This document shows positions 1 to 64,000 of a stretch of DNA of 64,000 bases, one piece after another. The notes beneath the pieces are model-generated. The model had not been told where the DNA came from, did no database searches, and saw only the letters and a program-made list of their open reading frames with translations. Positions within the stretch are counted from its first letter, which is position 1. Each line of letters opens with the position of its first letter. A program made the position numbers and the translations under genes. Source of the stretch: Intrasporangium calvum (GTDB lineage Bacteria > Actinomycetota > Actinomycetes > Actinomycetales > Dermatophilaceae); contig NZ_JAPFQL010000003.1 in assembly GCF_028446585.1 (NCBI RefSeq), forward strand, positions 62,001 through 126,000. The letters are read 5' to 3'.

Positions 1-447
1 GGCGGCTGTCGGGTCGCCTGACTGCGGCAGCCCCACCGGGACGTCGCCGATCCAGTGCGCCTCCCCGTCGCGTTCGGTCAGGGTGGCGGCGCAGCGAGCG
101 CCGACGATGGAGTAACGAGACCAGACGCCGCCGTGCTCGGCGGACTCGAGCAGGAAGGTGCCGGGGGCGTTCTTGGCGAGCTTGCGATAGACGCCGACCG
201 GCGTCTCCGCGTCGGCGAGCACGCGGCGCACGACCGGGATGACGCGAGTGTGGCCCAGGGCGAGCTCCGTGAAGACCTCGAGGGACGGCCAGGTGGTGCC
301 CCAGCTGAGGTCGGCGTGGGGCACGGCTGGCGGAGCGGTCCCCGTCTCCACGCTGGTCGGCCGGCGCGTGGCCGTCGTCTCGGGGGTCATGTCGGGCACG
401 TCGTCATTCTCGCGCACCAGCGGACGCGTCCCGGCCGTGCCCGCCAT
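1..447 (-). CDS. trpE: Anthranilate synthase component I, N-terminal part (cut by window edge)
   Basis: Partial gene: 149 codons from the ATG at 447 run off the left edge. The enzyme makes anthranilate from chorismate and glutamine-derived ammonia, the first step of tryptophan synthesis. The visible part carries the TrpE N-terminal domain, including a PVGVYRKLA stretch followed by FLLESAEHGGVWSRYSIVGA, which is the usual LESxExGxxxxRYSxxG tryptophan-binding region. The chorismate-binding domain lies outside the window. An alternative start is the in-frame ATG at 390. The gene begins 29 bases after hisI on the same strand, so the two are probably cotranscribed, the usual hisI-trpE arrangement in actinobacteria. 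Confidence 0.9.
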   Translation of the reverse strand, partial: MAGTAGTRPLVRENDDVPDMTPETTATRRPTSVETGTAPPAVPHADLSWGTTWPSLEVFTELALGHTRVIPVVRRVLADAETPVGVYRKLAKNAPGTFLLESAEHGGVWSRYSIVGARCAATLTERDGEAHWIGDVPVGLPQSGDPTAA

Positions 448-476
448 CCGGGACGTCCGCAGCGCCACTTGGCCAC

Positions 477-896
477 TCAGGATCCGGTGGTGCCGCCGGA
501 CTCGCCGACGACAGCGGGCAGCACCCGAGCGTCGAAGCAGGTCCGGTCGCCGGTGTGGCAGGCCGCGCCGACCTGGTCGACCTGGACGAGGAGGGCATCG
601 CCGTCACAGTCCAGCCGCAGGCCCCTGACCCACTGGACGTGGCCGCTGGTGTCGCCCTTGCGCCAGTACTCGCCGCGGCTGCGGGACCAGAAGGTCACGC
701 GTCCCTCGCTGAGCGTGCGCCGCAGGGCCTCGTCGTCCATCCACCCGAGCATGAGCACCTCGCCCGTGTCGTGCTGCTGCACGACCGCGGCGACGAGCCC
801 GTGCTCGTCGCGCTTGAGCATCGCGGAGATGGCGGGGTCGAGCTCGGTCGGCGCGGGGGTGCTCTCGGTCACCGGCACATTGTGCCCCGAAGTCAC
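477..896 (-). CDS. hisI: Phosphoribosyl-AMP cyclohydrolase
   Basis: 139 residues from a GTG at 896; a second GTG at 872 ([11 protein letters not shown]) is an equally plausible start. HisI hydrolyses phosphoribosyl-AMP in the third step of histidine synthesis and is a cytoplasmic zinc and magnesium enzyme. Family motifs are plain: [32 protein letters not shown], and the metal-binding DCDGDALL and CHTGDRTCF cysteines and aspartates. It is monofunctional, since the PRA-PH activity is encoded separately by hisE at 10.5 kb. It is followed by trpE. A copy of the dispersed repeat lies just upstream at 903-918. Confidence 0.95.
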
Positions 897-902
897 CCCG
901 GC

Positions 903-918
903 CGTATGCCGCTGGGCT
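903..918 (+). repeat. Dispersed repeat copy 1 (CGTATGCCGCTGGGCT)
   Basis: An exact copy of the 16-base consensus, lying in the 59-base gap between hisI and the ABC exporter gene. It is followed by CGCTCGCGCG, an extension shared with the copy at 39286. Confidence 0.85.
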
Positions 919-955
919 CGCTCGCGCGGTCGCCCACCTCGCTCTGGGGCCGGCT

Positions 956-2767
956 TCAGAGGGACTGCTGCTGGGCGACCCAGGAGTCATGGAGGCCCGT
1001 GTAGACGCCGCCCCGCCCGACCAGCTCGGCGTGGGGGCCCCGCTCGACGATCCGACCGGCGTCGACGACGACGACGACCTCGTCCGCTGCCTCGGCGGTG
1101 GAGAGCCGGTGGGCGATGGCGATCGAGGTGCGGCCGCGCGTCAGGGAGTCGAGGGCCCGCTGGAGGCGTACCTCGGTGCCGGGGTCGACCGCGGAGGTCG
1201 CCTCGTCGAGGACGAGCAGGTCCGGGTCGGCGAGGTAGGCGCGGGCGAGGGCGACGAGCTGGCGCTCCCCCGCCGACAGGGACTCGCCCCGCTGGCCCAC
1301 GTGCGTCGCGAGGCCGAGCGGCAGTCCGGAGACCCAGCCGTCGAGGCCCAGCTCGGTGATCGTCAGCCGCACGTCGTCGTCCGATGCGGCCGGCCTGCCG
1401 AAGCGGATGTTCTCGAGCAGGGTGGCGTCGAAGAGGAAGCCCTCCTGGGGGACGAGGACCACGCGCTGGCGCAGTGACGAGAAGGCGACGTCCCGCAGGT
1501 CGGTCCCGTCGACGAGGACGCGACCGGTGGTCGGGTCCATGAGGCGGGTCAGCAGCTTCGCGAGGGTCGACTTGCCGGTGCCGGTCTCACCGACGACGGC
1601 GACTCGACGCCGCGGGGCAATGGCCAGGTCGATGTCGTGGAGGACGGGCTCGCCGCCGGGGTAGGCGAAGCCCACGGCCTCGAAGCGGACGGTGATCGGT
1701 CCGCGCGGGAGGACGACGCCGTCCGCCGGGTCGGCGACGTCGGCGGGGGTGTCGATGATCCCGATGACTCGACGCCAGCCCGCCACGGCGTTCTGCATCT
1801 CGTTGAGGATCTCGGTGGCCTGCTGGACGGGCATGGTGAAGAGGTTGACCAGGAACAGGAAGGCAAGCAGCTCCCCGAGCGTGAGACTGCCGCGGGCAGC
1901 GAGCACGGTGCCGACGACGAGGACGACGGCGGTGGTCAGGCCGGAGACGAGCTGCCCGGAGGTGAACGCCAGCACGGCGCGCGCCTGGGCCCCGATCGCG
2001 GCGACGCGGTGGTTCTCGATCGCCGCGTCGATCCGTTGGGCGGTGCGGTCCTCGACCGCGTAGGCGCGGATCGCCTGGGCGCCGACGACAGCCTCCGAGA
2101 TGGCCGCCAGCAGGTCGCCCACCCGCTCACGGACCGTGGTGTAGGCCCGGCCGACGACACCCTGCAGCAGCCGGATGATGAAGAAGAGCGGCACGAAGCA
2201 CGCCCACACGACGAGGGCGAGCACCGGGCTGTAGACGAGCATGAGCACCGTCGCGAGCGTGATCTGGGCGACGTTGACCATGAGCATCAGCCCGCCGAAC
2301 TGCACGAACATCGAGATGGTGTCGACGTCGGAGGTCACCCGGGACACGAGGGACCCGCGGCGCTCGGTGCTCTGGGTCAGCATGGCCAGGTCGTGGATGT
2401 GCCGGAAGGCCTTGAGCCGGAGGGTGGCCAGGCCCGTCTCCGAGGACCGGAAGAGTCGGACGTTGACGAGATAGGCGGACAGCGCGGTGACCACGACCCC
2501 GGCCAGGGCGAGCGCGACGTAGCGCGCCACGACGTCCTCGTGGGGGCCCCCGGCCGCCAGGATCCCCTCGTCGGTGACCCGCTGCACGACGAAGGGCACG
2601 AGCACCCGGCCCAGGGTGGACAGGCCGGCGAGGAGCACGGTCACACCGAAGCCCCGGCGCAGCTCCGGGGAGAGCTCGATGCCACGCCGGAGCGTGCCCC
2701 ACGTCGACAGGTCGCGTCCGGAGGCGATGCCGTGGTGCTCGACGGGAGGGGCGGACCGCAGGCTCAT
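956..2767 (-). CDS. ABC exporter half-transporter, subunit B (consensus ATPase site)
   Basis: 603 residues from the ATG at 2767 ([11 protein letters not shown]), which overlaps the stop of the preceding ABC gene as ATGA. A six-helix exporter membrane domain (about residues 30-330) is fused to a nucleotide-binding domain. Walker A is GETGTGKST near residue 390, the signature is the altered LSAGE, Walker B is [12 protein letters not shown] with the catalytic Glu present, and the switch His is present in AIAHRLST. Together with its partner at 2764-4614 it should form a heterodimer with one active site and one degenerate site. The substrate (drug, lipid or peptide) cannot be told from sequence. 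Confidence 0.9.
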
Positions 2768-4614
2768 CGGGCCGCCTCCTCGGTGGCCGTGATCGCCGCC
2801 CGCTCCGCTGCCTCGCGCGCGTAGGCGGTCATCAGCTGCTCGTAGCCCGGGCAGCGGCCCAGCAGCGCCGCGTGGGTGCCTCGGTCGACCACGCGTCCTC
2901 CTTCGACGTAGAAGACCTCGTCCGCGAGGAGCACCGTCGCCATCCGATAGGCCACCACCACGACCGTGGTCCCGGCGCTGGCGCGGCGCAGGCGGTCGAG
3001 AATCCCCTGCTCCACGGAGGGGTCGACGGCCGACGTCGCATCGTCGAGGATCAGCAGCTGGGGGTCGCGGATGATCGCCCTGGCGAGCGCGACCCGCTGG
3101 CGCTGTCCACCCGACAGGCTGGCCCCCCGCTCGCCCACGCGCGTGTCGAGCCCGGCGCCGAGCCGTCGCACGAAGTCCGCGGCGTGGGCCACCTCGAGGG
3201 CTCGCCACAGGGCTGCGTCGTCGTGCGCGCTCCCCAGGGTGACGTTGCCGCGGACCGTGTCGTCGAAGAGGAAGGTCTGCTGCGGAACGAGGGCGGCGAC
3301 CTCGCTCACGCCGCCGCGACGCACCTCGCGCAGGTCGATGCCGTCGACCAGGACGACGCCCGTGTCGGGGTCGACGAGCCGCATGAGGAGGTTGGTCAGG
3401 GTCGACTTGCCGCTGCCGGTCGGCCCGACCACGGCCACCGTGGCACCGGCCGGGACCTCGAGGGTGACGTCGACGACGGCGGGGTGGAGGGTGGCTGACC
3501 CCTCGGGCTCTCCCGGGTCGGTCTCGATCTCGTAGGCGTAGGAGACCGACTCCGTTGCCACGGTGCTCGCCCCGCTCCGGGGCAGGTCACGGTCCCCGTG
3601 ATCCATGGCTCCCCGCGCCTCGAGCACGGCCGAGACGCGGTCCCAGCCGACGACGGAGCGGGGCAGCTTGGCGAGCACCCAGCCGAGCGCCCGGACGGGA
3701 AAGGCGGTGATCGAGAAGAGGTAGGCGATCTGGGCCACCTCGGCCGCGGAGAGGCTGCCGGAGCCCACCCGGTGAGTCCCGACGAGGAGCACCGCGAGGG
3801 TGCCGAGCGTCGGGATCGCCTCGATGGCCGGGTCGAACCGACCGCGGGTCCGGCCGACCTCGATGTTCGCGTCGCGCAGCTCGTCGGTCACCGCGCGGAA
3901 CCGCTCCGTCTCGTGGTCCTCGCGTCCGAGGGACTTCACGATGAGGGCCGCCTCGAAGCTCTCGTGGGCCACCTGCGACACGTCGGCGCGCAGCTGCTGC
4001 GCCTGGGTCATCCGGGGCGACATGGCTCGCTGGAAGGCCACGTTGGCGGCGAAGAGGAGCGGGAAGACCGTGAGGCCGACGACGGCGAGGAAGGGGTCGA
4101 CGACGAGCATCTGGACGATCCCGAAGGCCAGCATGACGAGCACCCCGATCGCCATGGGCAGCGGGGCGAAGATGTTCCACGTCGCCTCGACGTCCGCGTT
4201 GGCGTTGGAGAGCAGCTGCCCGGACGGGTGACGGTGGTGCCAGCTGAGGGGCAGCCGCAGGTACTGACGCGTCACCTCCCGGCGGTAGTGCGCGCCGAGG
4301 TTGTACATCGCGATGCCGCCCGCGAGGCGCCTGCCGACGACGCCGACGACGTTGACCAGGACCACCGCGGACAGCACCCCACCCACGAGCCACAGCTGCC
4401 CGCTCGTGGCGTGACCGGCCTCGATGGCGGGGGTCACGGCCTCCTGCACGACCCATCCGATCGCCCAGGCCGTGAGGCCCGTCATCACGCCGTAGACGGT
4501 GGCCCCGAGGACGGCGACCGCGAACCACCGCGGCTGGGCCGCGATGCCCCGACGGATCACCGCGAGCCCTTGGCGAAGGGTGGACCCGGCTGCCGCAGGC
4601 CGGTCGCCCGTCAC
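2764..4614 (-). CDS. ABC exporter half-transporter, subunit A (degenerate ATPase site)
   Basis: 616 residues from a GTG at 4614, which overlaps the stop of the GNAT gene as GTGA. It has the same architecture as its partner: exporter membrane domain followed by an ATPase domain, with Walker A GPTGSGKST near residue 396 and a canonical signature LSGGQRQR near 498. In Walker B the catalytic Glu is Asp (LLILDDATSAVD), and the switch His is Tyr (VVVVAYRMATV). This is the classic pattern of heterodimeric type-IV exporters: its own Walker motifs form a non-hydrolysing site, while its intact signature completes the partner's active site. Confidence 0.9.
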   Translation of the reverse strand: MTGDRPAAAGSTLRQGLAVIRRGIAAQPRWFAVAVLGATVYGVMTGLTAWAIGWVVQEAVTPAIEAGHATSGQLWLVGGVLSAVVLVNVVGVVGRRLAGGIAMYNLGAHYRREVTRQYLRLPLSWHHRHPSGQLLSNANADVEATWNIFAPLPMAIGVLVMLAFGIVQMLVVDPFLAVVGLTVFPLLFAANVAFQRAMSPRMTQAQQLRADVSQVAHESFEAALIVKSLGREDHETERFRAVTDELRDANIEVGRTRGRFDPAIEAIPTLGTLAVLLVGTHRVGSGSLSAAEVAQIAYLFSITAFPVRALGWVLAKLPRSVVGWDRVSAVLEARGAMDHGDRDLPRSGASTVATESVSYAYEIETDPGEPEGSATLHPAVVDVTLEVPAGATVAVVGPTGSGKSTLTNLLMRLVDPDTGVVLVDGIDLREVRRGGVSEVAALVPQQTFLFDDTVRGNVTLGSAHDDAALWRALEVAHAADFVRRLGAGLDTRVGERGASLSGGQRQRVALARAIIRDPQLLILDDATSAVDPSVEQGILDRLRRASAGTTVVVVAYRMATVLLADEVFYVEGGRVVDRGTHAALLGRCPGYEQLMTAYAREAAERAAITATEEAAR

Positions 4615-5150
4615 GTGCGGACGTCCGCGCGCGCCGTGGTGGGGACCCAGTACCGGCGAGTCGTGCCGAGGACGTCCTCGAGGACTCCGCCGCTGCCCTC
4701 GATCGTCCGCGCCGAGGCGAGGTTGTCCTCGTCGCAGGTGACGAGGGCGGGGTCGATGCCGCGCGCCGCCGCCATGCGGAGCGCGATCCGAAGGGCTCCG
4801 GTCGCCACCCCGCGTCGGCGCGCGCTCGGGCGCACGGCATAGCCGATGTGCCCGCCGATGACGAGCAGCGCCTCGGTGAGGTGGTGGCGCAGGGCGATCG
4901 TGCCGACGAGCCGCCCGTCGTCGAGGATCCAGCGGTACGACGCCGTCACGTAGCCCTCGGGGACTGCGGACTGGTCGACCTCGCGGGCGGCGAGCAGGTC
5001 GACCCAGGCCTCGAGGCCACCCGGTCGCTCCAGAGCGGTCCTCTCCTCCGGCCGGTAGGCGGACCCGTGCATGAGCTCGTCCCCGAACTCGTCGACCATC
5101 TCCCACCACTCCTGCGCCAGGAGGCTGGTCGGGCGGGCGAGTTCGATCAC
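4611..5150 (-). CDS. GNAT family N-acetyltransferase
   Basis: 179 residues. The acetyl-CoA-binding segment is seen as VRPSARRRGVATGALRIAL, a R-x-x-G-x-A/G type loop, after a beta strand GGHIGYAVRP. The C-terminal part (VTCDEDNLASARTIEGSGG) matches the usual GNAT N-x-x-S-x-x-x-x-E-x-x-G region. The substrate is unknown; small molecule or protein amino groups are possible. It overlaps the following ABC exporter gene by four bases and is probably translated together with it. This may mean a resistance or export unit, but that is inference. Confidence 0.85.
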   Translation of the reverse strand: MIELARPTSLLAQEWWEMVDEFGDELMHGSAYRPEERTALERPGGLEAWVDLLAAREVDQSAVPEGYVTASYRWILDDGRLVGTIALRHHLTEALLVIGGHIGYAVRPSARRRGVATGALRIALRMAAARGIDPALVTCDEDNLASARTIEGSGGVLEDVLGTTRRYWVPTTARADVRT

Positions 5151-5240
5151 TCCCCGACCCTAGGTCGGCGCAGCCGCCGGTGCCAGCGGATTGGACGCCG
5201 CCCGCAGACCGCCGCATCGCCTCCTGAGAGGATGGCGCCC

Positions 5241-5882
5241 ATGACGCGACACGCATGGTCCGAACGACAGCTGCTCTGCGACGAGCTCGAGCGACTCGGC
5301 CCGGACGCCCCGACCCTCTGCGAGGGCTGGGCGACGCGTGACCTCGCCGCCCACCTGCAGATTCGGGAGGCCCGACCGGACCTCGGCATCGGTGCCTACG
5401 TCCCGCTCTTCGCCAAGCGGCTCGAGCGGGAGCAGCGTCAGCTCGCGGAGACGGACTACCCGGCGCTCGTGGACCAGGTCCGCGCCGGGGCCCCGGCCTG
5501 GAACCCCTTGTCCCGCCCGGTGGTCGACGAGCTGGCCAACCTCGTCGAGTACTTCGTCCACCACGAGGACGTCCGCCGGGCCCAGCCGGAGTGGGAGCCG
5601 CGTGACCTCCCCGCCGACGTCCAGGCAGCCCTCTGGAGCGCCCTGCGGCGAGTCGGCCGGCTGATGTTCCGCAGGTCCCCCACCGGGGTCGTCCTGGTCG
5701 CGCCCGGCGTCGGCCGGCACTGCGCCAAGCTGCCCGACGAGCACGGCACCGTGATCGTCCGCGGCGCACCCGCCGAGCTCGTCCTCTTCGCCTACGGACG
5801 CGCCGACCACGCGGACGTCCAGCTCGAGGGCCGCGCCGACGACGTCCTCGCTCTCAAGCAGGCTCGGCTCGGCCTGGGCTGA
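5241..5882 (+). CDS. TIGR03085-type DinB-fold (maleylpyruvate isomerase-like) protein
   Basis: 213 residues. I chose the ATG at 5241 because GAGAGG lies about eight bases upstream; an in-frame ATG at 5232 is also possible. The N-terminal half looks like the DinB/mycothiol-dependent isomerase fold: a long first helix, then LCEGWATRDLAAHLQIREARPD and later EYFVHHEDVRRAQPEW, which place candidate metal-ligand histidines. This matches the actinobacterial family TIGR03085, whose function is not established. It may be a mycothiol-dependent enzyme. It is a single gene, plus strand, converging on hisF. Confidence 0.75.
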   Translation: MTRHAWSERQLLCDELERLGPDAPTLCEGWATRDLAAHLQIREARPDLGIGAYVPLFAKRLEREQRQLAETDYPALVDQVRAGAPAWNPLSRPVVDELANLVEYFVHHEDVRRAQPEWEPRDLPADVQAALWSALRRVGRLMFRRSPTGVVLVAPGVGRHCAKLPDEHGTVIVRGAPAELVLFAYGRADHADVQLEGRADDVLALKQARLGLG

Positions 5883-5905
5883 GCGCCGGCCACGCGGCGG
5901 ACGGT

Positions 5906-6691
5906 TCAGCGCACGACGAGGCCGGCCGCCCGCATGGCGGCCTTGACCTCCGCAACGGTGAGCTCACCGAAGTGGAAGACGCTCGCGGCGAGGACGGCAT
6001 CCGCGCCGGCCTCGACGGCCGGGGCGAAGTGCTCGGGCCGTCCGGCCCCACCGCTCGCGATCACCGGGACCGTGACGGCTGCCCGCACCCGCCGGACCAG
6101 CTCGAGGTCGAAGCCCTCCTTGGTCCCGTCGAGGTCCATCGAGTTGAGCAGGATCTCGCCGGCTCCCAGCTCGGCGGCCCGCGCGCACCACTCGATGGCG
6201 TCGAGGTCGACCGGCGTGCGGCCGCCGTGGGTCGTCATGACGAAGTCGTCGGTGCGGCGCCCCTCCCGGTCCACCCGTCGGCGCACGTCCGCAGACAGGA
6301 CGAGGACCTGCGCGCCGAAGCGATCCGCGATCTCGGCGATGAGCTCCGGGCGCGCGATGGCGGCGGTGTTGACGCCCACCTTGTCGGCTCCCGCGCGCAG
6401 CAGCCGGTCGACGTCGTCGACACTGCGCACGCCGCCGCCCACCGTCAGGGGGATGAACACCTGCTCCGCCGTGCGCCGGACGACGTCGTAGGTCGTCTCG
6501 CGGTTGCCGGAGCTCGCCGTGACGTCGAGGAAGGTCAGCTCGTCGATGCCCTGGGCGTCGTAGAGCTGGGCCAGCTCGACCGGGTCACCGGCGTCGCGCA
6601 GGTTGGCGAAGTTCACCCCCTTCACCACCCGACCGGCGTCGACGTCGAGGCAGGCGATGACGCGTGTGGCGACGGAGGTTCGGGCAAGCAC
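5906..6691 (-). CDS. hisF: Imidazole glycerol phosphate synthase cyclase subunit
   Basis: 261 residues from a GTG at 6691. HisF is the (beta-alpha)8 barrel that joins ammonia from HisH to PRFAR, giving IGP and AICAR. The N-terminal [15 protein letters not shown] holds the catalytic Asp and the Lys. The two half-barrel phosphate sites are visible as [16 protein letters not shown] and [12 protein letters not shown], and the second catalytic Asp region is [12 protein letters not shown]. HisH, HisA and the rest of the histidine operon are not in the window. HisI lies about 5 kb away, separated by the exporter and GNAT genes. Confidence 0.95.
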
Positions 6692-6725
6692 GGGTCAAGC
6701 CTAGTTCGCGGGTAGGGTCGCGCTC

Positions 6726-7337
6726 ATGTGGGACCAGATCACGGGACCGGCCGACCCCCTCCACGTCGAGGCCGTCGTCGAGCTGGCCCTTGACGTCCTG
6801 CCGCGCTGTGGCGACACGGCCGTCGTCGCGATCGACGGCCGCAGCGGCGCCGGGAAGACGACGCTCGCCCACGGCGTGGCCGCGGCCCTCTCCGCCTACG
6901 GCACCGTCGAGGTGGTGCACATGGACCAGCTCTATCCCGGCTGGGACGGCTTGGCCGAGTCGTCTGAGCTCCTGGCCACGCGCGTCCTCGAGCCGATCTC
7001 CCGAGCGAGCTCAGCGGCATACGACCGCTGGGACTGGCAGGAGGGTGGCTGGGACGGCACCGTGCGCGTCGAGGCGGCCGACTTCCTCGTCGTCGAGGGG
7101 TGCGGTGCCAGCGTCGGGCCCGCCAGGCCGTTCGCCGCCGTCACGGTGTTCATGGAGGCTGACCGGGACGTCCGCCGCGACCGGGGACTCGCGCGGGACG
7201 GAGAGACCTACCGGCCACACTGGCAGCGCTGGGCCGCCCAGGAGGAGGCCGTGTTCGCCTCGGACGACACGAAGTCGCGGTCGGACCTCGTCATCGACAC
7301 CAGCACCGGGCGCACCGGACGGAACCCCGCGACATGA
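6726..7337 (+). CDS. P-loop nucleoside/uridine kinase-like ATPase
   Basis: 203 residues, starting with MWDQITGPADP. Walker A is VVAIDGRSGAGKTTLA at about residues 35-50, as in uridine kinase and related small-molecule kinases. VHMDQLYPGWDGL looks like the DDFY-like acceptor region. A Walker-B-like strand FLVVEGCGASVGP follows near residue 120. These features suggest phosphorylation of a small substrate, but no specific substrate can be assigned. The gene carries an inverted copy of the dispersed repeat at 7008-7023, which encodes RASSAAYDR. It overlaps the MFS gene by four bases, so the two are probably coupled. Confidence 0.7.
   Translation: MWDQITGPADPLHVEAVVELALDVLPRCGDTAVVAIDGRSGAGKTTLAHGVAAALSAYGTVEVVHMDQLYPGWDGLAESSELLATRVLEPISRASSAAYDRWDWQEGGWDGTVRVEAADFLVVEGCGASVGPARPFAAVTVFMEADRDVRRDRGLARDGETYRPHWQRWAAQEEAVFASDDTKSRSDLVIDTSTGRTGRNPAT
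7008..7023 (-). repeat. Dispersed repeat copy 2, inside the kinase gene
   Basis: On the minus strand this reads CGTATGCCGCTGAGCT, continuing CGCTCGGG. It is antisense to the P-loop kinase reading frame, where it encodes SSAAYD. Confidence 0.85.
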
Positions 7338-8539
7338 CCGTGCCAGCCACCCCTTCGGTGGCCCTCAAGCCCTTGCCGCCCGTCTGGATCATGGCGGCGG
7401 CCCTGGTGGCGGTCGCGGGCAACCTCCGCGCCGCGATCACCAGCGTCCCGCCGCTGCTCGACGCCATCTCGGGCGACCTCGGCCTGAGCCACGCAGCAGC
7501 CGGCGCACTGACGACCCTGCCGGTCCTGTGCATGGGCCTGTTCGCACCGCTCGCCTCCGGGATCGCGCACCGGCTCGGCGCGGTCGCGGCCGTGCTCGCC
7601 GCTCTGGCGTGCGCGCTCGTCGGCACGGCGAGCCGGTGGTTCGGTGACGACGTCGTCACCCTCTACTCCGGCACGTTCGTCGCCGGTGTGGGCATCGCGG
7701 TCGCGGGCACCCTGCTCCCGCGCCTCGTCAAGACGTTCTTCCCGCCCCACCGGGTCGGCCTCGTCACCGGCCTCTACATGTTCGCCATGATGGGCGGCGC
7801 CGCGCTGGCGTCCGCGCTGTCGGCACCACTCGCCGACCGGCTCGGCTCGTGGCAGGGATCGCTGGCCTCCTGGTCCGTCCTCGTCCTCGTCGGCCTGCTG
7901 GCGTGGGCGCCGTTCACGGTCCGGGCCAACCCGCACCACACCCCCGGCGAGGAGGGGCCCGGACGCCTGCCCTGGCGCCACCCCACCGCGTGGGTCGTCG
8001 CGGGCTACCTGTCCCTCCAGTCCTGGTGCTTCTACTCAGCCGTCACCTGGCTGCCACCGACGTATGTCGAGCTCGGCTGGGACCGGGCCGCGGCCGGCTA
8101 CCTCGGTGCGGTGTTCAGCGGGGCTCAGGTCGTCTCCGGGTTGCTCGGGCCCCTGCTCAGCGACCGCGCGGCGGACCTGCGCCGGCTCCTGTTCGCGGCC
8201 GGGGCGCTCGCGGTGGCCGGCTGCCTCGCCATCTGGGCCGCGCCCGAGGCGGCCCCCTGGCTGTGGGCCGTCATCCTCGGGCTCGGGCAGGGCGCCGCCT
8301 TCTCCCTGGCCCTGGTGCTGCTCGTCCGCTATGCCCACACGCCCGAGGCGAGCGGCCGGCTCACCGGGATGACGTTCCTCGTCTCCTACAGCATCGCGTC
8401 GGTCGGGCCCCTGGCGATGGGGCTCGTCCGCGACGTCACCGGTGGTCTCGCCCCGGTCTGGGTCATCCTCGGCGGCCTCACCCTCGCCCAGGCGCTCATC
8501 GTGGCGCGGATGCGTCCGGACCTCAGTCGCATCGGCTGA
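7334..8539 (+). CDS. MFS transporter, CynX/NimT (cyanate/nitroimidazole) type
   Basis: 401 residues with about twelve hydrophobic segments. It opens with IMAAALVAVAGNLRAAITSVPPLL, and the early NLRxxxTSxxPLL motif is characteristic of the CynX/NimT (YeaN/YycB) group of major facilitator carriers. Family members move cyanate, nitroimidazoles or other small molecules, and substrate prediction is not safe. The start overlaps the upstream P-loop kinase gene as ATGA, suggesting the two act on the same compound (inference). The gene ends six bases before the convergent flavin reductase. Confidence 0.85.
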   Translation: MTVPATPSVALKPLPPVWIMAAALVAVAGNLRAAITSVPPLLDAISGDLGLSHAAAGALTTLPVLCMGLFAPLASGIAHRLGAVAAVLAALACALVGTASRWFGDDVVTLYSGTFVAGVGIAVAGTLLPRLVKTFFPPHRVGLVTGLYMFAMMGGAALASALSAPLADRLGSWQGSLASWSVLVLVGLLAWAPFTVRANPHHTPGEEGPGRLPWRHPTAWVVAGYLSLQSWCFYSAVTWLPPTYVELGWDRAAAGYLGAVFSGAQVVSGLLGPLLSDRAADLRRLLFAAGALAVAGCLAIWAAPEAAPWLWAVILGLGQGAAFSLALVLLVRYAHTPEASGRLTGMTFLVSYSIASVGPLAMGLVRDVTGGLAPVWVILGGLTLAQALIVARMRPDLSRIG

Positions 8540-8544
8540 CCGGC

Positions 8545-9081
8545 TCAGCCCCAGTAGTCGTCGCGCGTCTCACCTGCGCGATCCTCGTCCTCCGCGGTCC
8601 TCTCGGTGACGGTGAACTGCCCCCGGTAGAAGAGCATCGGGCGCCCGCGGCCCGTGTCGTCGAGCCCGAGGACCCGACCGATCACGACGTCGTGGTCGCC
8701 GGCGACGTGGACCTGCTCCACCGAGCAGTGGATGCGCATCAGCGCGTCGGTGAGACTCGGTCCCGCGTCCTCCGACGGGTACCAGTCGAGGTCGTCGAAA
8801 CGTCGACCGTGCGGCGAGCCGAACCGCTCCACGACGTCGAGCTGCTCGTGGTGCAGGACGTTGACGGTGAAGAGGCCGGTGTCGCGCATGTGTGGCCAGG
8901 ACCGGCCGCGGTGGTCGGCGCAGAAGAGGACGAGCGGCGGGTCGAGCGACACCGACGCGAAGGACTGGCAGGCAAACCCGACCGGGTCGCCGTCGAGTGT
9001 CGTGCCGGTGATGACGGTGACACCGGTCGCGAAGTGGCCGAGCGCGTGGCGCATCTCGTCGGGAGTCGGCTGCCGGCTCAC
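8545..9081 (-). CDS. Flavin reductase-like FMN-binding protein
   Basis: 178 residues from a GTG at 9081 that overlaps the stop of the upstream gene (GTGA). The N-terminus has the family hallmark MRHALGHFATGVTVITG, followed by FACQSFASVSLDPPLVLFC and FTVNVLHHEQ, typical of the flavin reductase domain of two-component monooxygenases and of HpaC-type NAD(P)H:flavin reductases. A cytoplasmic enzyme reducing FMN or FAD is expected; the partner oxygenase is not nearby. It lies at the end of the co-directional rib-his run. The flavin link is suggestive, but expression from the FMN riboswitch so far upstream is unproven. Confidence 0.85.
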   Translation of the reverse strand: MSRQPTPDEMRHALGHFATGVTVITGTTLDGDPVGFACQSFASVSLDPPLVLFCADHRGRSWPHMRDTGLFTVNVLHHEQLDVVERFGSPHGRRFDDLDWYPSEDAGPSLTDALMRIHCSVEQVHVAGDHDVVIGRVLGLDDTGRGRPMLFYRGQFTVTERTAEDEDRAGETRDDYWG

Positions 9082-9563
9082 GCCCTCCCGCCCTCCCGGC
9101 CTTCCCGGGCCGCTCCGAAGGCCTCGACGAGCGCCGCCAGCCGGGAGGCCTCCCGGTCGGCGATCTCGCCGTCCGCCTTCTGGATGGCCATGACGGCCAT
9201 CGTGTCGCCGTCGAGCAGGTCGAGGCTGACCCACGGCTCGCCACCACCGAACTGGACGCCGACGATCTCGGACCACTCGAGCGTCCGGGTCAGGAGCAGG
9301 TTGCGGATGGTCAGCCCGCTGCGGGTCGGCAGGGCGCGGATCGACGCGTAGCGCCAGGCCAGCGCGGCGATGAGGGCGCCGAGGCCGAAGAGCATGAGCC
9401 GGTCGGCCGGGCCCCAGCGGCCGTCCTGCTCGGGCATGATCACGGCGATCGTGCCGAAGATGAGCAGCGACGTCCAGACGACGCCGATCGCGACCACGCG
9501 GCCGCGACGTGGCCGGAACGGCGCCAGCGCGTCGGGGGGACGGGCCTCGGGTGCTCCGCTCAC
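9078..9563 (-). CDS. PH-domain-like membrane protein
   Basis: 161 residues. Two hydrophobic segments near the N-terminus (VVAIGVVWTSLLIFGTIAVI and LMLFGLGALIAALAW) are followed by a short basic stretch. A beta-rich PH-like domain follows (about residues 75-160), including GLTIRNLLLTRTLEWSEIVGVQFG, which resembles the bacterial PH domain found in many actinobacterial hypothetical proteins next to hisG. No enzymatic function is known. The gene overlaps hisG by four bases upstream and the flavin reductase by four bases downstream, so it is in the same transcription unit. Confidence 0.8.
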   Translation of the reverse strand: MSGAPEARPPDALAPFRPRRGRVVAIGVVWTSLLIFGTIAVIMPEQDGRWGPADRLMLFGLGALIAALAWRYASIRALPTRSGLTIRNLLLTRTLEWSEIVGVQFGGGEPWVSLDLLDGDTMAVMAIQKADGEIADREASRLAALVEAFGAAREGREGGRA

Positions 9564-10405
9564 AGCCGGCAGGCGGCGATGTCGGTGACGAGGATCGCCC
9601 GGGCGCCGAGGTCGTAGAGCTCGTCCATCAGCCGGTTGCGTCCCACCCGCGGGACCATCGCGCGCACCGCCACCCAGGCGTCGTCCTGGAGGGGCGACAC
9701 GGTGGGCGACTCGAGGCCCGGCGTGAGCTCGGTGGCCTGGGCGACGAGCTCCTTGGGGCAGTCGTAGTCGAGCATGACGTAGGTGCGGGCCGTGATGACC
9801 CCGGTGAGGCGACGCTGCAGCACGGCGGTGGCCTGCTGCTCCCCCGGCCGGTCGCCGCGGATGAGGACCGCCTCCGAGCGCAGGATCGGCTCGCCGAAGA
9901 CCTCCAGCCCCTGCTGGCGCAGCGTCGTGCCCGTCTCGACGACGTCGGCGATGACATCGGCCACTCCGAGCGTGATCGCGGTCTCGACGGCGCCGTCGAG
10001 GCGGACCACCTCGGCCTCGATCCCCCGCTTGGCGAGGTCGGCCCGGACGAGGCCCGGGTAGGAGGTGGCCACCCGCTGCTGCGCGATCTGGTCGACCGTC
10101 GTGACCTTGCCGGGCCGGGCGGCATAGCGGAAGGTCGACGCCCCGAAGCCGAGCGCCATCACCTCGATGGCGTCGGAGCCCGAGTCGAGCAGCAGGTCGC
10201 GGCCGGTGACGCCCGCGTCGACCGTGCCGGAGCCGACGTAGACGGCGATGTCACGGGGGCGCAGGTAGAAGAACTCGACGTCGTTGTCGGGGTCGGCGAC
10301 GACGAGCTCCTTGGCGTCCCGACGGGTGCGGTAGCCCGCCTCCCGGAGCATCTCGACGGTGGCGTCGGAGAGGGAGCCCTTGTTGGGCACGGCGATACGG
10401 AGCAT
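9560..10405 (-). CDS. hisG: ATP phosphoribosyltransferase (long form)
   Basis: 281 residues from ATG at 10405. HisG condenses ATP with PRPP, the committed and feedback-inhibited step of histidine synthesis. The length matches the long hexameric form with its own C-terminal ACT-like regulatory domain (roughly residues 205-281), so HisZ is not needed. Recognisable segments are LRIAVPNKGSLSDATVEML at the N-terminus, DAGVTGRDLLLDSG (PRPP site region) and MLDYDCPKELV before the regulatory domain. hisE is immediately upstream, giving the common actinobacterial hisE-hisG pair. Confidence 0.95.
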   Translation of the reverse strand: MLRIAVPNKGSLSDATVEMLREAGYRTRRDAKELVVADPDNDVEFFYLRPRDIAVYVGSGTVDAGVTGRDLLLDSGSDAIEVMALGFGASTFRYAARPGKVTTVDQIAQQRVATSYPGLVRADLAKRGIEAEVVRLDGAVETAITLGVADVIADVVETGTTLRQQGLEVFGEPILRSEAVLIRGDRPGEQQATAVLQRRLTGVITARTYVMLDYDCPKELVAQATELTPGLESPTVSPLQDDAWVAVRAMVPRVGRNRLMDELYDLGARAILVTDIAACRL

Positions 10406-10461
10406 GGCGGGTCCTCGGCTGGTCTGGTGCGGTGCGAGATCCGGTGGGGTTCTCGGTCGGG

Positions 10462-10725
10462 TCAGAGGTGGGCGTAGACGTCGTCGAGCGAGATGCCCTT
10501 GGCGAGCATGAGGACCTGGAGATGGTAGAGCAGCTGGCTGATCTCCTCGGCGGCCTCCGCCGTGGACTGGTACTCGGCGGCCATCCAGACCTCGGCCGCC
10601 TCCTCGACGATCTTCTTGCCGATGGCGTGGACCCCCGCGTCGAGGGCAGCGACCGTGCCGGATCCCTCCGGCCGGGTCGCCGCCTTCTCGGCGAGCTCGG
10701 CATACAGCTGTTCAAAGCTCTTCAC
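10462..10725 (-). CDS. hisE: Phosphoribosyl-ATP pyrophosphatase
   Basis: 87 residues from an ATG at 10725. HisE removes pyrophosphate from PR-ATP, the step between HisG and HisI. It is an all-helical MazG-like fold, and the metal-binding acidic helix is visible as [18 protein letters not shown]. The gene lies 56 bases upstream of hisG and 45 bases downstream of ribH. The ribH-hisE gap holds a copy of the dispersed repeat. Confidence 0.93.
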
Positions 10726-10745
10726 GGTCCACCACCCTAGAGGGC

Positions 10746-10761
10746 CGTATGCCGCTGGGCT
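10746..10761 (+). repeat. Dispersed repeat copy 3, ribH-hisE gap
   Basis: An exact CGTATGCCGCTGGGCT in the 45-base gap between ribH and hisE, that is, immediately upstream of hisE. Confidence 0.85.
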
Positions 10762-10770
10762 GACCCGCGC

Positions 10771-11265
10771 TCAATCCCTGACCACCGCGACCGGCCCCTC
10801 GGACCCGACCTGGCGCAGCGCGACGACGGTCGCCACGGCAGCCGTGGCCGCCTCGTGGCCCTTGTCCTCGCTCGAGCCCGGCAGGCCGGCGCGGTCGAGG
10901 GCCTGCTCGTCGGTGTCACAGGTCAGGACGCCGAACCCGATCGGGGTGCCCGTCCGGACCGACACGTCGGTGATCCCGGAGGTCGCTGCCTGGCACACGT
11001 ACTCGAAGTGGGGGGTGCCACCGCGGATCACGACGCCGAGCGCGACAAGTGCGTCGTAGCGCTCGGCCAGCCTGGCGCAGGCCACGGACAGCTCGAACGT
11101 CCCGGGGACCCGGACCTCGACGACGTCGGTGACCCCGGCATCGGCCAGGCCGCGGCGGGCGCCGTCGAGCAGTCCGTCCATGACCTGGTCGTGCCAGCTC
11201 GCGGCGATGACGGCCACGGACAGGCCGCGACCGTCGACGGCCAGCGTGGGTGCTCCATCCTTCAT
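10771..11265 (-). CDS. ribH: 6,7-dimethyl-8-ribityllumazine synthase
   Basis: 164 residues from the ATG at 11265. RibH condenses the ribityl-aminouracil with dihydroxybutanone phosphate and forms icosahedral or pentameric shells in the cytoplasm. Family motifs: [37 protein letters not shown], the active-site [13 protein letters not shown], and the C-terminal [14 protein letters not shown] with KGHEAATAA. It is preceded by ribBA with an 11-base gap and is the last of the clearly riboflavin-specific genes of this run. Confidence 0.95.
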
Positions 11266-11276
11266 GGGGGTCTCCT

Positions 11277-12515
11277 TCAGGCAGATTCGGGCTTGGCGTG
11301 GATGACGGCGGGCAGGTCGTGGCCGAGACGTTCCCGCTTCGTGACGAGGTAGCGCTCGTTCTCGGCGGCCACCTCGGTGTGGAGTCGCTCCACGGCGACG
11401 ACGTCGATCTCGAAGTGGCGCAGGGCCGCGACCTTCGACGGGTTGTTGGTCAGCAGGACGACGCGCTCCGCACCGAGGTCGTGGAGCACTGCGGCCCCTG
11501 CTGCGTACTCCCGGGCGTCGACCGGCAGGCCGAGCGCCGTCTGGGCATCCACCGTGTCGGCGCCACGGTCCTGCTCCCCGTAGGCCCGGAGCTTGTCCAC
11601 GAGGCCGACGCCGCGACCCTCGTGCCCACCGAGGTAGACGATGACGCCGCCTTCCCGCCCGACGCGAGCCATCGAGGCCTGCAGCTGCGGTCCGCAGTCG
11701 CAGCGGAGGGAGCCGAAGGCATCCCCGGTCAGGCACTCGGAGTGGAGGCGCACGAGAACGGGCGCAGCCGGTCGGGATCCGTGCAGGCCTCGGGGGCTGA
11801 CCAGGGCGACGTGCTCGTCGCCGGTCAGGGTGTCCCGGTAGCCGTGCGCCGTGAACGAGCCGTGCCGAGTGGGGATCACCGTCGTGGCGAGCCGCTCGAC
11901 CCGGTCGTGCTGCTGGCGCCAGGCGATGAGCCGCTCGATGGTGATGACGGGCAGCCCGGCCTCGCGGCCGAGTGCGACCACCGCTTCGTAGCGCATCATG
12001 CGGCCGTCGTCGTGGACGAGTTCCCCGATGACACCCACGGGCGGCAGGCCCGCGAGCCGGGTGAGGTCGACCGCCGCCTCCGTGTGACCGGGTCGGGTGA
12101 GGACTCCCCCGGCGCGAGCCCGGAGCGGGAGGACGTGACCCGGTCGGATGAGGTCGGCGGGCACGGACTGGGGGTCGGCCAGGACCCGCACCGTGCGCGT
12201 GCGGTCCGCCGCGCTGATCCCGGTCGTCACTCCCGACGCGGCGTCCACGGAGACCGTGTAGGCGGTCCGGAGCGGGTCGCGGTTGTCGGCGACCATGAGC
12301 GGAAGCTGCAGGCGGTCGGCGACGGGGTCGGGCATCGGCGCGCACAGGTAGCCGGACGAGTGACGGATGGTCCAGGCCATCCACTCCTCCGTCGCGGTGT
12401 GGGCCGACAGGACGAGGTCGCCCTCGTTCTCCCGGTCCTCCGAGTCGAGGACGAGGACGGGGCGCCCTTGGCGCAGCGTCTCCAGGGCCTCCTCGATGGT
12501 CGCCAGCTCGCTCAT
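11277..12515 (-). CDS. ribBA: Bifunctional DHBP synthase / GTP cyclohydrolase II
   Basis: 412 residues. The N-terminal domain (about 1-200) makes 3,4-dihydroxy-2-butanone 4-phosphate from ribulose 5-phosphate: [15 protein letters not shown] holds its acidic metal site and [16 protein letters not shown] follows. The C-terminal domain (about 210-412) opens GTP, with zinc cysteines in [20 protein letters not shown] and the active loop [18 protein letters not shown]. Both starting materials of riboflavin therefore come from one protein. The start overlaps the stop of ribE as ATGA. Confidence 0.95.
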
Positions 12516-13123
12516 GACTCCTCCTTGCCGATGGCTCCGTGCCGGATCAGGTTCTCGACGTACTTGGCGAGGACGTCGACCTCGAGATTGACGCTGTCCC
12601 CCACCTGTTTGCGCCCGAGGGTCGTCGCCTCGAGCGTGGTCGGGATCAGCGAGACGCTGAAGGTGGTGGTCGCGACGGCCGACACGGTCAGGGACACACC
12701 GTCGACCGTGATGGACCCCTTCTCCACGACATACCGGGCCAGCGACTCGGGGAGGCTGAACGTGACGACCTCCCAGCGGTCCCCGGGAACGCGCTCGACG
12801 ACGGTGGCCGTGCCGTCGACATGTCCCTGGACGATGTGACCGCCGAAGCGGCTCGACGCCGCCATGGCGCGCTCGAGGTTGACGGGGTCGCCCGGCCGCA
12901 GGGCGCCGAGGCTGGAGCGGCGCAGGGTCTCGGCCATGACGTCGACGGTGAAGCCGGCCGCGTCGTGGGTCACGACGGTGAGGCAGACGCCGTTGACGGC
13001 GATCGAGTCCCCATGCCGTGCGTCGGACGCGACGAGCGGTCCCTCGATGCGCAGGACGGCTGACTCGGTGGAGCTCTCGATCGAGCCGACCCGGCCGAGC
13101 TCCTCGACGATTCCGGTGAACAT
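12512..13123 (-). CDS. ribE: Riboflavin synthase, alpha chain
   Basis: 203 residues from the ATG at 13123 ([12 protein letters not shown], the universal start of this family). It dismutates two lumazines into riboflavin and the diaminouracil. The internal duplication is clear: the first half has [13 protein letters not shown] and the second has [13 protein letters not shown], each half a lumazine-binding barrel. [14 protein letters not shown] links the halves. Sometimes named ribC in actinobacteria. It lies seven bases after ribD and overlaps ribBA downstream. Confidence 0.95.
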
Positions 13124-13130
13124 CTGGGTG

Positions 13131-14195
13131 CTACTCCTTCCCCGCCACTGACGCGGGCACTGCCTGAACTCGGATGTCCCCGCCCACACGGGTGACGTCG
13201 GTGACCTCCAGCCGTCGGATGGCGTCCATGGAGGTGATGCCGAGGTCCCCCACGGCTGCTGGGCCGGCGCCGAGCAGCGCTGGGGCGAGGTAGGCGACCA
13301 CCTCGTCGACCAGGCCGGCCGAGAGGAACGCCGCCGCAAGCGTGGGACCGCCCTCGAGCCAGACGTCTCGGACGCCTCGCTCCCAGAGGGTGTCCAGCAC
13401 GACCTGGGGATCCCGGGTGCGCAGGTGGACGACGCCGCCTGGCCCCGTGTGGACCCGCGCCGTCGCGGGGACGTCGCGCAGGCCGACCACGACGCGCAGC
13501 GGGGCGGTCTCGGGGAGCCGGCCCAGCGGCATACGGTCTGGCTCGCGTCGGACGGTGAGCCGGGGGTCGTCCGTCAGGACGGTGCCCGTGCCCGCGACGA
13601 TGGCGTCGCGCGTGGCCCGCAGGTCGTGCACGTCTCGGCGCGCCTCCTCCCCGGTGATCCACTGGCTCGACCCGTCCGCCGCGGCGCTGCGACCGTCGAG
13701 AGTGGCCGCGAACTTCCACGTCACGAGCGGCCGTCCCAGGGCGACGGTGCGGGCCCACCTCGCGTTGATCGCCGCGGCCTCGCCAGCCAGGAGCCCGGCC
13801 TCGACCTCCACCCCCGAGGCACGCAGCACGTCGGCTCCCCCGGCAGCGACGCCGTTCGGATCGGTCTGCGCAAAGACGACACGGCTGACTCCCGCGGCGA
13901 CGAGCGCGTCGGCGCAGGGGCCGGTCCGCCCGGTGTGCGCGCACGGCTCGAGCGACACGTAGGCGGTCCCGCCCCGAGCGAGGTTGCCGGCCAGCGCCAG
14001 CGCCGCCGCCTCCGCGTGCGGGGTCCCGGCGCCCTCGTGCCAGCCCTCCCCGACCACGGTGCCCGCCGCATCGACGATGACACACCCGACCCGAGGGTTG
14101 GGGTCCGGCCAGGGCGATCGCTCGGCGAGGGCGATGGCACGCTGCATGAACGCCGCGTCCGCGCCCGCGCTGCCCTCCGGCTGCCGCGCGACCAT
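13131..14195 (-). CDS. ribD: Bifunctional riboflavin deaminase/reductase
   Basis: 354 residues from ATG at 14195. The N-terminal deaminase domain (about 1-150) shows the zinc site: HAEAAALALAG followed by EPCAHTGRTGPCADAL (His and two Cys). The C-terminal reductase domain (about 155-354) is DHFR-like, with RPLVTWKFAATLDGR and GVRDVWLEGGPTLAAAFL. It carries out the two steps after GTP opening. A sense-strand copy of the dispersed repeat at 13521-13535 encodes RMPLG in the reductase domain. It starts two bases after the transporter gene. Confidence 0.95.
   Translation of the reverse strand: MVARQPEGSAGADAAFMQRAIALAERSPWPDPNPRVGCVIVDAAGTVVGEGWHEGAGTPHAEAAALALAGNLARGGTAYVSLEPCAHTGRTGPCADALVAAGVSRVVFAQTDPNGVAAGGADVLRASGVEVEAGLLAGEAAAINARWARTVALGRPLVTWKFAATLDGRSAAADGSSQWITGEEARRDVHDLRATRDAIVAGTGTVLTDDPRLTVRREPDRMPLGRLPETAPLRVVVGLRDVPATARVHTGPGGVVHLRTRDPQVVLDTLWERGVRDVWLEGGPTLAAAFLSAGLVDEVVAYLAPALLGAGPAAVGDLGITSMDAIRRLEVTDVTRVGGDIRVQAVPASVAGKE
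13521..13535 (-). repeat. Dispersed repeat copy 4, inside ribD
   Basis: On the minus strand this reads CGTATGCCGCTGGGC, sense to ribD, encoding RMPLG. Confidence 0.85.
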
Positions 14196-14197
14196 GC

Positions 14198-14959
14198 TCA
14201 GCCCACCCGGGAGCCGGCCAGGACCGGCTCGACGTCCCGGTGCCCCGTCCGCGACGCCTTGACCCACTGGATGAAGCCGTAGACGACGAAGAGGCCGTAG
14301 AAGATGTAGAGGACGGCCGTCGGGACGTAGCCGGTCGCGAAACCGAAGGGCACCCCGACGAGGTCGACGGCGATCCAGGCCAGCCAGAACTCGTTCCAGC
14401 CGCGGGCCATCGCGAAGGTCGCGACGATGGACCCGACGAAGATCCAGGCGTCGCACCAGAAGAACCACCACTCGGGGGTCCAGTACGGGTTCGGGGCCAG
14501 GGACCACAGCCAGGTGAAGGCCTGGTGGACCGCCACGGTGCCGACGACCCAGAAGCCGGCGACTGCCAGGCGCTCGTGACGCGTCGCCCAGCGCGGCGTG
14601 ATGGCGGCCCCGCTGGCGTCCTCGGCGTGGCTCAGTCGCTGCACCTGCGTCCAGCGCCACCAGCCGTAGGCACTCATCAGGATGAAGAAGACCTGACGGC
14701 CGGCCTGGCCGAAGAGGGGGACGCGCTCATCCGCGCCGAAGAGGGCCCCGAGGTAGACGAAGAAGAGCATGACGTTGGCGATGATGCCGACCGGCCAGGC
14801 CCAGACCCGCCGCTTCATTCCGAACCAGGCGGAGACGACGCCGATGAGCACGGCGATGAGCTCGGTCCAGTGCAGCTGGTAGATCCCGATCGGGATCGCG
14901 GCATCGAGGACCTGTTGGAAGAGGTTCTTGGTCTCGTCTGCGAAAGCGAGTGACTGCAT
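14198..14959 (-). CDS. PnuC-family riboflavin/vitamin transporter (RibM-like)
   Basis: 253 residues from the ATG at 14959. About seven hydrophobic segments and the PnuC fold are visible: WTELIAVLIGVVSAWFGMK near the start, then WPVGIIANVMLFFVYLGALF and SAYGWWRWTQ, whose W-x-x-W character is typical of PnuC. PnuC proteins carry nicotinamide riboside, but in actinobacteria family members placed under an FMN riboswitch and beside rib genes (RibM/PnuX) carry riboflavin. Context therefore favours riboflavin uptake by facilitated diffusion. It is the first gene after the riboswitch. Confidence 0.85.
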   Translation of the reverse strand: MQSLAFADETKNLFQQVLDAAIPIGIYQLHWTELIAVLIGVVSAWFGMKRRVWAWPVGIIANVMLFFVYLGALFGADERVPLFGQAGRQVFFILMSAYGWWRWTQVQRLSHAEDASGAAITPRWATRHERLAVAGFWVVGTVAVHQAFTWLWSLAPNPYWTPEWWFFWCDAWIFVGSIVATFAMARGWNEFWLAWIAVDLVGVPFGFATGYVPTAVLYIFYGLFVVYGFIQWVKASRTGHRDVEPVLAGSRVG

Positions 14960-14974
14960 GTGGTGTTCGTCCTT

Positions 14975-15004
14975 GGAGTTCGTGGTGCTGAACGGACGAA
15001 CTCC
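14975..15004 (-). promoter_or_regulatory. Leader hairpin between FMN riboswitch and its first gene
   Basis: Perfect 9-bp stem GGAGTTCGT / ACGAACTCC with a 12-base loop, ending about 15 bases before the transporter ATG and next to the likely ribosome-binding AAGGACG. It may belong to the riboswitch expression platform, acting on translation start. No U-tract follows, so a terminator is less likely. The gap 14960-15324 holds this hairpin and the riboswitch, and no gene. Confidence 0.45.
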
Positions 15005-15089
15005 GGGGGAACTCCACAGCTGGCGCTGTCGCGCTCCGCGCTCCCGTTCGGGGGTGCGCGGACCACACAGACGCCAGTCTGTTTCGTGC

Positions 15090-15216
15090 TGCCTCCCATC
15101 CGGACTTTCACCGTCGGTCCTGGAGTTCCACCAGGTCAACCGGCCGCTCGTGAAGCTGTTGAGCGGTCGGGTCGCGGACTGTCACCGCCGGCTCGGAATT
15201 ACACCGACCCCGGAGC
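15090..15216 (-). ncRNA. FMN riboswitch (RFN element)
   Basis: Read on the minus strand, the conserved pieces of the RFN element appear in order: GGGGTCGGTGTAATTCC, then GGCGGTGACAGTCCGCGACCC, then the second half GACGGTGAAAGTCCGGATGG ending in GAG. These match the known consensus (GGTGAAATTCC, CCGGCGGTNAT-AGCCCGCGA, CCGACGGT-AGTCCGGATGGGAG). It lies in the 365-base gap upstream of the PnuC/RibM-like gene and ribD. FMN binding should turn off the riboflavin transport and synthesis genes. The region between it and the ATG is the expression platform. Confidence 0.95.
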
Positions 15217-15324
15217 ACGTACGGCCAGTATGCACCGTGTCGCGGGACGAGCCCACATCGCTCTCACGTGACGGTCACCACCGGTGGGGCTCCGGCGCCC
15301 GGGTCACCCGGTCGCGTGCGCGGG

Positions 15325-15981
15325 TCAGTGATGGTGCGCCGCGACGAGCGAACGCAGCTCGTCGACGGCGGCAGCGGCGTCCTCCGCGCCGTAGACCGCG
15401 GACCCGGCGACGAAGACGTCGGCCCCGGCCTCGGCGCACTGCTCGATCGTCGCGGCGCTGACGCCCCCGTCGACCTGGACCCAGATCTCGCCCCCGTGCC
15501 GCTGGACGGCCTCGCGGACCTGGCGCACCTTGGGCATCTGGTCGGCCATGAAGGACTGGCCGCCGAAGCCCGGCTCCACCGTCATGACGAGCACCATGTC
15601 CAGGTCGGGCAGCAGCTCCTCGTAGGGGCCGAAGTCCGTGCCGGGCTTGATCGCCATGGCGGCCCGCGCCCCCGCCGCGCGAAGGGTGCGCGCCAGGGCG
15701 CGCGGGTCCCGGGCCGCCTCGATGTGGAAGGTGACCGACTGGCACCCTGCCTCGGCGTAGAGCGGCGCCCACCGGTCCGGGTCCTCGATCATCAGGTGAG
15801 CGTCGATGGGGATGGGGCTGACCTTGAGCAGGGCCTCCACGATGGGAAGTCCCAGGGTGAGGTTCGGCACGAAGTGGGCGTCCATCACGTCGACGTGGGC
15901 CCAGTCGGCGTTCGCGATCCGCCCCAGCTCGCGCTCGAGGTTGGCGAAGTCGGCCGACAGGATGCTCGGGGAGATCTGCAC
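15325..15981 (-). CDS. rpe: Ribulose-phosphate 3-epimerase
   Basis: 218 residues. It interconverts ribulose 5-phosphate and xylulose 5-phosphate in the pentose phosphate pathway. Family motifs: [32 protein letters not shown] (metal His and Asp), [25 protein letters not shown], and [21 protein letters not shown] with the catalytic Asp and phosphate loop. Ribulose 5-phosphate is also the substrate of RibB, so the neighbourhood of the rib run is metabolically sensible. It is separated from the rib run by the riboswitch gap and is a likely own unit. Confidence 0.95.
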
Positions 15982-16040
15982 GGTGGACAGCGTAGTTGGG
16001 CCGGCCGGACGCCACGGACACTGCCTGCGAGGATGCCTCC

Positions 16041-16772
16041 ATGCTGCAGCGCCTCGTCGACGACGACGTCCTCGTGCTCACCCTCGACCGCCCGGAGAAG
16101 CGCAACGCCCTCGACCTCGAGCTGTGTCGAGCGCTGCAGGGTGCCCTTGACGGAGCGGTCACGGGCCCCCAACCGGTCCGTGCCGTCGTGATCACCGGCG
16201 CCGGCTCGACCTTCTGCGCCGGCGCAGACCTCGACGGGGTCTATGGCGACGACTTCCGGGAGGCCCACTACGGCATGCTCGGCGCGATCACCTCCGTGCC
16301 GGTCCCCGTGATCGCCGCCGTCAACGGTCCGGCGATCGGTGGTGGCACCCAGCTCGCCGCGGCCTGCGACCTGCGAGTCGCGACGCAGGCCGCCCGCTTC
16401 GCCGTGCCGACCGCCCGCAACGGGCTCGCCGTCGATCCGTGGACGATCCGCCGGCTGGCTCATCTGGTCGGCGGCGGCCATGCCCGCGGCCTGCTGCTGG
16501 CCGCCGAGACCATGGACCTCGGGGCGGCGCTGGCCAGCGGTCTCGTGCAGCGCGAGGGCGACCTGACGGACGCCATCGCACTGGCCCACGACCTCGCCGC
16601 GCTGGCTCCGCTGTCGCTGTCCTACGCCAAGCGGGTGCTCGGCTCACCTCATCTGCCCGACGACGATCCCGGTCTGCACGCCGAGTTCCTGGCCTGCTTC
16701 GCCAGCGAGGACGCCGCCGAGGCGGACGCGGCCCGACGGGAGGGACGGCGCCCGGTGTTCCGCGGGCGCTGA
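16041..16772 (+). CDS. Enoyl-CoA hydratase/isomerase family protein
   Basis: 243 residues from the ATG at 16041. The crotonase fold is recognised by [16 protein letters not shown], the first oxyanion loop [17 protein letters not shown], and the second oxyanion loop [19 protein letters not shown]. The usual catalytic Glu region after the second loop reads [17 protein letters not shown] and lacks the common PE motif, so hydratase activity is uncertain and another crotonase reaction is possible. It is an isolated plus-strand gene between rpe and rsmB, with only two bases before the convergent rsmB stop. Confidence 0.8.
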
Positions 16773-16774
16773 GG

Positions 16775-18280
16775 TCAGCGCTTGCGCAGCAGTGCGAGGA
16801 ACATCGCGTCGGTGCCGTGGACGTGCGGCCAGAGCTGGACGTAGGGACCGTCGCCGAGGTCCGGCAGGGGCGCTCCCGCAGCGTCGCGGAAGAGCGGTCG
16901 CGCATCTTCCAGCTCGACGTCGTCGCGCTTCTTGATCACGTCCTGGACGACGAACTTCGTCTCGTTGAGATGCGGACTGCACGTCGCGTAGCCGATCACG
17001 CCGCCCGACCGGGTCGCCTCGATCCCCGATGCGAGCAGCTCGCGCTGGAGGGTCGCCAGGGTGGCCACGTCGCCGGGGCTGCGTCGCCACCGCGCCTCCG
17101 GCCGGCGGCGCAGCGCCCCGAGGCCGGTGCAGGGGGCATCGATGAGAACACGGGTGTATGCCGCTGGGCTCAGTTCCCCGATCTCCCGCCCGTCTCCGTG
17201 GCGGACCTCGATCGTCGTGCCGGCCTCGCGGGCCGCCGCGGACGCGGCCGCGAGAGTCTGTTGGACGAGTTGTGCCCGGTGCTCGTTCACCTCATTGGCC
17301 ACGAACGGGATCCTGCGCTGCACGGCTATCGAGGCGAGGAGTCCCGCCTTCCCACCGGGCCCGGCGCAGAGATCGAGCCAGCGTTCGCCCGTCAGGGCTG
17401 ACTCGCCCATCTCGGCCGTGGCGATGGCCAGCGCGAGCAGCTGGGAGCCCTCGTCCTGCACCGCGGCCCGGCCCTCGCGCACCGCTGGGATCGCTCCGGG
17501 GTCCCCCTCGGGCAGGACGGCGCCCACCGGACTCGTGGTCGACGCCTCGGCGCCGGCCTCGACGAGCTCCGCGACGGAGGCCAGACCGGGTCGGGCGGCC
17601 AGCGCCACCTTGGCGGCGGCGTTGTCCGAGGCCAGCAGGGCAGCCAGCTCCGCCTCCGCGGTGTCGACCACCGCGCGACCGTGTCCGATGAGGGCGGCCC
17701 GAAGTGCCTTGACCACCCAGAGCGGGTGCGACGTCCGGATGGCGAGGGCCTCGGTGGGATCGGCGACGTCGGCCGTGACGACCTCCAACCACTCGTCCAG
17801 GGATCGTTCGCTGATCCGGCGCATCACGGCGTTGACGAAGCCGGCGGCTCCTGCCCCGTTGACCTGCCGCGCCAGCGCCACGGTCTCGTCCACGGCGGCG
17901 TGCGTCGGGACACGCATGCTGAGGACCTGGTGGGCCCCGAGCCGGATCGTGTCGAGGACCCGCGGGTCGATCCGGTCGACCGGCCGGTCGGCCGCCCGGG
18001 CGGCGAGCGTGTCGTAGAGGCCGGAGAGGCGGGTCGCGCCATAGACGAGCTCGGTCGCGAAACCGGCGTCGCGGCCGTGGATCCGCTTCTCCCGCAGCAG
18101 CTTGGGCAGGGCGAGGTTGGCGTAGGCGCCTTGGGCGACCTCGCGCATCACCGTGTAGGCGGTCAGGCGGGCCGGGTCGGTGCGCCGGGCTCGCTCAGAG
18201 GGTCGCTGGGCCGACCGGTGCTGGGCCGACCGGTCCCGGGCGGGCGGCCGCTGCCGTCCGCGACGTCGCTCGTCACTCAT
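16775..18280 (-). CDS. rsmB: 16S rRNA (cytosine-5-)-methyltransferase, RsmB/Fmu type
   Basis: 501 residues. A basic low-complexity N-terminus with a duplicated RSAQ unit is followed by a NusB-like RNA-binding domain (about residues 40-190) and a SAM methyltransferase domain. The SAM motif is [17 protein letters not shown], and the two cysteines of the m5C mechanism are in [18 protein letters not shown] and [11 protein letters not shown]. It methylates a cytosine of 16S rRNA. The dispersed repeat at 17155-17170 encodes SPAAYT just before the DAPC motif. The start overlaps fmt by eight bases, as in the usual fmt-rsmB pair. Confidence 0.93.
17155..17170 (+). repeat. Dispersed repeat copy 5, inside rsmB
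   Basis: TGTATGCCGCTGGGCT, one mismatch from consensus. It is antisense to rsmB, where it encodes SPAAYT directly before the RVLIDAPC catalytic segment. Confidence 0.8.
18205..18234. repeat. Tandem 15-bp duplication in rsmB N-terminus
   Basis: GCTGGGCCGACCGGT occurs twice in a row (18205-18219 and 18220-18234), keeping the frame and encoding a doubled RSAQ unit in the disordered basic N-terminus of RsmB. Confidence 0.8.
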
Positions 18281-19220
18281 CGCCGACCCGCTCTCCTGAT
18301 TCGACGCGGACGCCCCGTGCCCAGTCGGCCGCGGGCATGGGCTTCTTGCCGCGACCCTGGACCACTCCGAGACGCACTGGGGACGTCGCGGTCCCGACCA
18401 GGACGGCCTGCTTCGTCACGAGGAGCTCGCCCGGCGCCAGGCCCGCCGCACCCGCAGGGTCACCCTGCTCCGACACGACCAGGGGCGAGACCTTGAGCCG
18501 ATCCCCGCGGAACGTCGTCCACGCACCCGGCGCCGGGGTGCAGCCGCGCACGAGCCGGTCGATCGCCAGGGCCGGTCGCGCCCAGTGGATGCGGGCGTCC
18601 TCGGTCTCGATCTTGGGTGCGAGCGACACACCATCGGCCGGCTGGGGCTGGGCGACGAGGTCACCCGACTCGATCCCGTCCAGCGTGGCGACGAGCAGGC
18701 CGGCGCCGGCCGTGGCCAGCCGCTCGAGCAGCTCTCCCGCCGTGTCGGTCGGGCGGATCCGCTCCGTCATCACGCCGTAGACGGGGCCGGTGTCCAGTCC
18801 GCGCTCGAGTCGGAAGGTCGACGCTCCCGTCATCTCGTCCCCGGCCATGATGGCGTGCTGGACCGGTGCCGCTCCGCGCCAGGCCGGCAGCAGCGAGAAG
18901 TGGAGGTTGACCCAGCCCTGAGCAGGGATGTCGAGCGCCGCCTGGGGGATGAGGTTGCCGTAGGCGACCACGGGGCAGGCGTCCGGGGCGAGCTGCCGCA
19001 GCGCATCGAGGAAGTTGGGGTCCTTCGCCGAGGTCGGGGTCAGGACCGGCAGGCCCAGCTCCTCGGCCCGGGCGCGGACCGGCGACGCCTCGAGCCGGCG
19101 GCCTCGCCCGGCGGGCGCGTCGGGCCGCGTGATGACGGCGACCAGCTCGTGGCGCGAGGCGGCGACGGCATCGAGGCTCGGCAGGGCCACGTGCGGGGTT
19201 CCCGCGAAGACGACCCGCAC
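18273..19220 (-). CDS. fmt: Methionyl-tRNA formyltransferase
   Basis: 315 residues from a GTG at 19220. It formylates initiator Met-tRNA. Key motifs: [19 protein letters not shown] at the N-terminus, [20 protein letters not shown] with the catalytic His and the SLLPxxRG loop, and [16 protein letters not shown]. The C-terminal domain is the tRNA-binding oligonucleotide fold. It is one base downstream of def and overlaps rsmB, forming the def-fmt-rsmB translation-start set. Confidence 0.95.
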
Positions 19221-19221
19221 G

Positions 19222-19767
19222 TCACATCCCCAGACCGAAGGTCGAGTGGGGGCTGACCTTCACCGTGGGCGGCGGCTCACCGAACCACTCCGCCTCGCGG
19301 ATCGCGCGCATGGCCGCCTTCCTGGCCGCCGGGTCGAGGCGGTCGACGAAGAGGATGCCGTCGAGGTGGTCCGTCTCGTGCTGCACGGCGCGGGCCAGCA
19401 GCTCCGACCCCTCGAGGACGACCGGCTCGCCGTGCTGGTCCTGGCCCTTCGCCACGACGGACAGGGCCCGGCGGGTGTCCACCGTGACCCCCGGGATGCT
19501 GAGGCACCCCTCCGGCCCTTCCTGCTCCTCGTCCGAGAGGTCCAGGACGGGGTTGATCAGATGGCCGACGATGCCGTCGACCCAGTACGTGAAGACCCGC
19601 AGGCCGACCCCGATCTGCGGGGCCGCGAGGCCGGCTCCCGGAGCGTCGAGCATGGTGTCCTCGAGGTCCTTGACGAGCGTCCGCAGCTCCTTGTCGAAGT
19701 CGACGACCTCCGCGGCGGGGGTGCGCAGCACGGGGTCTCCGAAGAGGCGGATGTCCTTGATCGCCAC
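19222..19767 (-). CDS. def: Peptide deformylase
   Basis: 181 residues from a GTG at 19767 ([15 protein letters not shown]). It removes the N-formyl group from new proteins and uses a metal ion. The three motifs are present: [20 protein letters not shown] (metal Cys) and [12 protein letters not shown] (two metal His and the catalytic Glu). A C-terminal tail of about 20 residues follows, usual for the actinobacterial form. It is directly upstream of fmt. Confidence 0.95.
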
Positions 19768-19848
19768 AGGCTTGGGTCCTCGGGGTCGATGACGGGTCGG
19801 CGGCACCCCGGGTGCCCGGGCGCGGTCCAAGTGTAGGTGCGTCCGCCC

Positions 19849-21105
19849 TCAGGTCAGACGCTCGACCTCGAGCGTGAAGCCCTGATCCCGCAGCCGCTTC
19901 ACGAGCACGTCACCCAGCGCGGTCGCCGGAGTGAGGACCCCGGCCCGGTCGGGAAGGCGGTCGCCGTCCTGCAGGAGGGACAGGACGCTCTCACCGAGCA
20001 TCACCGCCGTCCCGCTGTAGCCCGGGTCGAAGGGAGCGGCCACGGTGGCGACGTACTTCGCCCCCGTCGTGGTCGTGGACCGGATCTCCATCCGGAACCG
20101 GCCCGCCGCCATCTGGGCCTCACTCGGCCCCTCCCCCGGCTTGGGCAGCACCCGGTCGAGGACGGCGCGCGTCGGACCCCACGAGAGTCCCGCGAGACCA
20201 CCCGCGAGGCCGATGGCCATGCCCCCGGCCAGCAGAGGCGACAACGGTCCGGAGCCGAAGTCGACGACCTCCCGGTAGCGGAGGTCCCGACCGTAGGACC
20301 ACTGGGTCAGCGTGTTGGACAGGCGCACGATCCTCGTGTTGAAACCGGCCATGACGAACGGGCCGTTCCAGCGTCCCGTCTGGGGGTCCCGGTCCACCGG
20401 CACCAGCTTGCGGAGCAGACCGGGCAGGCCCGTCGATCGCCGTGGACCGCCCTTCGGCTCGTCCTGACGTCGCGGGCTCAGCGCATGCGGGTCGCTGAGG
20501 ACACGGCGGGCAGCGGGGTCCTGCGCGGCGACGATCGCCTGGTTGCGCGCCGAGTGGACCGTGCCACCGCTGAACCCGCCCTTGGCGGACTTGACCGCGA
20601 GCACGGTGTCGCCGAGAGTCCCTGCACCGTCCGCTGCGGCTCGGCGCGCGAGGAGGAGCACCCCCAGGTCGGAGGGCACGGAGTCGTAGCCGCAGGCGTG
20701 GACGATGCGGGCACCGGACGCCTCGGCCACGGGGCCCACCTCGTGCACGGACCAGCGGACGAAGAGGACCTCGCCGGTCAGGTCGGCATAGTGCGTGCCC
20801 GTCTCGGCGCACGCCCGGACTACGTCCTTGCCATGCACCGCGTACGGTCCGACCGTCGTCGCCAGCACCTTGGTGCGTCCAGCGAGGACCCGAAGCCCGC
20901 CTGAGTCGTGCGCATGGACCTCGATGACCTCCCACTCCTCGGCCGAGGTGCCGAGCTCGGCCCGCAGCCGCTCGAGGCGCTCCCGCGACCGCCCGGCCAG
21001 CGCCACGCGCAACCCGTCGGTGCGTCCGGCCAGGTAGCGGGCGGTCAGGGTGCCGACGAATCCCGTCGCGCCGTAGAGGACGATGTCGAGGTCGCGTTTC
21101 GCCAT
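19849..21105 (-). CDS. Saccharopine dehydrogenase-like (trans-enoyl reductase-type) oxidoreductase
   Basis: 418 residues; I chose ATG at 21105 (MAKRDLDIVLYG), and a GTG at 21114 is possible. The Rossmann start DIVLYGATGFVGTLTARYLAG and ATTVGPYAVHGKDVVRACAETG are typical of the saccharopine-dehydrogenase-like group that includes mycobacterial trans-acting enoyl reductases and eukaryotic SCCPDH. GTHYADLTGE and IVHACGYDSVPSDLGVLLL follow. A hydrophobic segment near residues 290-310 (LLAGGMAIGLAGGLAGLS) suggests membrane contact. A lipid-related redox role is plausible; no polyketide gene is nearby. The exact substrate is unknown. Confidence 0.8.
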   Translation of the reverse strand: MAKRDLDIVLYGATGFVGTLTARYLAGRTDGLRVALAGRSRERLERLRAELGTSAEEWEVIEVHAHDSGGLRVLAGRTKVLATTVGPYAVHGKDVVRACAETGTHYADLTGEVLFVRWSVHEVGPVAEASGARIVHACGYDSVPSDLGVLLLARRAAADGAGTLGDTVLAVKSAKGGFSGGTVHSARNQAIVAAQDPAARRVLSDPHALSPRRQDEPKGGPRRSTGLPGLLRKLVPVDRDPQTGRWNGPFVMAGFNTRIVRLSNTLTQWSYGRDLRYREVVDFGSGPLSPLLAGGMAIGLAGGLAGLSWGPTRAVLDRVLPKPGEGPSEAQMAAGRFRMEIRSTTTTGAKYVATVAAPFDPGYSGTAVMLGESVLSLLQDGDRLPDRAGVLTPATALGDVLVKRLRDQGFTLEVERLT

Positions 21106-21175
21106 GGCGGCCACTCTGTCATGGCGCAGGGCCCGGGCGGACGCGTGGCCGCGCCTCCACGCGTCCTGCCGGGGA

Positions 21176-23284
21176 CTACCACTGGTCGAGCGGGTCGACG
21201 CGCACCGTCACGGCAGCCGTCTCCTTGCGGGCGGAGCGGAAGGCTCTGAGCGCGATGAGGGCACGCGTCAGCTCGTCGGTCGCGTCGAGCGGTGCCCGGA
21301 CCAGCGCATGCCAGCTCGGGGGCGACTCGCCAGCATCCCCGGCGCCCGCGCCGGATCTCGAGGGCCGCCACGAGTCGAGCGGCATCGGACCGAGCACCTG
21401 CGCACGCGGCGGCACGTCGAGCTGCGAGAGCGCGCCCTCGACCGCCTCGCGGCTGCCGACCACCTGCGCCATGCGCACGGCCGGGGGCAGCCCGAGCTCC
21501 CGACGCTCCGCCAGCTCGCGGGCCGCGAGCCAGCCCGGGTCCCACCGCACCAGTGCCTCGATGGCCGGCAGGGTCACCCCGTGGGGCACGCCCGCCAGGA
21601 CGACGGTCCGCCCGGGACGCACCAGCGCTGCGGCGGCTGCCCAGCGACGCAGCGACTCGAGCGGCGCGTCGAGAACCGGCAGGTCGAGACTCGCCCAGGC
21701 GTCGAGGAGGAGGACTGCCGCATAGCCGCCCTCGGCGACGGGCTCGGCGCCTGGAGTGGCGATGACGAGTGCCGGCTCCGAGCCCACCCCGGAGAGCACC
21801 TGGCCGGCCCGCGAGGTGTGCACGGGGTGTCCGGGCAGGGACCGACCGATCTCCTCGGCCGTCCGCCCTGCTCCGGTCACGACCGCACGGAGCCGCCGCG
21901 AGCCGCAGGACCGGCACTCGAACCCGCCCGCTCCGAGCCCCGAGCCGCACCAACGGCACCGCGGCGGGCTGCCGGACGCGCCAACAGCGACCGGGCCCTG
22001 GCACCGGAGGCACCGGACCGGCGTGCGGCACTCTCCGCAGCTCAGTGCAGGCAGGTAGCCGCGGCGGGGCACCTGGAGCAGGACGGGTCCGTCTCGGAGC
22101 GCGTCCTTGGCCACCCGCCACGCGCGCGAGGGCAGGTGGGCTCGGGCCGCAGGGCCGTCGCGCTCCTCGTCGGCGCCCTCCCCGGCAATGACCACGCGCG
22201 GCGCAGTGGCGCGGACGACGTCTGCCTCGGCTGTCACCGGCACGACCCGCCCGGCCTCGACCTCGGCCTGGACGCGCAACCCACGGACGAACCCGCCCGT
22301 GAGCAGCGCGGCCCCGCACTGCTCGGCCCGCAGCGAGAGCACGACGCCGACGTGGTGGTAGGGCGCCCGGGGCTCCGCCAACAGGTCGTCGCCGTCGTCC
22401 CACCAGGCGACCAGCCCCAGGTCGCGCACTGGCGCGAAGGCAGCCGCTCGAGTGCCGATCGCCACCTTGACGTGGCCTCGCAGCACCTTCAGCCACGCCG
22501 TGTAGCGCGCCTGCGGGCCCTGGTCGGCCGTCAACCGGACATGACGTCCTCGGCCGAGCACCCGCGTGAGGGCTGCATCCAGGCGATCGACGTCCCGGTG
22601 GTCGGGCAGGACCACCACCGCCCCGCGCCCACCGCCGAGCGCGGCGGCCACGGCGAGCGCGTAGGCCTCCGGCCAGTCGGCCTCGGCCGGTTGGCTCGGC
22701 AGTGCGGTCCACGCCGCCGCCGGCGCCTGTCCTTCGGCCACCCGCCGGAGCCAGGCCGGCCCGGCCGGGTAGGCGCTCCACGGCCCGACCACGGAGCCGG
22801 GGGCGGGGGCTCCCGGGTCGACCGGCGTCGGGCCGCCTCCGGCCTCGGATGCCGCGTCGGCCGCGGGCTGCAGCGGCAGGTTGCGCTCAGCGGTCGCGTG
22901 GCGCTTGGGGACGGCGAGGCGCAGGACGTCGCTCAGGGTCCCCGCGTAGCGGTCCGCGACCGCGCGGCACAGCGCCAGCAGCTCCGGCGTGAGCACCGGC
23001 TCCGGGCTGACCACCTTGCGCAGCGGCGAGAGCCGTCCCTCGTGGTCGGCCTCGGCCCGGCGCTCCACGACGAACCCCTCGAGGTCACGGCCGGCGAACC
23101 GGACGCGCACCCGCGCCCCCGGCACGGCGTCCGCGGACAGCTCCTCCGGGACGGCGTACTCGAAGACGCGGTCGAGGTGTGCCAGTGGCGTCTCGACGAC
23201 GACGCCCGCGACCGGTCGCCCGGAGAGCGATCCCTCGGGCGACAACCCGACCCCGTCCGTCACCTCCGCCACACCATCGCCCAC
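21176..23284 (-). CDS. priA: PriA-like primosomal protein N', helicase motifs lost
   Basis: 702 residues from a GTG at 23284. The DNA-binding N-terminal domain (PLAHLDRVFEYAVP, VRVRFAGRDLEGFVVER) and the zinc-binding cysteines (CGECRTPVRCLRC, then CRWCG and CRSCG) are present. The Walker A GxTGSGKT motif is missing from the stretch that follows WTALPSQPAEADWPEAYALA, and the DEEH box is replaced by WWDDGDD. This is therefore a pseudo-helicase PriA, as known for many actinobacteria, likely serving as a replication-restart loading factor without ATP-driven unwinding. It follows metK. Confidence 0.88.
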   Translation of the reverse strand: MGDGVAEVTDGVGLSPEGSLSGRPVAGVVVETPLAHLDRVFEYAVPEELSADAVPGARVRVRFAGRDLEGFVVERRAEADHEGRLSPLRKVVSPEPVLTPELLALCRAVADRYAGTLSDVLRLAVPKRHATAERNLPLQPAADAASEAGGGPTPVDPGAPAPGSVVGPWSAYPAGPAWLRRVAEGQAPAAAWTALPSQPAEADWPEAYALAVAAALGGGRGAVVVLPDHRDVDRLDAALTRVLGRGRHVRLTADQGPQARYTAWLKVLRGHVKVAIGTRAAAFAPVRDLGLVAWWDDGDDLLAEPRAPYHHVGVVLSLRAEQCGAALLTGGFVRGLRVQAEVEAGRVVPVTAEADVVRATAPRVVIAGEGADEERDGPAARAHLPSRAWRVAKDALRDGPVLLQVPRRGYLPALSCGECRTPVRCLRCQGPVAVGASGSPPRCRWCGSGLGAGGFECRSCGSRRLRAVVTGAGRTAEEIGRSLPGHPVHTSRAGQVLSGVGSEPALVIATPGAEPVAEGGYAAVLLLDAWASLDLPVLDAPLESLRRWAAAAALVRPGRTVVLAGVPHGVTLPAIEALVRWDPGWLAARELAERRELGLPPAVRMAQVVGSREAVEGALSQLDVPPRAQVLGPMPLDSWRPSRSGAGAGDAGESPPSWHALVRAPLDATDELTRALIALRAFRSARKETAAVTVRVDPLDQW

Positions 23285-23300
23285 GAGGGCGAATCTAGTG

Positions 23301-24521
23301 TCAGCGGGAGACAGCGGCGCGGAGTGCCTCGACGCGGTCGGTGCGCTCCCACGTGAACGCGTGCTCCACGCCGTCGGCCTTGGTCCGGCCGAAGTGGCCG
23401 TAGGCCGCCGTCGGCGCGTAGATCGGGCGGAGCAGGTCCAGCGCGTCGACGATGGCTGCGGGACGCAGGTCGAAGACGTCTCCGATGGCGTCCTGGATCC
23501 GGTCCACCGGAACCGTCTCGGTGCCGAACGTCTCGATGTAGAGGCCGACCGGCTGCGCCTTGCCGATCGCGTAGGCCACCTGGACCTCACAGCGGCGAGC
23601 CAGCCCGGCGGCCACGATGTTCTTGGCCACCCAGCGCATCGCGTAGGCCCCGGAGCGGTCGACCTTGCTCGGGTCCTTGCCGGAGAAGGCGCCCCCGCCG
23701 TGCCGCGCCATCCCGCCGTAGGTATCGACGATGATCTTGCGTCCGGTGAGCCCGGCATCGCCCATCGGGCCACCGATCTCGAAGCGACCGGTCGGGTTGA
23801 TCAGGGCGCGGTAGGACGAGACGTCGAGGTCGCTGCCGCCTGAGCGCAGCTCGTCGAGAACCGGGGTGATGACGTGGTCCATGATGTCCGGCTCGAGCAT
23901 CCCCTCGAGCGAGACGTCCGGGGCGTGCTGGGTGGAGAGCACGACGGTGTCGAGCCGCACGGCACGGTCACCGTCGTAGGCGATCGTCACCTGGGTCTTG
24001 CCGTCGGGGCGCAGGTAGGCCAGCTCGTTGCTCTTGCGGACCTGCGTCAGCCGCTCCGCGAGCCGGTGCGCGAGGAAGATCGGCAGCGGCATGAGCTCGG
24101 GCGTGTCGTCGCAGGCGTAGCCGAACATCAGGCCCTGGTCGCCGGCGCCCTGCTTGTCCATCGGGTCGACGCCGCCGTGCCGCGTCTCGTGGGCGGTGTC
24201 GACGCCCTGGGCGATGTCGGGCGACTGGGCGCCGATCGAGACGGAGACGCCACAGGTGCGTCCGTCGAAGCCCTTCTGGGAGCCGTCGTAGCCGACGGCG
24301 AGGATGGTCTCGCGGACGATCTTCGGGATCTCGACGTAGCCCGTCGTGGAGACCTCACCGGCGACGTGGACGAGCCCGGTCGTGACCATCGTCTCGACGG
24401 CCACCCGCGCCTGCGCGTCCTCGGCAAGCAGCGCGTCGAGGATCGAGTCACTGATCTGGTCGCAGATCTTGTCCGGGTGTCCCTCGGTGACGGACTCGGA
24501 CGTGAAGAGGCGTGCGGACAC
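23301..24521 (-). CDS. metK: S-adenosylmethionine synthetase
   Basis: 406 residues from a GTG at 24521 ([19 protein letters not shown]). It makes SAM from methionine and ATP. Signature segments: [16 protein letters not shown], the hexapeptide region [12 protein letters not shown], and [20 protein letters not shown] for the phosphate-binding loop. The length is normal. It is 49 bases after coaBC and 16 bases before priA on the same strand. No SAM-type riboswitch was recognised upstream. Confidence 0.96.
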
Positions 24522-24570
24522 GGAGGCTCCTGGCTGCTGGGTGGGCGGTGACGGCGAGTGTAGTCGCCGC

Positions 24571-25863
24571 TCAGAGGAGGGGTTCGGCGGCGTCCAGCAC
24601 GGCGTCGGCGACCACGTCCTTGGACGCCGGGCCGACTGTGCGGACCTCGTCGCTGCCCCGACTGAGGATGTGGACGGTGTTGTCGTCGCGGCCGAACGTC
24701 TTGTCGAAGCCGACCTCGTTGGTGACCTGGAGGTCGCTGCCCTTGCGGGCGAACTTCGCACGGGCATGGTCCAGAACGGAGCCCGTCGCGTCGCCGGTCT
24801 CCGCAGCGAAGCTGACGATGACCGGGCGCGACGCGCCTCGACTCGCCCGGTCGGCCACGAGGCCCTTGACGATGTCGGGGTTCTCGACGAGCTCGAGGCG
24901 CAGGCCGGAGCCGTCCTCGCCCTTCTTGATCTTGCTCGCCTGCATCGTGGCGGGCCGGAAGTCCGCCGGCGCCGCCGCCATGACGACGAGATCCGCGTCG
25001 CTCGCGGCCTTGGTCATCGCCTCCTGCAGCTCCAGCGTCGTGCCGACCGGCACGACCCGGACGCCGTCGGGGGCGGGCAGGGCGACGTTGGCCGCCACGA
25101 GCGTGACGTCGGCGCCACGCGCGGCAGCGGCCCGCGCGATGGCGACGCCCTGCTTGCCCGACGAGCGGTTGCCGAGGAAGCGCACCGGGTCCAGGGGCTC
25201 ACGGGTGCCGCCCGCCGAGACGACGACCTTCCGCCCCGACCACGGCCCGTATGCCGCTGAGCCGGCCCGGGCGCTCACGTGACCCGGGGCGCCCTCCCCC
25301 ACCGGGGCGTCCTCGAGGGCGGGAGGAGCGTCCGGCGCGGCCTCGAGGAGAGCGAGCACAGCGGCATACAGCTCCTCCGGCTCCGGGAGTCGTCCCGCGC
25401 CGGTGTCCTTGCCGGTGAGCCGGCCCTCGGCGGGATCGATGACGTGCACGCCGCGTCCGCGCAGTGTGGCGACGTTGGCCTGGGTGGCGGCGTGGTGCCA
25501 CATCTCCGTGTGCATCGCCGGGGCGAGCACCACGGGGCAGCGCGCCGTCAGCAGGGTGTTGGTGAGCAGGTCGTCCGCGAGTCCGTGGGCAGCCTTGGCG
25601 AGCACGTCGGCGGTCGCCGGCGCGACGACGACGACGTCGGCCTGCTGGCCGATCCGCACGTGCGGCACCTCGTGGACGTCCGTCCACACCTCAGTGCTGA
25701 CCGGCTTGCCCGAGAGGGCGGCCCACGTGGGCGCCCCGACGAAGTTGAGGGCCGCCGCGGTGGGAACCACCGTGACGTCGTGCCCGCTCTCCGTGAAGAG
25801 GCGCAGGAGCGAGCAGGCCTTGTAGGCGGCGATGCCGCCGCTCACGCCGAGGACGACGCGCAT
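24571..25863 (-). CDS. coaBC: Phosphopantothenoylcysteine decarboxylase / ligase
   Basis: 430 residues, fusing two coenzyme A steps. The CoaC flavoprotein part (about 1-180) shows [39 protein letters not shown] (PASANT-like) and APAMHTEMW. The CoaB ligase part (about 215-430) shows [20 protein letters not shown] and [13 protein letters not shown], with KIKKGE later. The linker between the two parts and its edge contain two copies of the dispersed repeat (25248-25263 and 25355-25370), encoding GSAAYGP and LYAAV. It lies between rpoZ and metK. Confidence 0.95.
25248..25263 (+). repeat. Dispersed repeat copy 6, inside coaBC
   Basis: CGTATGCCGCTGAGCC, antisense to coaBC and located in the CoaC-CoaB linker, where it encodes GSAAYG. 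Confidence 0.8.
25355..25370 (-). repeat. Dispersed repeat copy 7 (diverged), inside coaBC
   Basis: On the minus strand this reads TGTATGCCGCTGTGCT, continuing CGCTCTCC. It is diverged but keeps the TATGCCGCTG core and the CGCTC extension. It faces copy 6 across about 91 bases. Confidence 0.6.
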
Positions 25864-25876
25864 CGGTCGTGACGCC

Positions 25877-26140
25877 TCAGGCCTCGGTGGGCTCAGAGCT
25901 GAGGAGACCCTCGTTGATCTCGCGCAGGGCGACGGACAGCGGCTTCTCGTGGACCTCGGTCTCGACGAGGGGGCCCACGTAGTCGAGGAGCCCCTCCTGG
26001 AGCTGGGAGTAGTACGCGTTGATCTGGCGGGCGCGCTTGGCGGCGTAGATGACGAGCGCGTACTTCGAGTCGGCGGCGGTCAGGAGGTCGTCGATCGGCG
26101 GGTTGGTGATGCCGATGGGAGCAGCCTGGGTACCGGACAC
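25877..26140 (-). CDS. rpoZ: RNA polymerase omega subunit
   Basis: 87 residues from a GTG at 26140. Omega stabilises the beta-prime subunit of RNA polymerase. The family core is visible: [19 protein letters not shown] followed by [15 protein letters not shown], then [13 protein letters not shown] at the C-terminus. It lies between gmk and coaBC, the standard gmk-rpoZ-coaBC order. Confidence 0.95.
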
Positions 26141-26234
26141 AGTGATCTCGTTTCGTTGGGGTCGTTCGGTGCAGTCGGGGTCGTGCAGGAGTCTCGCGCC
26201 GCGGCGCCGACGCGGCGCACGACACCAGCGGGAC

Positions 26235-26831
26235 TCACCGTCCGGGGCGTCCCGATCTCATCAATGATACGAGTTCTTCGCTGGCCCGCCGAACATCGTC
26301 GTTGACGACGACGCGGTCGAACTCCGCCTGGGCGGCCAGTTCCGCCCGTGCGGTGTCGAGACGGCGGTCCCGCTCCGCGGCGTCCTCGGTCCCCCGACCC
26401 ACCAGACGGCGGACCAGCTCGTCCCAGCTGGGCGGGGCGAGGAAGACGAACAACGCGTCCGGCCACGTCACGCGAACCTGTCGGGCGCCCTGGAGGTCGA
26501 TCTCGAGGAGGGCGTCGCGACCCTCCCGAATGGCGCGCTCGACGGGCCCCCGCGGGGTGCCGTACTTGGCGACACCGTGGACGACCGCGTGCTCGAGGAA
26601 CTCACCGGCCGCGACGAGCCGGTCGAACTCCTGGTCGTCGACGAAGTGGTAGTGCACACCATCCACCTCACCGGGCCGCGGTTTGCGGGTGGTCATCGAC
26701 ACCGAGAACCACACGCCGGGGAAGTGCGTGCGCACGTAGGCAGCGATGGTGCCCTTGCCCACGGCCGTCGGTCCGGCGAGGACGGTCAGGCGCCCCGGTT
26801 CGCGGGGCTCCGTCGCGGAGGCAGGCGTCAC
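26235..26831 (-). CDS. gmk: Guanylate kinase
   Basis: 198 residues from a GTG at 26831, overlapping the mihF stop as GTGA. It phosphorylates GMP to GDP. The P-loop reads [17 protein letters not shown], followed by [23 protein letters not shown] (GMP-binding Arg and Tyr) and [19 protein letters not shown]. Length and order are standard. Confidence 0.95.
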
Positions 26832-27145
26832 GGTCGCTCGAACCGACGCAGCAGGGCCGCGATCTGGTTGGCGCCGAGGCCCCGCACCCGTCGGGACTCG
26901 GCGATGCCGACCTCCGCCATGATCGCCTTGGCCCGGACGCGGCCGACGCCGGGGAGCGACTCGAGCAGCTCGGTGACCTTCATCTTGCCGATGACGGGAT
27001 CGACCTTGCCGTCCTCGATGACCTCTGCGAGCGAGGCGCTGGAGTACTTGAGGCGGTTCTTGACGGCAGCTCGCTCCCGGCGTGCGGCAGCAGCCTTCTC
27101 GAGGGCTGCGGCGCGCTCTTCAGGGGTGAGCGGTGGAAGGGCCAC
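26828..27145 (-). CDS. mihF: Actinobacterial integration host factor (mIHF)
   Basis: 105 residues from a GTG at 27145 (VALPPLTPEERAAAL). This is the actinobacterial-specific nucleoid protein with a long N-terminal helix and a helix-hairpin-helix-like core, MKVTELLESLPGVGRVRAKAIMAEVGI, ending GLGANQIAALLRRF. It binds and bends DNA and affects nucleoid shape and recombination. The position next to gmk is conserved in actinobacteria. Presence of this gene is a good marker of the lineage. Confidence 0.95.
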   Translation of the reverse strand: MALPPLTPEERAAALEKAAAARRERAAVKNRLKYSSASLAEVIEDGKVDPVIGKMKVTELLESLPGVGRVRAKAIMAEVGIAESRRVRGLGANQIAALLRRFERP

Positions 27146-27323
27146 GGTATGAAGTCTCCTCGCTGGACACGTCGCGGGACGTGTCGATGGGCTTGGGCGG
27201 CCAGGGCCGAAGGTGATGACAGTGATGCCACGGGCGACAGGGGTCAGCGCCGAACCTAGCGATCCGGGGGCCGCCGGTGCAACGCGGGGACGACGCTCGG
27301 CGCGGCCGTCCCCGCGTGGAACG

Positions 27324-28175
27324 TCAGCCGGCCCACTCCGAGAGGACCTCCGCCGAACGGGCCACGGCATCGACGAGCCGGTGCGGCTCGGGACCTGCCG
27401 AGAGGATGTCACGGCTCGATGAGGCGAGGACTTGGCGGCGGGCCGACCCAAAGGTCTGCTCCAGGGCCGCGATGTCGCCGCCCTGGGCCCCGAAACCGGG
27501 CGCCAGGATCGGGGCCGCCGAGGCGGCCAGGTCGATCCCCAGCTCGGCCGCGGCCCTGCCGACCGTCGCGCCGACGACGAGACCGACGTGGCCGAGCTCT
27601 CCCCGGGAGGCGGCTTCGGCGTTGTCCACGGCCGCGCCGCCGACGATGGCCCCGGCCACCGACTCCTTCCCGAGGCGAGCGTGCTGGACGCTCTGCCCCT
27701 CGGCGTTCGACGTGAGGGCGAGGACGAAGACGCCTCGGCCGGTCCCCCGTGCGAGGTCGATGGCAGGACGCAGGGCCTCGTAGCCCAGGAAGGGGCTCAC
27801 GGTGAGCGCGTCGGCCGGCGCTGGCGCCTCCGACCCGAGGTAGGCCTGCGCGTAGGCGCTCATGGTCGAGCCGATGTCGCCGCGCTTGGCGTCGAGGATC
27901 GTCAGTGTCCCCGCCTCGCGCAGCTCGCCGAGAACCCGCTCCAGGACGGCCACGCCGCGGCTGCCGAAGACCTCGAAGAAGGCGGACTGGGGCTTCACCA
28001 CGGCGACCCGGCCGGCAAAGGCCTCGACGCAGGTGAGGGCGAACCGCTCCAGCCCCGCCAGGTCGTAGGTGAGCCCCCACGACTCGACGAGGGACTGGTG
28101 CGGGTCGATCCCCGCACAGAGCGGTCCGTGGAGCCGCATGGCGGCGGTGAGCCTCGTGCCGAAGGTTTCTGTCAT
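27324..28175 (-). CDS. pyrF: Orotidine 5'-phosphate decarboxylase (type 2)
   Basis: 283 residues from ATG at 28175 with a good GAGAGG upstream. It decarboxylates OMP to UMP. Type 2 features: LCAGIDPHQSLVESWGL at the N-terminus, the catalytic ILDAKRGDIGSTMSAYA (Asp-Lys-Asp), SPFLGYEALRPAIDLA, and ILAPGFGAQGGDIAAL. It is the last gene of the pyr run, 52 bases after pyrD. Confidence 0.95.
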   Translation of the reverse strand: MTETFGTRLTAAMRLHGPLCAGIDPHQSLVESWGLTYDLAGLERFALTCVEAFAGRVAVVKPQSAFFEVFGSRGVAVLERVLGELREAGTLTILDAKRGDIGSTMSAYAQAYLGSEAPAPADALTVSPFLGYEALRPAIDLARGTGRGVFVLALTSNAEGQSVQHARLGKESVAGAIVGGAAVDNAEAASRGELGHVGLVVGATVGRAAAELGIDLAASAAPILAPGFGAQGGDIAALEQTFGSARRQVLASSSRDILSAGPEPHRLVDAVARSAEVLSEWAG

Positions 28176-28227
28176 GCGTTCCTCTCCCGGCGCAGTGCGC
28201 CACGGTCAGGGCTGGGTGGAGTCGGGG

Positions 28228-29133
28228 TCATGCTGTGCGGGACCGGCGCGGAGCCGCGAGGTCGTCGATCACGCGAACCGGCGCGCCGGGGTCGGCGAAC
28301 GTGGCGCTGCCGACCTGGACTGCGGCCGCGCCCACGGAGAGCAGCTCCCGGGCGTCGCCGGCGGAGCGAACGCCACCGGCGCCGATGATGGTGGCCCTCT
28401 CCATCCGGCCGGCGATCATCGCTTGGTGGAGGCCGTGGACGGCAAGTGCGGCCTGCGGCCGCGTGGCTGGCCCGGAGACGCGGCCGACGACGGTGGCTCC
28501 CTCCCGGCGGCCGGCGTGGACCTGGAGCGCCATCCCCGCAGGACCATGACCGATGGTCAGCGCGTCAGCGCCCGCCTCGACGCAGGCCGCCGCCACCCCC
28601 ACGAGATCCGGCGCGTCCACGGCGAGCTTGGCCACGACGGCGATGTCGCGCGGCAGCTGCTCGCGCACGCGTCCGACGACCGTGGCCGCCGCCAGCGCAT
28701 CCTCGTCGAACCGCGAGCCGGCGGTGCTGCCGTTGCCGACGGTGAGGTTGACCTCGAGCGCGATGACGCAACCGAAGGCGTCGCTCGCCCGGAGTCGTTG
28801 CGCCACTTCGGCGAACTCGCTGCTGGAGCCGCCTGCGACGGAGAGGATGACGGCCGCCCCGACCGAACCCAGCCACGCGAGCTCGCGGACCGCGACCACA
28901 GCCGCGCCGGGGTTGGGCAGGGCGGTGTCCCACACCAGCCCGGCCGGGGTCTCCAGGATCCGGGGCGCGTCGGTGCCGACCTGCGCTGACACCGTCACCG
29001 AGGGGGTGACGAAGGCGCCCAGACGGGACAGGTCGAAGAAACGGTTCATTTCTCGACCCCACCCCGCGCAGCCCGAGGCCGTCATGACCGCGTTGCGCAG
29101 TCGATGTCCGCGGATGACGACAGTGGGGTCCAT
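28228..29133 (-). CDS. pyrD: Dihydroorotate dehydrogenase class 1B-like protein, active-site residues altered
   Basis: 301 residues; an FMN barrel of class 1B size in the expected operon place beside pyrK. Fold segments remain: AVMTASGCAGWG, PNPGAAVVAV, GRVSGPATRP and IIGAGGVRSAGDA. But residues normally used are changed: the FMN/substrate Lys of VTKSI is Pro (VTPSV, residue 44). The Asn of the LNxxGLxN segment is Trp (VWDTALPN, residue 68), and the Cys-bearing NxSCPN motif is NLTVGN (129-134). The Asn of INTLxGM is His (IGHGPAGM, 196). Lys169 is kept. It may be inactive or have a new function. I keep the family name only by context. Confidence 0.75.
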   Translation of the reverse strand: MDPTVVIRGHRLRNAVMTASGCAGWGREMNRFFDLSRLGAFVTPSVTVSAQVGTDAPRILETPAGLVWDTALPNPGAAVVAVRELAWLGSVGAAVILSVAGGSSSEFAEVAQRLRASDAFGCVIALEVNLTVGNGSTAGSRFDEDALAAATVVGRVREQLPRDIAVVAKLAVDAPDLVGVAAACVEAGADALTIGHGPAGMALQVHAGRREGATVVGRVSGPATRPQAALAVHGLHQAMIAGRMERATIIGAGGVRSAGDARELLSVGAAAVQVGSATFADPGAPVRVIDDLAAPRRSRTA

Positions 29134-30071
29134 CAGTGCCCCCGGCTCGAGCCGGGCGGATCACTGAGCGCGGGCTCCGCCCGGGGCTCGAGGCCCAGCG
29201 CCTCCCAGCGCACCCGGTCGCCGCGCAGGACCGGCCCCTCGGTGCAGGCTCGCACCAGGTGCGTCGCACCATCGGGGTCGGCCACCGGAACGGCGCACGT
29301 GGTGCACACGCCGATCCCGCAACCGAGGCCGGCCCCGCCTTCGGTCGTGGCCGGGTCGGTGATGGCCACGAGGCTGACGACGCCGAACCGGTCCGCAGCT
29401 GCCGCGGTGTCCCTCACCAGCCCGAGGGAGCCCGCCGCGTAGACCACGCCCGTCTCGCCGCCCTCGAGCAGCTGCGGCAGGACGTCCGCCGGCTCGCAGC
29501 GCCGGCCGATCGAGCCGTCGAGGGTCGTGACCACGGTCCGATCGCAGCCCCGGCGAGCCTCGACGAGGCCGAGGAGACGGTCCTCGCCGCGGCCGCCCAG
29601 AACCATGTAGACGCGGCAGCCACGCGAGCGCAGCAGCTCGGACAGCCACAGCATGGCGCCCCCGGCGGCGCCGTCCGCCACGAGCACGCACGCAACCGGC
29701 TCCGCCGGCAGCGGGAAACGGCGCCCCAGCGGCCCGACGACATCGACGTGGTCGTGCGGCCGACGGCGCGCCAGCCAGTCCGTGGCGGGATCCTCCAGGT
29801 CGAGGACGACCTCGACCGTCCCACCGTAGGCACCGGTCGGCGTCGCGCGGTGGACGAGCAGGAGTCGTCGCAGCGGCGCCACGCAGCCCTCGTCTCCCAC
29901 GGTGAGCGCCACCAGCTGCCCCGGCGCCGCAGCCTCGGCGACGGCGGGGGCGACCAGCGTCAGGTGCTGGTAGGCGCCCAGCCGGCGCGTCGCGATGACC
30001 TCGCACGACTCCGAGGCGACCCGGGACCTGTGCAGGACCTGGGTCGCCTCGCTGTCGGGGGGCACCGTCAC
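29133..30071 (-). CDS. pyrK: PyrK-like dihydroorotate dehydrogenase electron-transfer subunit
   Basis: 312 residues from GTG at 30071, overlapping the carB stop. A ferredoxin-reductase-like FAD/NAD domain is followed by a C-terminal [2Fe-2S] site with four cysteines: [16 protein letters not shown] (CX4CX2C) and [10 protein letters not shown]. The FAD motif near residue 75, usually RR-S-F-S-I, here reads LRRLLLVHR and lacks the Ser. The NAD region ([15 protein letters not shown]) is also unusual. In class 1B enzymes this subunit passes electrons from PyrD FMN to NAD. It is one base upstream of pyrD, and both proteins deviate from the family. Confidence 0.8.
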
Positions 30072-33000
30072 ACCGACAGCTCCACCGGCCGCTCGGTCGA
30101 TCCGGACTCGTCGGGCCCGGCCGTGAAGGGCCCGCCCCGGCCGAGCAGGTCGAGGTCTCGCGCGTGCTCCTGGAGCGACCGGACCCGGATCTCCTCGGTG
30201 AGGTGCGACTCGATCCCCAGGACCGCGGCCGCCAGGGTGGCGATCGTCGTGATGATCGGCAGGTCGGCGCTCGTCGTGGCGGCCCGGATCGCGTAGCCGT
30301 CGGCGCGGGCGTCCTGGCCGCTCGGCGTGTTGACGACCATCTTGACCGTCCCGTCCTCGATGAGCTCGACGATCGACTTCTCGCCCTCGTGGTCACCGGT
30401 CCGCTCGGTGAGCTTGCGGACCAGCGTGGCCTCGATGCCGTTGCGCTTGAGGACGGCAGCCGTCCCGGCGGTGGCGAGGATGGTGAAGCCGAGGTCGACG
30501 AGGCGCTTCACCGGGAAGAGCATGGCCCGCTTGTCCCGGTTGGCGACGGACACGAAGATCGCGCCCGACGTCGGCAGTCCGCCGCCGACGGCGAGCTGCG
30601 CCTTGGAGAAGGCCGAGCCGAAGTCGCGGTCGATGCCCATGACCTCGCCGGTCGATCGCATCTCGGGTCCGAGGATCGAGTCGACGGCGAGCCCCTCCGG
30701 CGTCCGGAACCGCTTGAACGGCAGGACCGCCTCCTTGCACGAGATCGGGGCGTGGTCGGGCAGCCGTCCACCGTCACCGGTGGGCGGCAGGATGCCCTCG
30801 GCGCGGAGCTCGGCGATGGTCGCGCCGAGCATGACCCGGGACGCGGCCCGGGCGAGGGCCACCCCGGTGGCCTTGGACACGAACGGCACGGTCCGCGATG
30901 CGCGGGGGTTGGCCTCGATGACGTAGAGGATGTCCTGGGCCAGGGCGAACTGGACGTTCATCAGGCCGTGGACGCCGATGCCTTCGGCGAGCTTGCGGGT
31001 CGCCACCCGGACCCGCTCGAGCTCGGCGTCCCCGAGGGTCGCGGGCGGCAGGGTGCACGCGCTGTCGCCCGAGTGGATGCCCGCCTCCTCGACGTGCTCC
31101 ATGATCCCGCCGAGGTAGAGCTCGTCGCCGTCGAAGAGGGCGTCGACGTCGATCTCGATCGCGTCGTCGAGGAACCGGTCGATGAGGATGGGGTGCTCCG
31201 GCGAGGCCTCGGTCGCCTTCTCGACGTAGGTGACGAGCGAGTCGTCGTCGTAGACGATGACCATGCCCCGGCCACCGAGGACGTAGGACGGCCGGACCAG
31301 CACCGGGTAACCGATCTCGCGGGCGACCGTCAGGGCCTCCTCGGGGCTGAACGCGGTGCCGTGCTTCGGAGCCACCAGCCCGGCCTTGGCGAGCACCTGG
31401 CCGAACGCACCACGGTCCTCCGCGAGGTGGATCGCCGCGGGGGACGTGCCGACGATCTGCACCCCCTCGTCCGCGAGCGCCTGGGCCAGCCCCAGTGGGG
31501 TCTGGCCACCGAACTGGACGATGACACCCGCGATGGGGCCGGCCTGGGACTCGGCGTGGATGACCTCGAGGACGTCCTCGAGGGTGAGCGGCTCGAAGTA
31601 GAGCCGGCTGCTCGTGTCGTAGTCCGTCGAGACGGTCTCCGGGTTGCAGTTGACCATCACGGTGTCGTAGCCGGACTCGCGGAGTGCGAAGGAGGCGTGC
31701 ACGCAGGAGTAGTCGAACTCGACGCCCTGACCGATCCGGTTGGGGCCCGAGCCGAGGATGATGACGGCCGGCCGCTCGCGGGGGGCCACCTCGGTCTCCT
31801 CGTCGTAGGAGGAGTAGTGGTAGGGCGTCGTGGCGGCGAACTCCGCGGCACAGGTGTCGACGGTCTTGTAGACCGGCCGCACACCGAGGGCGTGGCGCAC
31901 TCCCCTGACCACGGCCTCCGGCATCGCGCGGAGCGCTCCGAGCTGGGCGTCGCTGAAGCCGTGCCGCTTGGCCAGCCGAAGCAGCTCGGGTGTCAGCGTC
32001 GGCTCGGCCGCGAGCATGTGGGCGACCTCGTTGATGAGCTGGATCTGGTCGAGGAACCACGGGTCGATGCCGGTCGCCTCGTGGACCTCCTCGACCGTGC
32101 AGCCGCCGCGCAGGGCCTGCTGGACGAGGACGATCCGGCCGTCGGTCGGCACCTTCGCCTCCTCGAGGAGACGAAGGGCAGCGGCCCGCGTGACCTCGCC
32201 CTTCCAGTGGAAGGTCGCGTCCTTCTTCTCGAGGGAGCGCAGCGCCTTCTGGAGGGCCTCGGTGAAGTTGCGCCCGATCGCCATGGCCTCACCGACCGAC
32301 TTCATCGTCGTCGTCAGCGTCGGGTCGGCGGCCGGGAACTTCTCGAAGGCGAAGCGCGGCACCTTGACGACGATGTAGTCGAGCGTCGGCTCGAAGCTCG
32401 CCGGCGTCTCCTTCGTGATGTCGTTGGGCACCTCGTCGAGCGTGTAGCCGATCGCCATCTTCGCCGCGATCTTCGCGATCGGGAAGCCGGTCGCCTTCGA
32501 GGCGAGCGCGCTCGACCGGGAGACGCGCGGGTTCATCTCGATGACGATGATCCGCCCGTCCACGGGGTTGACGGCGAACTGGATGTTGCAGCCGCCCGTC
32601 TCGACGCCGACCTCGCGGATGACGGCGATGCCGATGTCGCGCAGCCGCTGGTACTCGCGGTCGGTGAGCGTCAGCGCCGGGGCGACGGTGATCGAGTCGC
32701 CCGTGTGCACGCCCATCGGGTCGAGGTTCTCGATCGAGCAGACGACCACGACGTTGTCGCGGTGGTCGCGCATCACCTCGAGCTCGTACTCCTTCCACCC
32801 GAGGATGGACTCCTCGAGGAGCACCTCGGTCACCGGCGAGTACTGGAGGCCGGCACCGGCGATGCGGCGCAGGTCGGCCTCGTCGTAGGCGAAGCCGGAC
32901 CCGAGCCCGCCCATGGTGAAGGAGGGGCGGACGACCACGGGGTAGTTGAGCTCCTCGGCCGCCGCGAGGCACTCGTCCATCGTGTGGCAGATGATGGAGC

Positions 33001-33433
33001 GGGCGGACTCCGCGCCGCACCGTTCGACGACGCCCTTGAACTTCTCGCGGTCCTCGCCGAGCTGGATCGCCTCGACGTTCGCACCGATGAGGGGGCAGTT
33101 GTAGCGCTCGAGGACGCCGTTCTCGTGCAGCGCGATGGCGCAGTTGAGCGCGGTCTGGCCGCCGAGGGTGGCGAGGACGGCGTCCGGCCGCTCCTTGGCG
33201 ATGATCGCCTCGACCACCTCGGGCGTGATCGGCTCGACGTAGGTGGCGTCGGCGAACTCCGGGTCGGTCATGATCGTCGCGGGGTTGCTGTTGACGAGGA
33301 CGACGCGGATGCCCTCCTCGCGCAGCACCCGGCAGGCCTGGGTGCCCGAGTAGTCGAACTCGACGGCCTGGCCGATGACGATCGGCCCGGAGCCGATGAC
33401 GAGGACGCTCTTGATGTCGTCACGCTTGGGCAT
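30068..33433 (-). CDS. carB: Carbamoyl phosphate synthase, large subunit
   Basis: 1121 residues from the ATG at 33433, which shares its A with the carA stop. Two ATP-grasp halves are seen: the first opens with [21 protein letters not shown] and has [16 protein letters not shown]; the second repeats with [19 protein letters not shown] and [18 protein letters not shown]-terminal allosteric MGS-like domain begins near residue 960 ([20 protein letters not shown]). It makes carbamoyl phosphate for both pyrimidines and arginine. Full length. Confidence 0.97.
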
Positions 33434-34623
33434 CAGGCGTCCACTCCCTGGGTCATGTGCGAGGTCTTGTGCTGGGTCATGAGTTCGATGAACCGGTCGA
33501 ACAGGTAGGCGGCGTCGTGCGGGCCGGCCGCGGCCTCCGGGTGGTACTGCACCGAGTAGGCCGGGACGTCCAGGCACTCGAGCCCTTCCACGACGTCGTC
33601 GTTGAGGCAGACGTGCGAGACACGGGCCCGACCGAAAGCGGTGTCGCTGACCGAGTCGAGGGGCGCGTCGACGGCGAAGCCGTGGTTGTGCGCGGTCACC
33701 TCGACCTTGCCGGTGGCCCGGTCCATGACCGGCTGGTTGATCCCCCGGTGGCCGTACTTGAGCTTGTAGGTGCCGAAGCCGAGGGCCCGGCCGAGGAGCT
33801 GGTTGCCGAAGCAGATCCCGAAGAACGGGACGCGGTCGCCGAGCACCTCGCGGAGCAGGGTGATTTCGTGCTCCGCGGTGGCCGGGTCACCCGGGCCGTT
33901 GGAGAAGAAGACGCCGTCGGGTCCGTGTTCCCCCACTGCCTTGATGTCCTCGATGGTGGCGGTGGCGGGCAGGACGTGGACCTCGATGCCGCGCTCGGCC
34001 ATGAGCTGCGGCGTCATCTCCTTGATCCCGAGGTCGAGGGCCGCGACGGTGAAGCGCTTCTCGCCCTGTGCCGGGACGACGTAGGCCTCGGTGGTCGTGA
34101 CCTCCTGCGCGAGTGCGGCCCCTTCCATCCGGGGGGCGGCGAGGACGCGCTCGAGGAGCTGGGTCTCGGGCCGGCCGGCCGCTTCGCCGCTGAAGATGCC
34201 GACTCGCATGGAGCCTCGCTCGCGCAGGTGGCGGGTGAGGGCCCGGGTGTCGATCTCGCAGATGCCGACGATGCCCTGGTCTCGCAGCTCGTCCTCGAGG
34301 CCGCGACGGGCCCGCCAGTTCGAGGAGCGCAGGGCCGGGTCCCGGACGACGAAGCCGGCCGCCCAGATGCGGTGGGACTCGTTGTCCTCGTCATTGAAGC
34401 CGGTGTTGCCGATGTGGGGGGCCGTCATGACGATGACCTGGCGGTGATAGCTCGGGTCGGTCAGCGTCTCCTGGTAGCCGGTCATGCCGGTCGAGAAGAC
34501 GGCCTCGCCGAAGGTCTCGCCCTCGGCTCCGTAGGACAGGCCCCGGAAGGTGCGGCCGTCCTCGAGGACGAGCATCGCGGGCGTGCGGACGAGCCCCGTG
34601 GGGCTGGGGGGGTTCAGGGTCAC
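33433..34623 (-). CDS. carA: Carbamoyl phosphate synthase, small (glutaminase) subunit
   Basis: 396 residues from a GTG at 34623 that overlaps the pyrC stop (GTGA). The N-terminal domain has [18 protein letters not shown] and [17 protein letters not shown]. The C-terminal glutamine amidotransferase has [18 protein letters not shown] with the nucleophilic Cys, and the His-Glu pair in [12 protein letters not shown]. The FGNQ form (in place of LGHQ) is common in actinobacterial CarA. Glutamine-derived ammonia passes to CarB. Confidence 0.96.
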
Positions 34624-35927
34624 GATGCGCTCTCCATCACGGTCGTGTCGGTGCTGTGGGTGACCGTCCCGCGGTGGATGGTCGTGTGGACGGCGCCCCG
34701 GAAGGTGCGCCCGTGCCAGGGGTTGTTGCGCGAGCGGCTGCGGCTGCTCGCTGCGTCGACGGTGACCTCGCGGTCCGGGTCGACCAGGGTGATATTGGCG
34801 GGCGAGCCCGGCTCCAGGGCCCGTCCGTGCCCGGTCAGTCCGCCGATGCGGGCCGGTGCCGTCGACATGACGCGGGCCACGTCGGCCCAGTCGAGCAGCC
34901 CGGGGCGCACCATGAGGTCGCTGACCACGGCGAGGGCGGTCTCGAGGCCGAGCATCCCGAACGCGGCATCGACGAAGGTGTGCTCCTTGTCCTGCCGGGC
35001 ATGGGGGGCGTGGTCCGTCGCGACGACGTCGATGGTGCCGTCGGCGAGGGCCGCCCGCAGCGCCTCGACGTCCTCCTGCGGCCGGAGCGGCGGGTTGACC
35101 TTGTAGACCGGGTCGTAGCCGGCGAGCAGGTCGGTCGTCAGCGCGAGGTGGTGGGGCGTGACCTCGGCCGTGACGTCGATGCCCTGGGCCTTGGCCCAGC
35201 GGACCACCTCGACGGTGCCGGCGGTGGACACGTGCGCGACGTGGATCCGCGAGCCGGTGTGCCGGGCGAGCATGACGTCGCGCGCGACGATCGTCTCCTC
35301 GGCGACCGATGGCCACCCGGGCAGCCCCAGCCGCCCGGACAGCTCGCCCTCGTGGCAGCAGGCCGTGGCATCGGCGAGCCGTGGGTCCTGGGCGTGCTGG
35401 GAGATGACCCCGCCGAAGGCCTTGACGTATTCCAGCGCGCGCCGCATGAGGCGCGCGTCGTGGACGCACCGCCCGTCGTCGGAGAAGACGCGGACCTGGG
35501 CGCGGGAACGGGCCATCAGGCCGAGCTCGGCGAGCTCGGCACCCTCGAGACCCTTGGTCACGGCACCGACGGGCACGACGTCGACGAGGCCGGCTGCCCG
35601 GCCGAGGTCGAGCACGCGCTCGGCGGCTTCGGCCGTGTCGGTCACGGGGCTGGTGTTGGCCATCGCGAAGACGGCCGTGTAGCCGCCGACGGCCGCCGCT
35701 GCGGACCCTGTCGCGATGGTCTCCGCGTCCTCGCGGCCGGGCTCACGGAGGTGGACGTGCAGGTCGACGAGCCCGGGGAGGGCGACCAGACCATCGGCGT
35801 CGATGACCTCGACTCCGGTGCCCTCGGCACCCATGGCGCCGACCTCTCGGATCACACCGTCCTCGACGAGCAGGTCGGCCGGGTCACCGCCGAGGATGCG
35901 GGCTCCACGGACGAGCAGGCGGGTCAT
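34620..35927 (-). CDS. pyrC: Dihydroorotase
   Basis: 435 residues. It closes carbamoyl aspartate to dihydroorotate. The metal site is visible as [21 protein letters not shown], followed by [15 protein letters not shown]; later [26 protein letters not shown] and [15 protein letters not shown] carry the other metal and substrate residues. Of the two dihydroorotase types it is the amidohydrolase type I. It overlaps pyrB upstream and carA downstream by four bases each. Confidence 0.96.
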
Positions 35928-36973
35928 CGGGCGACTCCTTCGGGCTGCGGTGCGGCCGACGGCAGGGCAGCGACGGCGGGGGTGGTCTCCAGATCCGGGG
36001 CGCGGCCTGGCTCACGAGGGGGTGTGTCCGCGTCGTTGCCGGCGAGGAGGTGGTAGAGGACGGCCATCCGCACGGCGACGCCGGCGGAGACCTGGTCGAG
36101 CACGACGGACCGGGCGCTGTCGGCCGCCTCGGGGGCGATCTCGAGGCCGCGGTTCATCGGCCCGGGGTGCAGGATGAGGACCTCGGGGTTGCGCGCGACG
36201 AGCCGGTCGAGCCGGTCCCGCGTGAGGCCGTAGCCGACCGTGTATTCCCGCGCGGTCGGGAAGTAGCCGCCGCTCATCCGCTCGCGCTGGACCCGCAGCA
36301 TCATCACGGCGTCGACGGGGTCGTCGCCGCCCAGGACCGCGTCGAGGTCCCACGACGTGGCGAAACCGTCGCTCGCACTCCACGTCGCGATGCCGCTCGG
36401 CATCAGGGTCGGCGGCGCGACGACGGTGACACGCGCGCCCAAGGTCTTGAGGGTGATGACGTTGCTCCGGAAGACGCGGGAGTGGGTCAGGTCGCCGACG
36501 ATGACGACGTGCTTGCCGTCGAGGTCGCCGAGCCGGCTGCGCAGGGTGTAGGCGTCGAGGAGTGCCTGCGTGGGGTGCTCGTGCGTGCCGTCACCGGCGT
36601 TGATGACCGAGCACCGCACCCACTGGCTCACCTGCTGGCAGGCGCCGGACGCGTGGTGCCGGATGACGAGCGCGTCCACCGACATCGCGTCGATGGTCAT
36701 CGCGGTGTCGCGCAGGCTCTCCCCCTTCGAGGTCGACGAACCCTTGGCCGACAGGTTGATCGTGTCGGCGGACATCCACTTGCCGGCGATCTCGAACGAC
36801 GAGCGCGTGCGCGTCGAGTCCTCGAAGAAGAAGTTGATGACGGTCCGGCCGCGCAGGGTGGGGACCTTCTTGACCTCGCGGCGCTGGAGGTCGTGCATCG
36901 ACTCGGCGGTGGCGAGGATGTTCTCGACCTCGCTCCGGCTGAGGTCGGCAGAAGAGAGCAGGTGCCTGGTCAT
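35924..36973 (-). CDS. pyrB: Aspartate carbamoyltransferase catalytic chain
   Basis: 349 residues. It joins carbamoyl phosphate and aspartate. The carbamoyl phosphate loop [17 protein letters not shown], the [14 protein letters not shown] loop and [18 protein letters not shown] are all present. [12 protein letters not shown] follows, with PGPxNRG being the aspartate loop. A C-terminal extension of about 30 residues rich in Pro and Ala is not expected in the E. coli enzyme. No pyrI regulatory gene is present, as usual in actinobacteria. It overlaps pyrR and pyrC. Confidence 0.96.
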
Positions 36974-37560
36974 CGTCCTTCGCCTCCGCTGATGCGCACG
37001 ACGTCGAGGCCGTCGAGCTCGGAAACCCGCACGTGGACCCGCTCGTCGCGGGAGGTGGGGAGGTTCTTGCCGACGTGGTCGGCCCGGATCGGCAGCTCGC
37101 GATGGCCGCGGTCGACGAGCACCGCGAGGCGGACCGCGCGGGGCCGGCCGAGCTCGGACAGGGCGTCGAGGGCGGCGCGGATCGTCCGGCCGGAGTAGAG
37201 CACGTCGTCGACGAGCACGACGATCTTGTCGTCGATGCCCGTCTCGGGGATGCGGGAGCGATGGGCGGCGCGGACCGGCTGGCGGCGCAGGTCGTCGCGG
37301 TGGAGCGTGACGTCGAGTTCGCCGACCGGCACGGCGACTCCCTCAACGGCCTCGATGGCCGCGCCGAGCCGCTGGGCGAGCGGGACTCCGCGCGACGGGA
37401 TGCCGAGGAGCACCAGGTCGGCGGCTCCCTTGTTGCGCTCGAGGATCTCGTGGCCGATGCGGCGCAGGGCCCGGGAGATGTCATCCGCGCTGAGGACGTC
37501 TCGGGCGTCCTCGGGGATGGTCGGGTGTGGTGCCGGCGCATTCAGGTCAGGGCAGGTCAC
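36970..37560 (-). CDS. pyrR: PyrR: pyr operon RNA-binding regulator / uracil phosphoribosyltransferase
   Basis: 196 residues from the GTG at 37560. AAGGAGG is spaced about ten bases upstream. The PRPP motif [20 protein letters not shown] is plain, and [15 protein letters not shown] and [14 protein letters not shown] match the family. The protein binds a conserved RNA loop when UMP is high and lowers pyr expression. A matching RNA motif stands upstream of its own start (37580-37597), so autoregulation is expected. First gene of the operon pyrR-pyrB-pyrC-carA-carB-pyrK-pyrD-pyrF. Confidence 0.95.
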
Positions 37561-37579
37561 AGCCGCTGGACCTCCTTCC

Positions 37580-37597
37580 CCGCCTCACAGGACGGTG
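37580..37597 (-). promoter_or_regulatory. PyrR-binding RNA motif in the pyr leader
   Basis: The minus-strand RNA reads CCGTCCTGTGAGGCGG, matching the PyrR consensus loop (UCCNGNGAGG) closed by a CCG/CGG stem. It ends a few bases before the Shine-Dalgarno AAGGAGG of pyrR, so it probably blocks ribosome binding when PyrR is bound, as described for mycobacterial pyr leaders. No terminator hairpin is seen, which also favours translational control. Confidence 0.65.
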
Positions 37598-37691
37598 GTT
37601 AAAGGATGTCTTCCGGCGGAGAGTCTAACGGGCTGCCGGGGGTGCCCGATGCACCGACTGGCCCGTGGGACGGGACAACCCCCCAGCAGGC

Positions 37692-37707
37692 CGTATGCCG
37701 CTGGGCC
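37692..37707 (+). repeat. Dispersed repeat copy 8, upstream of pyrR
   Basis: CGTATGCCGCTGGGCC in the 172-base gap between pyrR and the flavodoxin-like gene. Confidence 0.85.
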
Positions 37708-37732
37708 CGGTCCCGCCTCGTGAGCGGTTCCT

Positions 37733-38188
37733 TCACCCCATGAGCGTGGCGGCCAGCGTGCCGCCCAGCTCGAACGCCGCCTCGCGCACCTGCTTGTCGA
37801 CCGGTCCGACGACGAGCAGGGGCGCGGCGGCCCGGACCCAACCGAGGGCGCCGCTGATCGACTCGATCGCTCGGCGAGCGCCCTCGGTGTCGTTGTTGCC
37901 GTGGACCCAGCAGCCGTAGGGCAGGCCCCGCTTGGCCTCGAGGGTCGGGTAGTAGACCGTGTCGAAGAAGTGCTTGAGCGCGCCGCTCATGTAGCCGATG
38001 TTGGCGGGTGTGCCGAGCAGCACGCCGTCAGCGGCGAGCAGGTCGCTCGCGGTGGCGGACAGGGCCGGGTGGACATCGACGTCGACTCCCTCGATGCCCT
38101 CGGCGCGGGTGCCGGCGAGCACCGCCTCGAGGAGCTCCTGCATCGCGGGCGAGGGGGTGTGGTGGACGACGAGCAGCCGGGCGGTCAC
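37733..38188 (-). CDS. Flavodoxin-fold NAD(P)H:quinone oxidoreductase-like protein
   Basis: 151 residues. It starts with a beta strand and a short flavin-phosphate-type loop (LLVVHHTPSPAMQELLEAVLA), followed by GVLLGTPANIGYMSGALKHFFDTVYY. The latter resembles the WrbA/FMN-reductase region that covers the isoalloxazine. An NAD(P)H-dependent flavin-mononucleotide reductase role is likely; the physiological partner is unknown. It lies between pyrR and nusB, a place held by bldD in streptomycetes. Confidence 0.75.
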   Translation of the reverse strand: MTARLLVVHHTPSPAMQELLEAVLAGTRAEGIEGVDVDVHPALSATASDLLAADGVLLGTPANIGYMSGALKHFFDTVYYPTLEAKRGLPYGCWVHGNNDTEGARRAIESISGALGWVRAAAPLLVVGPVDKQVREAAFELGGTLAATLMG

Positions 38189-38274
38189 GGACCCAACCTA
38201 GCCGTGCACCGACCTCCGGACGCACGTGTGCCGACCGCGCGACATTTCGCGCGATCGGCACACAGGTGAGCACG

Positions 38275-38688
38275 TCAGACGATGGTCGCCTTGACCTCGG
38301 CGAGGCGGCCGAGCAGGCCATTGACGAAGCCCGGCGACTCGTCGGTCGACAGCTCGGTCGCGAGGGCTACCGCTTCGGAGATCGCGACGGCGTCGGGGAT
38401 CTCGTCGTTGAAGAGGACCTCCCACGCGCCGATCCGCAGGATGGCTCGGTCGACAGCCGGCATCCGGTCGAGCGTCCACCCCTGGCTGTAGTCGGTCAGC
38501 GCGGCGTCGATGTCGCGCCACCGGGCGACGACGCCGCGCACCAGCGTCGCGGTGTAGGGGTTGTTGCCGGCGCGGCTCTCGGAGTCGCGCAGTCGCTCGT
38601 CGAGGAGCGTCTCTGCGTTGACCCGGCGCTGGTCGGCCTCGAAGAGGATGTCGAGCGCCCGGGACCGGGCTTTCGTGCGGGCTGACAA
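38275..38688 (-). CDS. nusB: Transcription antitermination factor NusB
   Basis: 137 residues from a TTG at 38688 (MSARTKARSRALDILFEAD). It follows the efp stop by 16 bases and no ATG or GTG fits better. NusB is an all-helical RNA-binding protein that with NusE acts in rRNA transcription antitermination. Helical motifs VDRAILRIGAWEVLF and PDAVAISEAVALATELS, and the end SPGFVNGLLGRLA, are standard. It is the usual partner of efp. Confidence 0.93.
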   Translation of the reverse strand: MSARTKARSRALDILFEADQRRVNAETLLDERLRDSESRAGNNPYTATLVRGVVARWRDIDAALTDYSQGWTLDRMPAVDRAILRIGAWEVLFNDEIPDAVAISEAVALATELSTDESPGFVNGLLGRLAEVKATIV

Positions 38689-38704
38689 GGAGATCCGTGT
38701 CCGA

Positions 38705-39268
38705 TCAGTCGTTGACGCGGCCGAGGTACGACCCGTCGCGGGTGTCGACCTTGACGCGGGTGCCGGCCTCGAGGAAGAGCGGCACCTGGATCTGCGCGCC
38801 GGTCTCGAGGGTCGCCGGCTTGGTCCCGCCGGTCGAGCGGTCACCCTGCAGGCCGGGCTCGGTGAAGGTGATCTCGAGGACGACGGACGCCGGGAGCTCG
38901 ACGTAGAGGGGGGCACCCTCGTGGGTCGCGACGATGGCGTTCTGGTTCTCGAGCAGGTAGTTGGCGGCATCGCCCACGACCGCCTGCGACACGTGGAGCT
39001 GGTCGTAGGTGTCGGTGTCCATGAAGACGAAGTCGTCGCCGTCCTTGTAGAGGTACTGCATCGTCCGCTTGTCGACGTTGCTCGTCTCGACCTTGACGCC
39101 CGCGTTGAACGTCTTGTCGACGACCTTGCCGGACAGGACGTTCTTGAGCTTGGTGCGCACGAACGCGGGGCCCTTGCCCGGCTTGACGTGCTGGAACTCG
39201 ACGACGGACCAGAGCTGTCCCTCGAGGTTGAGCACCATGCCGTTCTTCAGGTCGTTGGTCGATGCCAT
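38705..39268 (-). CDS. efp: Elongation factor P
   Basis: 187 residues from the ATG at 39268. EF-P helps ribosomes through polyproline stretches. The tip loop reads [17 protein letters not shown]: Lys is flanked as PGKGP, the form described for actinobacterial EF-P in which the lysine functions unmodified. No lysyl-modifying EpmA/YmfI gene is in the window. The three-domain length is normal, ending [19 protein letters not shown]. The upstream gap holds the dispersed repeat and an 18-bp palindrome. Confidence 0.96.
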
Positions 39269-39285
39269 GAGTGAAGTACCACTTT

Positions 39286-39301
39286 CGTATGCCGCTGGGC
39301 T
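39286..39301 (+). repeat. Dispersed repeat copy 9, upstream of efp
   Basis: CGTATGCCGCTGGGCT followed by CGCTCGCGCG, the same extended form as copy 1. It lies 18 bases upstream of the efp start codon. Confidence 0.85.
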
Positions 39302-39307
39302 CGCTCG

Positions 39308-39325
39308 CGCGTGCACGTGCACGCG
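39308..39325. promoter_or_regulatory. 18-bp perfect palindrome upstream of efp
   Basis: CGCGTGCACGTGCACGCG reads the same on both strands. It lies about 40 bases upstream of efp and about 160 bases upstream of the divergent HelD-like gene, and abuts the repeat extension. It may be an operator or simply a short alternating GC/TG tract; no factor is known. The 219-base gap 39269-39487 holds no gene. Confidence 0.4.
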
Positions 39326-39487
39326 GGTGCCCCGGACGTTTGCGTCGGATGTCGGAGAGTTGCCGCGCAAGTCTAGCGGCGCACCGGGGCAGGAACGGAA
39401 TCGCGCGTGCGCGCAGCCGGCTGGGGCGACTAGGCTGGCCCGCCCGTTCCCTGCTCCGTCCGTGTCTGTCCGACGAAAGGCCCGCCC

Positions 39488-41518
39488 GTGTCCTCCCTCG
39501 ACATCGAGCTGGCCCGCGAGCAGGCCCACCTCGATCGCGCGCGCGCCGAGCTGGGCCGGATGCGCGAGGCCGCCGAGGCGCTCGACGCCTCCCGGGCGAG
39601 CGACGCGGTGTCCGCCGAGGTGCTCTCGCGCGTGCTGGCCCGACGGATCCTGTCGCTGCAGGACGACCCGCGGACGACGCTGTTCTTCGGCCGCATCGAC
39701 ACGGCGCCCAGCCCGGAGCACCGGGAGGGCGAGACGTTCCACATCGGCCGGCGGCACGTCTCGGACGGTGCCGGGGATCCCTTGGTCGTCGACTGGCGGG
39801 CGCCGATCTCGGGCGCGTTCTATCGCGCGTCCACCGCCGATCCCATGGGGGTGGTCCGCAGGCGCCGCTTCGGCGTGGACCACGGGCGGCTGACCGCCCT
39901 GGAGGACGAGCACCTGGCGGCCGGGTCGAGCGCGGGGCACAGCGCGCTGCTCGCGGCGGAGATCGAGCGGCCCCGCACCGGTCCGATGCGCGACATCGTC
40001 TCGACGATCCAGCCCGAGCAGGACGAGATCGTGCGCAGCGACGTCGCCACCACGATCTGTGTGCAGGGCGCCCCTGGGACGGGCAAGACCGCGGTCGGGC
40101 TGCACCGGGCCGCCTGGCTGCTCTACTCCTTCCGCGAGCGCCTCGACCGGGCCGGGGTGCTCGTCGTCGGGCCGAACCGGGCCTTCCTCGACCACATCGG
40201 CGCGGTGCTGCCCTCGCTCGGCGAGGTGAGGGTCGGCCACGCCACCATCGAGTCGCTCGTGGGGCACCACGCCCGGCACCGGGCTGAGGACGACACTCCT
40301 GCCGCAGCCCTCAAGGGGGATCCGCGCCTTGCCGAGGTGCTGCGCCGCGCGGTCTGGGCCTCGGTCCGGCGTGCGACCGAGCCGCTCATCGTGCCCCGCG
40401 GCGTGCGCAAGTGGCGCGTGCCCGCCCACGAGGTCCAGGACGTCCTGGACGAGCTGGTGGCTCGCGACGTCCGCTACGAGGCGGCGCGGGCGCTCCTGCC
40501 GCACCGGCTCGCCCACCACGTGCTGCTCGCCATGGAGGCGGCCGGCGACGCACCCGACGACCGGGTCCAGGACGCCGTGGCGAAGTCAGCCGCAGTGCGG
40601 TCCTACGTCGCGGCCGTGTGGCCGGCCCTGGACCCCACCGCCGTCCTGCACCGGCTGTGGTCGGAACCGGAGGCGCTCGCGGCCGCCGCCGAGGAGCTCA
40701 CCGCAGGCGAGCAGGCCCTGCTGCTGTGGTCGCGCCCGCCCCGCACCAAGGGCGCTGCACGGTGGAGCCGGGCCGACCTCGTGCTGCTGGACGAGCTGGC
40801 CGACCTTCTGTCCCGCACACCGAGCCTCGGCCACGTGATCCTCGACGAGGCCCAGGACCTGTCCCCCATGCAGCTGCGGGCCGTGGGCCGGCGCTGCACG
40901 ACCGGCTCGGCGACGGTCCTCGGTGACATCGCCCAGGGCACGACGACATGGGCGACCGGCTCCTGGTCGGAGGCCATGTCCCACCTCGGCAAGCCCGGGC
41001 ACGAGATGGTGGAGCTCGACCGGGGCTTCCGGGTGCCGGGCCGCGTCCTGGATTTCGCGGCCCGCCTGCTCCCCCACATGTCGGAAGGCCTGTCCGCGCC
41101 CCGCTCGGTCCGGGACAACCCGGGTGTGCTGACGCTGCTCCCCGTCCCCGAGACCACGGTCGCTGACCAGCTGGCGCGGCTGCTCGCCGACCGCGCTGAC
41201 GAGCCGGGTTCGACCGGGGTCATCGTGGCCGACGCCGATCTGGACGGCCTGGCGGCTGCACTCGGCGCGCGGGGCCTGTCGCACGGACGGCTGGACGTCG
41301 ACCACGGCGACGACGCCGACCACCCGATCCAGCTGGTCCCCGCGACCGTGGCCAAGGGGCTCGAGTTCGACCGGGTCGTCGTCGTCGAGCCGGCCGCGAT
41401 CGCTGCAGCCGAGCCGGACGAGCGGACCGGGCTGCGTCGCCTCTACGTCGTCCTGACGCGCGCCGTGTCGGAGCTGACGGTGCTCCACGCGGAGCCGCTG
41501 CCCGGCCCGCTGCAGTGA
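39488..41518 (+). CDS. HelD-like UvrD/Rep-type ATPase (RNA polymerase recycling family)
   Basis: 676 residues from a GTG at 39488 with GAAAGG upstream. The N-terminal coiled coil (residues about 5-40: [16 protein letters not shown]) is followed by a small beta domain ([34 protein letters not shown]). Superfamily 1 motifs are Walker [21 protein letters not shown], Walker [18 protein letters not shown] and motif [17 protein letters not shown]. This layout matches actinobacterial HelD proteins that remove stalled RNA polymerase and can confer rifampicin tolerance. It sits where pepQ-type genes are found in mycobacteria, on the opposite strand to its neighbours. Confidence 0.8.
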
Positions 41519-41534
41519 GCTGCGGGTTCGGACC

Positions 41535-41972
41535 TCAGACGAGGGCGCGCAGGCCGAGCAGGTAGGACTGGAGCCCGAATCCGGCGATGGTCCCCGTCGC
41601 GACCCCGGCGACAACGGACGTGTGCCGGAACTCCTCGCGCGTCGCCGGGTTGGACAGGTGCACCTCGACCAGGGACCGGCCACTGGTCGTCACGATCGCG
41701 CAGGCGTCCCGGACGGCGTAGGAGTAGTGCGTGAAGGCTCCCGGGTTGAGGACGACGTCAGCGCCCACGTCGACGGCTTCGTGGAGCCAGTCGATCAGCT
41801 CGCCCTCGTGGTTCGTCTGCCGGCAGTCGGCGATGAGGCCGAGGTCGCGGGCCTCGCGCTGCACGGCAGCGTGGATGTCATCGAGGGTGTCGGACCCGTA
41901 GACATCGGGCTCGCGGGTCCCGAGCCGGTTGAGGTTGGGGCCCGAGAGGACGTAGACCGTGGGAGCCGTCAT
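41535..41972 (-). CDS. aroQ: 3-dehydroquinate dehydratase, type II
   Basis: 145 residues. It removes water from dehydroquinate in the shikimate pathway. The type II motifs are clear: VLSGPNLNRLGTREPDVYG with the catalytic Tyr, CRQTNHEGELIDWLHEA, VLNPGAFTHYSYAVRDA, and VEVHLSNPATREEFRH with the catalytic His. It is separated from aroB by 262 bases and so may have its own promoter. Confidence 0.95.
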   Translation of the reverse strand: MTAPTVYVLSGPNLNRLGTREPDVYGSDTLDDIHAAVQREARDLGLIADCRQTNHEGELIDWLHEAVDVGADVVLNPGAFTHYSYAVRDACAIVTTSGRSLVEVHLSNPATREEFRHTSVVAGVATGTIAGFGLQSYLLGLRALV

Positions 41973-42234
41973 GGGCGAAGTCTAGTGAGGGCACGCGTCC
42001 GTGAACGGGTCGACGTGGTGACGACGCGTTCCCAGGCTGTCGCCCGCGCCTGCCCGTGGAGCTGCACAGCCGACCCGCGGATCACCCGACCATCCAGGTT
42101 GATCCACACGCGGTCGGGGTGGGCCGCGACCACCAACGTCCGCCATCTGCTGCTCCAGCCAGCGGACAAAGGCTCTGAAACGTCGGCGGCGTCACGCGAG
42201 ACAGGGTTGAAGGTCCCTCGAGTCCCGAGGGGCG
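41973..42234. other. aroB-aroQ gap; no confident gene
   Basis: A minus-strand open frame ends at 41969 overlapping the aroQ start as ATGA, and its last 60 or so codons (WRTLVVAAHPDRVWINLDGR) look moderately protein-like. No good start or ribosome-binding site was found, and upstream it runs into aroB in another frame. A short hairpin CCCTCG-agtcc-CGAGGG at 42215-42231, just after the aroB stop, might end aroB transcription. Confidence 0.4.
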
Positions 42235-43335
42235 TCAGCGGACGGAGACGAGCTCGTACGCTGCTCGGAGCAGTTCCTCCGACGGGCCGGCGAGCCGGGC
42301 CGGCTCCGCCAGGCCGTCGAGGACGACGAAGCGCAGGGTCGAGCCGCGGGCCTTCTTGTCGCGGCTCATCGCGGTGAGCAGCGCCTCGAACCGGTCCGGG
42401 CGGTAGGTCGTGGGCAGGCCGACGGACTCGAGGACGGCTCGATGCCAAGCCACCAGGTCGTCGCCCTCGGGACCCGTGAGGTGGCCGGTCAACCGGGCCA
42501 GCTCGGCGACGTAGACCATTCCGACGCTGATCGCCTCCCCGTGGCGCCAGGAGAACTGCTCGACCTGCTCGATCGCGTGCCCGAACGTGTGGCCGTAGTT
42601 GAGGATCTCGCGGACGGCGTTGTCCTTCAGGTCGACCGCCACGACGTCGGCCTTCACCCGGATGGCCCGCTCGATCAGCTCACGCAGTCGCGGGTTGTCC
42701 GCGCGCCGAGCCGCCGTGGGGTCCTGTGCCACGAGGTCGAGGATCACCGGGTCGGCGATGAAACCGCACTTGATCACCTCGGCGAGCCCACCGACGAAGT
42801 CAGCCTCCGGCAGACTGCGCAGCACGTCGATGTCACAGAGCACACCCACGGGCGGGTGGAAGGCACCGACGAGGTTCTTGCCCTCCTCGGTGTTGATCCC
42901 CGTCTTGCCGCCGACCGCAGCGTCGACCATGCCGAGCAAGGTGGTCGGGACCTGGACGACCTGCACGCCCCGGAGCCAGGTCGCGGCGACGAAGCCGGCG
43001 AGGTCGGTGACCGTCCCCCCGCCGACGCCGACGATGGCGTCGCTGCGGGTGAACCCCGCTCGTCCGAGGCGGCCCCAGAGTGAGGCGGCGACGGTGGACG
43101 TCTTGGCCGACTCCGCGTCGGGCACCTCGGCCGGCTCAGCGGCATACCCCTTGTCGGTGAGCAGCCCGACGACGCGATCGGCGAGGCCCGAGAGCGTCGG
43201 GGGGTGCACGACGAGGACGCGCTCGACACCCTCGCGCAAGAGGTCGGCGACCTGCTCCAGCACACCTCCCCCGATGACGACGTCGTAGTCGGATCCCACC
43301 GGGATCACCGTTGGCGCGGTGGACGCCCCGGTCAT
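42235..43335 (-). CDS. aroB: 3-dehydroquinate synthase
   Basis: 366 residues from ATG at 43335, overlapping the aroK stop as ATGA. It cyclises DAHP using NAD and zinc. Motifs: the nucleotide-binding GVGGGTVTDLAGFVAATWLRG, the metal site region AEVIKCGFIAD, and the zinc histidines in NYGHTFGHAIEQ. The C-terminal SRDKKARGSTLRFVVLDGLA is standard. A sense copy of the dispersed repeat at 43133-43147 encodes YAAEP near residue 65. Confidence 0.95.
   Translation of the reverse strand: MTGASTAPTVIPVGSDYDVVIGGGVLEQVADLLREGVERVLVVHPPTLSGLADRVVGLLTDKGYAAEPAEVPDAESAKTSTVAASLWGRLGRAGFTRSDAIVGVGGGTVTDLAGFVAATWLRGVQVVQVPTTLLGMVDAAVGGKTGINTEEGKNLVGAFHPPVGVLCDIDVLRSLPEADFVGGLAEVIKCGFIADPVILDLVAQDPTAARRADNPRLRELIERAIRVKADVVAVDLKDNAVREILNYGHTFGHAIEQVEQFSWRHGEAISVGMVYVAELARLTGHLTGPEGDDLVAWHRAVLESVGLPTTYRPDRFEALLTAMSRDKKARGSTLRFVVLDGLAEPARLAGPSEELLRAAYELVSVR
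43133..43147 (-). repeat. Dispersed repeat copy 10, inside aroB
   Basis: On the minus strand this reads GTATGCCGCTGAGCC, sense to aroB, encoding GYAAEP. Confidence 0.75.
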
Positions 43336-43853
43336 GCCGGGTCTCCGTCGAGAAGGCCCGCGACCTCGGCGGCGACCTCCTCGGGGCTGCGGCCCGCGGT
43401 GTCGACGCGGTGGGTCGCCACTCGTTCGTAGGTGCTCCGGCGAGCGTTCATCATGGCGACCCACGATGCTCTGGGGTTGACCGTGAGCAGCGGCCGCGAG
43501 CGGTCGAAACCCACCCGCTTGCTCGCGTCGGCGATCCCGACGTCGAGGAAGACGACGAGGTGGCCCTGGAGGGCTGCTTCGGTGCGTGGGTCCATGACCG
43601 CGCCGCCGCCGAGCGCCACGACGCCTCGCTCCTCGGCGAGCGCGCGGGCCACCTCGGTTCGCTCCAGCTCGCGGAAGGCCGGCTCGCCGTCGTCGACGAA
43701 GATGTCGGAGATCGACTTGCCGACGGCCGCCTCGATGGCGGCGTCGGTGTCGTGCAGGCCCGCGCCGAGCCGCTCCGCGAGCGCGCGACCCACGGTCGAC
43801 TTGCCCGCGCCCGGGGGGCCGACGAGGACGACGGCCGGACGCTGTGTCGTCAC
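43332..43853 (-). CDS. aroK: Shikimate kinase
   Basis: 173 residues from a GTG at 43853, overlapping the aroC stop as GTGA (another GTG directly upstream at 43856). It phosphorylates shikimate with ATP. Walker A is [20 protein letters not shown], the DxD region is [17 protein letters not shown], and [15 protein letters not shown] is the GGG shikimate-binding loop. [14 protein letters not shown] is the lid region. Standard order aroC-aroK-aroB. Confidence 0.95.
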
Positions 43854-45070
43854 CACGTGCGCAGCCCCTCCGGGATCGCCGCGAGGTAGGCAGCGTGGTT
43901 GCGTGCGGTCTCGGGCACCGAGTCGCCGCCGAACTTCTCGAGGCAGGCCTCGGCCAGGACCAGCGCGACCATCGCCTCGGCGACGACGCCCGCCGCCGGC
44001 ACCGCGCACACGTCGGAACGCTGGTGGATCGCCGTCGCCGGCTCACCGGTCGCCACATCGATCGTCGAGAGCGCCCTGGGCACGGTGCTGATCGGCTTCA
44101 TCGCGGCGCGCACCCGCAGCGGCTGGCCGGTGGACATGCCGCCCTCGGTGCCGCCGGCCCGACCGGTGCGGCGGCGGATCGTGCCGTCGACGAGGTCCAT
44201 CTCGTCGTGCGCCTCGGACCCGCGCCGCCGCGCCGTCTCGAAGCCGTCCCCGACCTCGACGCCCTTGATCGCCTGGATGCTCATCAGCGCCGCGGCGAGC
44301 CGGGCATCGAGCTTGCGGTCCCAGTGGACGTGCGAGCCGAGCCCCGGCGGCAGGCCGTAGGCGAGCACCTCCACGACCCCGCCCAGAGTGTCGCCGTCCT
44401 TGCGCGCCGCGTCGACCTCGGCGACCATCGCGGCCGAGCCGGCCTCGTCGAGCGTCCGCACCGGGTCTGCGTCGAGCCGCTGCACGTCGTCCGGAGTCGG
44501 CAGCACGGCGTCGGCTGCGACGGCCGCGGTCCCGATCGACACCGTGTGCGAGACGAGGCGGATGCCGTAGGCCTGCTGGAGGAAGCGCGCGGCGACCTCA
44601 CCCACGGCGACACGCGCGGCCGTCTCGCGGGCCGAGGCCCGCTCCAGGACGGGCCGGGCATCGTCGTGGCCGTACTTCTGCATCCCGACGAGGTCCGCGT
44701 GACCCGGGCGAGGGCGCGTCAGCGGCTTGTTGCGGGCGATCTCCTTCTCGGCGTTGACGTCGTCCGCGGCGGCCAGGTCGTCGGCGCTGACCGGGTCGGG
44801 GCTCATCACCGTCGTCCACTTGGGCCACTCGGAGTTGCCGATGCGGATGGCGACCGGAGAGCCGAGGGTGCGGCCGTGGCGCACTCCCCCGAGGAACTCG
44901 ACCTCGTCCTGCTCGAACTTCATCCGCGCCCCGCGGCCGTAGCCGAGTCGACGCCGGGCCAGGGCTGCCTGCAGGTCCGTCGAGGACACCTCGACCCCTG
45001 CCGGAAGACCTTCGATCATGGCCACGAGTGCGGGTCCGTGCGACTCACCCGCGGTCAACCAACGCAACAT
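43850..45070 (-). CDS. aroC: Chorismate synthase
   Basis: 406 residues. It removes phosphate from EPSP to give chorismate, and needs reduced FMN. The N-terminus [21 protein letters not shown] is diagnostic, and [29 protein letters not shown] and [17 protein letters not shown] are the other family signatures. An NADPH-dependent FMN reductase gene lies next to it upstream (45141-45716), which may or may not serve it. First of the aroC-aroK-aroB unit. Confidence 0.96.
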
Positions 45071-45140
45071 GCGTCGATCCTCCCACGCAGCCGGCGGGCG
45101 CCCGGACGGACGCCCGCCAAGCGGACGAGGAGCGGGGGCC

Positions 45141-45716
45141 TCAGAGCTCGTCGGGTGGGAGGACCGTCAGGACCCGCGTGATGAACTCGTGGAACTCCTG
45201 CATGAAGGTGCGCAGGAAGGCCTCGGTCTCCGGGTCCGAGACCTCCCCGGAGTCGCTGAACACGTCCGGCCTGAACTGGATGTAGGCCTCGACGGCGTTC
45301 ATCAGCGGACTGTTGCAGAAGGCGAGGACCTGCTTGAGGCTCTGCTGCCCCACCGCGGTGCCGATCGCCCCGGGAGACGCACCGATGACCGCGGACGGCT
45401 TGCGGGCGAACGAGTTCTGGCCCCATGGCCGGCTCGCCCAGTCGATGGCGTTCTTCAACGCCCCCGGGATGGACCTGTTGTACTCCGGCGTGACGAAGAG
45501 GACCGCGTCGACCGAGGCGATGGCCTCTTTCAGGGCGCGCCCCTCGGGCGGGAAGTCCGCGTCGTAGTCGTAGCTGTAGAGCGGCAGGTTGCCGATGGGG
45601 ATCTCGGTGAACTCCATGTTCGCGGGCGCCACCCGAAGCAGCGCCTTGGAGAGCGTCCGGTTGATCGATGCCGTGGCCAGGCTTCCGACGAAGTAGCCCA
45701 CCTTCTGCGTGGTCAT
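45141..45716 (-). CDS. NADPH-dependent FMN reductase family protein
   Basis: 191 residues from the ATG at 45716. The FMN phosphate loop region is [18 protein letters not shown] and the second family signature is [20 protein letters not shown]. It is a cytoplasmic flavodoxin-fold enzyme reducing FMN or quinones. It stands between aroC and the prepilin peptidase gene. Chorismate synthase needs reduced FMN, so supply of it is one possible role (inference). Confidence 0.88.
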
Positions 45717-45810
45717 GCTCGTCCCCTTCCGATGGTCGGGTAATGCAGGACCGTGGCCCCCTACCCCGTTGAACGGTGTGGCAACGGGGGGTCGAGTCAG
45801 GACCCGACGA

Positions 45811-46512
45811 TCAGGGGAAGAGCTGCACCTCGGTGACGAGGGCGACGAGGGCCCCGACGAGCATCCACGGGCCGAAGGCGATGTGGTCCTTGCGCGAGCC
45901 GCGTCGCAGCACGATGCGGCCGAGGCCGTAGGCCCCCGACAGCAGGAACGCCGCATAGGTGGCGATGACGGGACCCCACGCGGACAGGTAGCCGGTGGCC
46001 ACGCCGACCAGTCCCGCGAGCGTCACGTCCCCGAGACCGAAGCCACTGCGCAGCAACGCCGCGAGGAGGGCGAGGAGGAAGTAGAGCGTCCACAGGACAG
46101 CCCCCGCGATGATCGCGCGACGGAAGGCTGCCCAGTCACCCGAGGCCAACGAGGCCAGTGCGAGCTGCCCGACGAGCATCGGGTATGCCGGGCGGGTGAG
46201 GCCGTGCGGGAGACGGTGGACATCCGCGTCGACCCACGCCAGCGCCACGCCGACGGCGGCAAGACCGAGGTAGGCCGGAGCGAGGGCGTAGTGGGCGGTG
46301 GGCCCGAACCGCCAGGCGAGCACGCCCCAGAGGAGCGCAAGGCCCGTCGCCACCGCCCACACCGGCAGCCGGGGACCCGGCCCGGTCTCGTGGTCGAGTC
46401 GATAGCCCAGGGTCGCGAGACGGGATCCGAGCAGGTGGCCCACCGCGGCGCCGGCGACGACGAGGGCGGCGACGTACCACCAGGGCGTCGGGGGGAAGTG
46501 GGCCCAGGTCAT
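45811..46512 (-). CDS. Prepilin peptidase (A24 family), short form
   Basis: 233 residues with about six or seven transmembrane segments from the ATG at 46512, which overlaps the aroE stop as ATGA. The A24 aspartates are in AWVDADVHRLPHGLTRPAYP and GFGLGDVTLAGLVGVATGYL. The N-terminal methylase domain with paired cysteines is missing, so it is the short type. It would cleave type IV prepilins at the membrane, but no pilin genes are in the window. This place beside aroE is conserved in actinobacteria, including mycobacteria. Confidence 0.85.
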   Translation of the reverse strand: MTWAHFPPTPWWYVAALVVAGAAVGHLLGSRLATLGYRLDHETGPGPRLPVWAVATGLALLWGVLAWRFGPTAHYALAPAYLGLAAVGVALAWVDADVHRLPHGLTRPAYPMLVGQLALASLASGDWAAFRRAIIAGAVLWTLYFLLALLAALLRSGFGLGDVTLAGLVGVATGYLSAWGPVIATYAAFLLSGAYGLGRIVLRRGSRKDHIAFGPWMLVGALVALVTEVQLFP

Positions 46513-47333
46513 CCGGCGGACCGCTGCGCGAGAGCGGCGGCGAGCGCGGCCCGCATCGCCGCGAGCGGCGCCGGGCGGCCGGTCATGAGCCGGACCTGCT
46601 CGGTCGCCTGGTGCAGGAGCATCGCCGTGCCCTCCTGGATCACCCAGCCAGCCGCAGCGGCCGCCTCCTGCAGCGGCGTCCGCCCGGACCCGTAGACCAC
46701 GTCGAGCAGGACCTGCCCACCCGTCTGCGTGGCAGGCGGAAAGTCGGGCAGCCCACCCACCACGTGCGGCGGGACGGTGCTGATGACGACGTCTGCGGGC
46801 AGCCACTGGCCCATCGACACCTGTGCGACCTCGAGGCCGGCTCGACCGGCCTGGTCGAGGGTCTCGGGCCGGACCCGGTCGCGGACCATGAAGGTGATCC
46901 GGCGGGTGCCGGCGGCGGCGAGCGCCGCGACGGCCGAGCGGGCCGTTGCCCCGCTCCCGAGGAGGAGGGCGTGCGAGGGCGTCAGGCACCCGGCCTCCCG
47001 CAGGGCGACCTGGATGCCGTGGACGTCGGTGTTGTGCGCCGTCCACCCTGCGTCGCTGCGGACCAGGGTGTTGGCGGCCCCCGTCTCTGCGGCGGTGTCG
47101 GTGACCTGGTCGGCTGCCGCGAGGGCCGCCTCCTTGAGCGGCATGGTCAGGGACAGCCCCCGCCACGAGTCGTCCAGCGCTCGGAACGCCTCGTCGAAGC
47201 TCCCCTCGTCGACCTCCCGGCGCTCGTAGGTCCAGTCCGTCAGGCCCAGCGCGGCATAGGCGGCCCGGTGGAGGACCGGCGACAGTGAGTGCGCGATCGG
47301 TGACCCCCACACCGCGCACCGGACGGGCGTCAC
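46509..47333 (-). CDS. aroE: Shikimate dehydrogenase
   Basis: 274 residues from a GTG at 47333 (VTPVRCAVWGSPIAHSLSP); the frame stays open to 47366. It reduces dehydroshikimate with NADPH. Substrate motifs: GSPIAHSLSPVLHRAAY, the catalytic Lys in SLTMPLKEAAL, and NTDVHGIQVALRE with the catalytic Asp. LLLGSGATARSAVAAL is the NADP loop, and EGTAMLLHQATEQVRLMTG the C-terminal signature. It follows mltG. Confidence 0.93.
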   Translation of the reverse strand: MTPVRCAVWGSPIAHSLSPVLHRAAYAALGLTDWTYERREVDEGSFDEAFRALDDSWRGLSLTMPLKEAALAAADQVTDTAAETGAANTLVRSDAGWTAHNTDVHGIQVALREAGCLTPSHALLLGSGATARSAVAALAAAGTRRITFMVRDRVRPETLDQAGRAGLEVAQVSMGQWLPADVVISTVPPHVVGGLPDFPPATQTGGQVLLDVVYGSGRTPLQEAAAAAGWVIQEGTAMLLHQATEQVRLMTGRPAPLAAMRAALAAALAQRSAG

Positions 47334-47388
47334 GGTGTCGGGCCCGTCACCCCGCGGGCACCGCACACCACCGGGCCGGCGGGGTCGC

Positions 47389-48597
47389 TCAACACTTGCC
47401 CTTGTTGGCCTGGCACCACGCCTGGAACTCCGCGACGTTGGCCTGGTGCTCCTCGAACGTCACGGCGAACTTCGTCGTGCCCTTGGCCGGGTCCACGGTG
47501 ACGAAGTAGAGCCACGGACCGTCGGCCGGCTGGGCGGCCGCCTTGATGGCGCTCTCGCCGGGGTTGCCGATGGGCCCGGGCGGCAGGCCCTTGACCCGGT
47601 AGGTGTTGTAGGGGCTGTCGCTGGCCCGGTCCTTGTCCGTGGTGGTGATCCCGTGCTTGCCGATGGCGTAGTTGACGGTGGAGTCGAACTGCAGGGGCAT
47701 GTCCTCGGCCAGGCGGTTCTCGACGACGCGCGCCACCTTGGGACGGTCGGCCTCGAACCGGGCCTCCGCCTCGACGAGGCTGGCGACGACCATGGTCCGT
47801 TCCATCTGCTCGGGCGCCACGCCGAGCGCCTCGAGTCGCTTGGTCGTCTCGGCGACCATGCGCGCGAGGTGGTCCGCTGCCGTCGTGTCCGGCTCGAACT
47901 CGTAGCTGGCCGGGAAGAGGTAGCCCTCGACGTTGCCCTTGGCCGACGCGGGCAGTCCGAGTGCCTCCGCGTCCTTGGCGGCGCGCTCGTACTCTGCCAC
48001 CGGGATCCCGGTGGCCTCGGACAGGATGGGGTAGATCTCCTTGGCCCACTTGCCCTCCGGGACGACGGCGCGGGTCACGATCCGGTTGGCGGGGTCGACG
48101 AGGACGGCCAGGGCGTCGGTGGCCTTCATCTGCTTCTGCATCTCGTAGACGCCCGGCTGGATGCCTGCACTCCTGGGCTCGTTCTTGGCGGCCTCGATGA
48201 AGGCCTTGGTCGACTTGACGACGTCCTCGTCCGCGAGGACCCGGGCGATGGCGGATCCACCCGCGCCCTGCTCCACGGTGATGCGCACCGTCCCGGACCC
48301 GGGGCCCGGATAGTCGTTGGACTCGAGGAACTCCGCCACCACGGGGCGCAGGTAGGTGTAGGCGATGGCGACTCCGCCGCCGACGACCGCGAGGGCGAGC
48401 ACGATGACGGCGAGCCGGCGCAGGACCGAGGGCTTGCCCTTGGAGCGACGACCACCACGGCGGGACTGTCGCAACGCGGCCAGCTCGGCCTCCCGCGCCT
48501 CGCGCCGGGTCAGCGGGCGCGACGCCGGCGACGGTGCGGCACCGGCTCGGGGCTCCTCCTCGTCACCGAAGATGGAGGTCTCGAGGTGGTCCTTCAT
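47389..48597 (-). CDS. mltG: Endolytic murein transglycosylase MltG
   Basis: 402 residues. A basic cytoplasmic N-terminus of about 70 residues precedes one transmembrane segment (LAVIVLALAVVGGGVAIAYTY) and a LysM-like then YceG domain outside. The catalytic Glu lies in VVASLVEAEARFEADRPKVA (usual ASIIEKEA), and later PYNTYRVKGLPPGPIGNPG is the family hallmark. It cuts nascent glycan strands and sets their length. It overlaps ruvX by four bases, the usual ruvX-mltG order. Confidence 0.93.
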   Translation of the reverse strand: MKDHLETSIFGDEEEPRAGAAPSPASRPLTRREAREAELAALRQSRRGGRRSKGKPSVLRRLAVIVLALAVVGGGVAIAYTYLRPVVAEFLESNDYPGPGSGTVRITVEQGAGGSAIARVLADEDVVKSTKAFIEAAKNEPRSAGIQPGVYEMQKQMKATDALAVLVDPANRIVTRAVVPEGKWAKEIYPILSEATGIPVAEYERAAKDAEALGLPASAKGNVEGYLFPASYEFEPDTTAADHLARMVAETTKRLEALGVAPEQMERTMVVASLVEAEARFEADRPKVARVVENRLAEDMPLQFDSTVNYAIGKHGITTTDKDRASDSPYNTYRVKGLPPGPIGNPGESAIKAAAQPADGPWLYFVTVDPAKGTTKFAVTFEEHQANVAEFQAWCQANKGKC

Positions 48598-49091
48598 CGA
48601 CGGCGTTCCTTCTTCCGTGGTTTGCCGAGCGAGACGATCTCACCCGCAGGTCTTCCTGTTGATGCCTCGGTGTCGAGCGCGGACTGCAGGATGAGCACCG
48701 CGGCGGCCTGGTCGACCACTGACCGTTGCCCCCGGCCGGGCACTCCGCTCTCGCGTAGTCTCTGGTGCGCCGTGACGGTGGTCAAGCGTTCGTCGACGAG
48801 GCGCACGGCCACCGGGGAAACCAGCGCGGCCAACCGGGCAGCGTAGTCGCGCGCCCCCTTGGCGGCCTCGCCCTCGGCACCGGACAGGAGCCGCGGGAGA
48901 CCGACGACGATCTCGAGGGCTGCGCGCTCCGCGACCAGTCCCGCGATGGTCTCGAGGTCGGCGGAGCCGCCCAGGTCACGGGCGAGCGTCTCCACGGGAT
49001 GCGCGAACGTGCCCGAGGGGTCGGAGGCGGCGACACCGACGCGGGCGTTGCCCACGTCGATGCCGATCCGCACCCCGGGTCGGGCCGGCAC
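48594..49091 (-). CDS. ruvX: RuvX/YqgF-type Holliday-junction resolvase-like RNase
   Basis: 165 residues. The RNase H-like core is seen as RIGIDVGNARVGVAASD, with VVGLPRLLSG, AVRLVDERLTTVTAHQRLRE and VDQAAAVLILQSALD carrying the acidic metal residues. Family members process 16S rRNA 5' ends and can resolve Holliday junctions in vitro. It is two bases after alaS and overlaps mltG. Confidence 0.93.
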   Translation of the reverse strand: MPARPGVRIGIDVGNARVGVAASDPSGTFAHPVETLARDLGGSADLETIAGLVAERAALEIVVGLPRLLSGAEGEAAKGARDYAARLAALVSPVAVRLVDERLTTVTAHQRLRESGVPGRGQRSVVDQAAAVLILQSALDTEASTGRPAGEIVSLGKPRKKERRR

Positions 49092-49093
49092 CG

Positions 49094-51766
<2,673 letters not shown>

Positions 51767-51990
51767 GGTTCAGGTCCTTGCTGATGTGGGTGGGATGAGG
51801 TCGGGGCGGGGGCAACCGGGGCTCACGCGCGCGCGGCTGACCCCCGGGGAGCTCGGGCCCACCCGGCGACTCGCACACCCGTCCGGTGTCGTCGCACCGG
51901 TCCGGTCATCTCGCACACATCCATGACCTCTAACCCTAGCCGACCCACGCGGTGCCCGCCGAAAGCCGACGGAGCCGGGCGGCGGGAGCG

Positions 51991-52030
51991 AGCCCAGCGG
52001 CATACGACATCTGCCGTATGCCGCTGGGCT
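51991..52030. terminator. Perfect hairpin made of two inverted dispersed-repeat copies (11 and 12)
   Basis: AGCCCAGCGGCATACG (51991-52006) and CGTATGCCGCTGGGCT (52015-52030) are exact inverted copies separated by eight bases (ACATCTGC), giving a 16-bp perfect stem. The left copy continues outward with the CGCTC extension on its own strand. It lies 37 bases after the stop of the peptide-importer operon (minus strand) and about 225 bases before alaS, so it probably works as a terminator or 3' stabiliser. The 300-base gap 51767-52066 holds this hairpin and otherwise no gene. Confidence 0.7.
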
Positions 52031-52066
52031 GGGTGGGCGCGGACGCCCGCCCCGCGCCGAGCGGGG

Positions 52067-53122
52067 TCACCCGCGTCGGGTGGGCACCTCGCCGGTGGCC
52101 GCGCCGCGGACCTCCGGGAAGTGGCACGCGTGCAGGTGGGCCCCCGCGTCGGGCGTCGAGCCCGCGGGCCTCGGGGCGGCCTCGACGAGCGGAGGCTCCT
52201 GCCGGTAGCAGATCTCCCGCACCTTCCAGCAGCGCGTCCGGAACCGACAGCCGCTCGGCGGGTCGATCGGGCTGGGCACGTCCCCGACCAGGCGAATCCG
52301 CTCCCTCGGTGCGGCGCCGCGTGCGACGTTGATGTCGGGAGCCGCCGAGAGCAGGGCCTGGGTGTAGGGGTGACGGGGGGACGTGTAGATCTGCTGCCGG
52401 TCGCCGTACTCGACGATCTTGCCCAGATACATCACCGCGACGTCGTCACAGAAGTGCCGGACCACGCCCAGGTCGTGCGCGACGAGGACGAAGGCGAGAC
52501 CGAGCTCCGTGCGGAGCCCGGCGAGCAGGTTCATGACCTGCGCCTGGATGGACACGTCCAGGGCCGACACGGGCTCGTCGGCGATGATGAGCCGCGGCTC
52601 GACGGCCAGCGCGCGAGCGATCCCGATCCGCTGACGCTGCCCACCCGAGAACTCGGAAGGGTAACGGTTGGCATGCTCCGGCCCGAGGCCGACGAGCTCG
52701 AGCAGCTCGGCGACGCGCGCCTTCTCCCGACCGGCGTGCAGGCCGTGGACGCGCAACGGGGTCGTCAGGATCGAGCCGACCGTGTGGCGGGGGTTGAGCG
52801 AGCTGTACGGATCCTGGAAGACCATCTGGACATCCCTGCGGAACGCCCTCAGCTGCGACTCCGCCGCGTGGGTGATGTCGCGACCATCGAACTCGATCCG
52901 CCCGCCGGTCGGCTCGTCGAGCCGCGTGAGGAGCCGCGCGGCGGTCGACTTGCCACAGCCCGACTCGCCGACGATCCCGAGGGTCCGACCGGCCTGCACG
53001 GTCAGGTCGATCCCGTCGACGGCCTTGACGGTCGACCTGACCATCCGCAGCCCCTCAACGTGCCGGACCGGGAAGTGCCGCTCGAGACGGGTCGCCCTGA
53101 GCAGCGCGGATCCGGCCGTCAT
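52067..53122 (-). CDS. Peptide/nickel-type ABC importer ATPase, DppF-like
   Basis: 351 residues from the ATG at 53122, overlapping the upstream gene as ATGA. Walker A is [17 protein letters not shown], the signature is [16 protein letters not shown], and Walker B is [19 protein letters not shown]. The C-terminal oligopeptide-family cysteines [14 protein letters not shown] and LHACHF, which bind an iron-sulfur cluster in several members, are present. It powers the importer with the DppD-like partner. Last gene of the operon. Confidence 0.92.
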
Positions 53123-54159
53123 CGCAGACCTCCTGCATCGATGGCCGTGACCGGATCCTCCAGGTGGCACCGCACGTGCCGGTGCGACTCGCCCGGAGCC
53201 GCTCGCCAGGCCGGGACCTCAGTCCGGCACGGAGCGCCCACCCGGTCGCTGAACACGCAGCGCGGATGGAACGCACACCCCGGCGGCGGGGCCAGGAGGC
53301 TGGGCGGGTTGCCGGGGATGGTGCGCAGCAGCCCGAGGTCCGCGGAGGGTGAGGGCAGCGACTGCAGGAGCGCCTCGGTGTAGGGGTGCGAGGGACGTCC
53401 GAGCACCTGCCTCGCGGGACCCTGCTCCACGGCCCGGCCGGCATACATGACGAGCAGGTCGTCGGCCGTCTCGGCGACGACCGCGAGGTCGTGCGTGATG
53501 AGGATGACCGCTGAGCCGAACTCACGACGGAGGTCTCCGAGCAGGTCCAGGATCTGCGCCTGGACCGTCACGTCGAGCGCCGTCGTCGGCTCGTCCGCGA
53601 TGAGCAGCCTCGGGTTGTTGACGAGCCCGAGCGCGATCATGGCCCGCTGGCGCATCCCGCCCGAGAACTCGTGCGGGAACTGGTTCGCCCTGCGGTGCGG
53701 GTTGGGGATCCCGACGCGGTCGAGCATCTCCACCGCGCGGCGCTGGGCCACGGCCTTGCTCACGGGGTGGTGGGCCCGATACGCCTCGGCGATCTGCCGG
53801 CCCACCTTGTGGAACGGGTGCAGGGCGCTGAGGGGGTCCTGGAAGACCATCGCGGCCGTCGTGCTGCGCAGTGCCTGCAGCATCCACTCCGGCGCGCCGA
53901 CGACCTCTTCCCCCTCGAGGCGGATGCTGCCGCTGATCCTCGTCCGCCGCGGGTCATGCAGCCCGAGGACCGCCATGCTGGCCACGGTCTTGCCCGAACC
54001 GGACTCACCGACGATCGCGAGCGTGCGGCCGAGACGCGCCTGGAAGCTGAGCCCCGAGACCGCCTGCAGGAGACCTTCGTCCGTGGGGAACGCGATGGAC
54101 AGGTCGGTGACGTCGAGCACCACGTCTGCGGGCGGGTCGACCCTGCCGTCGGGGATCAC
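53119..54159 (-). CDS. Peptide/nickel-type ABC importer ATPase, DppD-like
   Basis: 346 residues from a GTG at 54159 overlapping the permease stop as GTGA. Walker A is [20 protein letters not shown], the signature is [16 protein letters not shown], and Walker B is [18 protein letters not shown]. The C-terminal family cysteines are [17 protein letters not shown] and later VRCHL. The [13 protein letters not shown] form is typical of DppD/OppD. It is the second ATPase of the importer. Confidence 0.92.
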
Positions 54160-55142
54160 GACAGCCTCACTCGCGGGTCGACGAACGAGTAGGCGATGTC
54201 GACGACGAGGTTGAGCGTCACGACGAGGACCGCCGTCACCAGAACCGTCCCCATGATGACCGGCAGGTCGTCACGCGCCAGCGCGTCGATGGAGAGCTTG
54301 CCGATGCCGTCGATCTCGAAGATCTTCTCGGTCACGAGAGTCCCCGAGAGGAGCGCCGCCACGTCGAGGCCGAGGATCGTGACGACCGGGCCGATGGCGG
54401 CCCGCAGGGCGTGCGAGCGGACCACGGTCACCTCGTCGAGACCCTTGGACCGTGCAGTTCGCACGTAGTCGGTGGCGAGGGTCTCGATCATCGCGCTCCG
54501 CGTGTAGCGTGCGTAGCCGGCCGAGTAGACCAGGCCGAGCAGCAGGCACGGCGCGATGAGACCTGCCAGGAACCCGGGCAGTCCGTCCGAGAGCGGCATC
54601 GCCTGCGGCAGGATCCCGTGGATCCGGGTCGCGTAGAGGGCGAAGACGAGGGCGACCACGTAGTACGGGATCGCCCCGAAGACCTGCGAGCCACCGATGA
54701 GCAGGCGGTCCAGCGCACTGCCTCGAGCTCGCGCCGTGATGACACCGACCGTCAGCCCGACGGCGAGGAGGACGACGACGGTGCCGAGGGCCAGCAGCAC
54801 GGTGGCCGGGAAGCGGGAGAAGATCTCCTCCGACACGGGGCGCTTCGTGAGGAACGACATCCCCAGGCAGGGCGCACTGCAGTGGACGACGTCCCCGGCG
54901 AACTCGAAGTCACGGCCGACGAAGAGGCCACCGAAGTACTCGGTGAACTGAGCGGCGAGCGGTCGGTCGAGCCCGAGGTTCTCCCGGATCTCGGTGAGAC
55001 GCTCCGGCGAGCACCGCTGCTCTGGGCACATCGCCTGCGCGGGGTCGGCCGGGCCGGCGAAGAAGAGGAGGAACGATGCGACGAGCGTGGCCAACAGGAC
55101 GGTCAGTCCCAGGCCAACGCGTCGCAGGACGTACGTGAGCAC
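54156..55142 (-). CDS. Peptide/nickel-type ABC importer permease, DppB-like
   Basis: 328 residues with about six transmembrane segments. It begins MLTYVLRRVGLGLTVLLATLV, typical for the B permeases. LTEIRENLGLDRPLAAQFTEYFGG and a C-terminal FPATVLLALGTVVVLLAVGLTVGV follow, and the EAA-like loop RTARSKGLDEVTVVRSHALR contacts the ATPases. An unusually hydrophilic insertion of CPEQRCSPE and CSAPC cysteines lies in the first outer loop; this resembles other actinobacterial members. It forms the channel with the DppC-like gene located upstream in the operon. Confidence 0.92.
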   Translation of the reverse strand: MLTYVLRRVGLGLTVLLATLVASFLLFFAGPADPAQAMCPEQRCSPERLTEIRENLGLDRPLAAQFTEYFGGLFVGRDFEFAGDVVHCSAPCLGMSFLTKRPVSEEIFSRFPATVLLALGTVVVLLAVGLTVGVITARARGSALDRLLIGGSQVFGAIPYYVVALVFALYATRIHGILPQAMPLSDGLPGFLAGLIAPCLLLGLVYSAGYARYTRSAMIETLATDYVRTARSKGLDEVTVVRSHALRAAIGPVVTILGLDVAALLSGTLVTEKIFEIDGIGKLSIDALARDDLPVIMGTVLVTAVLVVTLNLVVDIAYSFVDPRVRLS

Positions 55143-55249
55143 GAACTACCTTCCGTGGTCGACGGGTGGGGGCCGAAGGGTGGGTGCCGAGAGGTGGGGG
55201 CCGAAGGGTCGCTCCGCCCCCACCCGGGGGTGGGCTGGGTGGGGCAGCC
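55143..55249 (-). other. G-rich repeated spacer between importer binding protein and permease
   Basis: On the plus strand this 107-base gap holds three copies of a GTGGGGGCCGAAGGG-like unit, then a hairpin CCCACC-cggg-GGTGGG at 55219-55234 just after the binding-protein stop. Such a hairpin could raise binding-protein mRNA relative to the downstream permease. Confidence 0.5.
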
Positions 55250-57010
55250 CTACGGCTCGATCCAGATCTGGGTCATGATCGGCAGGCCGTGGTGCATGTC
55301 GTTGACGACGTTGCGCACCTTCGAGCCGAAGACGGCGTTGCCCTTGCTGTACTGGTAAGGGATCGCCGGGAGGTAGTTCTCGAAGAGCCACCTGTCGAAC
55401 TTCCCCCACTCGGGGCCCTGGTCGGCGATCGGGAGCTCCTGGATCCGGCTGATCTCCTGGTCGATCTTCTCCTCGGAGATGTTGCCCCAGGACGTCGCGC
55501 CCTGCGAGACGGCGTTGGAGGACACCATGGGCGGGAAGATCGAGTCCGCGGAGGGCCAGTCGTAGCACCAACCGGCCGGGCTCTGGAGCATGTTCACCGG
55601 GGCGTCGAGGGTGCCCGCGAGCTGGCGGCGTTCCTTCGCCGGGACGCCCTTGTCGACGACCCGGAAGCCGGCCAGCTCCAGCTTCTGCTTGCGCACCTGG
55701 TTGACGCGCTCGGCGACCGCGGAGTCGTTCTCGTAGTAGTAGCTCAGCTCGAACGGCTTGTCCGGGCCGTAGCCGAGGTCCGCGAGCATCTTGCGGGCCT
55801 TCTCCGCGTCGCCGTCGCCGGTGCCGTCGAAGCCGTCGACGCCCTGGTAGTCGACCCACCCGGGCACCTGGGGCGGGACGAACGTCGTTCCCGGCAGGTA
55901 CGCGTGCGTCGACTGGCCCCCTGCCTTGCGCACCGAGTCGAACGGGTAGGCCACGGCGATGGCCTTGCGGACCTCGAGGGGGATCTTCCGCGTGTCGAGG
56001 TTGAGCGTGTAGACACAAGAAGAGGGCCCCTCGACGAACTGGCCCTTCTTGGCCCCCTCGACCTGCTCCACCAGGGAGGAGTCGATGGGGCTCCAGTTGA
56101 GCGAGGTCGCATCCACACCGTTGCTCGAGAGGATGGCGGTCTGTGCCTTGACGTCCTCGACGCCGAACTTGAAGTGGTAGCCGTCCAGGTAGTCGTTGCG
56201 GGCCGGGTCCGTGGCCGGCTTCCACTCGGGGTTCCGGTCGAGGACGAGCTCCGAGCCGGGGGTGTACGTCTTGAACTTGTAGGGCCCGGTCGCGAGCGGG
56301 TGCAGGGTGTAGTCCTTCTTCTTGTCCTTCTCCTGCGGGATCGGGGAGAACTGCGGGTAGGCGGCGAAGTAGGGCAGCGACTCGAACCGCTTCTCGAGGT
56401 GGATGACGACGGTCTTGTCGTCCCGGGCCTCGACGCCCTTCCACTTCGGGTCGCCCTGGTAGGGGCCCTCGTAGTTGCTGCCGTCCTTGAAGAACTCCCG
56501 CTGGTACGTGGGCGCGTTCTGGGCGAGGTCCTTGTCGAAGGAGCGCTTGAGCGCGAAGACGACGTCGTGGGCCGTGACCGGTGAGCCGTCCTCGTAGGTG
56601 ATGCCGTCCTTGAGGGTGAAGGTCCAGGTCAGGCCGTCCTCCGACACCTGACCGAGGTCCGTGGCGAGATCCGGCACCAGGACCGACTGCCCGTCGCGGT
56701 GCGCGTAGGCGGTCAGCGCCCGGTGGGTCAGGCCGAGGATCGTCAGGGTGTCATTGAAGTACTGATCGCTCGGGTCGAAGTTCGCCGGGGTCGAGAAGTA
56801 GGGAACGGTGAGGACGCCACCGCGCTTGGCGCCGGGGACGTCGGGCGCCGGACCCGTGGCGTCGGGGAACATTCCCGACGTCGCGGTGGCGATCGACGAC
56901 TTGTCGAACTTCGCCACCTCCGTCGACTCCGTCGGGGTGGGCGCCCCGCACGCCGTGATGAATCCGAGCGATACGGCGGCTCCTGCGGCCAGGACTCTGG
57001 TCCAGCGCAT
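55250..57010 (-). CDS. Peptide/nickel-type ABC importer substrate-binding lipoprotein, DppA-like
   Basis: 586 residues from ATG at 57010 with AGGGAG seven bases upstream; a GTG at 57031 is less likely. A lipoprotein signal is plain: MRWTRVLAAGAAVSLGFITAC, with the lipobox ending in Cys. Family 5 binding-protein segments follow: GVLTVPYFSTPANFDPSD, LGLTHRALTAYAHRDGQ and WTFTLKDGITYEDGSPVTAHD. It captures peptides or related solutes outside the membrane. Its place between the two permease genes is unusual for the family. Confidence 0.93.
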   Translation of the reverse strand: MRWTRVLAAGAAVSLGFITACGAPTPTESTEVAKFDKSSIATATSGMFPDATGPAPDVPGAKRGGVLTVPYFSTPANFDPSDQYFNDTLTILGLTHRALTAYAHRDGQSVLVPDLATDLGQVSEDGLTWTFTLKDGITYEDGSPVTAHDVVFALKRSFDKDLAQNAPTYQREFFKDGSNYEGPYQGDPKWKGVEARDDKTVVIHLEKRFESLPYFAAYPQFSPIPQEKDKKKDYTLHPLATGPYKFKTYTPGSELVLDRNPEWKPATDPARNDYLDGYHFKFGVEDVKAQTAILSSNGVDATSLNWSPIDSSLVEQVEGAKKGQFVEGPSSCVYTLNLDTRKIPLEVRKAIAVAYPFDSVRKAGGQSTHAYLPGTTFVPPQVPGWVDYQGVDGFDGTGDGDAEKARKMLADLGYGPDKPFELSYYYENDSAVAERVNQVRKQKLELAGFRVVDKGVPAKERRQLAGTLDAPVNMLQSPAGWCYDWPSADSIFPPMVSSNAVSQGATSWGNISEEKIDQEISRIQELPIADQGPEWGKFDRWLFENYLPAIPYQYSKGNAVFGSKVRNVVNDMHHGLPIMTQIWIEP

Positions 57011-57131
57011 TGATGGCTCCCTTGCGTTCACGTCCGGCGCCGTGCCGGTGAATGGTGTGGTGGGTCGAGGGGTGGGGGCGAGGGGTGGGCGCGGATGTGG
57101 TGGACCGTCTCCGCGCCGGTGGTGCAGTCGG

Positions 57132-58178
57132 CTAGCACCGCGTCGTGGGGTCGAAGGCGTCCCGGATGGAGTCGCCGAGGAGGGTGAGAGCGAGGACCAG
57201 GGCGGAGATGCTGAGCACGGGGGGCCAGAGCCACAGCGGGTAGCTCCGGAAGGAGTTCTGCGCGTCAGCGATCGTCCTGCCCCACGTGGCCGTCGGTTCG
57301 ACGAGACCGGCCCCCAGGAACGTCAGCGTCGCCTCGGCCGTGATGAAGGCGGGGACGGCGATGGACGCCGAGACGATGATCGGGCCGACGAGGTTGGGCA
57401 GGATCTCCCTCGAGAGGATCTGCCGCGTCGGGACCCCGATGGCCCGGGCTGCCTGGACGAACTCACGCTCGCGCAGGCTCACGACCTCACCACGCACGAG
57501 CCGCGCCAGGGCCATCCACCCGAACGTCACGAGGACGGCCATCACGATCCAGAACCGGATGGTCGAGGTCTGCTCGGCGGTGAGCGACCCGCGTTCGCCG
57601 AATCGAAGCTCCACGATCGGCACGACGGCGACGATGAGCAGGAGCAGGGGCAGGCTGAGGAAGAAGTCGGTCACCCACGAGATGGCCCGGTCGACCGCCC
57701 CGCCGAGGTAGCCAGCGAGCAGACCGAACGTCACACCGAGGACGGTCGAGAGGGCAGCCGCCGCGAAGCCGATGACGAGGGAGGGGCGCGCGCCGTAGGC
57801 CCAGCGTGCGAAGAGGTCCCGCCCGAGCCCCTTCTCGATGCCGAGCCAGTGGGCCGAGCTCATGCCCTCCGAGGGGAAGCCGTTGAGGTCAAGCAGCTCT
57901 GTGTGGGTGGTGTATGGGTCGGCCCTCGTGCCCGTGACCGGGTCGACGGACTGCAGACTGGTGAGCAGTGGGGCGAAGAGCGCGACGAGGACGAAGAAGA
58001 GGATGACCCCCGCGCAGACGATGGCCACCTTGTCCCGCCGCAGCCGATCCCAGGCGACCTGGCCGGGTGACCGCCCGGACCGACCGGTCGGCGGGGCGAG
58101 CGGAGAGTCGTCGCGGAAGCGGGCCGGCGCCCCCACAGAGGTCTGGGTCAAGGCGTCGGTGGCGCCCGGACTGCTCAA
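57132..58178 (-). CDS. Peptide/nickel-type ABC importer permease, DppC-like
   Basis: 348 residues if started at the TTG at 58178, which has GGAG nine bases upstream; the frame is open to 58343 and no ATG or GTG fits, so the start is uncertain. An N-terminal disordered tail of about 50 residues precedes WDRLRRDKVAIVCAGVILFFVL. LGIEKGLGRDLFARWAYGARPSL is the C-permease hallmark, and the EAA loop is QAARAIGVPTRQILSREILPN. First gene of the importer operon. A long unexplained leader (58179-58427) lies upstream. Confidence 0.88.
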   Translation of the reverse strand: MSSPGATDALTQTSVGAPARFRDDSPLAPPTGRSGRSPGQVAWDRLRRDKVAIVCAGVILFFVLVALFAPLLTSLQSVDPVTGTRADPYTTHTELLDLNGFPSEGMSSAHWLGIEKGLGRDLFARWAYGARPSLVIGFAAAALSTVLGVTFGLLAGYLGGAVDRAISWVTDFFLSLPLLLLIVAVVPIVELRFGERGSLTAEQTSTIRFWIVMAVLVTFGWMALARLVRGEVVSLREREFVQAARAIGVPTRQILSREILPNLVGPIIVSASIAVPAFITAEATLTFLGAGLVEPTATWGRTIADAQNSFRSYPLWLWPPVLSISALVLALTLLGDSIRDAFDPTTRC

Positions 58179-58427
58179 GGGGCTGCTCTCCGTCCTGGGG
58201 TGTGAAGGGGATGGAACGACGTGCTGCGTGGGAGGGCCGGCTGGACATGCCGGACCAGTGGCACTGCACAACGGGGTGGAGCATGGAGGGCCGCCCGTCG
58301 CGGAGCCGACGGTGACTCTGCCACAGAGCAGTGCCCCGGTCACGGGTTGCGACGGTCACGAATCACAAATCGTTACCCTGGAGGGCTGCTCGGCTGCAGA
58401 ATGTCTTGCCCGGGACCGGACGGCGGC
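58179..58427. other. rarA-importer gap; presumed importer promoter region
   Basis: 249 bases between rarA and the importer permease. No further gene is seen. A relatively AT-rich island near 58361-58378 (cacaaatcgtta) is a likely promoter place on the minus strand, but I could not align a clear -35/-10 pair. Confidence 0.35.
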
Positions 58428-59828
58428 TCAGGTCTCCCGTCGCGGGGGCTTGCCCAGCCGGTCCCGCAACCACTCCAGGCGAGCCCGCAGGCGCTCCTCG
58501 AAGCCGCGGTCGGTCGGCAGGTAGTAGTCGGTCCGGCCCTGGAGGTCATCGGGCAGGTACTGCTGCCGCGCGACGCCATCCGGCTGGTCATGAGCGTAGA
58601 CGTAGCCGTCCCCGTGCCCGAGCCGTTCCGCGCCGGCGTACCCGCTGCCCCTCAGGTGGGTCGGCACCGCCCCGCCACGGCCGGCTCGGACGTCGGCGAT
58701 GGCGGCGTTGATCGCGGCATAGGCAGCATTGGACTTGGGTGCCAGCGCGTTGTGCACCACGGCCTGGGCGAGGATGATCCGCGCCTCGGGCATCCCGATC
58801 TGGGCCACCGCATGCATCGCGGCGACGGCCGTCTGGAGCGCGGTCGGGTCGGCCATGCCGACGTCCTCGCTCGCCGCGATCACGATCCGGCGGGCGATGA
58901 AGCGGGGGTCCTCGCCGGCCTCGAGCATGCGGGCCAGATAGTGCAGGGCCGCATCGACGTCGCTGCCGCGCATGGACTTGATCAACGCGCTCGCCACGTC
59001 GTAGTGCTGGTCGCCGGCCCGGTCGTAGCGCACAGCCGCATGCGCGATGGCCTGTTCGACGTGTGCCAGCCGGATCGCGACGGGGTCCTCGTCGGTCCGT
59101 CCTGCCGGCTCCGCGTCGAGGGCCACGCCGGCGGCGGCCTCCAACGAGGTGAGGGCCCGGCGCGCGTCGCCACCGGAGGTGCGCACCAGGTGCTCCATGG
59201 CGTCGTCGTCGATCGTGTGTGCCCCGGCGAACCCGCGCTCGTCGAGCAGGGCCGACCGCACCACGTCGCGGACGTCCTCGTCCGACAGGGAGCCCAGGGT
59301 GATGAGCACGGACCGGGACAACAGCGGCGCGATGACGCTGAAGGAGGGGTTCTCGGTGGTCGCGGCGACCAGGATGACGGTGCGGTTCTCGACCCCGGGC
59401 AGGAGGGCATCCTGCTGCGCCTTGGTGAACCGATGGATCTCATCGAGAAACAGGACGGTCTGCCGGCCGTAGAGGTCCCGCTCGCGCACCGCCGTCTCCA
59501 TGACCGCGCGCACGTCCTTGACGCCGGCGGTGACCGCTGACAGCTCCACGAAACGCCGGTCCGCGGCCGTGGCGACCAGATGGGCGAGGGTGGTCTTGCC
59601 GGTGCCCGGGGGGCCCCAGATGATCGCCGACAGCGGGCCGGCCGCTCCCCCACTGCCCTCGATGAGGCGTCGCAGCGGGCTGCCCGGCCGGAGCACCGCG
59701 CCTTGCCCTCGCACCTCGTCGAGCGAGCGCGGGCGCATGCGGACCGCGAGCGGAGCACCGCCGGCCGAGAGCGGCCGGTCGTCCCGCTCCGCCGCTGTGG
59801 CGGCACCGAAGAGGTCGTCCGAGGTCAC
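58428..59828 (-). CDS. rarA: Replication-associated recombination ATPase RarA (MgsA)
   Basis: 466 residues from a GTG at 59828. An AAA+ clamp-loader-like protein: Walker [21 protein letters not shown], Walker [21 protein letters not shown], sensor [20 protein letters not shown]. The C-terminal domain (about 290-466) includes the helical tetramerisation region [20 protein letters not shown]. It acts at stalled replication forks. It is divergent from the MMPL gene with 18 bases between start codons. Confidence 0.94.
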
Positions 59829-59846
59829 TGTGGAAGGCTATCTGGC

Positions 59847-62057
59847 GTGTCCGGTCAACCCCTTCCGCAGTTCACCGCGGCCGGCCAGCCAACGACGGTC
59901 CTGGCCCGCCTCGGTCGGGCCACCGGACGCCATCCGCTCTGGTGGGTCCTCGGCTGGCTCCTGGCGGCGCTCACCTCCTTTGCCGTCGCCGTCGGGGGCG
60001 TGACGGGCGAGTCCTTGTTCGAGCGCCTGACCTCCGGTGAGCCCCGGGTGCCCGGCCAGTCGCAGACCGCACGCGAGCTGATCCAGCGCGCCGAGCCGTC
60101 GCTGGACAACCTCATGCTGCAGGTTCGGGGTGCCTCTCTCGACGATCGCCCGTCAGTGGCTGCCGCAGCGGCCGCGACGGGGCGCCTCACCCAGATCCCG
60201 GGTGTCGCCGGGGTCCGGTCGCCGCTGCTGTCGCCCGAAGGCCCCAGCGATCCGGCCGTCCGCCCTCTCGTCGCCGACGGCTCGCCCGAGCAAGGGGCGT
60301 TTCTCACGATCGTTGACCTGGAGGAGGGGCAGGACGAGGCAGAGCTGTCCGTGACCCGGTCCGCGGTCGAGGACGGGTTCGGTGACGTCGTCGCGGCCCT
60401 GCCTGGAGCCACGGGATCCGTCGGGAGCTACCACCACGTCCTGAAGGCGATCACCAGCACCATCGAGAGCGATCTGCTGCGCGGCGAGGGCATCGCGCTG
60501 CCCCTCACCTTCCTCGTCATGGTGCTCGTCTTCGGGGGTTTCGTGGCGGCCGGAATGCCGGTCCTGGGCGCCATCGTCTCCATCGGCGGGGCGCTGTTGT
60601 CACTCTTCGGCTTCTCGCACGCCATGGACCTCGACGCCACCGTGGTCAACATCGTGACCCTGCTCGGTCTCGGGCTCTCGATCGACTACGGCCTGCTCAC
60701 GGTGAACCGGTTCCGCGAGGAGCTCGCCGTCCGGCCGGGCCAGGACCCGACCAGGGACGACGCGATCTCGGCGGCGGGCCGCACCGTGGCGACCGCCGGC
60801 CGGACCGTCCTCTTCTCCGGGGTCACGGTCGCCATCGCCCTGTCCGGCCTGCTCGTCTTCGAGGCCGAGATCATGCGGGCCATCGGGCTGGCCGGCGTGA
60901 GTGTCGTCCTGGTCGCGATGGTCGTCGCGGTGACGCTCGTGCCCGCCCTGGCCGTCCTCGGCGCGCGGCGCCTGAGCAAGCGGTCGTTCCGTGCCGCGGA
61001 CGACACGGGCCTGTTCTCCAGACTCGCGACAGCGGTCCAGCGCCGCCCCTTCAGCGTCATCGCGGGTGGCCTCGTCCTGCTGGCGGCGCTGGCGGCGCCG
61101 ACCCTCGACCTGCGCCTCACCGCGTCCGGGACCGAGCTGCTCCCGGTCTCGGCGCCGCAACGGGTGTTCTTCGACACGCTTCGCACCGACTACCCCGACC
61201 TGGCCGCTCCCCAGGTCACGGTGGTGGCCCGCAGCCCGGACACCGCCGAGGTCCGCGACGCCCTCGAGCGCTTCCGCGACCAACCGGGCGTGACCGGTCT
61301 CGACGTCCGGCCTCTCGGCGCCGACTACCAGCTCGCGGGGTTCCGGGTCGCCGGTCCCCCGACCTCGGACGCGGCGCAGGACCTCGTCACGGCCCTGTCC
61401 GACCTCGACCCCGGCTTCGACACCTGGGTCACCGGTCAGGCAGCCGGGCAGATCGACTTCCTCGACTCGATGGCCGAGGGCGCCCCCTGGGCCGTGACGC
61501 TCGTCGTCCTCGGCACCTTTGTCCTCCTGTTCCTCATGACGGGTTCGGTGGTCATCCCGCTCAAGGCCCTCGTGCTCAACGTCATCTCTCTCGGTGCAGC
61601 CCTCGGGGTCGTCGTGTGGGTGTTCCAGGACGGCAACCTGGAGGGCCCGCTCGGCTTCACGTCGGTGGGTGCCGTGGAGTCGATGGTGCCGTTCCTCGTC
61701 CTCGCGTTCGGCTTCGGCCTCTCGATGGACTACGAGCTCTTCCTGCTATCGCGGATCGTCGAGGAGCACGAAGGAGGCGCGGACAACGATCGCGCGGTGG
61801 CGCTCGGCCTCCAGCGCACGGGCCGGATCATCACATCCGCCGCGCTGCTCATCATCATCGTGTTCGCCGGCTTCATCGCCGGTGACATCCTCATCATCAA
61901 GCAGATGGGCGTCGCGCTCGTGGCCGCCGTCATCATCGATGCGACCGTGGTCCGGATGCTGCTCGTCCCCGCGACGATGACCGTGCTCGGCCGCTGGAAC
62001 TGGTGGGCGCCCGCCCCCTTGCGCCGCCTGCACCGCCGCTTTGGCCTGACCCACTGA
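59847..62057 (+). CDS. MMPL family (RND-type) membrane transporter
   Basis: 736 residues from a GTG at 59847 (VSGQPLPQF). It has two repeats, each with a large outer domain and about six transmembrane helices (twelve in total). LGLGLSIDYGLLTVNRFREE in the first half and AFGFGLSMDYELFLLSRIVEEH in the second are the paired MMPL hallmarks holding the proton-relay Asp. Such carriers export lipids or toxic compounds. No lipid-synthesis genes are next to it, so the cargo is unknown. Its start is only 18 bases from rarA on the opposite strand, so the two share a very compact promoter region. Confidence 0.9.
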   Translation: MSGQPLPQFTAAGQPTTVLARLGRATGRHPLWWVLGWLLAALTSFAVAVGGVTGESLFERLTSGEPRVPGQSQTARELIQRAEPSLDNLMLQVRGASLDDRPSVAAAAAATGRLTQIPGVAGVRSPLLSPEGPSDPAVRPLVADGSPEQGAFLTIVDLEEGQDEAELSVTRSAVEDGFGDVVAALPGATGSVGSYHHVLKAITSTIESDLLRGEGIALPLTFLVMVLVFGGFVAAGMPVLGAIVSIGGALLSLFGFSHAMDLDATVVNIVTLLGLGLSIDYGLLTVNRFREELAVRPGQDPTRDDAISAAGRTVATAGRTVLFSGVTVAIALSGLLVFEAEIMRAIGLAGVSVVLVAMVVAVTLVPALAVLGARRLSKRSFRAADDTGLFSRLATAVQRRPFSVIAGGLVLLAALAAPTLDLRLTASGTELLPVSAPQRVFFDTLRTDYPDLAAPQVTVVARSPDTAEVRDALERFRDQPGVTGLDVRPLGADYQLAGFRVAGPPTSDAAQDLVTALSDLDPGFDTWVTGQAAGQIDFLDSMAEGAPWAVTLVVLGTFVLLFLMTGSVVIPLKALVLNVISLGAALGVVVWVFQDGNLEGPLGFTSVGAVESMVPFLVLAFGFGLSMDYELFLLSRIVEEHEGGADNDRAVALGLQRTGRIITSAALLIIIVFAGFIAGDILIIKQMGVALVAAVIIDATVVRMLLVPATMTVLGRWNWWAPAPLRRLHRRFGLTH

Positions 62058-62151
62058 TGGGCCACTGACCACCCACTGGTGCCCTACTGATGCCGGACCT
62101 ACCCAGCCGCCCACCGACCCCGCTCCCACCGAGTTGAAGGATCAGACCCGC

Positions 62152-62970
62152 ATGACCGATGCCACCCGCCGCGCCGGTGCCGTGATCCTCCGCACGCACG
62201 CGGACCTGCTCGCGGCGACCGGCGGTGACGCCTTCGTCCGCTACGACCTGGCGGACCCCCTCGACGGCCCGGGGTGGGCGCTCGGTTCGGCGCTCATCGT
62301 CCCTCGCCGGACGCACACCCGGCGTCTCGGGCTCGTCGTCCTCGGCTCCGCCGCGGACGTGGCAGACCTGGCGGCGGAGCTCACCGGGCACGACCACGCC
62401 GACAACCCACTCGATGACCCGCAGGTCCTGCATGCGACCGTCGAGCGGGCGGCGTTCGAGTCATTCGCTTCGGTGGTCCCCCTCACCGATCCGGGTGGGG
62501 ACTGGGAGTGGATGTGCACGCACACGGAGCCTCCCCTCGTCGATGCGGAGGCCCGGGTCCGTCCTCTGGATGAGTCCGACGAGGCCGACATCCGCACGCT
62601 GCTCGAGGTGGCCAACGCCCGCACCGACGCTCGACCCTTCGAGACCAGGGGCCAACGGTGGGTCGGTGTCCGCGACAGCGCGGGCACCCTCGTGGCGTGC
62701 GGCGTCCTCGACCGCACGCTGTCCGGCGCGCCGATTCTCGAAGGCATCACGGTCCGTGCCGACCAACGCGGAACCGGGCTCGGTCTCGCGGTCACCGCGG
62801 CACTCACCCGTGCCGCGGTCCGGTCAGACGGCTGCTGCACCCTCGGCATGTACTCCGACAACGACGTCGCCCGTCGGCTCTACCACGGCCTGGGCTACGG
62901 CGACGACCACATCTGGTCGAGCCGACGCCTCGTCCATCGCACCGACCTCCCACGCGGAGCCGCACACTGA
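62152..62970 (+). CDS. GNAT family N-acetyltransferase
   Basis: 272 residues; I chose the ATG at 62152 over a TTG at 62134. The C-terminal half (about 140-272) is a GNAT domain: RPLDESDEADIRTLLEVAN, then the acetyl-CoA loop VRADQRGTGLGLAVTAALT and DNDVARRLYHGLGYGDDH. The N-terminal half resembles the lid of actinobacterial proteins that acetylate small amines. No partner is evident; it lies 94 bases after the MMPL gene and is probably in the same unit. A strong hairpin follows downstream. Confidence 0.85.
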   Translation: MTDATRRAGAVILRTHADLLAATGGDAFVRYDLADPLDGPGWALGSALIVPRRTHTRRLGLVVLGSAADVADLAAELTGHDHADNPLDDPQVLHATVERAAFESFASVVPLTDPGGDWEWMCTHTEPPLVDAEARVRPLDESDEADIRTLLEVANARTDARPFETRGQRWVGVRDSAGTLVACGVLDRTLSGAPILEGITVRADQRGTGLGLAVTAALTRAAVRSDGCCTLGMYSDNDVARRLYHGLGYGDDHIWSSRRLVHRTDLPRGAAH

Positions 62971-63002
62971 CTCAGCTGCCGCGACGCCGCTCGCACCAAA
63001 GA

Positions 63003-63036
63003 CCTGGATGCGTCGCCTCAACCCGACGCATCCAGG
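63003..63036. terminator. Bidirectional-type hairpin between convergent genes
   Basis: CCTGGATGCGTCG and CGACGCATCCAGG form a perfect 13-bp stem with an eight-base loop, between the plus-strand GNAT (ends 62970) and the minus-strand aspS (ends 63124). No U-tract follows on either strand. It likely ends transcription of both. Confidence 0.7.
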
Positions 63037-63123
63037 CCAACTGGACACACGACCCCGACGCACCGAGGCCGGGCCGACGCTTCCACGCCAGTGCGACGCG
63101 GGGACCTCGACCCGATCGCGGGC

Positions 63124-64000
63124 TCAGCCCGCGTCAGCCGGCGCCGCGTCGACGCCCGCCTCCTTGCGCTGCTGGGGGGTGATCGGCGCGGGCGCCGCGG
63201 TCAGCGGGTCATAGCCGCCACCGGTCTTGGGGAAGGCGATGACGTCGCGGATCGACTCGGTGCGGGCGAGCAGCGAGACGATGCGGTCCCACCCGAAGGC
63301 GATGCCGCCGTGCGGCGGGGCGCCGTACTGGAAGGCGTCGAGGAGGAAGCCGAACTTCTCCTGCGCCTCCTCGGCCCCGATCCCCATGACGTCGAAGACC
63401 CGCTCCTGCACGTCCCGGCGGTGGATACGAATCGAGCCGCCGCCGATCTCGTTGCCGTTGCACACCATGTCGTAGGCGTAGGCGAGCGCCGAGCCCGGGT
63501 CGGTGTCGAAGGTGTCCTCGAACTCCTTCTTCGGCGACGTGAAGGCGTGGTGCACGGCGGTCCAGGCGCTGTAGCCGAGCGCGACGTCGCCCGAGGCCGT
63601 CGCTTCTGCGGCGGGCTCGAAGAGCGGCGCGTCGAGCACCCAGAGGAAGCTCCACTGCGACTCGTCGATGAGATCGCACCTGCGACCGATCTCGAGCCGG
63701 GCGGCGCCGAGCAGCGCCCGCGACGACTTGGCGGGGCCGGCGGCGAAGAACACCGCGTCGCCTGGCTGGGCGCCGACGTGCGCGGCGAGGCCGGCCCGCT
63801 CGGTGTCGGTGAGGTTCTTGGCGACCGGACCGCCGAGCTCGCCGTCCTCCTGGACCAGCACGTAGGCCAGGCCCTTGGCGCCGCGCTGCTTGGCCCACTC
63901 CTGCCACGCGTCGAGCTGCTTGCGGGGCTGCGATGCGCCACCCGGCATGACGACGGCGCCGACGTACTCGGACTGGAAGACCCGGAAGGGCGTGTCCGCG
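63124..64000 (-). CDS. aspS: Aspartyl-tRNA synthetase, C-terminal part (cut by window edge)
   Basis: About 292 codons from the window edge to the stop at 63124; the start lies outside. Visible parts: the bacterial GAD insertion ([20 protein letters not shown]), [37 protein letters not shown] and motif 3 [17 protein letters not shown] with the class II Arg. It charges tRNA-Asp, or also tRNA-Asn if the non-discriminating form, which cannot be judged from this part. It follows, convergently, the GNAT gene and the hairpin. Confidence 0.94.

Follow-up and report, generated by a model that had tools for sequence, protein, structure and literature searches.

Results

The window, a 64-kb stretch of the draft genome of Intrasporangium calvum (4.12 Mb in 163 contigs), contains the end of an importer operon, a gap of 300 bp that holds a hairpin, and alaS as the next gene downstream (Table 1). 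Gene positions were taken from our own simple gene caller (codon log-odds), and no annotation was used. The initial annotation of this stretch had called the genes upstream of the hairpin an importer operon, and the Pfam matches of three of them bear out that label. It had also described a perfect 16-bp stem with an eight-base loop, which we found exactly so, and had placed it 37 bases after the last importer gene; the closeness held, but the figure did not, the measured distance being 36 nt.

The hairpin consists of two facing copies of AGCGGCATACG, one in each arm. In RNA of the minus strand, which is the coding strand of both flanking genes, the region forms an 18-bp stem with a 4-nt loop, and a 66-nt piece including a small second hairpin folded at -47.3 kcal/mol (z = -6.64; 0 of 200 shuffles equal). 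The locus has the stable hairpin shortly past a stop codon that marks canonical terminators. On neither strand was the stem followed by a T-run. Because a U-run is absent 3′ of the stem, the hairpin was not classed as a canonical intrinsic terminator, only as likely to be terminator-like.

Within the window, AGCGGCATACG occurred 12 times with at most one mismatch (9 of these copies exact), compared with a mean of 1.05 and a maximum of 4 in shuffled sequences. Elsewhere in the window, a tRNA-Arg(acg) found by ARAGORN at 6439-6527 (-) overlapped a predicted gene at 5906-6691 (-), and one of these predictions is probably an error.

Table 1. Positions of genes, hairpin elements and motif copies in the window
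Feature	Position	Strand	Remarks
Motif copy	903-913	-	Intergenic
Motif copy	7013-7023	+	Within gene 6726-7337 (+)
Motif copy	10746-10756	-	Intergenic
Motif copy	13525-13535	+	Within gene 13131-14195 (-)
Motif copy, 1 mismatch in 11-mer	17155-17165	-	Within gene 16775-18148 (-)
Motif copy	25248-25258	-	Within gene 24571-25863 (-)
Motif copy, 1 mismatch	25360-25370	+	Within gene 24571-25863 (-)
Motif copy	37692-37702	-	Intergenic
Motif copy	39286-39296	-	Intergenic
Motif copy, 1 mismatch	43138-43148	+	Within gene 42235-43335 (-)
alaS, next gene downstream of hairpin	49094-51766	-	Pfam tRNA-synt_2c; gene call
Hairpin left arm	51991-52006	+	Exact 16-nt reverse complement of 52015-52030; contains motif copy 51996-52006 (+)
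Hairpin loop	52007-52014	.	8 nt
Hairpin right arm	52015-52030	-	Exact reverse complement of left arm; contains motif copy 52015-52025 (-)
OppF-like oligopeptide ABC ATPase, final importer-operon gene	52067-53122	-	Pfam ABC_tran and oligo_HPY; stop 36 nt from hairpin
Second oligopeptide ABC ATPase, importer operon	53119-54159	-	Pfam ABC_tran and oligo_HPY; gene call
Importer-operon permease	54156-55142	-	Pfam BPD_transp_1; gene call

Copies in the I. calvum genome

The genome carried 886 exact copies of AGCGGCATACG (440 forward and 446 reverse), compared with 11 of the reversed word. Among 79 exact copies located in 433 kb, 49 were in gaps, which make up approximately 10% of the sequence surveyed, 28 were in genes (14 per orientation), and 2 were at edges. 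The eight-mers of I. calvum were in gaps in 64 of 117 cases, with approximately 11 expected.

The consensus of these 79 copies extended over approximately 25 bp. Relative to the 11-mer's first base, it had A at -9, C at -7 and A or G at -5, with GCYC directly 5′ of the core, G and C 3′ of the core, and T-rich positions downstream. The extended consensus was also present in copies within coding sequence (n = 41; counted from the 9-mer, A in 76% at -10, C in 80% at -8, G in 90% at -5, C in 98% at -4, and A in 98% at -1). A consensus of this length, kept also in genes, would suit contact with double-stranded DNA.

Origin and placement of copies in genes

An alignment of 21 alaS genes contained 13 motif copies at six sites in 10 genomes, and no gap fell within the motif at any of the six. 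At one site (Tyr-Ala), the motif was formed via a TAT codon in seven genomes; TAC was used in 12 of the 14 genes lacking the motif. For this gene and these 21 genomes, the gap-free alignment excludes insertion of a unit. The alaS data would be compatible with point mutation or gene conversion as the source of copies.

In the dense genera sampled, most copies were within genes, in both orientations. In the complete chromosome of G089, 228 of 304 sampled copies were in genes, mostly in one codon phase per orientation; 140 ran opposite to the gene strand and 88 along it. This leaning of coding copies shows that codon context also shapes them.

A genomic island of 22 kb in I. calvum (contig C13, approximately 65.8-87.8 kb) contained one nine-mer, compared with approximately 4.9 expected, yet three eight-mers. 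The island has lower G+C and carries integrase-like, resolvase-like and type I restriction-like genes, as judged from protein starts. The sparsest of the 20-kb samples of G089, with 2 copies, covered a polysaccharide region that contains transposase-like remnants; the 2 copies were both outside the variable part. The two regions, an island of I. calvum and a variable polysaccharide region of G089, do no more than suggest that the motif is scarce in foreign DNA.

Inverted pairs at gene ends

When pairs were counted as tight if the 9-mers were separated by no more than 31 nt, I. calvum had 37 facing and 34 back-to-back pairs, 71 in total, and the control had none. The pair at 52.0 kb is one of many in the genome, contrary to the lack of other inverted pairs that the initial annotation had named as a refutation. 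We examined 30 of the 71 loci, namely, the first 15 listed of each kind: 15 were in gaps between tandem genes, 11 between convergent genes, and 1 between divergent genes; of the other three, 2 were at contig ends and 1 was within a predicted gene. In all 14 facing pairs with a measured distance, the nearest stop codon was 9-44 nt away; among the 12 back-to-back pairs for which a distance was measured, it was 3-65 nt away in 11 and 256 nt away in one. Thus, 25 of the 30 examined pairs were at most 65 nt past a stop codon, which makes it likely that inverted pairs between genes, the one at 52.0 kb among them, are used as terminators.

Back-to-back palindromes were also found at contig ends of the I. 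calvum draft (C2:4-33, C19:1-30, C96:39-68, C136:206-235, and C137:13-42). The draft assembly therefore seems to break at hairpins, and the total of back-to-back pairs is probably greater than 34.

Among the matches listed, the nearest named relatives by AlaRS were I. oryzae (85%) and Intrasporangiaceae URHB0013 (81%). The alaS gap contained a facing pair in the former (copy starts 79 nt apart) and a back-to-back pair in the latter (copy starts 41 nt apart).

Orientation and spacing of copies

In twenty 20-kb samples of the G089 chromosome, 153 copies were on the plus strand and 151 were on the minus strand. No sample was strongly one-sided, although one had only 2 copies, both on the minus strand; a replichore bias is therefore unlikely. 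Neighboring copies alternated in orientation in 189 of 284 cases in G089 and in 535 of 790 cases across nine genomes.

The spacing of copies depended on their relative orientation. In seven dense genomes, same-orientation pairs less than approximately 600 bp apart were rare (0.04-0.13 per bp, compared with at least 0.30 for opposite-orientation pairs), were back up by 900-1000 bp, and were approximately as frequent as opposite-orientation pairs beyond that distance. Opposite-orientation pairs showed a flat distribution, except for an excess at less than 100 bp that represents the hairpins. In the nine genomes combined, 138 of the 463 pairs separated by 60-1000 bp had the same orientation; in G089 the count was 73 of 244, with a permutation mean of 121.9 and 0 of 2000 permutations as low. 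Label permutation pointed the same way in each of the nine genomes (0 to 262 of 2000 as low), the weakest case being G001 with three pairs. Control words had a mean same-orientation fraction of 0.53-0.55 (8, 104, and 3 words in three genomes). Overall copy spacing was near random (CV 1.12 in G089).

The initial annotation had regarded the pair at 52.0 kb as showing that the repeat is a unit with an intrinsic orientation. The 886 copies and their orientation-dependent spacing agree with an oriented, genome-wide unit; the evidence for orientation, however, is the spacing found in nine genomes, and the 52.0-kb pair alone does not demonstrate it. Orientation-specific exclusion of this kind needs a polar process.

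Distribution and dialects in the family

Sequence logos from nine genomes showed that CGGCATAC is an invariant 8-bp core with genus-specific flanks. We called a genome rich when the density of the core was 150 per Mb or higher and at least double that of the control, and poor when it was less than 35 per Mb. Of 149 genomes of the family, 81 were rich (median 492 per Mb, range 156-1356 per Mb), 50 were poor (25 per Mb or fewer), and 18 were intermediate and were excluded from gene comparisons between rich and poor genomes. The highest count was 4,724, compared with 388 for the control (G008), and forward and reverse counts were almost equal in motif-rich genomes.

The dialects were CAGCGGCATACG in Intrasporangium and CGCGGCATAC, followed by C or G, in Knoellia koreensis. 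Three more, each read from one 22-kb locus with 4-9 word copies, were CACGGCATACC in Ornithinimicrobium tianjinense, GACGGCATACC in Serinicoccus, and CACGGCATACG in Tetrasphaera. Two 22-kb alaS loci (L030 and L065) also contained four copies each of the palindrome GGCGATCGCC, approximately 20-times the expectation; this word resembles the cyanobacterial HIP1 word.

Among 228 genomes from the order's other families, none was enriched in CGGCATAC (top count 177, control 135). In a sweep of 296 genomes of the class, 8 of them of the family, no outsider reached the threshold for a rich genome (top outside count 386, control 176). One outside genome (G630, family f41) had 170 copies of the core, compared with 27 for the control and approximately 5-50 in most other f41 genomes listed; its motif is possibly a weak or borrowed version. 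A word survey also covered 20 genomes from 19 other families, with a single stretch per genome; three of these stretches were shorter than 14 kb. In this survey, the score of the motif was 65 and 81 in two dense samples of the family and only 19 in a third, and it did not register in one piece of I. calvum; the highest-scoring word in another family reached 32. Other families could carry a sparser tag.

On a tree of one gene, ComEC, from 46 of the 48 genomes with com regions (G014 and G015 had no ComEC match in the gene calls), the rich state needed 10 changes, at least 9 of them on well-supported branches. Rich and poor labels were more clustered on this tree than by chance (5 of 500 shuffles as low). 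We favor one origin followed by approximately ten losses within the family because the core is common to all dialects; the tree alone cannot separate losses from gains. Two genomes of motif-rich genera were without the motif: G090 had 19 copies, compared with 1,062 and 3,681 in its genus mates, and G146 had 37, compared with 1,251-1,660. These two genomes represent natural loss experiments.

Competence, pilus, and recombination genes

In Neisseria, the sequence-specific receptor is the pilin-type protein ComP. In I. calvum, ComEA (HHH_3, SLBB) and ComEC (Competence, Lactamase_B) were intact in adjacent reading frames, and a Flp pilin match was present. ComEA adjoined ComEC in most of 48 genomes, whether rich or poor in the motif; five of the 48 (G003, G015, G019, G026, and G071) had no ComEA match, which may reflect misses of the gene caller.

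Among the 149 family genomes, ComEC was present in 145, irrespective of the motif, T2SSE was present in 148, and PilM was present in only 5. None of these three candidate readers tracked the motif, and Flp did so only loosely: it was matched in 71 genomes, more often in motif-rich (50 of 81) than in poor (14 of 50) ones (P = 0.0003), and 31 of the 81 rich genomes were without a match. RecC was found in 60 of the 149 and was negatively associated with the motif (24 of 81 rich, 28 of 50 poor; P = 0.003). Among nine independent pairs on the ComEC tree, Flp differed in approximately two and RecC in three to four, numbers too small for a test.

Discussion

On balance, we lean toward the reading that the repeat is a DNA self-recognition tag of natural transformation that resembles an uptake sequence and acts with polarity. 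The uptake role, the polarity of processing, and termination are what we infer from the patterns described. A receptor on the surface side of the competence machinery would bind the asymmetric tag on double-stranded DNA. If tagged fragments were preferred for uptake and recombination, tags that had arisen in the DNA of kin would accumulate throughout the genome. A receptor reading the tag in one orientation would cause DNA to be processed with polarity, each tag serving approximately one kilobase of DNA to one side; another tag nearby in the same orientation would be redundant, and one in the opposite orientation would not. Between genes, close opposite tags would form hairpins that could be co-opted as terminators, and the hairpin at 52.0 kb would be one such case. 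The repeat has several features of uptake sequences, namely, an over-represented asymmetric word with balanced strands, a conserved core whose flanks form dialects, single copies that lie in genes as well as gaps and, in alaS, arose without insertion, and inverted pairs at gene ends.

The main rival is a polar recombination signal of the Chi type, which we consider unlikely. A helicase-nuclease (AdnAB or a relative) would read the motif on one strand when coming from a break and would then switch to recombination; close copies in the same orientation would be redundant, and opposite ones would serve enzymes arriving from the other side. Polarity and same-orientation redundancy thus follow naturally. 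The motif resembles Chi in having a polar, asymmetric, over-represented, octamer-like core, and its short 8-10 bp core is mostly within genes in the dense genera sampled. However, RecC, a part of the E. coli Chi reader, had no match in I. calvum, in G001, or in 57 of the 81 motif-rich genomes, which makes RecBCD an unlikely reader, and RecC was more often present in poor genomes. The spacing of Chi in E. coli is also the opposite of that found here: 71 sites in 300 kb gave 22 same-orientation and 8 opposite-orientation pairs within 1 kb (37 same and 33 alternating neighbors). In addition, the consensus of approximately 25 bp in I. calvum, maintained even within genes, is long for a Chi site, and the strand bias with replication that Chi shows in E. 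coli was not seen in the twenty G089 samples.

We regard as quite improbable a mark for chromosome organization or repair, that is, an oriented binding site or a site of one-strand modification placed approximately once per kilobase on each strand, whether read by a nucleoid protein, used in strand discrimination, or serving as an epigenetic mark. Such a mark would agree with the spaced array that each strand has of its own and with an asymmetric motif that is almost balanced between strands. The dialect flanks and the patchy presence implied by the 10 changes on the ComEC tree, however, fit a dispensable system better, and the overall spacing was uneven and near random.

Selection for hairpins at 3′-ends as the whole explanation of the repeat is very hard to sustain. 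It would account for the position of 25 pairs, out of 26 for which a distance was measured, at 3-65 nt past the stop codon and for the enrichment of I. calvum copies in gaps. Most copies are single, however, with only 71 tight pairs among approximately 900 copies, and dense genera have mostly coding copies; the presence of copies in genes in both orientations refutes terminators as the sole explanation.

Spread of a mobile repeat (REP/REPIN or MITE) by a transposase is scarcely credible despite the high copy number and the inverted pairs, given that the motif replaces homologous codons without a gap at all six alaS sites, occurs in both orientations within genes, and differs between dialects through substitutions at flanking positions. 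The REPIN comparison drawn in the initial annotation therefore finds no support, REP/REPIN elements being inserted as units and rare in genes.

The uptake-like tag may also be viewed at the level of the family. We give an even chance to the proposal that the family uses in gene exchange an undescribed, dialect-forming, polar self-recognition tag, placed on each strand approximately every kilobase, and that this is the first uptake-sequence system of Gram-positive bacteria in the open-licence literature. Among the papers listed by searches of that literature, no prior report of the motif or of uptake sequences in Actinomycetota was found, and in the text available uptake sequences were described for two Gram-negative families. 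If the proposal is correct, this would be a third independent system, and its dialects and approximately ten changes of state within one family would provide natural replicates for the old question of why uptake sequences arise (selfish drive or mate recognition). Exclusion that can be read from sequence alone would open the polarity of the process to testing, in Haemophilus and Neisseria as well, and the tag would offer a practical handle on the genetics of Knoellia, Tetrasphaera, and Intrasporangium.

Comparison with known systems

The actinobacterium Micrococcus luteus is transformed via ComEA/ComEC and Flp pili according to the accessible parts of PMC4322843 and PMC6370729. I. calvum resembles it in having ComEA, ComEC, and a Flp pilin match. 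The two differ in that no uptake sequence is described for M. luteus in those parts, and Flp was unmatched in 31 of the 81 motif-rich genomes.

In the text available from each source, spacing is given as approximately 1,000 bp for the USS (PMC7811141) and approximately 1,130-1,500 nt for the DUS (PMC2397512), and the upper part of the density range of the family (156-1356 per Mb) matches these densities. Inverted pairs just past stop codons are described in the same excerpts for neisserial and Haemophilus uptake sequences (PMC7811141, PMC2397512). As far as the accessible sections of PMC3630211 and PMC2397512 extend, the motif resembles the DUS in being a short asymmetric word occurring approximately once per kb, with an invariant core and lineage-specific flanks, with single copies in genes and gaps, and with inverted pairs as likely terminators. 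It differs from the DUS in the word itself, in its Gram-positive host, in which the type IVa pilus protein PilM is absent from 144 of 149 genomes, and in orientation-specific exclusion, which those sections do not describe for the DUS.

The word also differs from the USS, and so does the role of orientation: uptake by H. influenzae is reported in the accessible part of PMC1939737 to be independent of USS orientation, whereas same-orientation copies exclude each other here. Orientation-specific exclusion is therefore, as far as that part of the source goes, no established property of uptake sequences; it is either a difference from the USS or a property so far unmeasured in the USS. The likeness to the USS comprises a core with extended flanks (approximately 25 bp in I. 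calvum), a spacing of approximately 1 kb in dense genera, and both kinds of tight pairs at gene ends, with 69 -/+ and 40 +/- pairs in H. influenzae 86-028NP (from the available text of PMC7811141) compared with 34 and 37 here.
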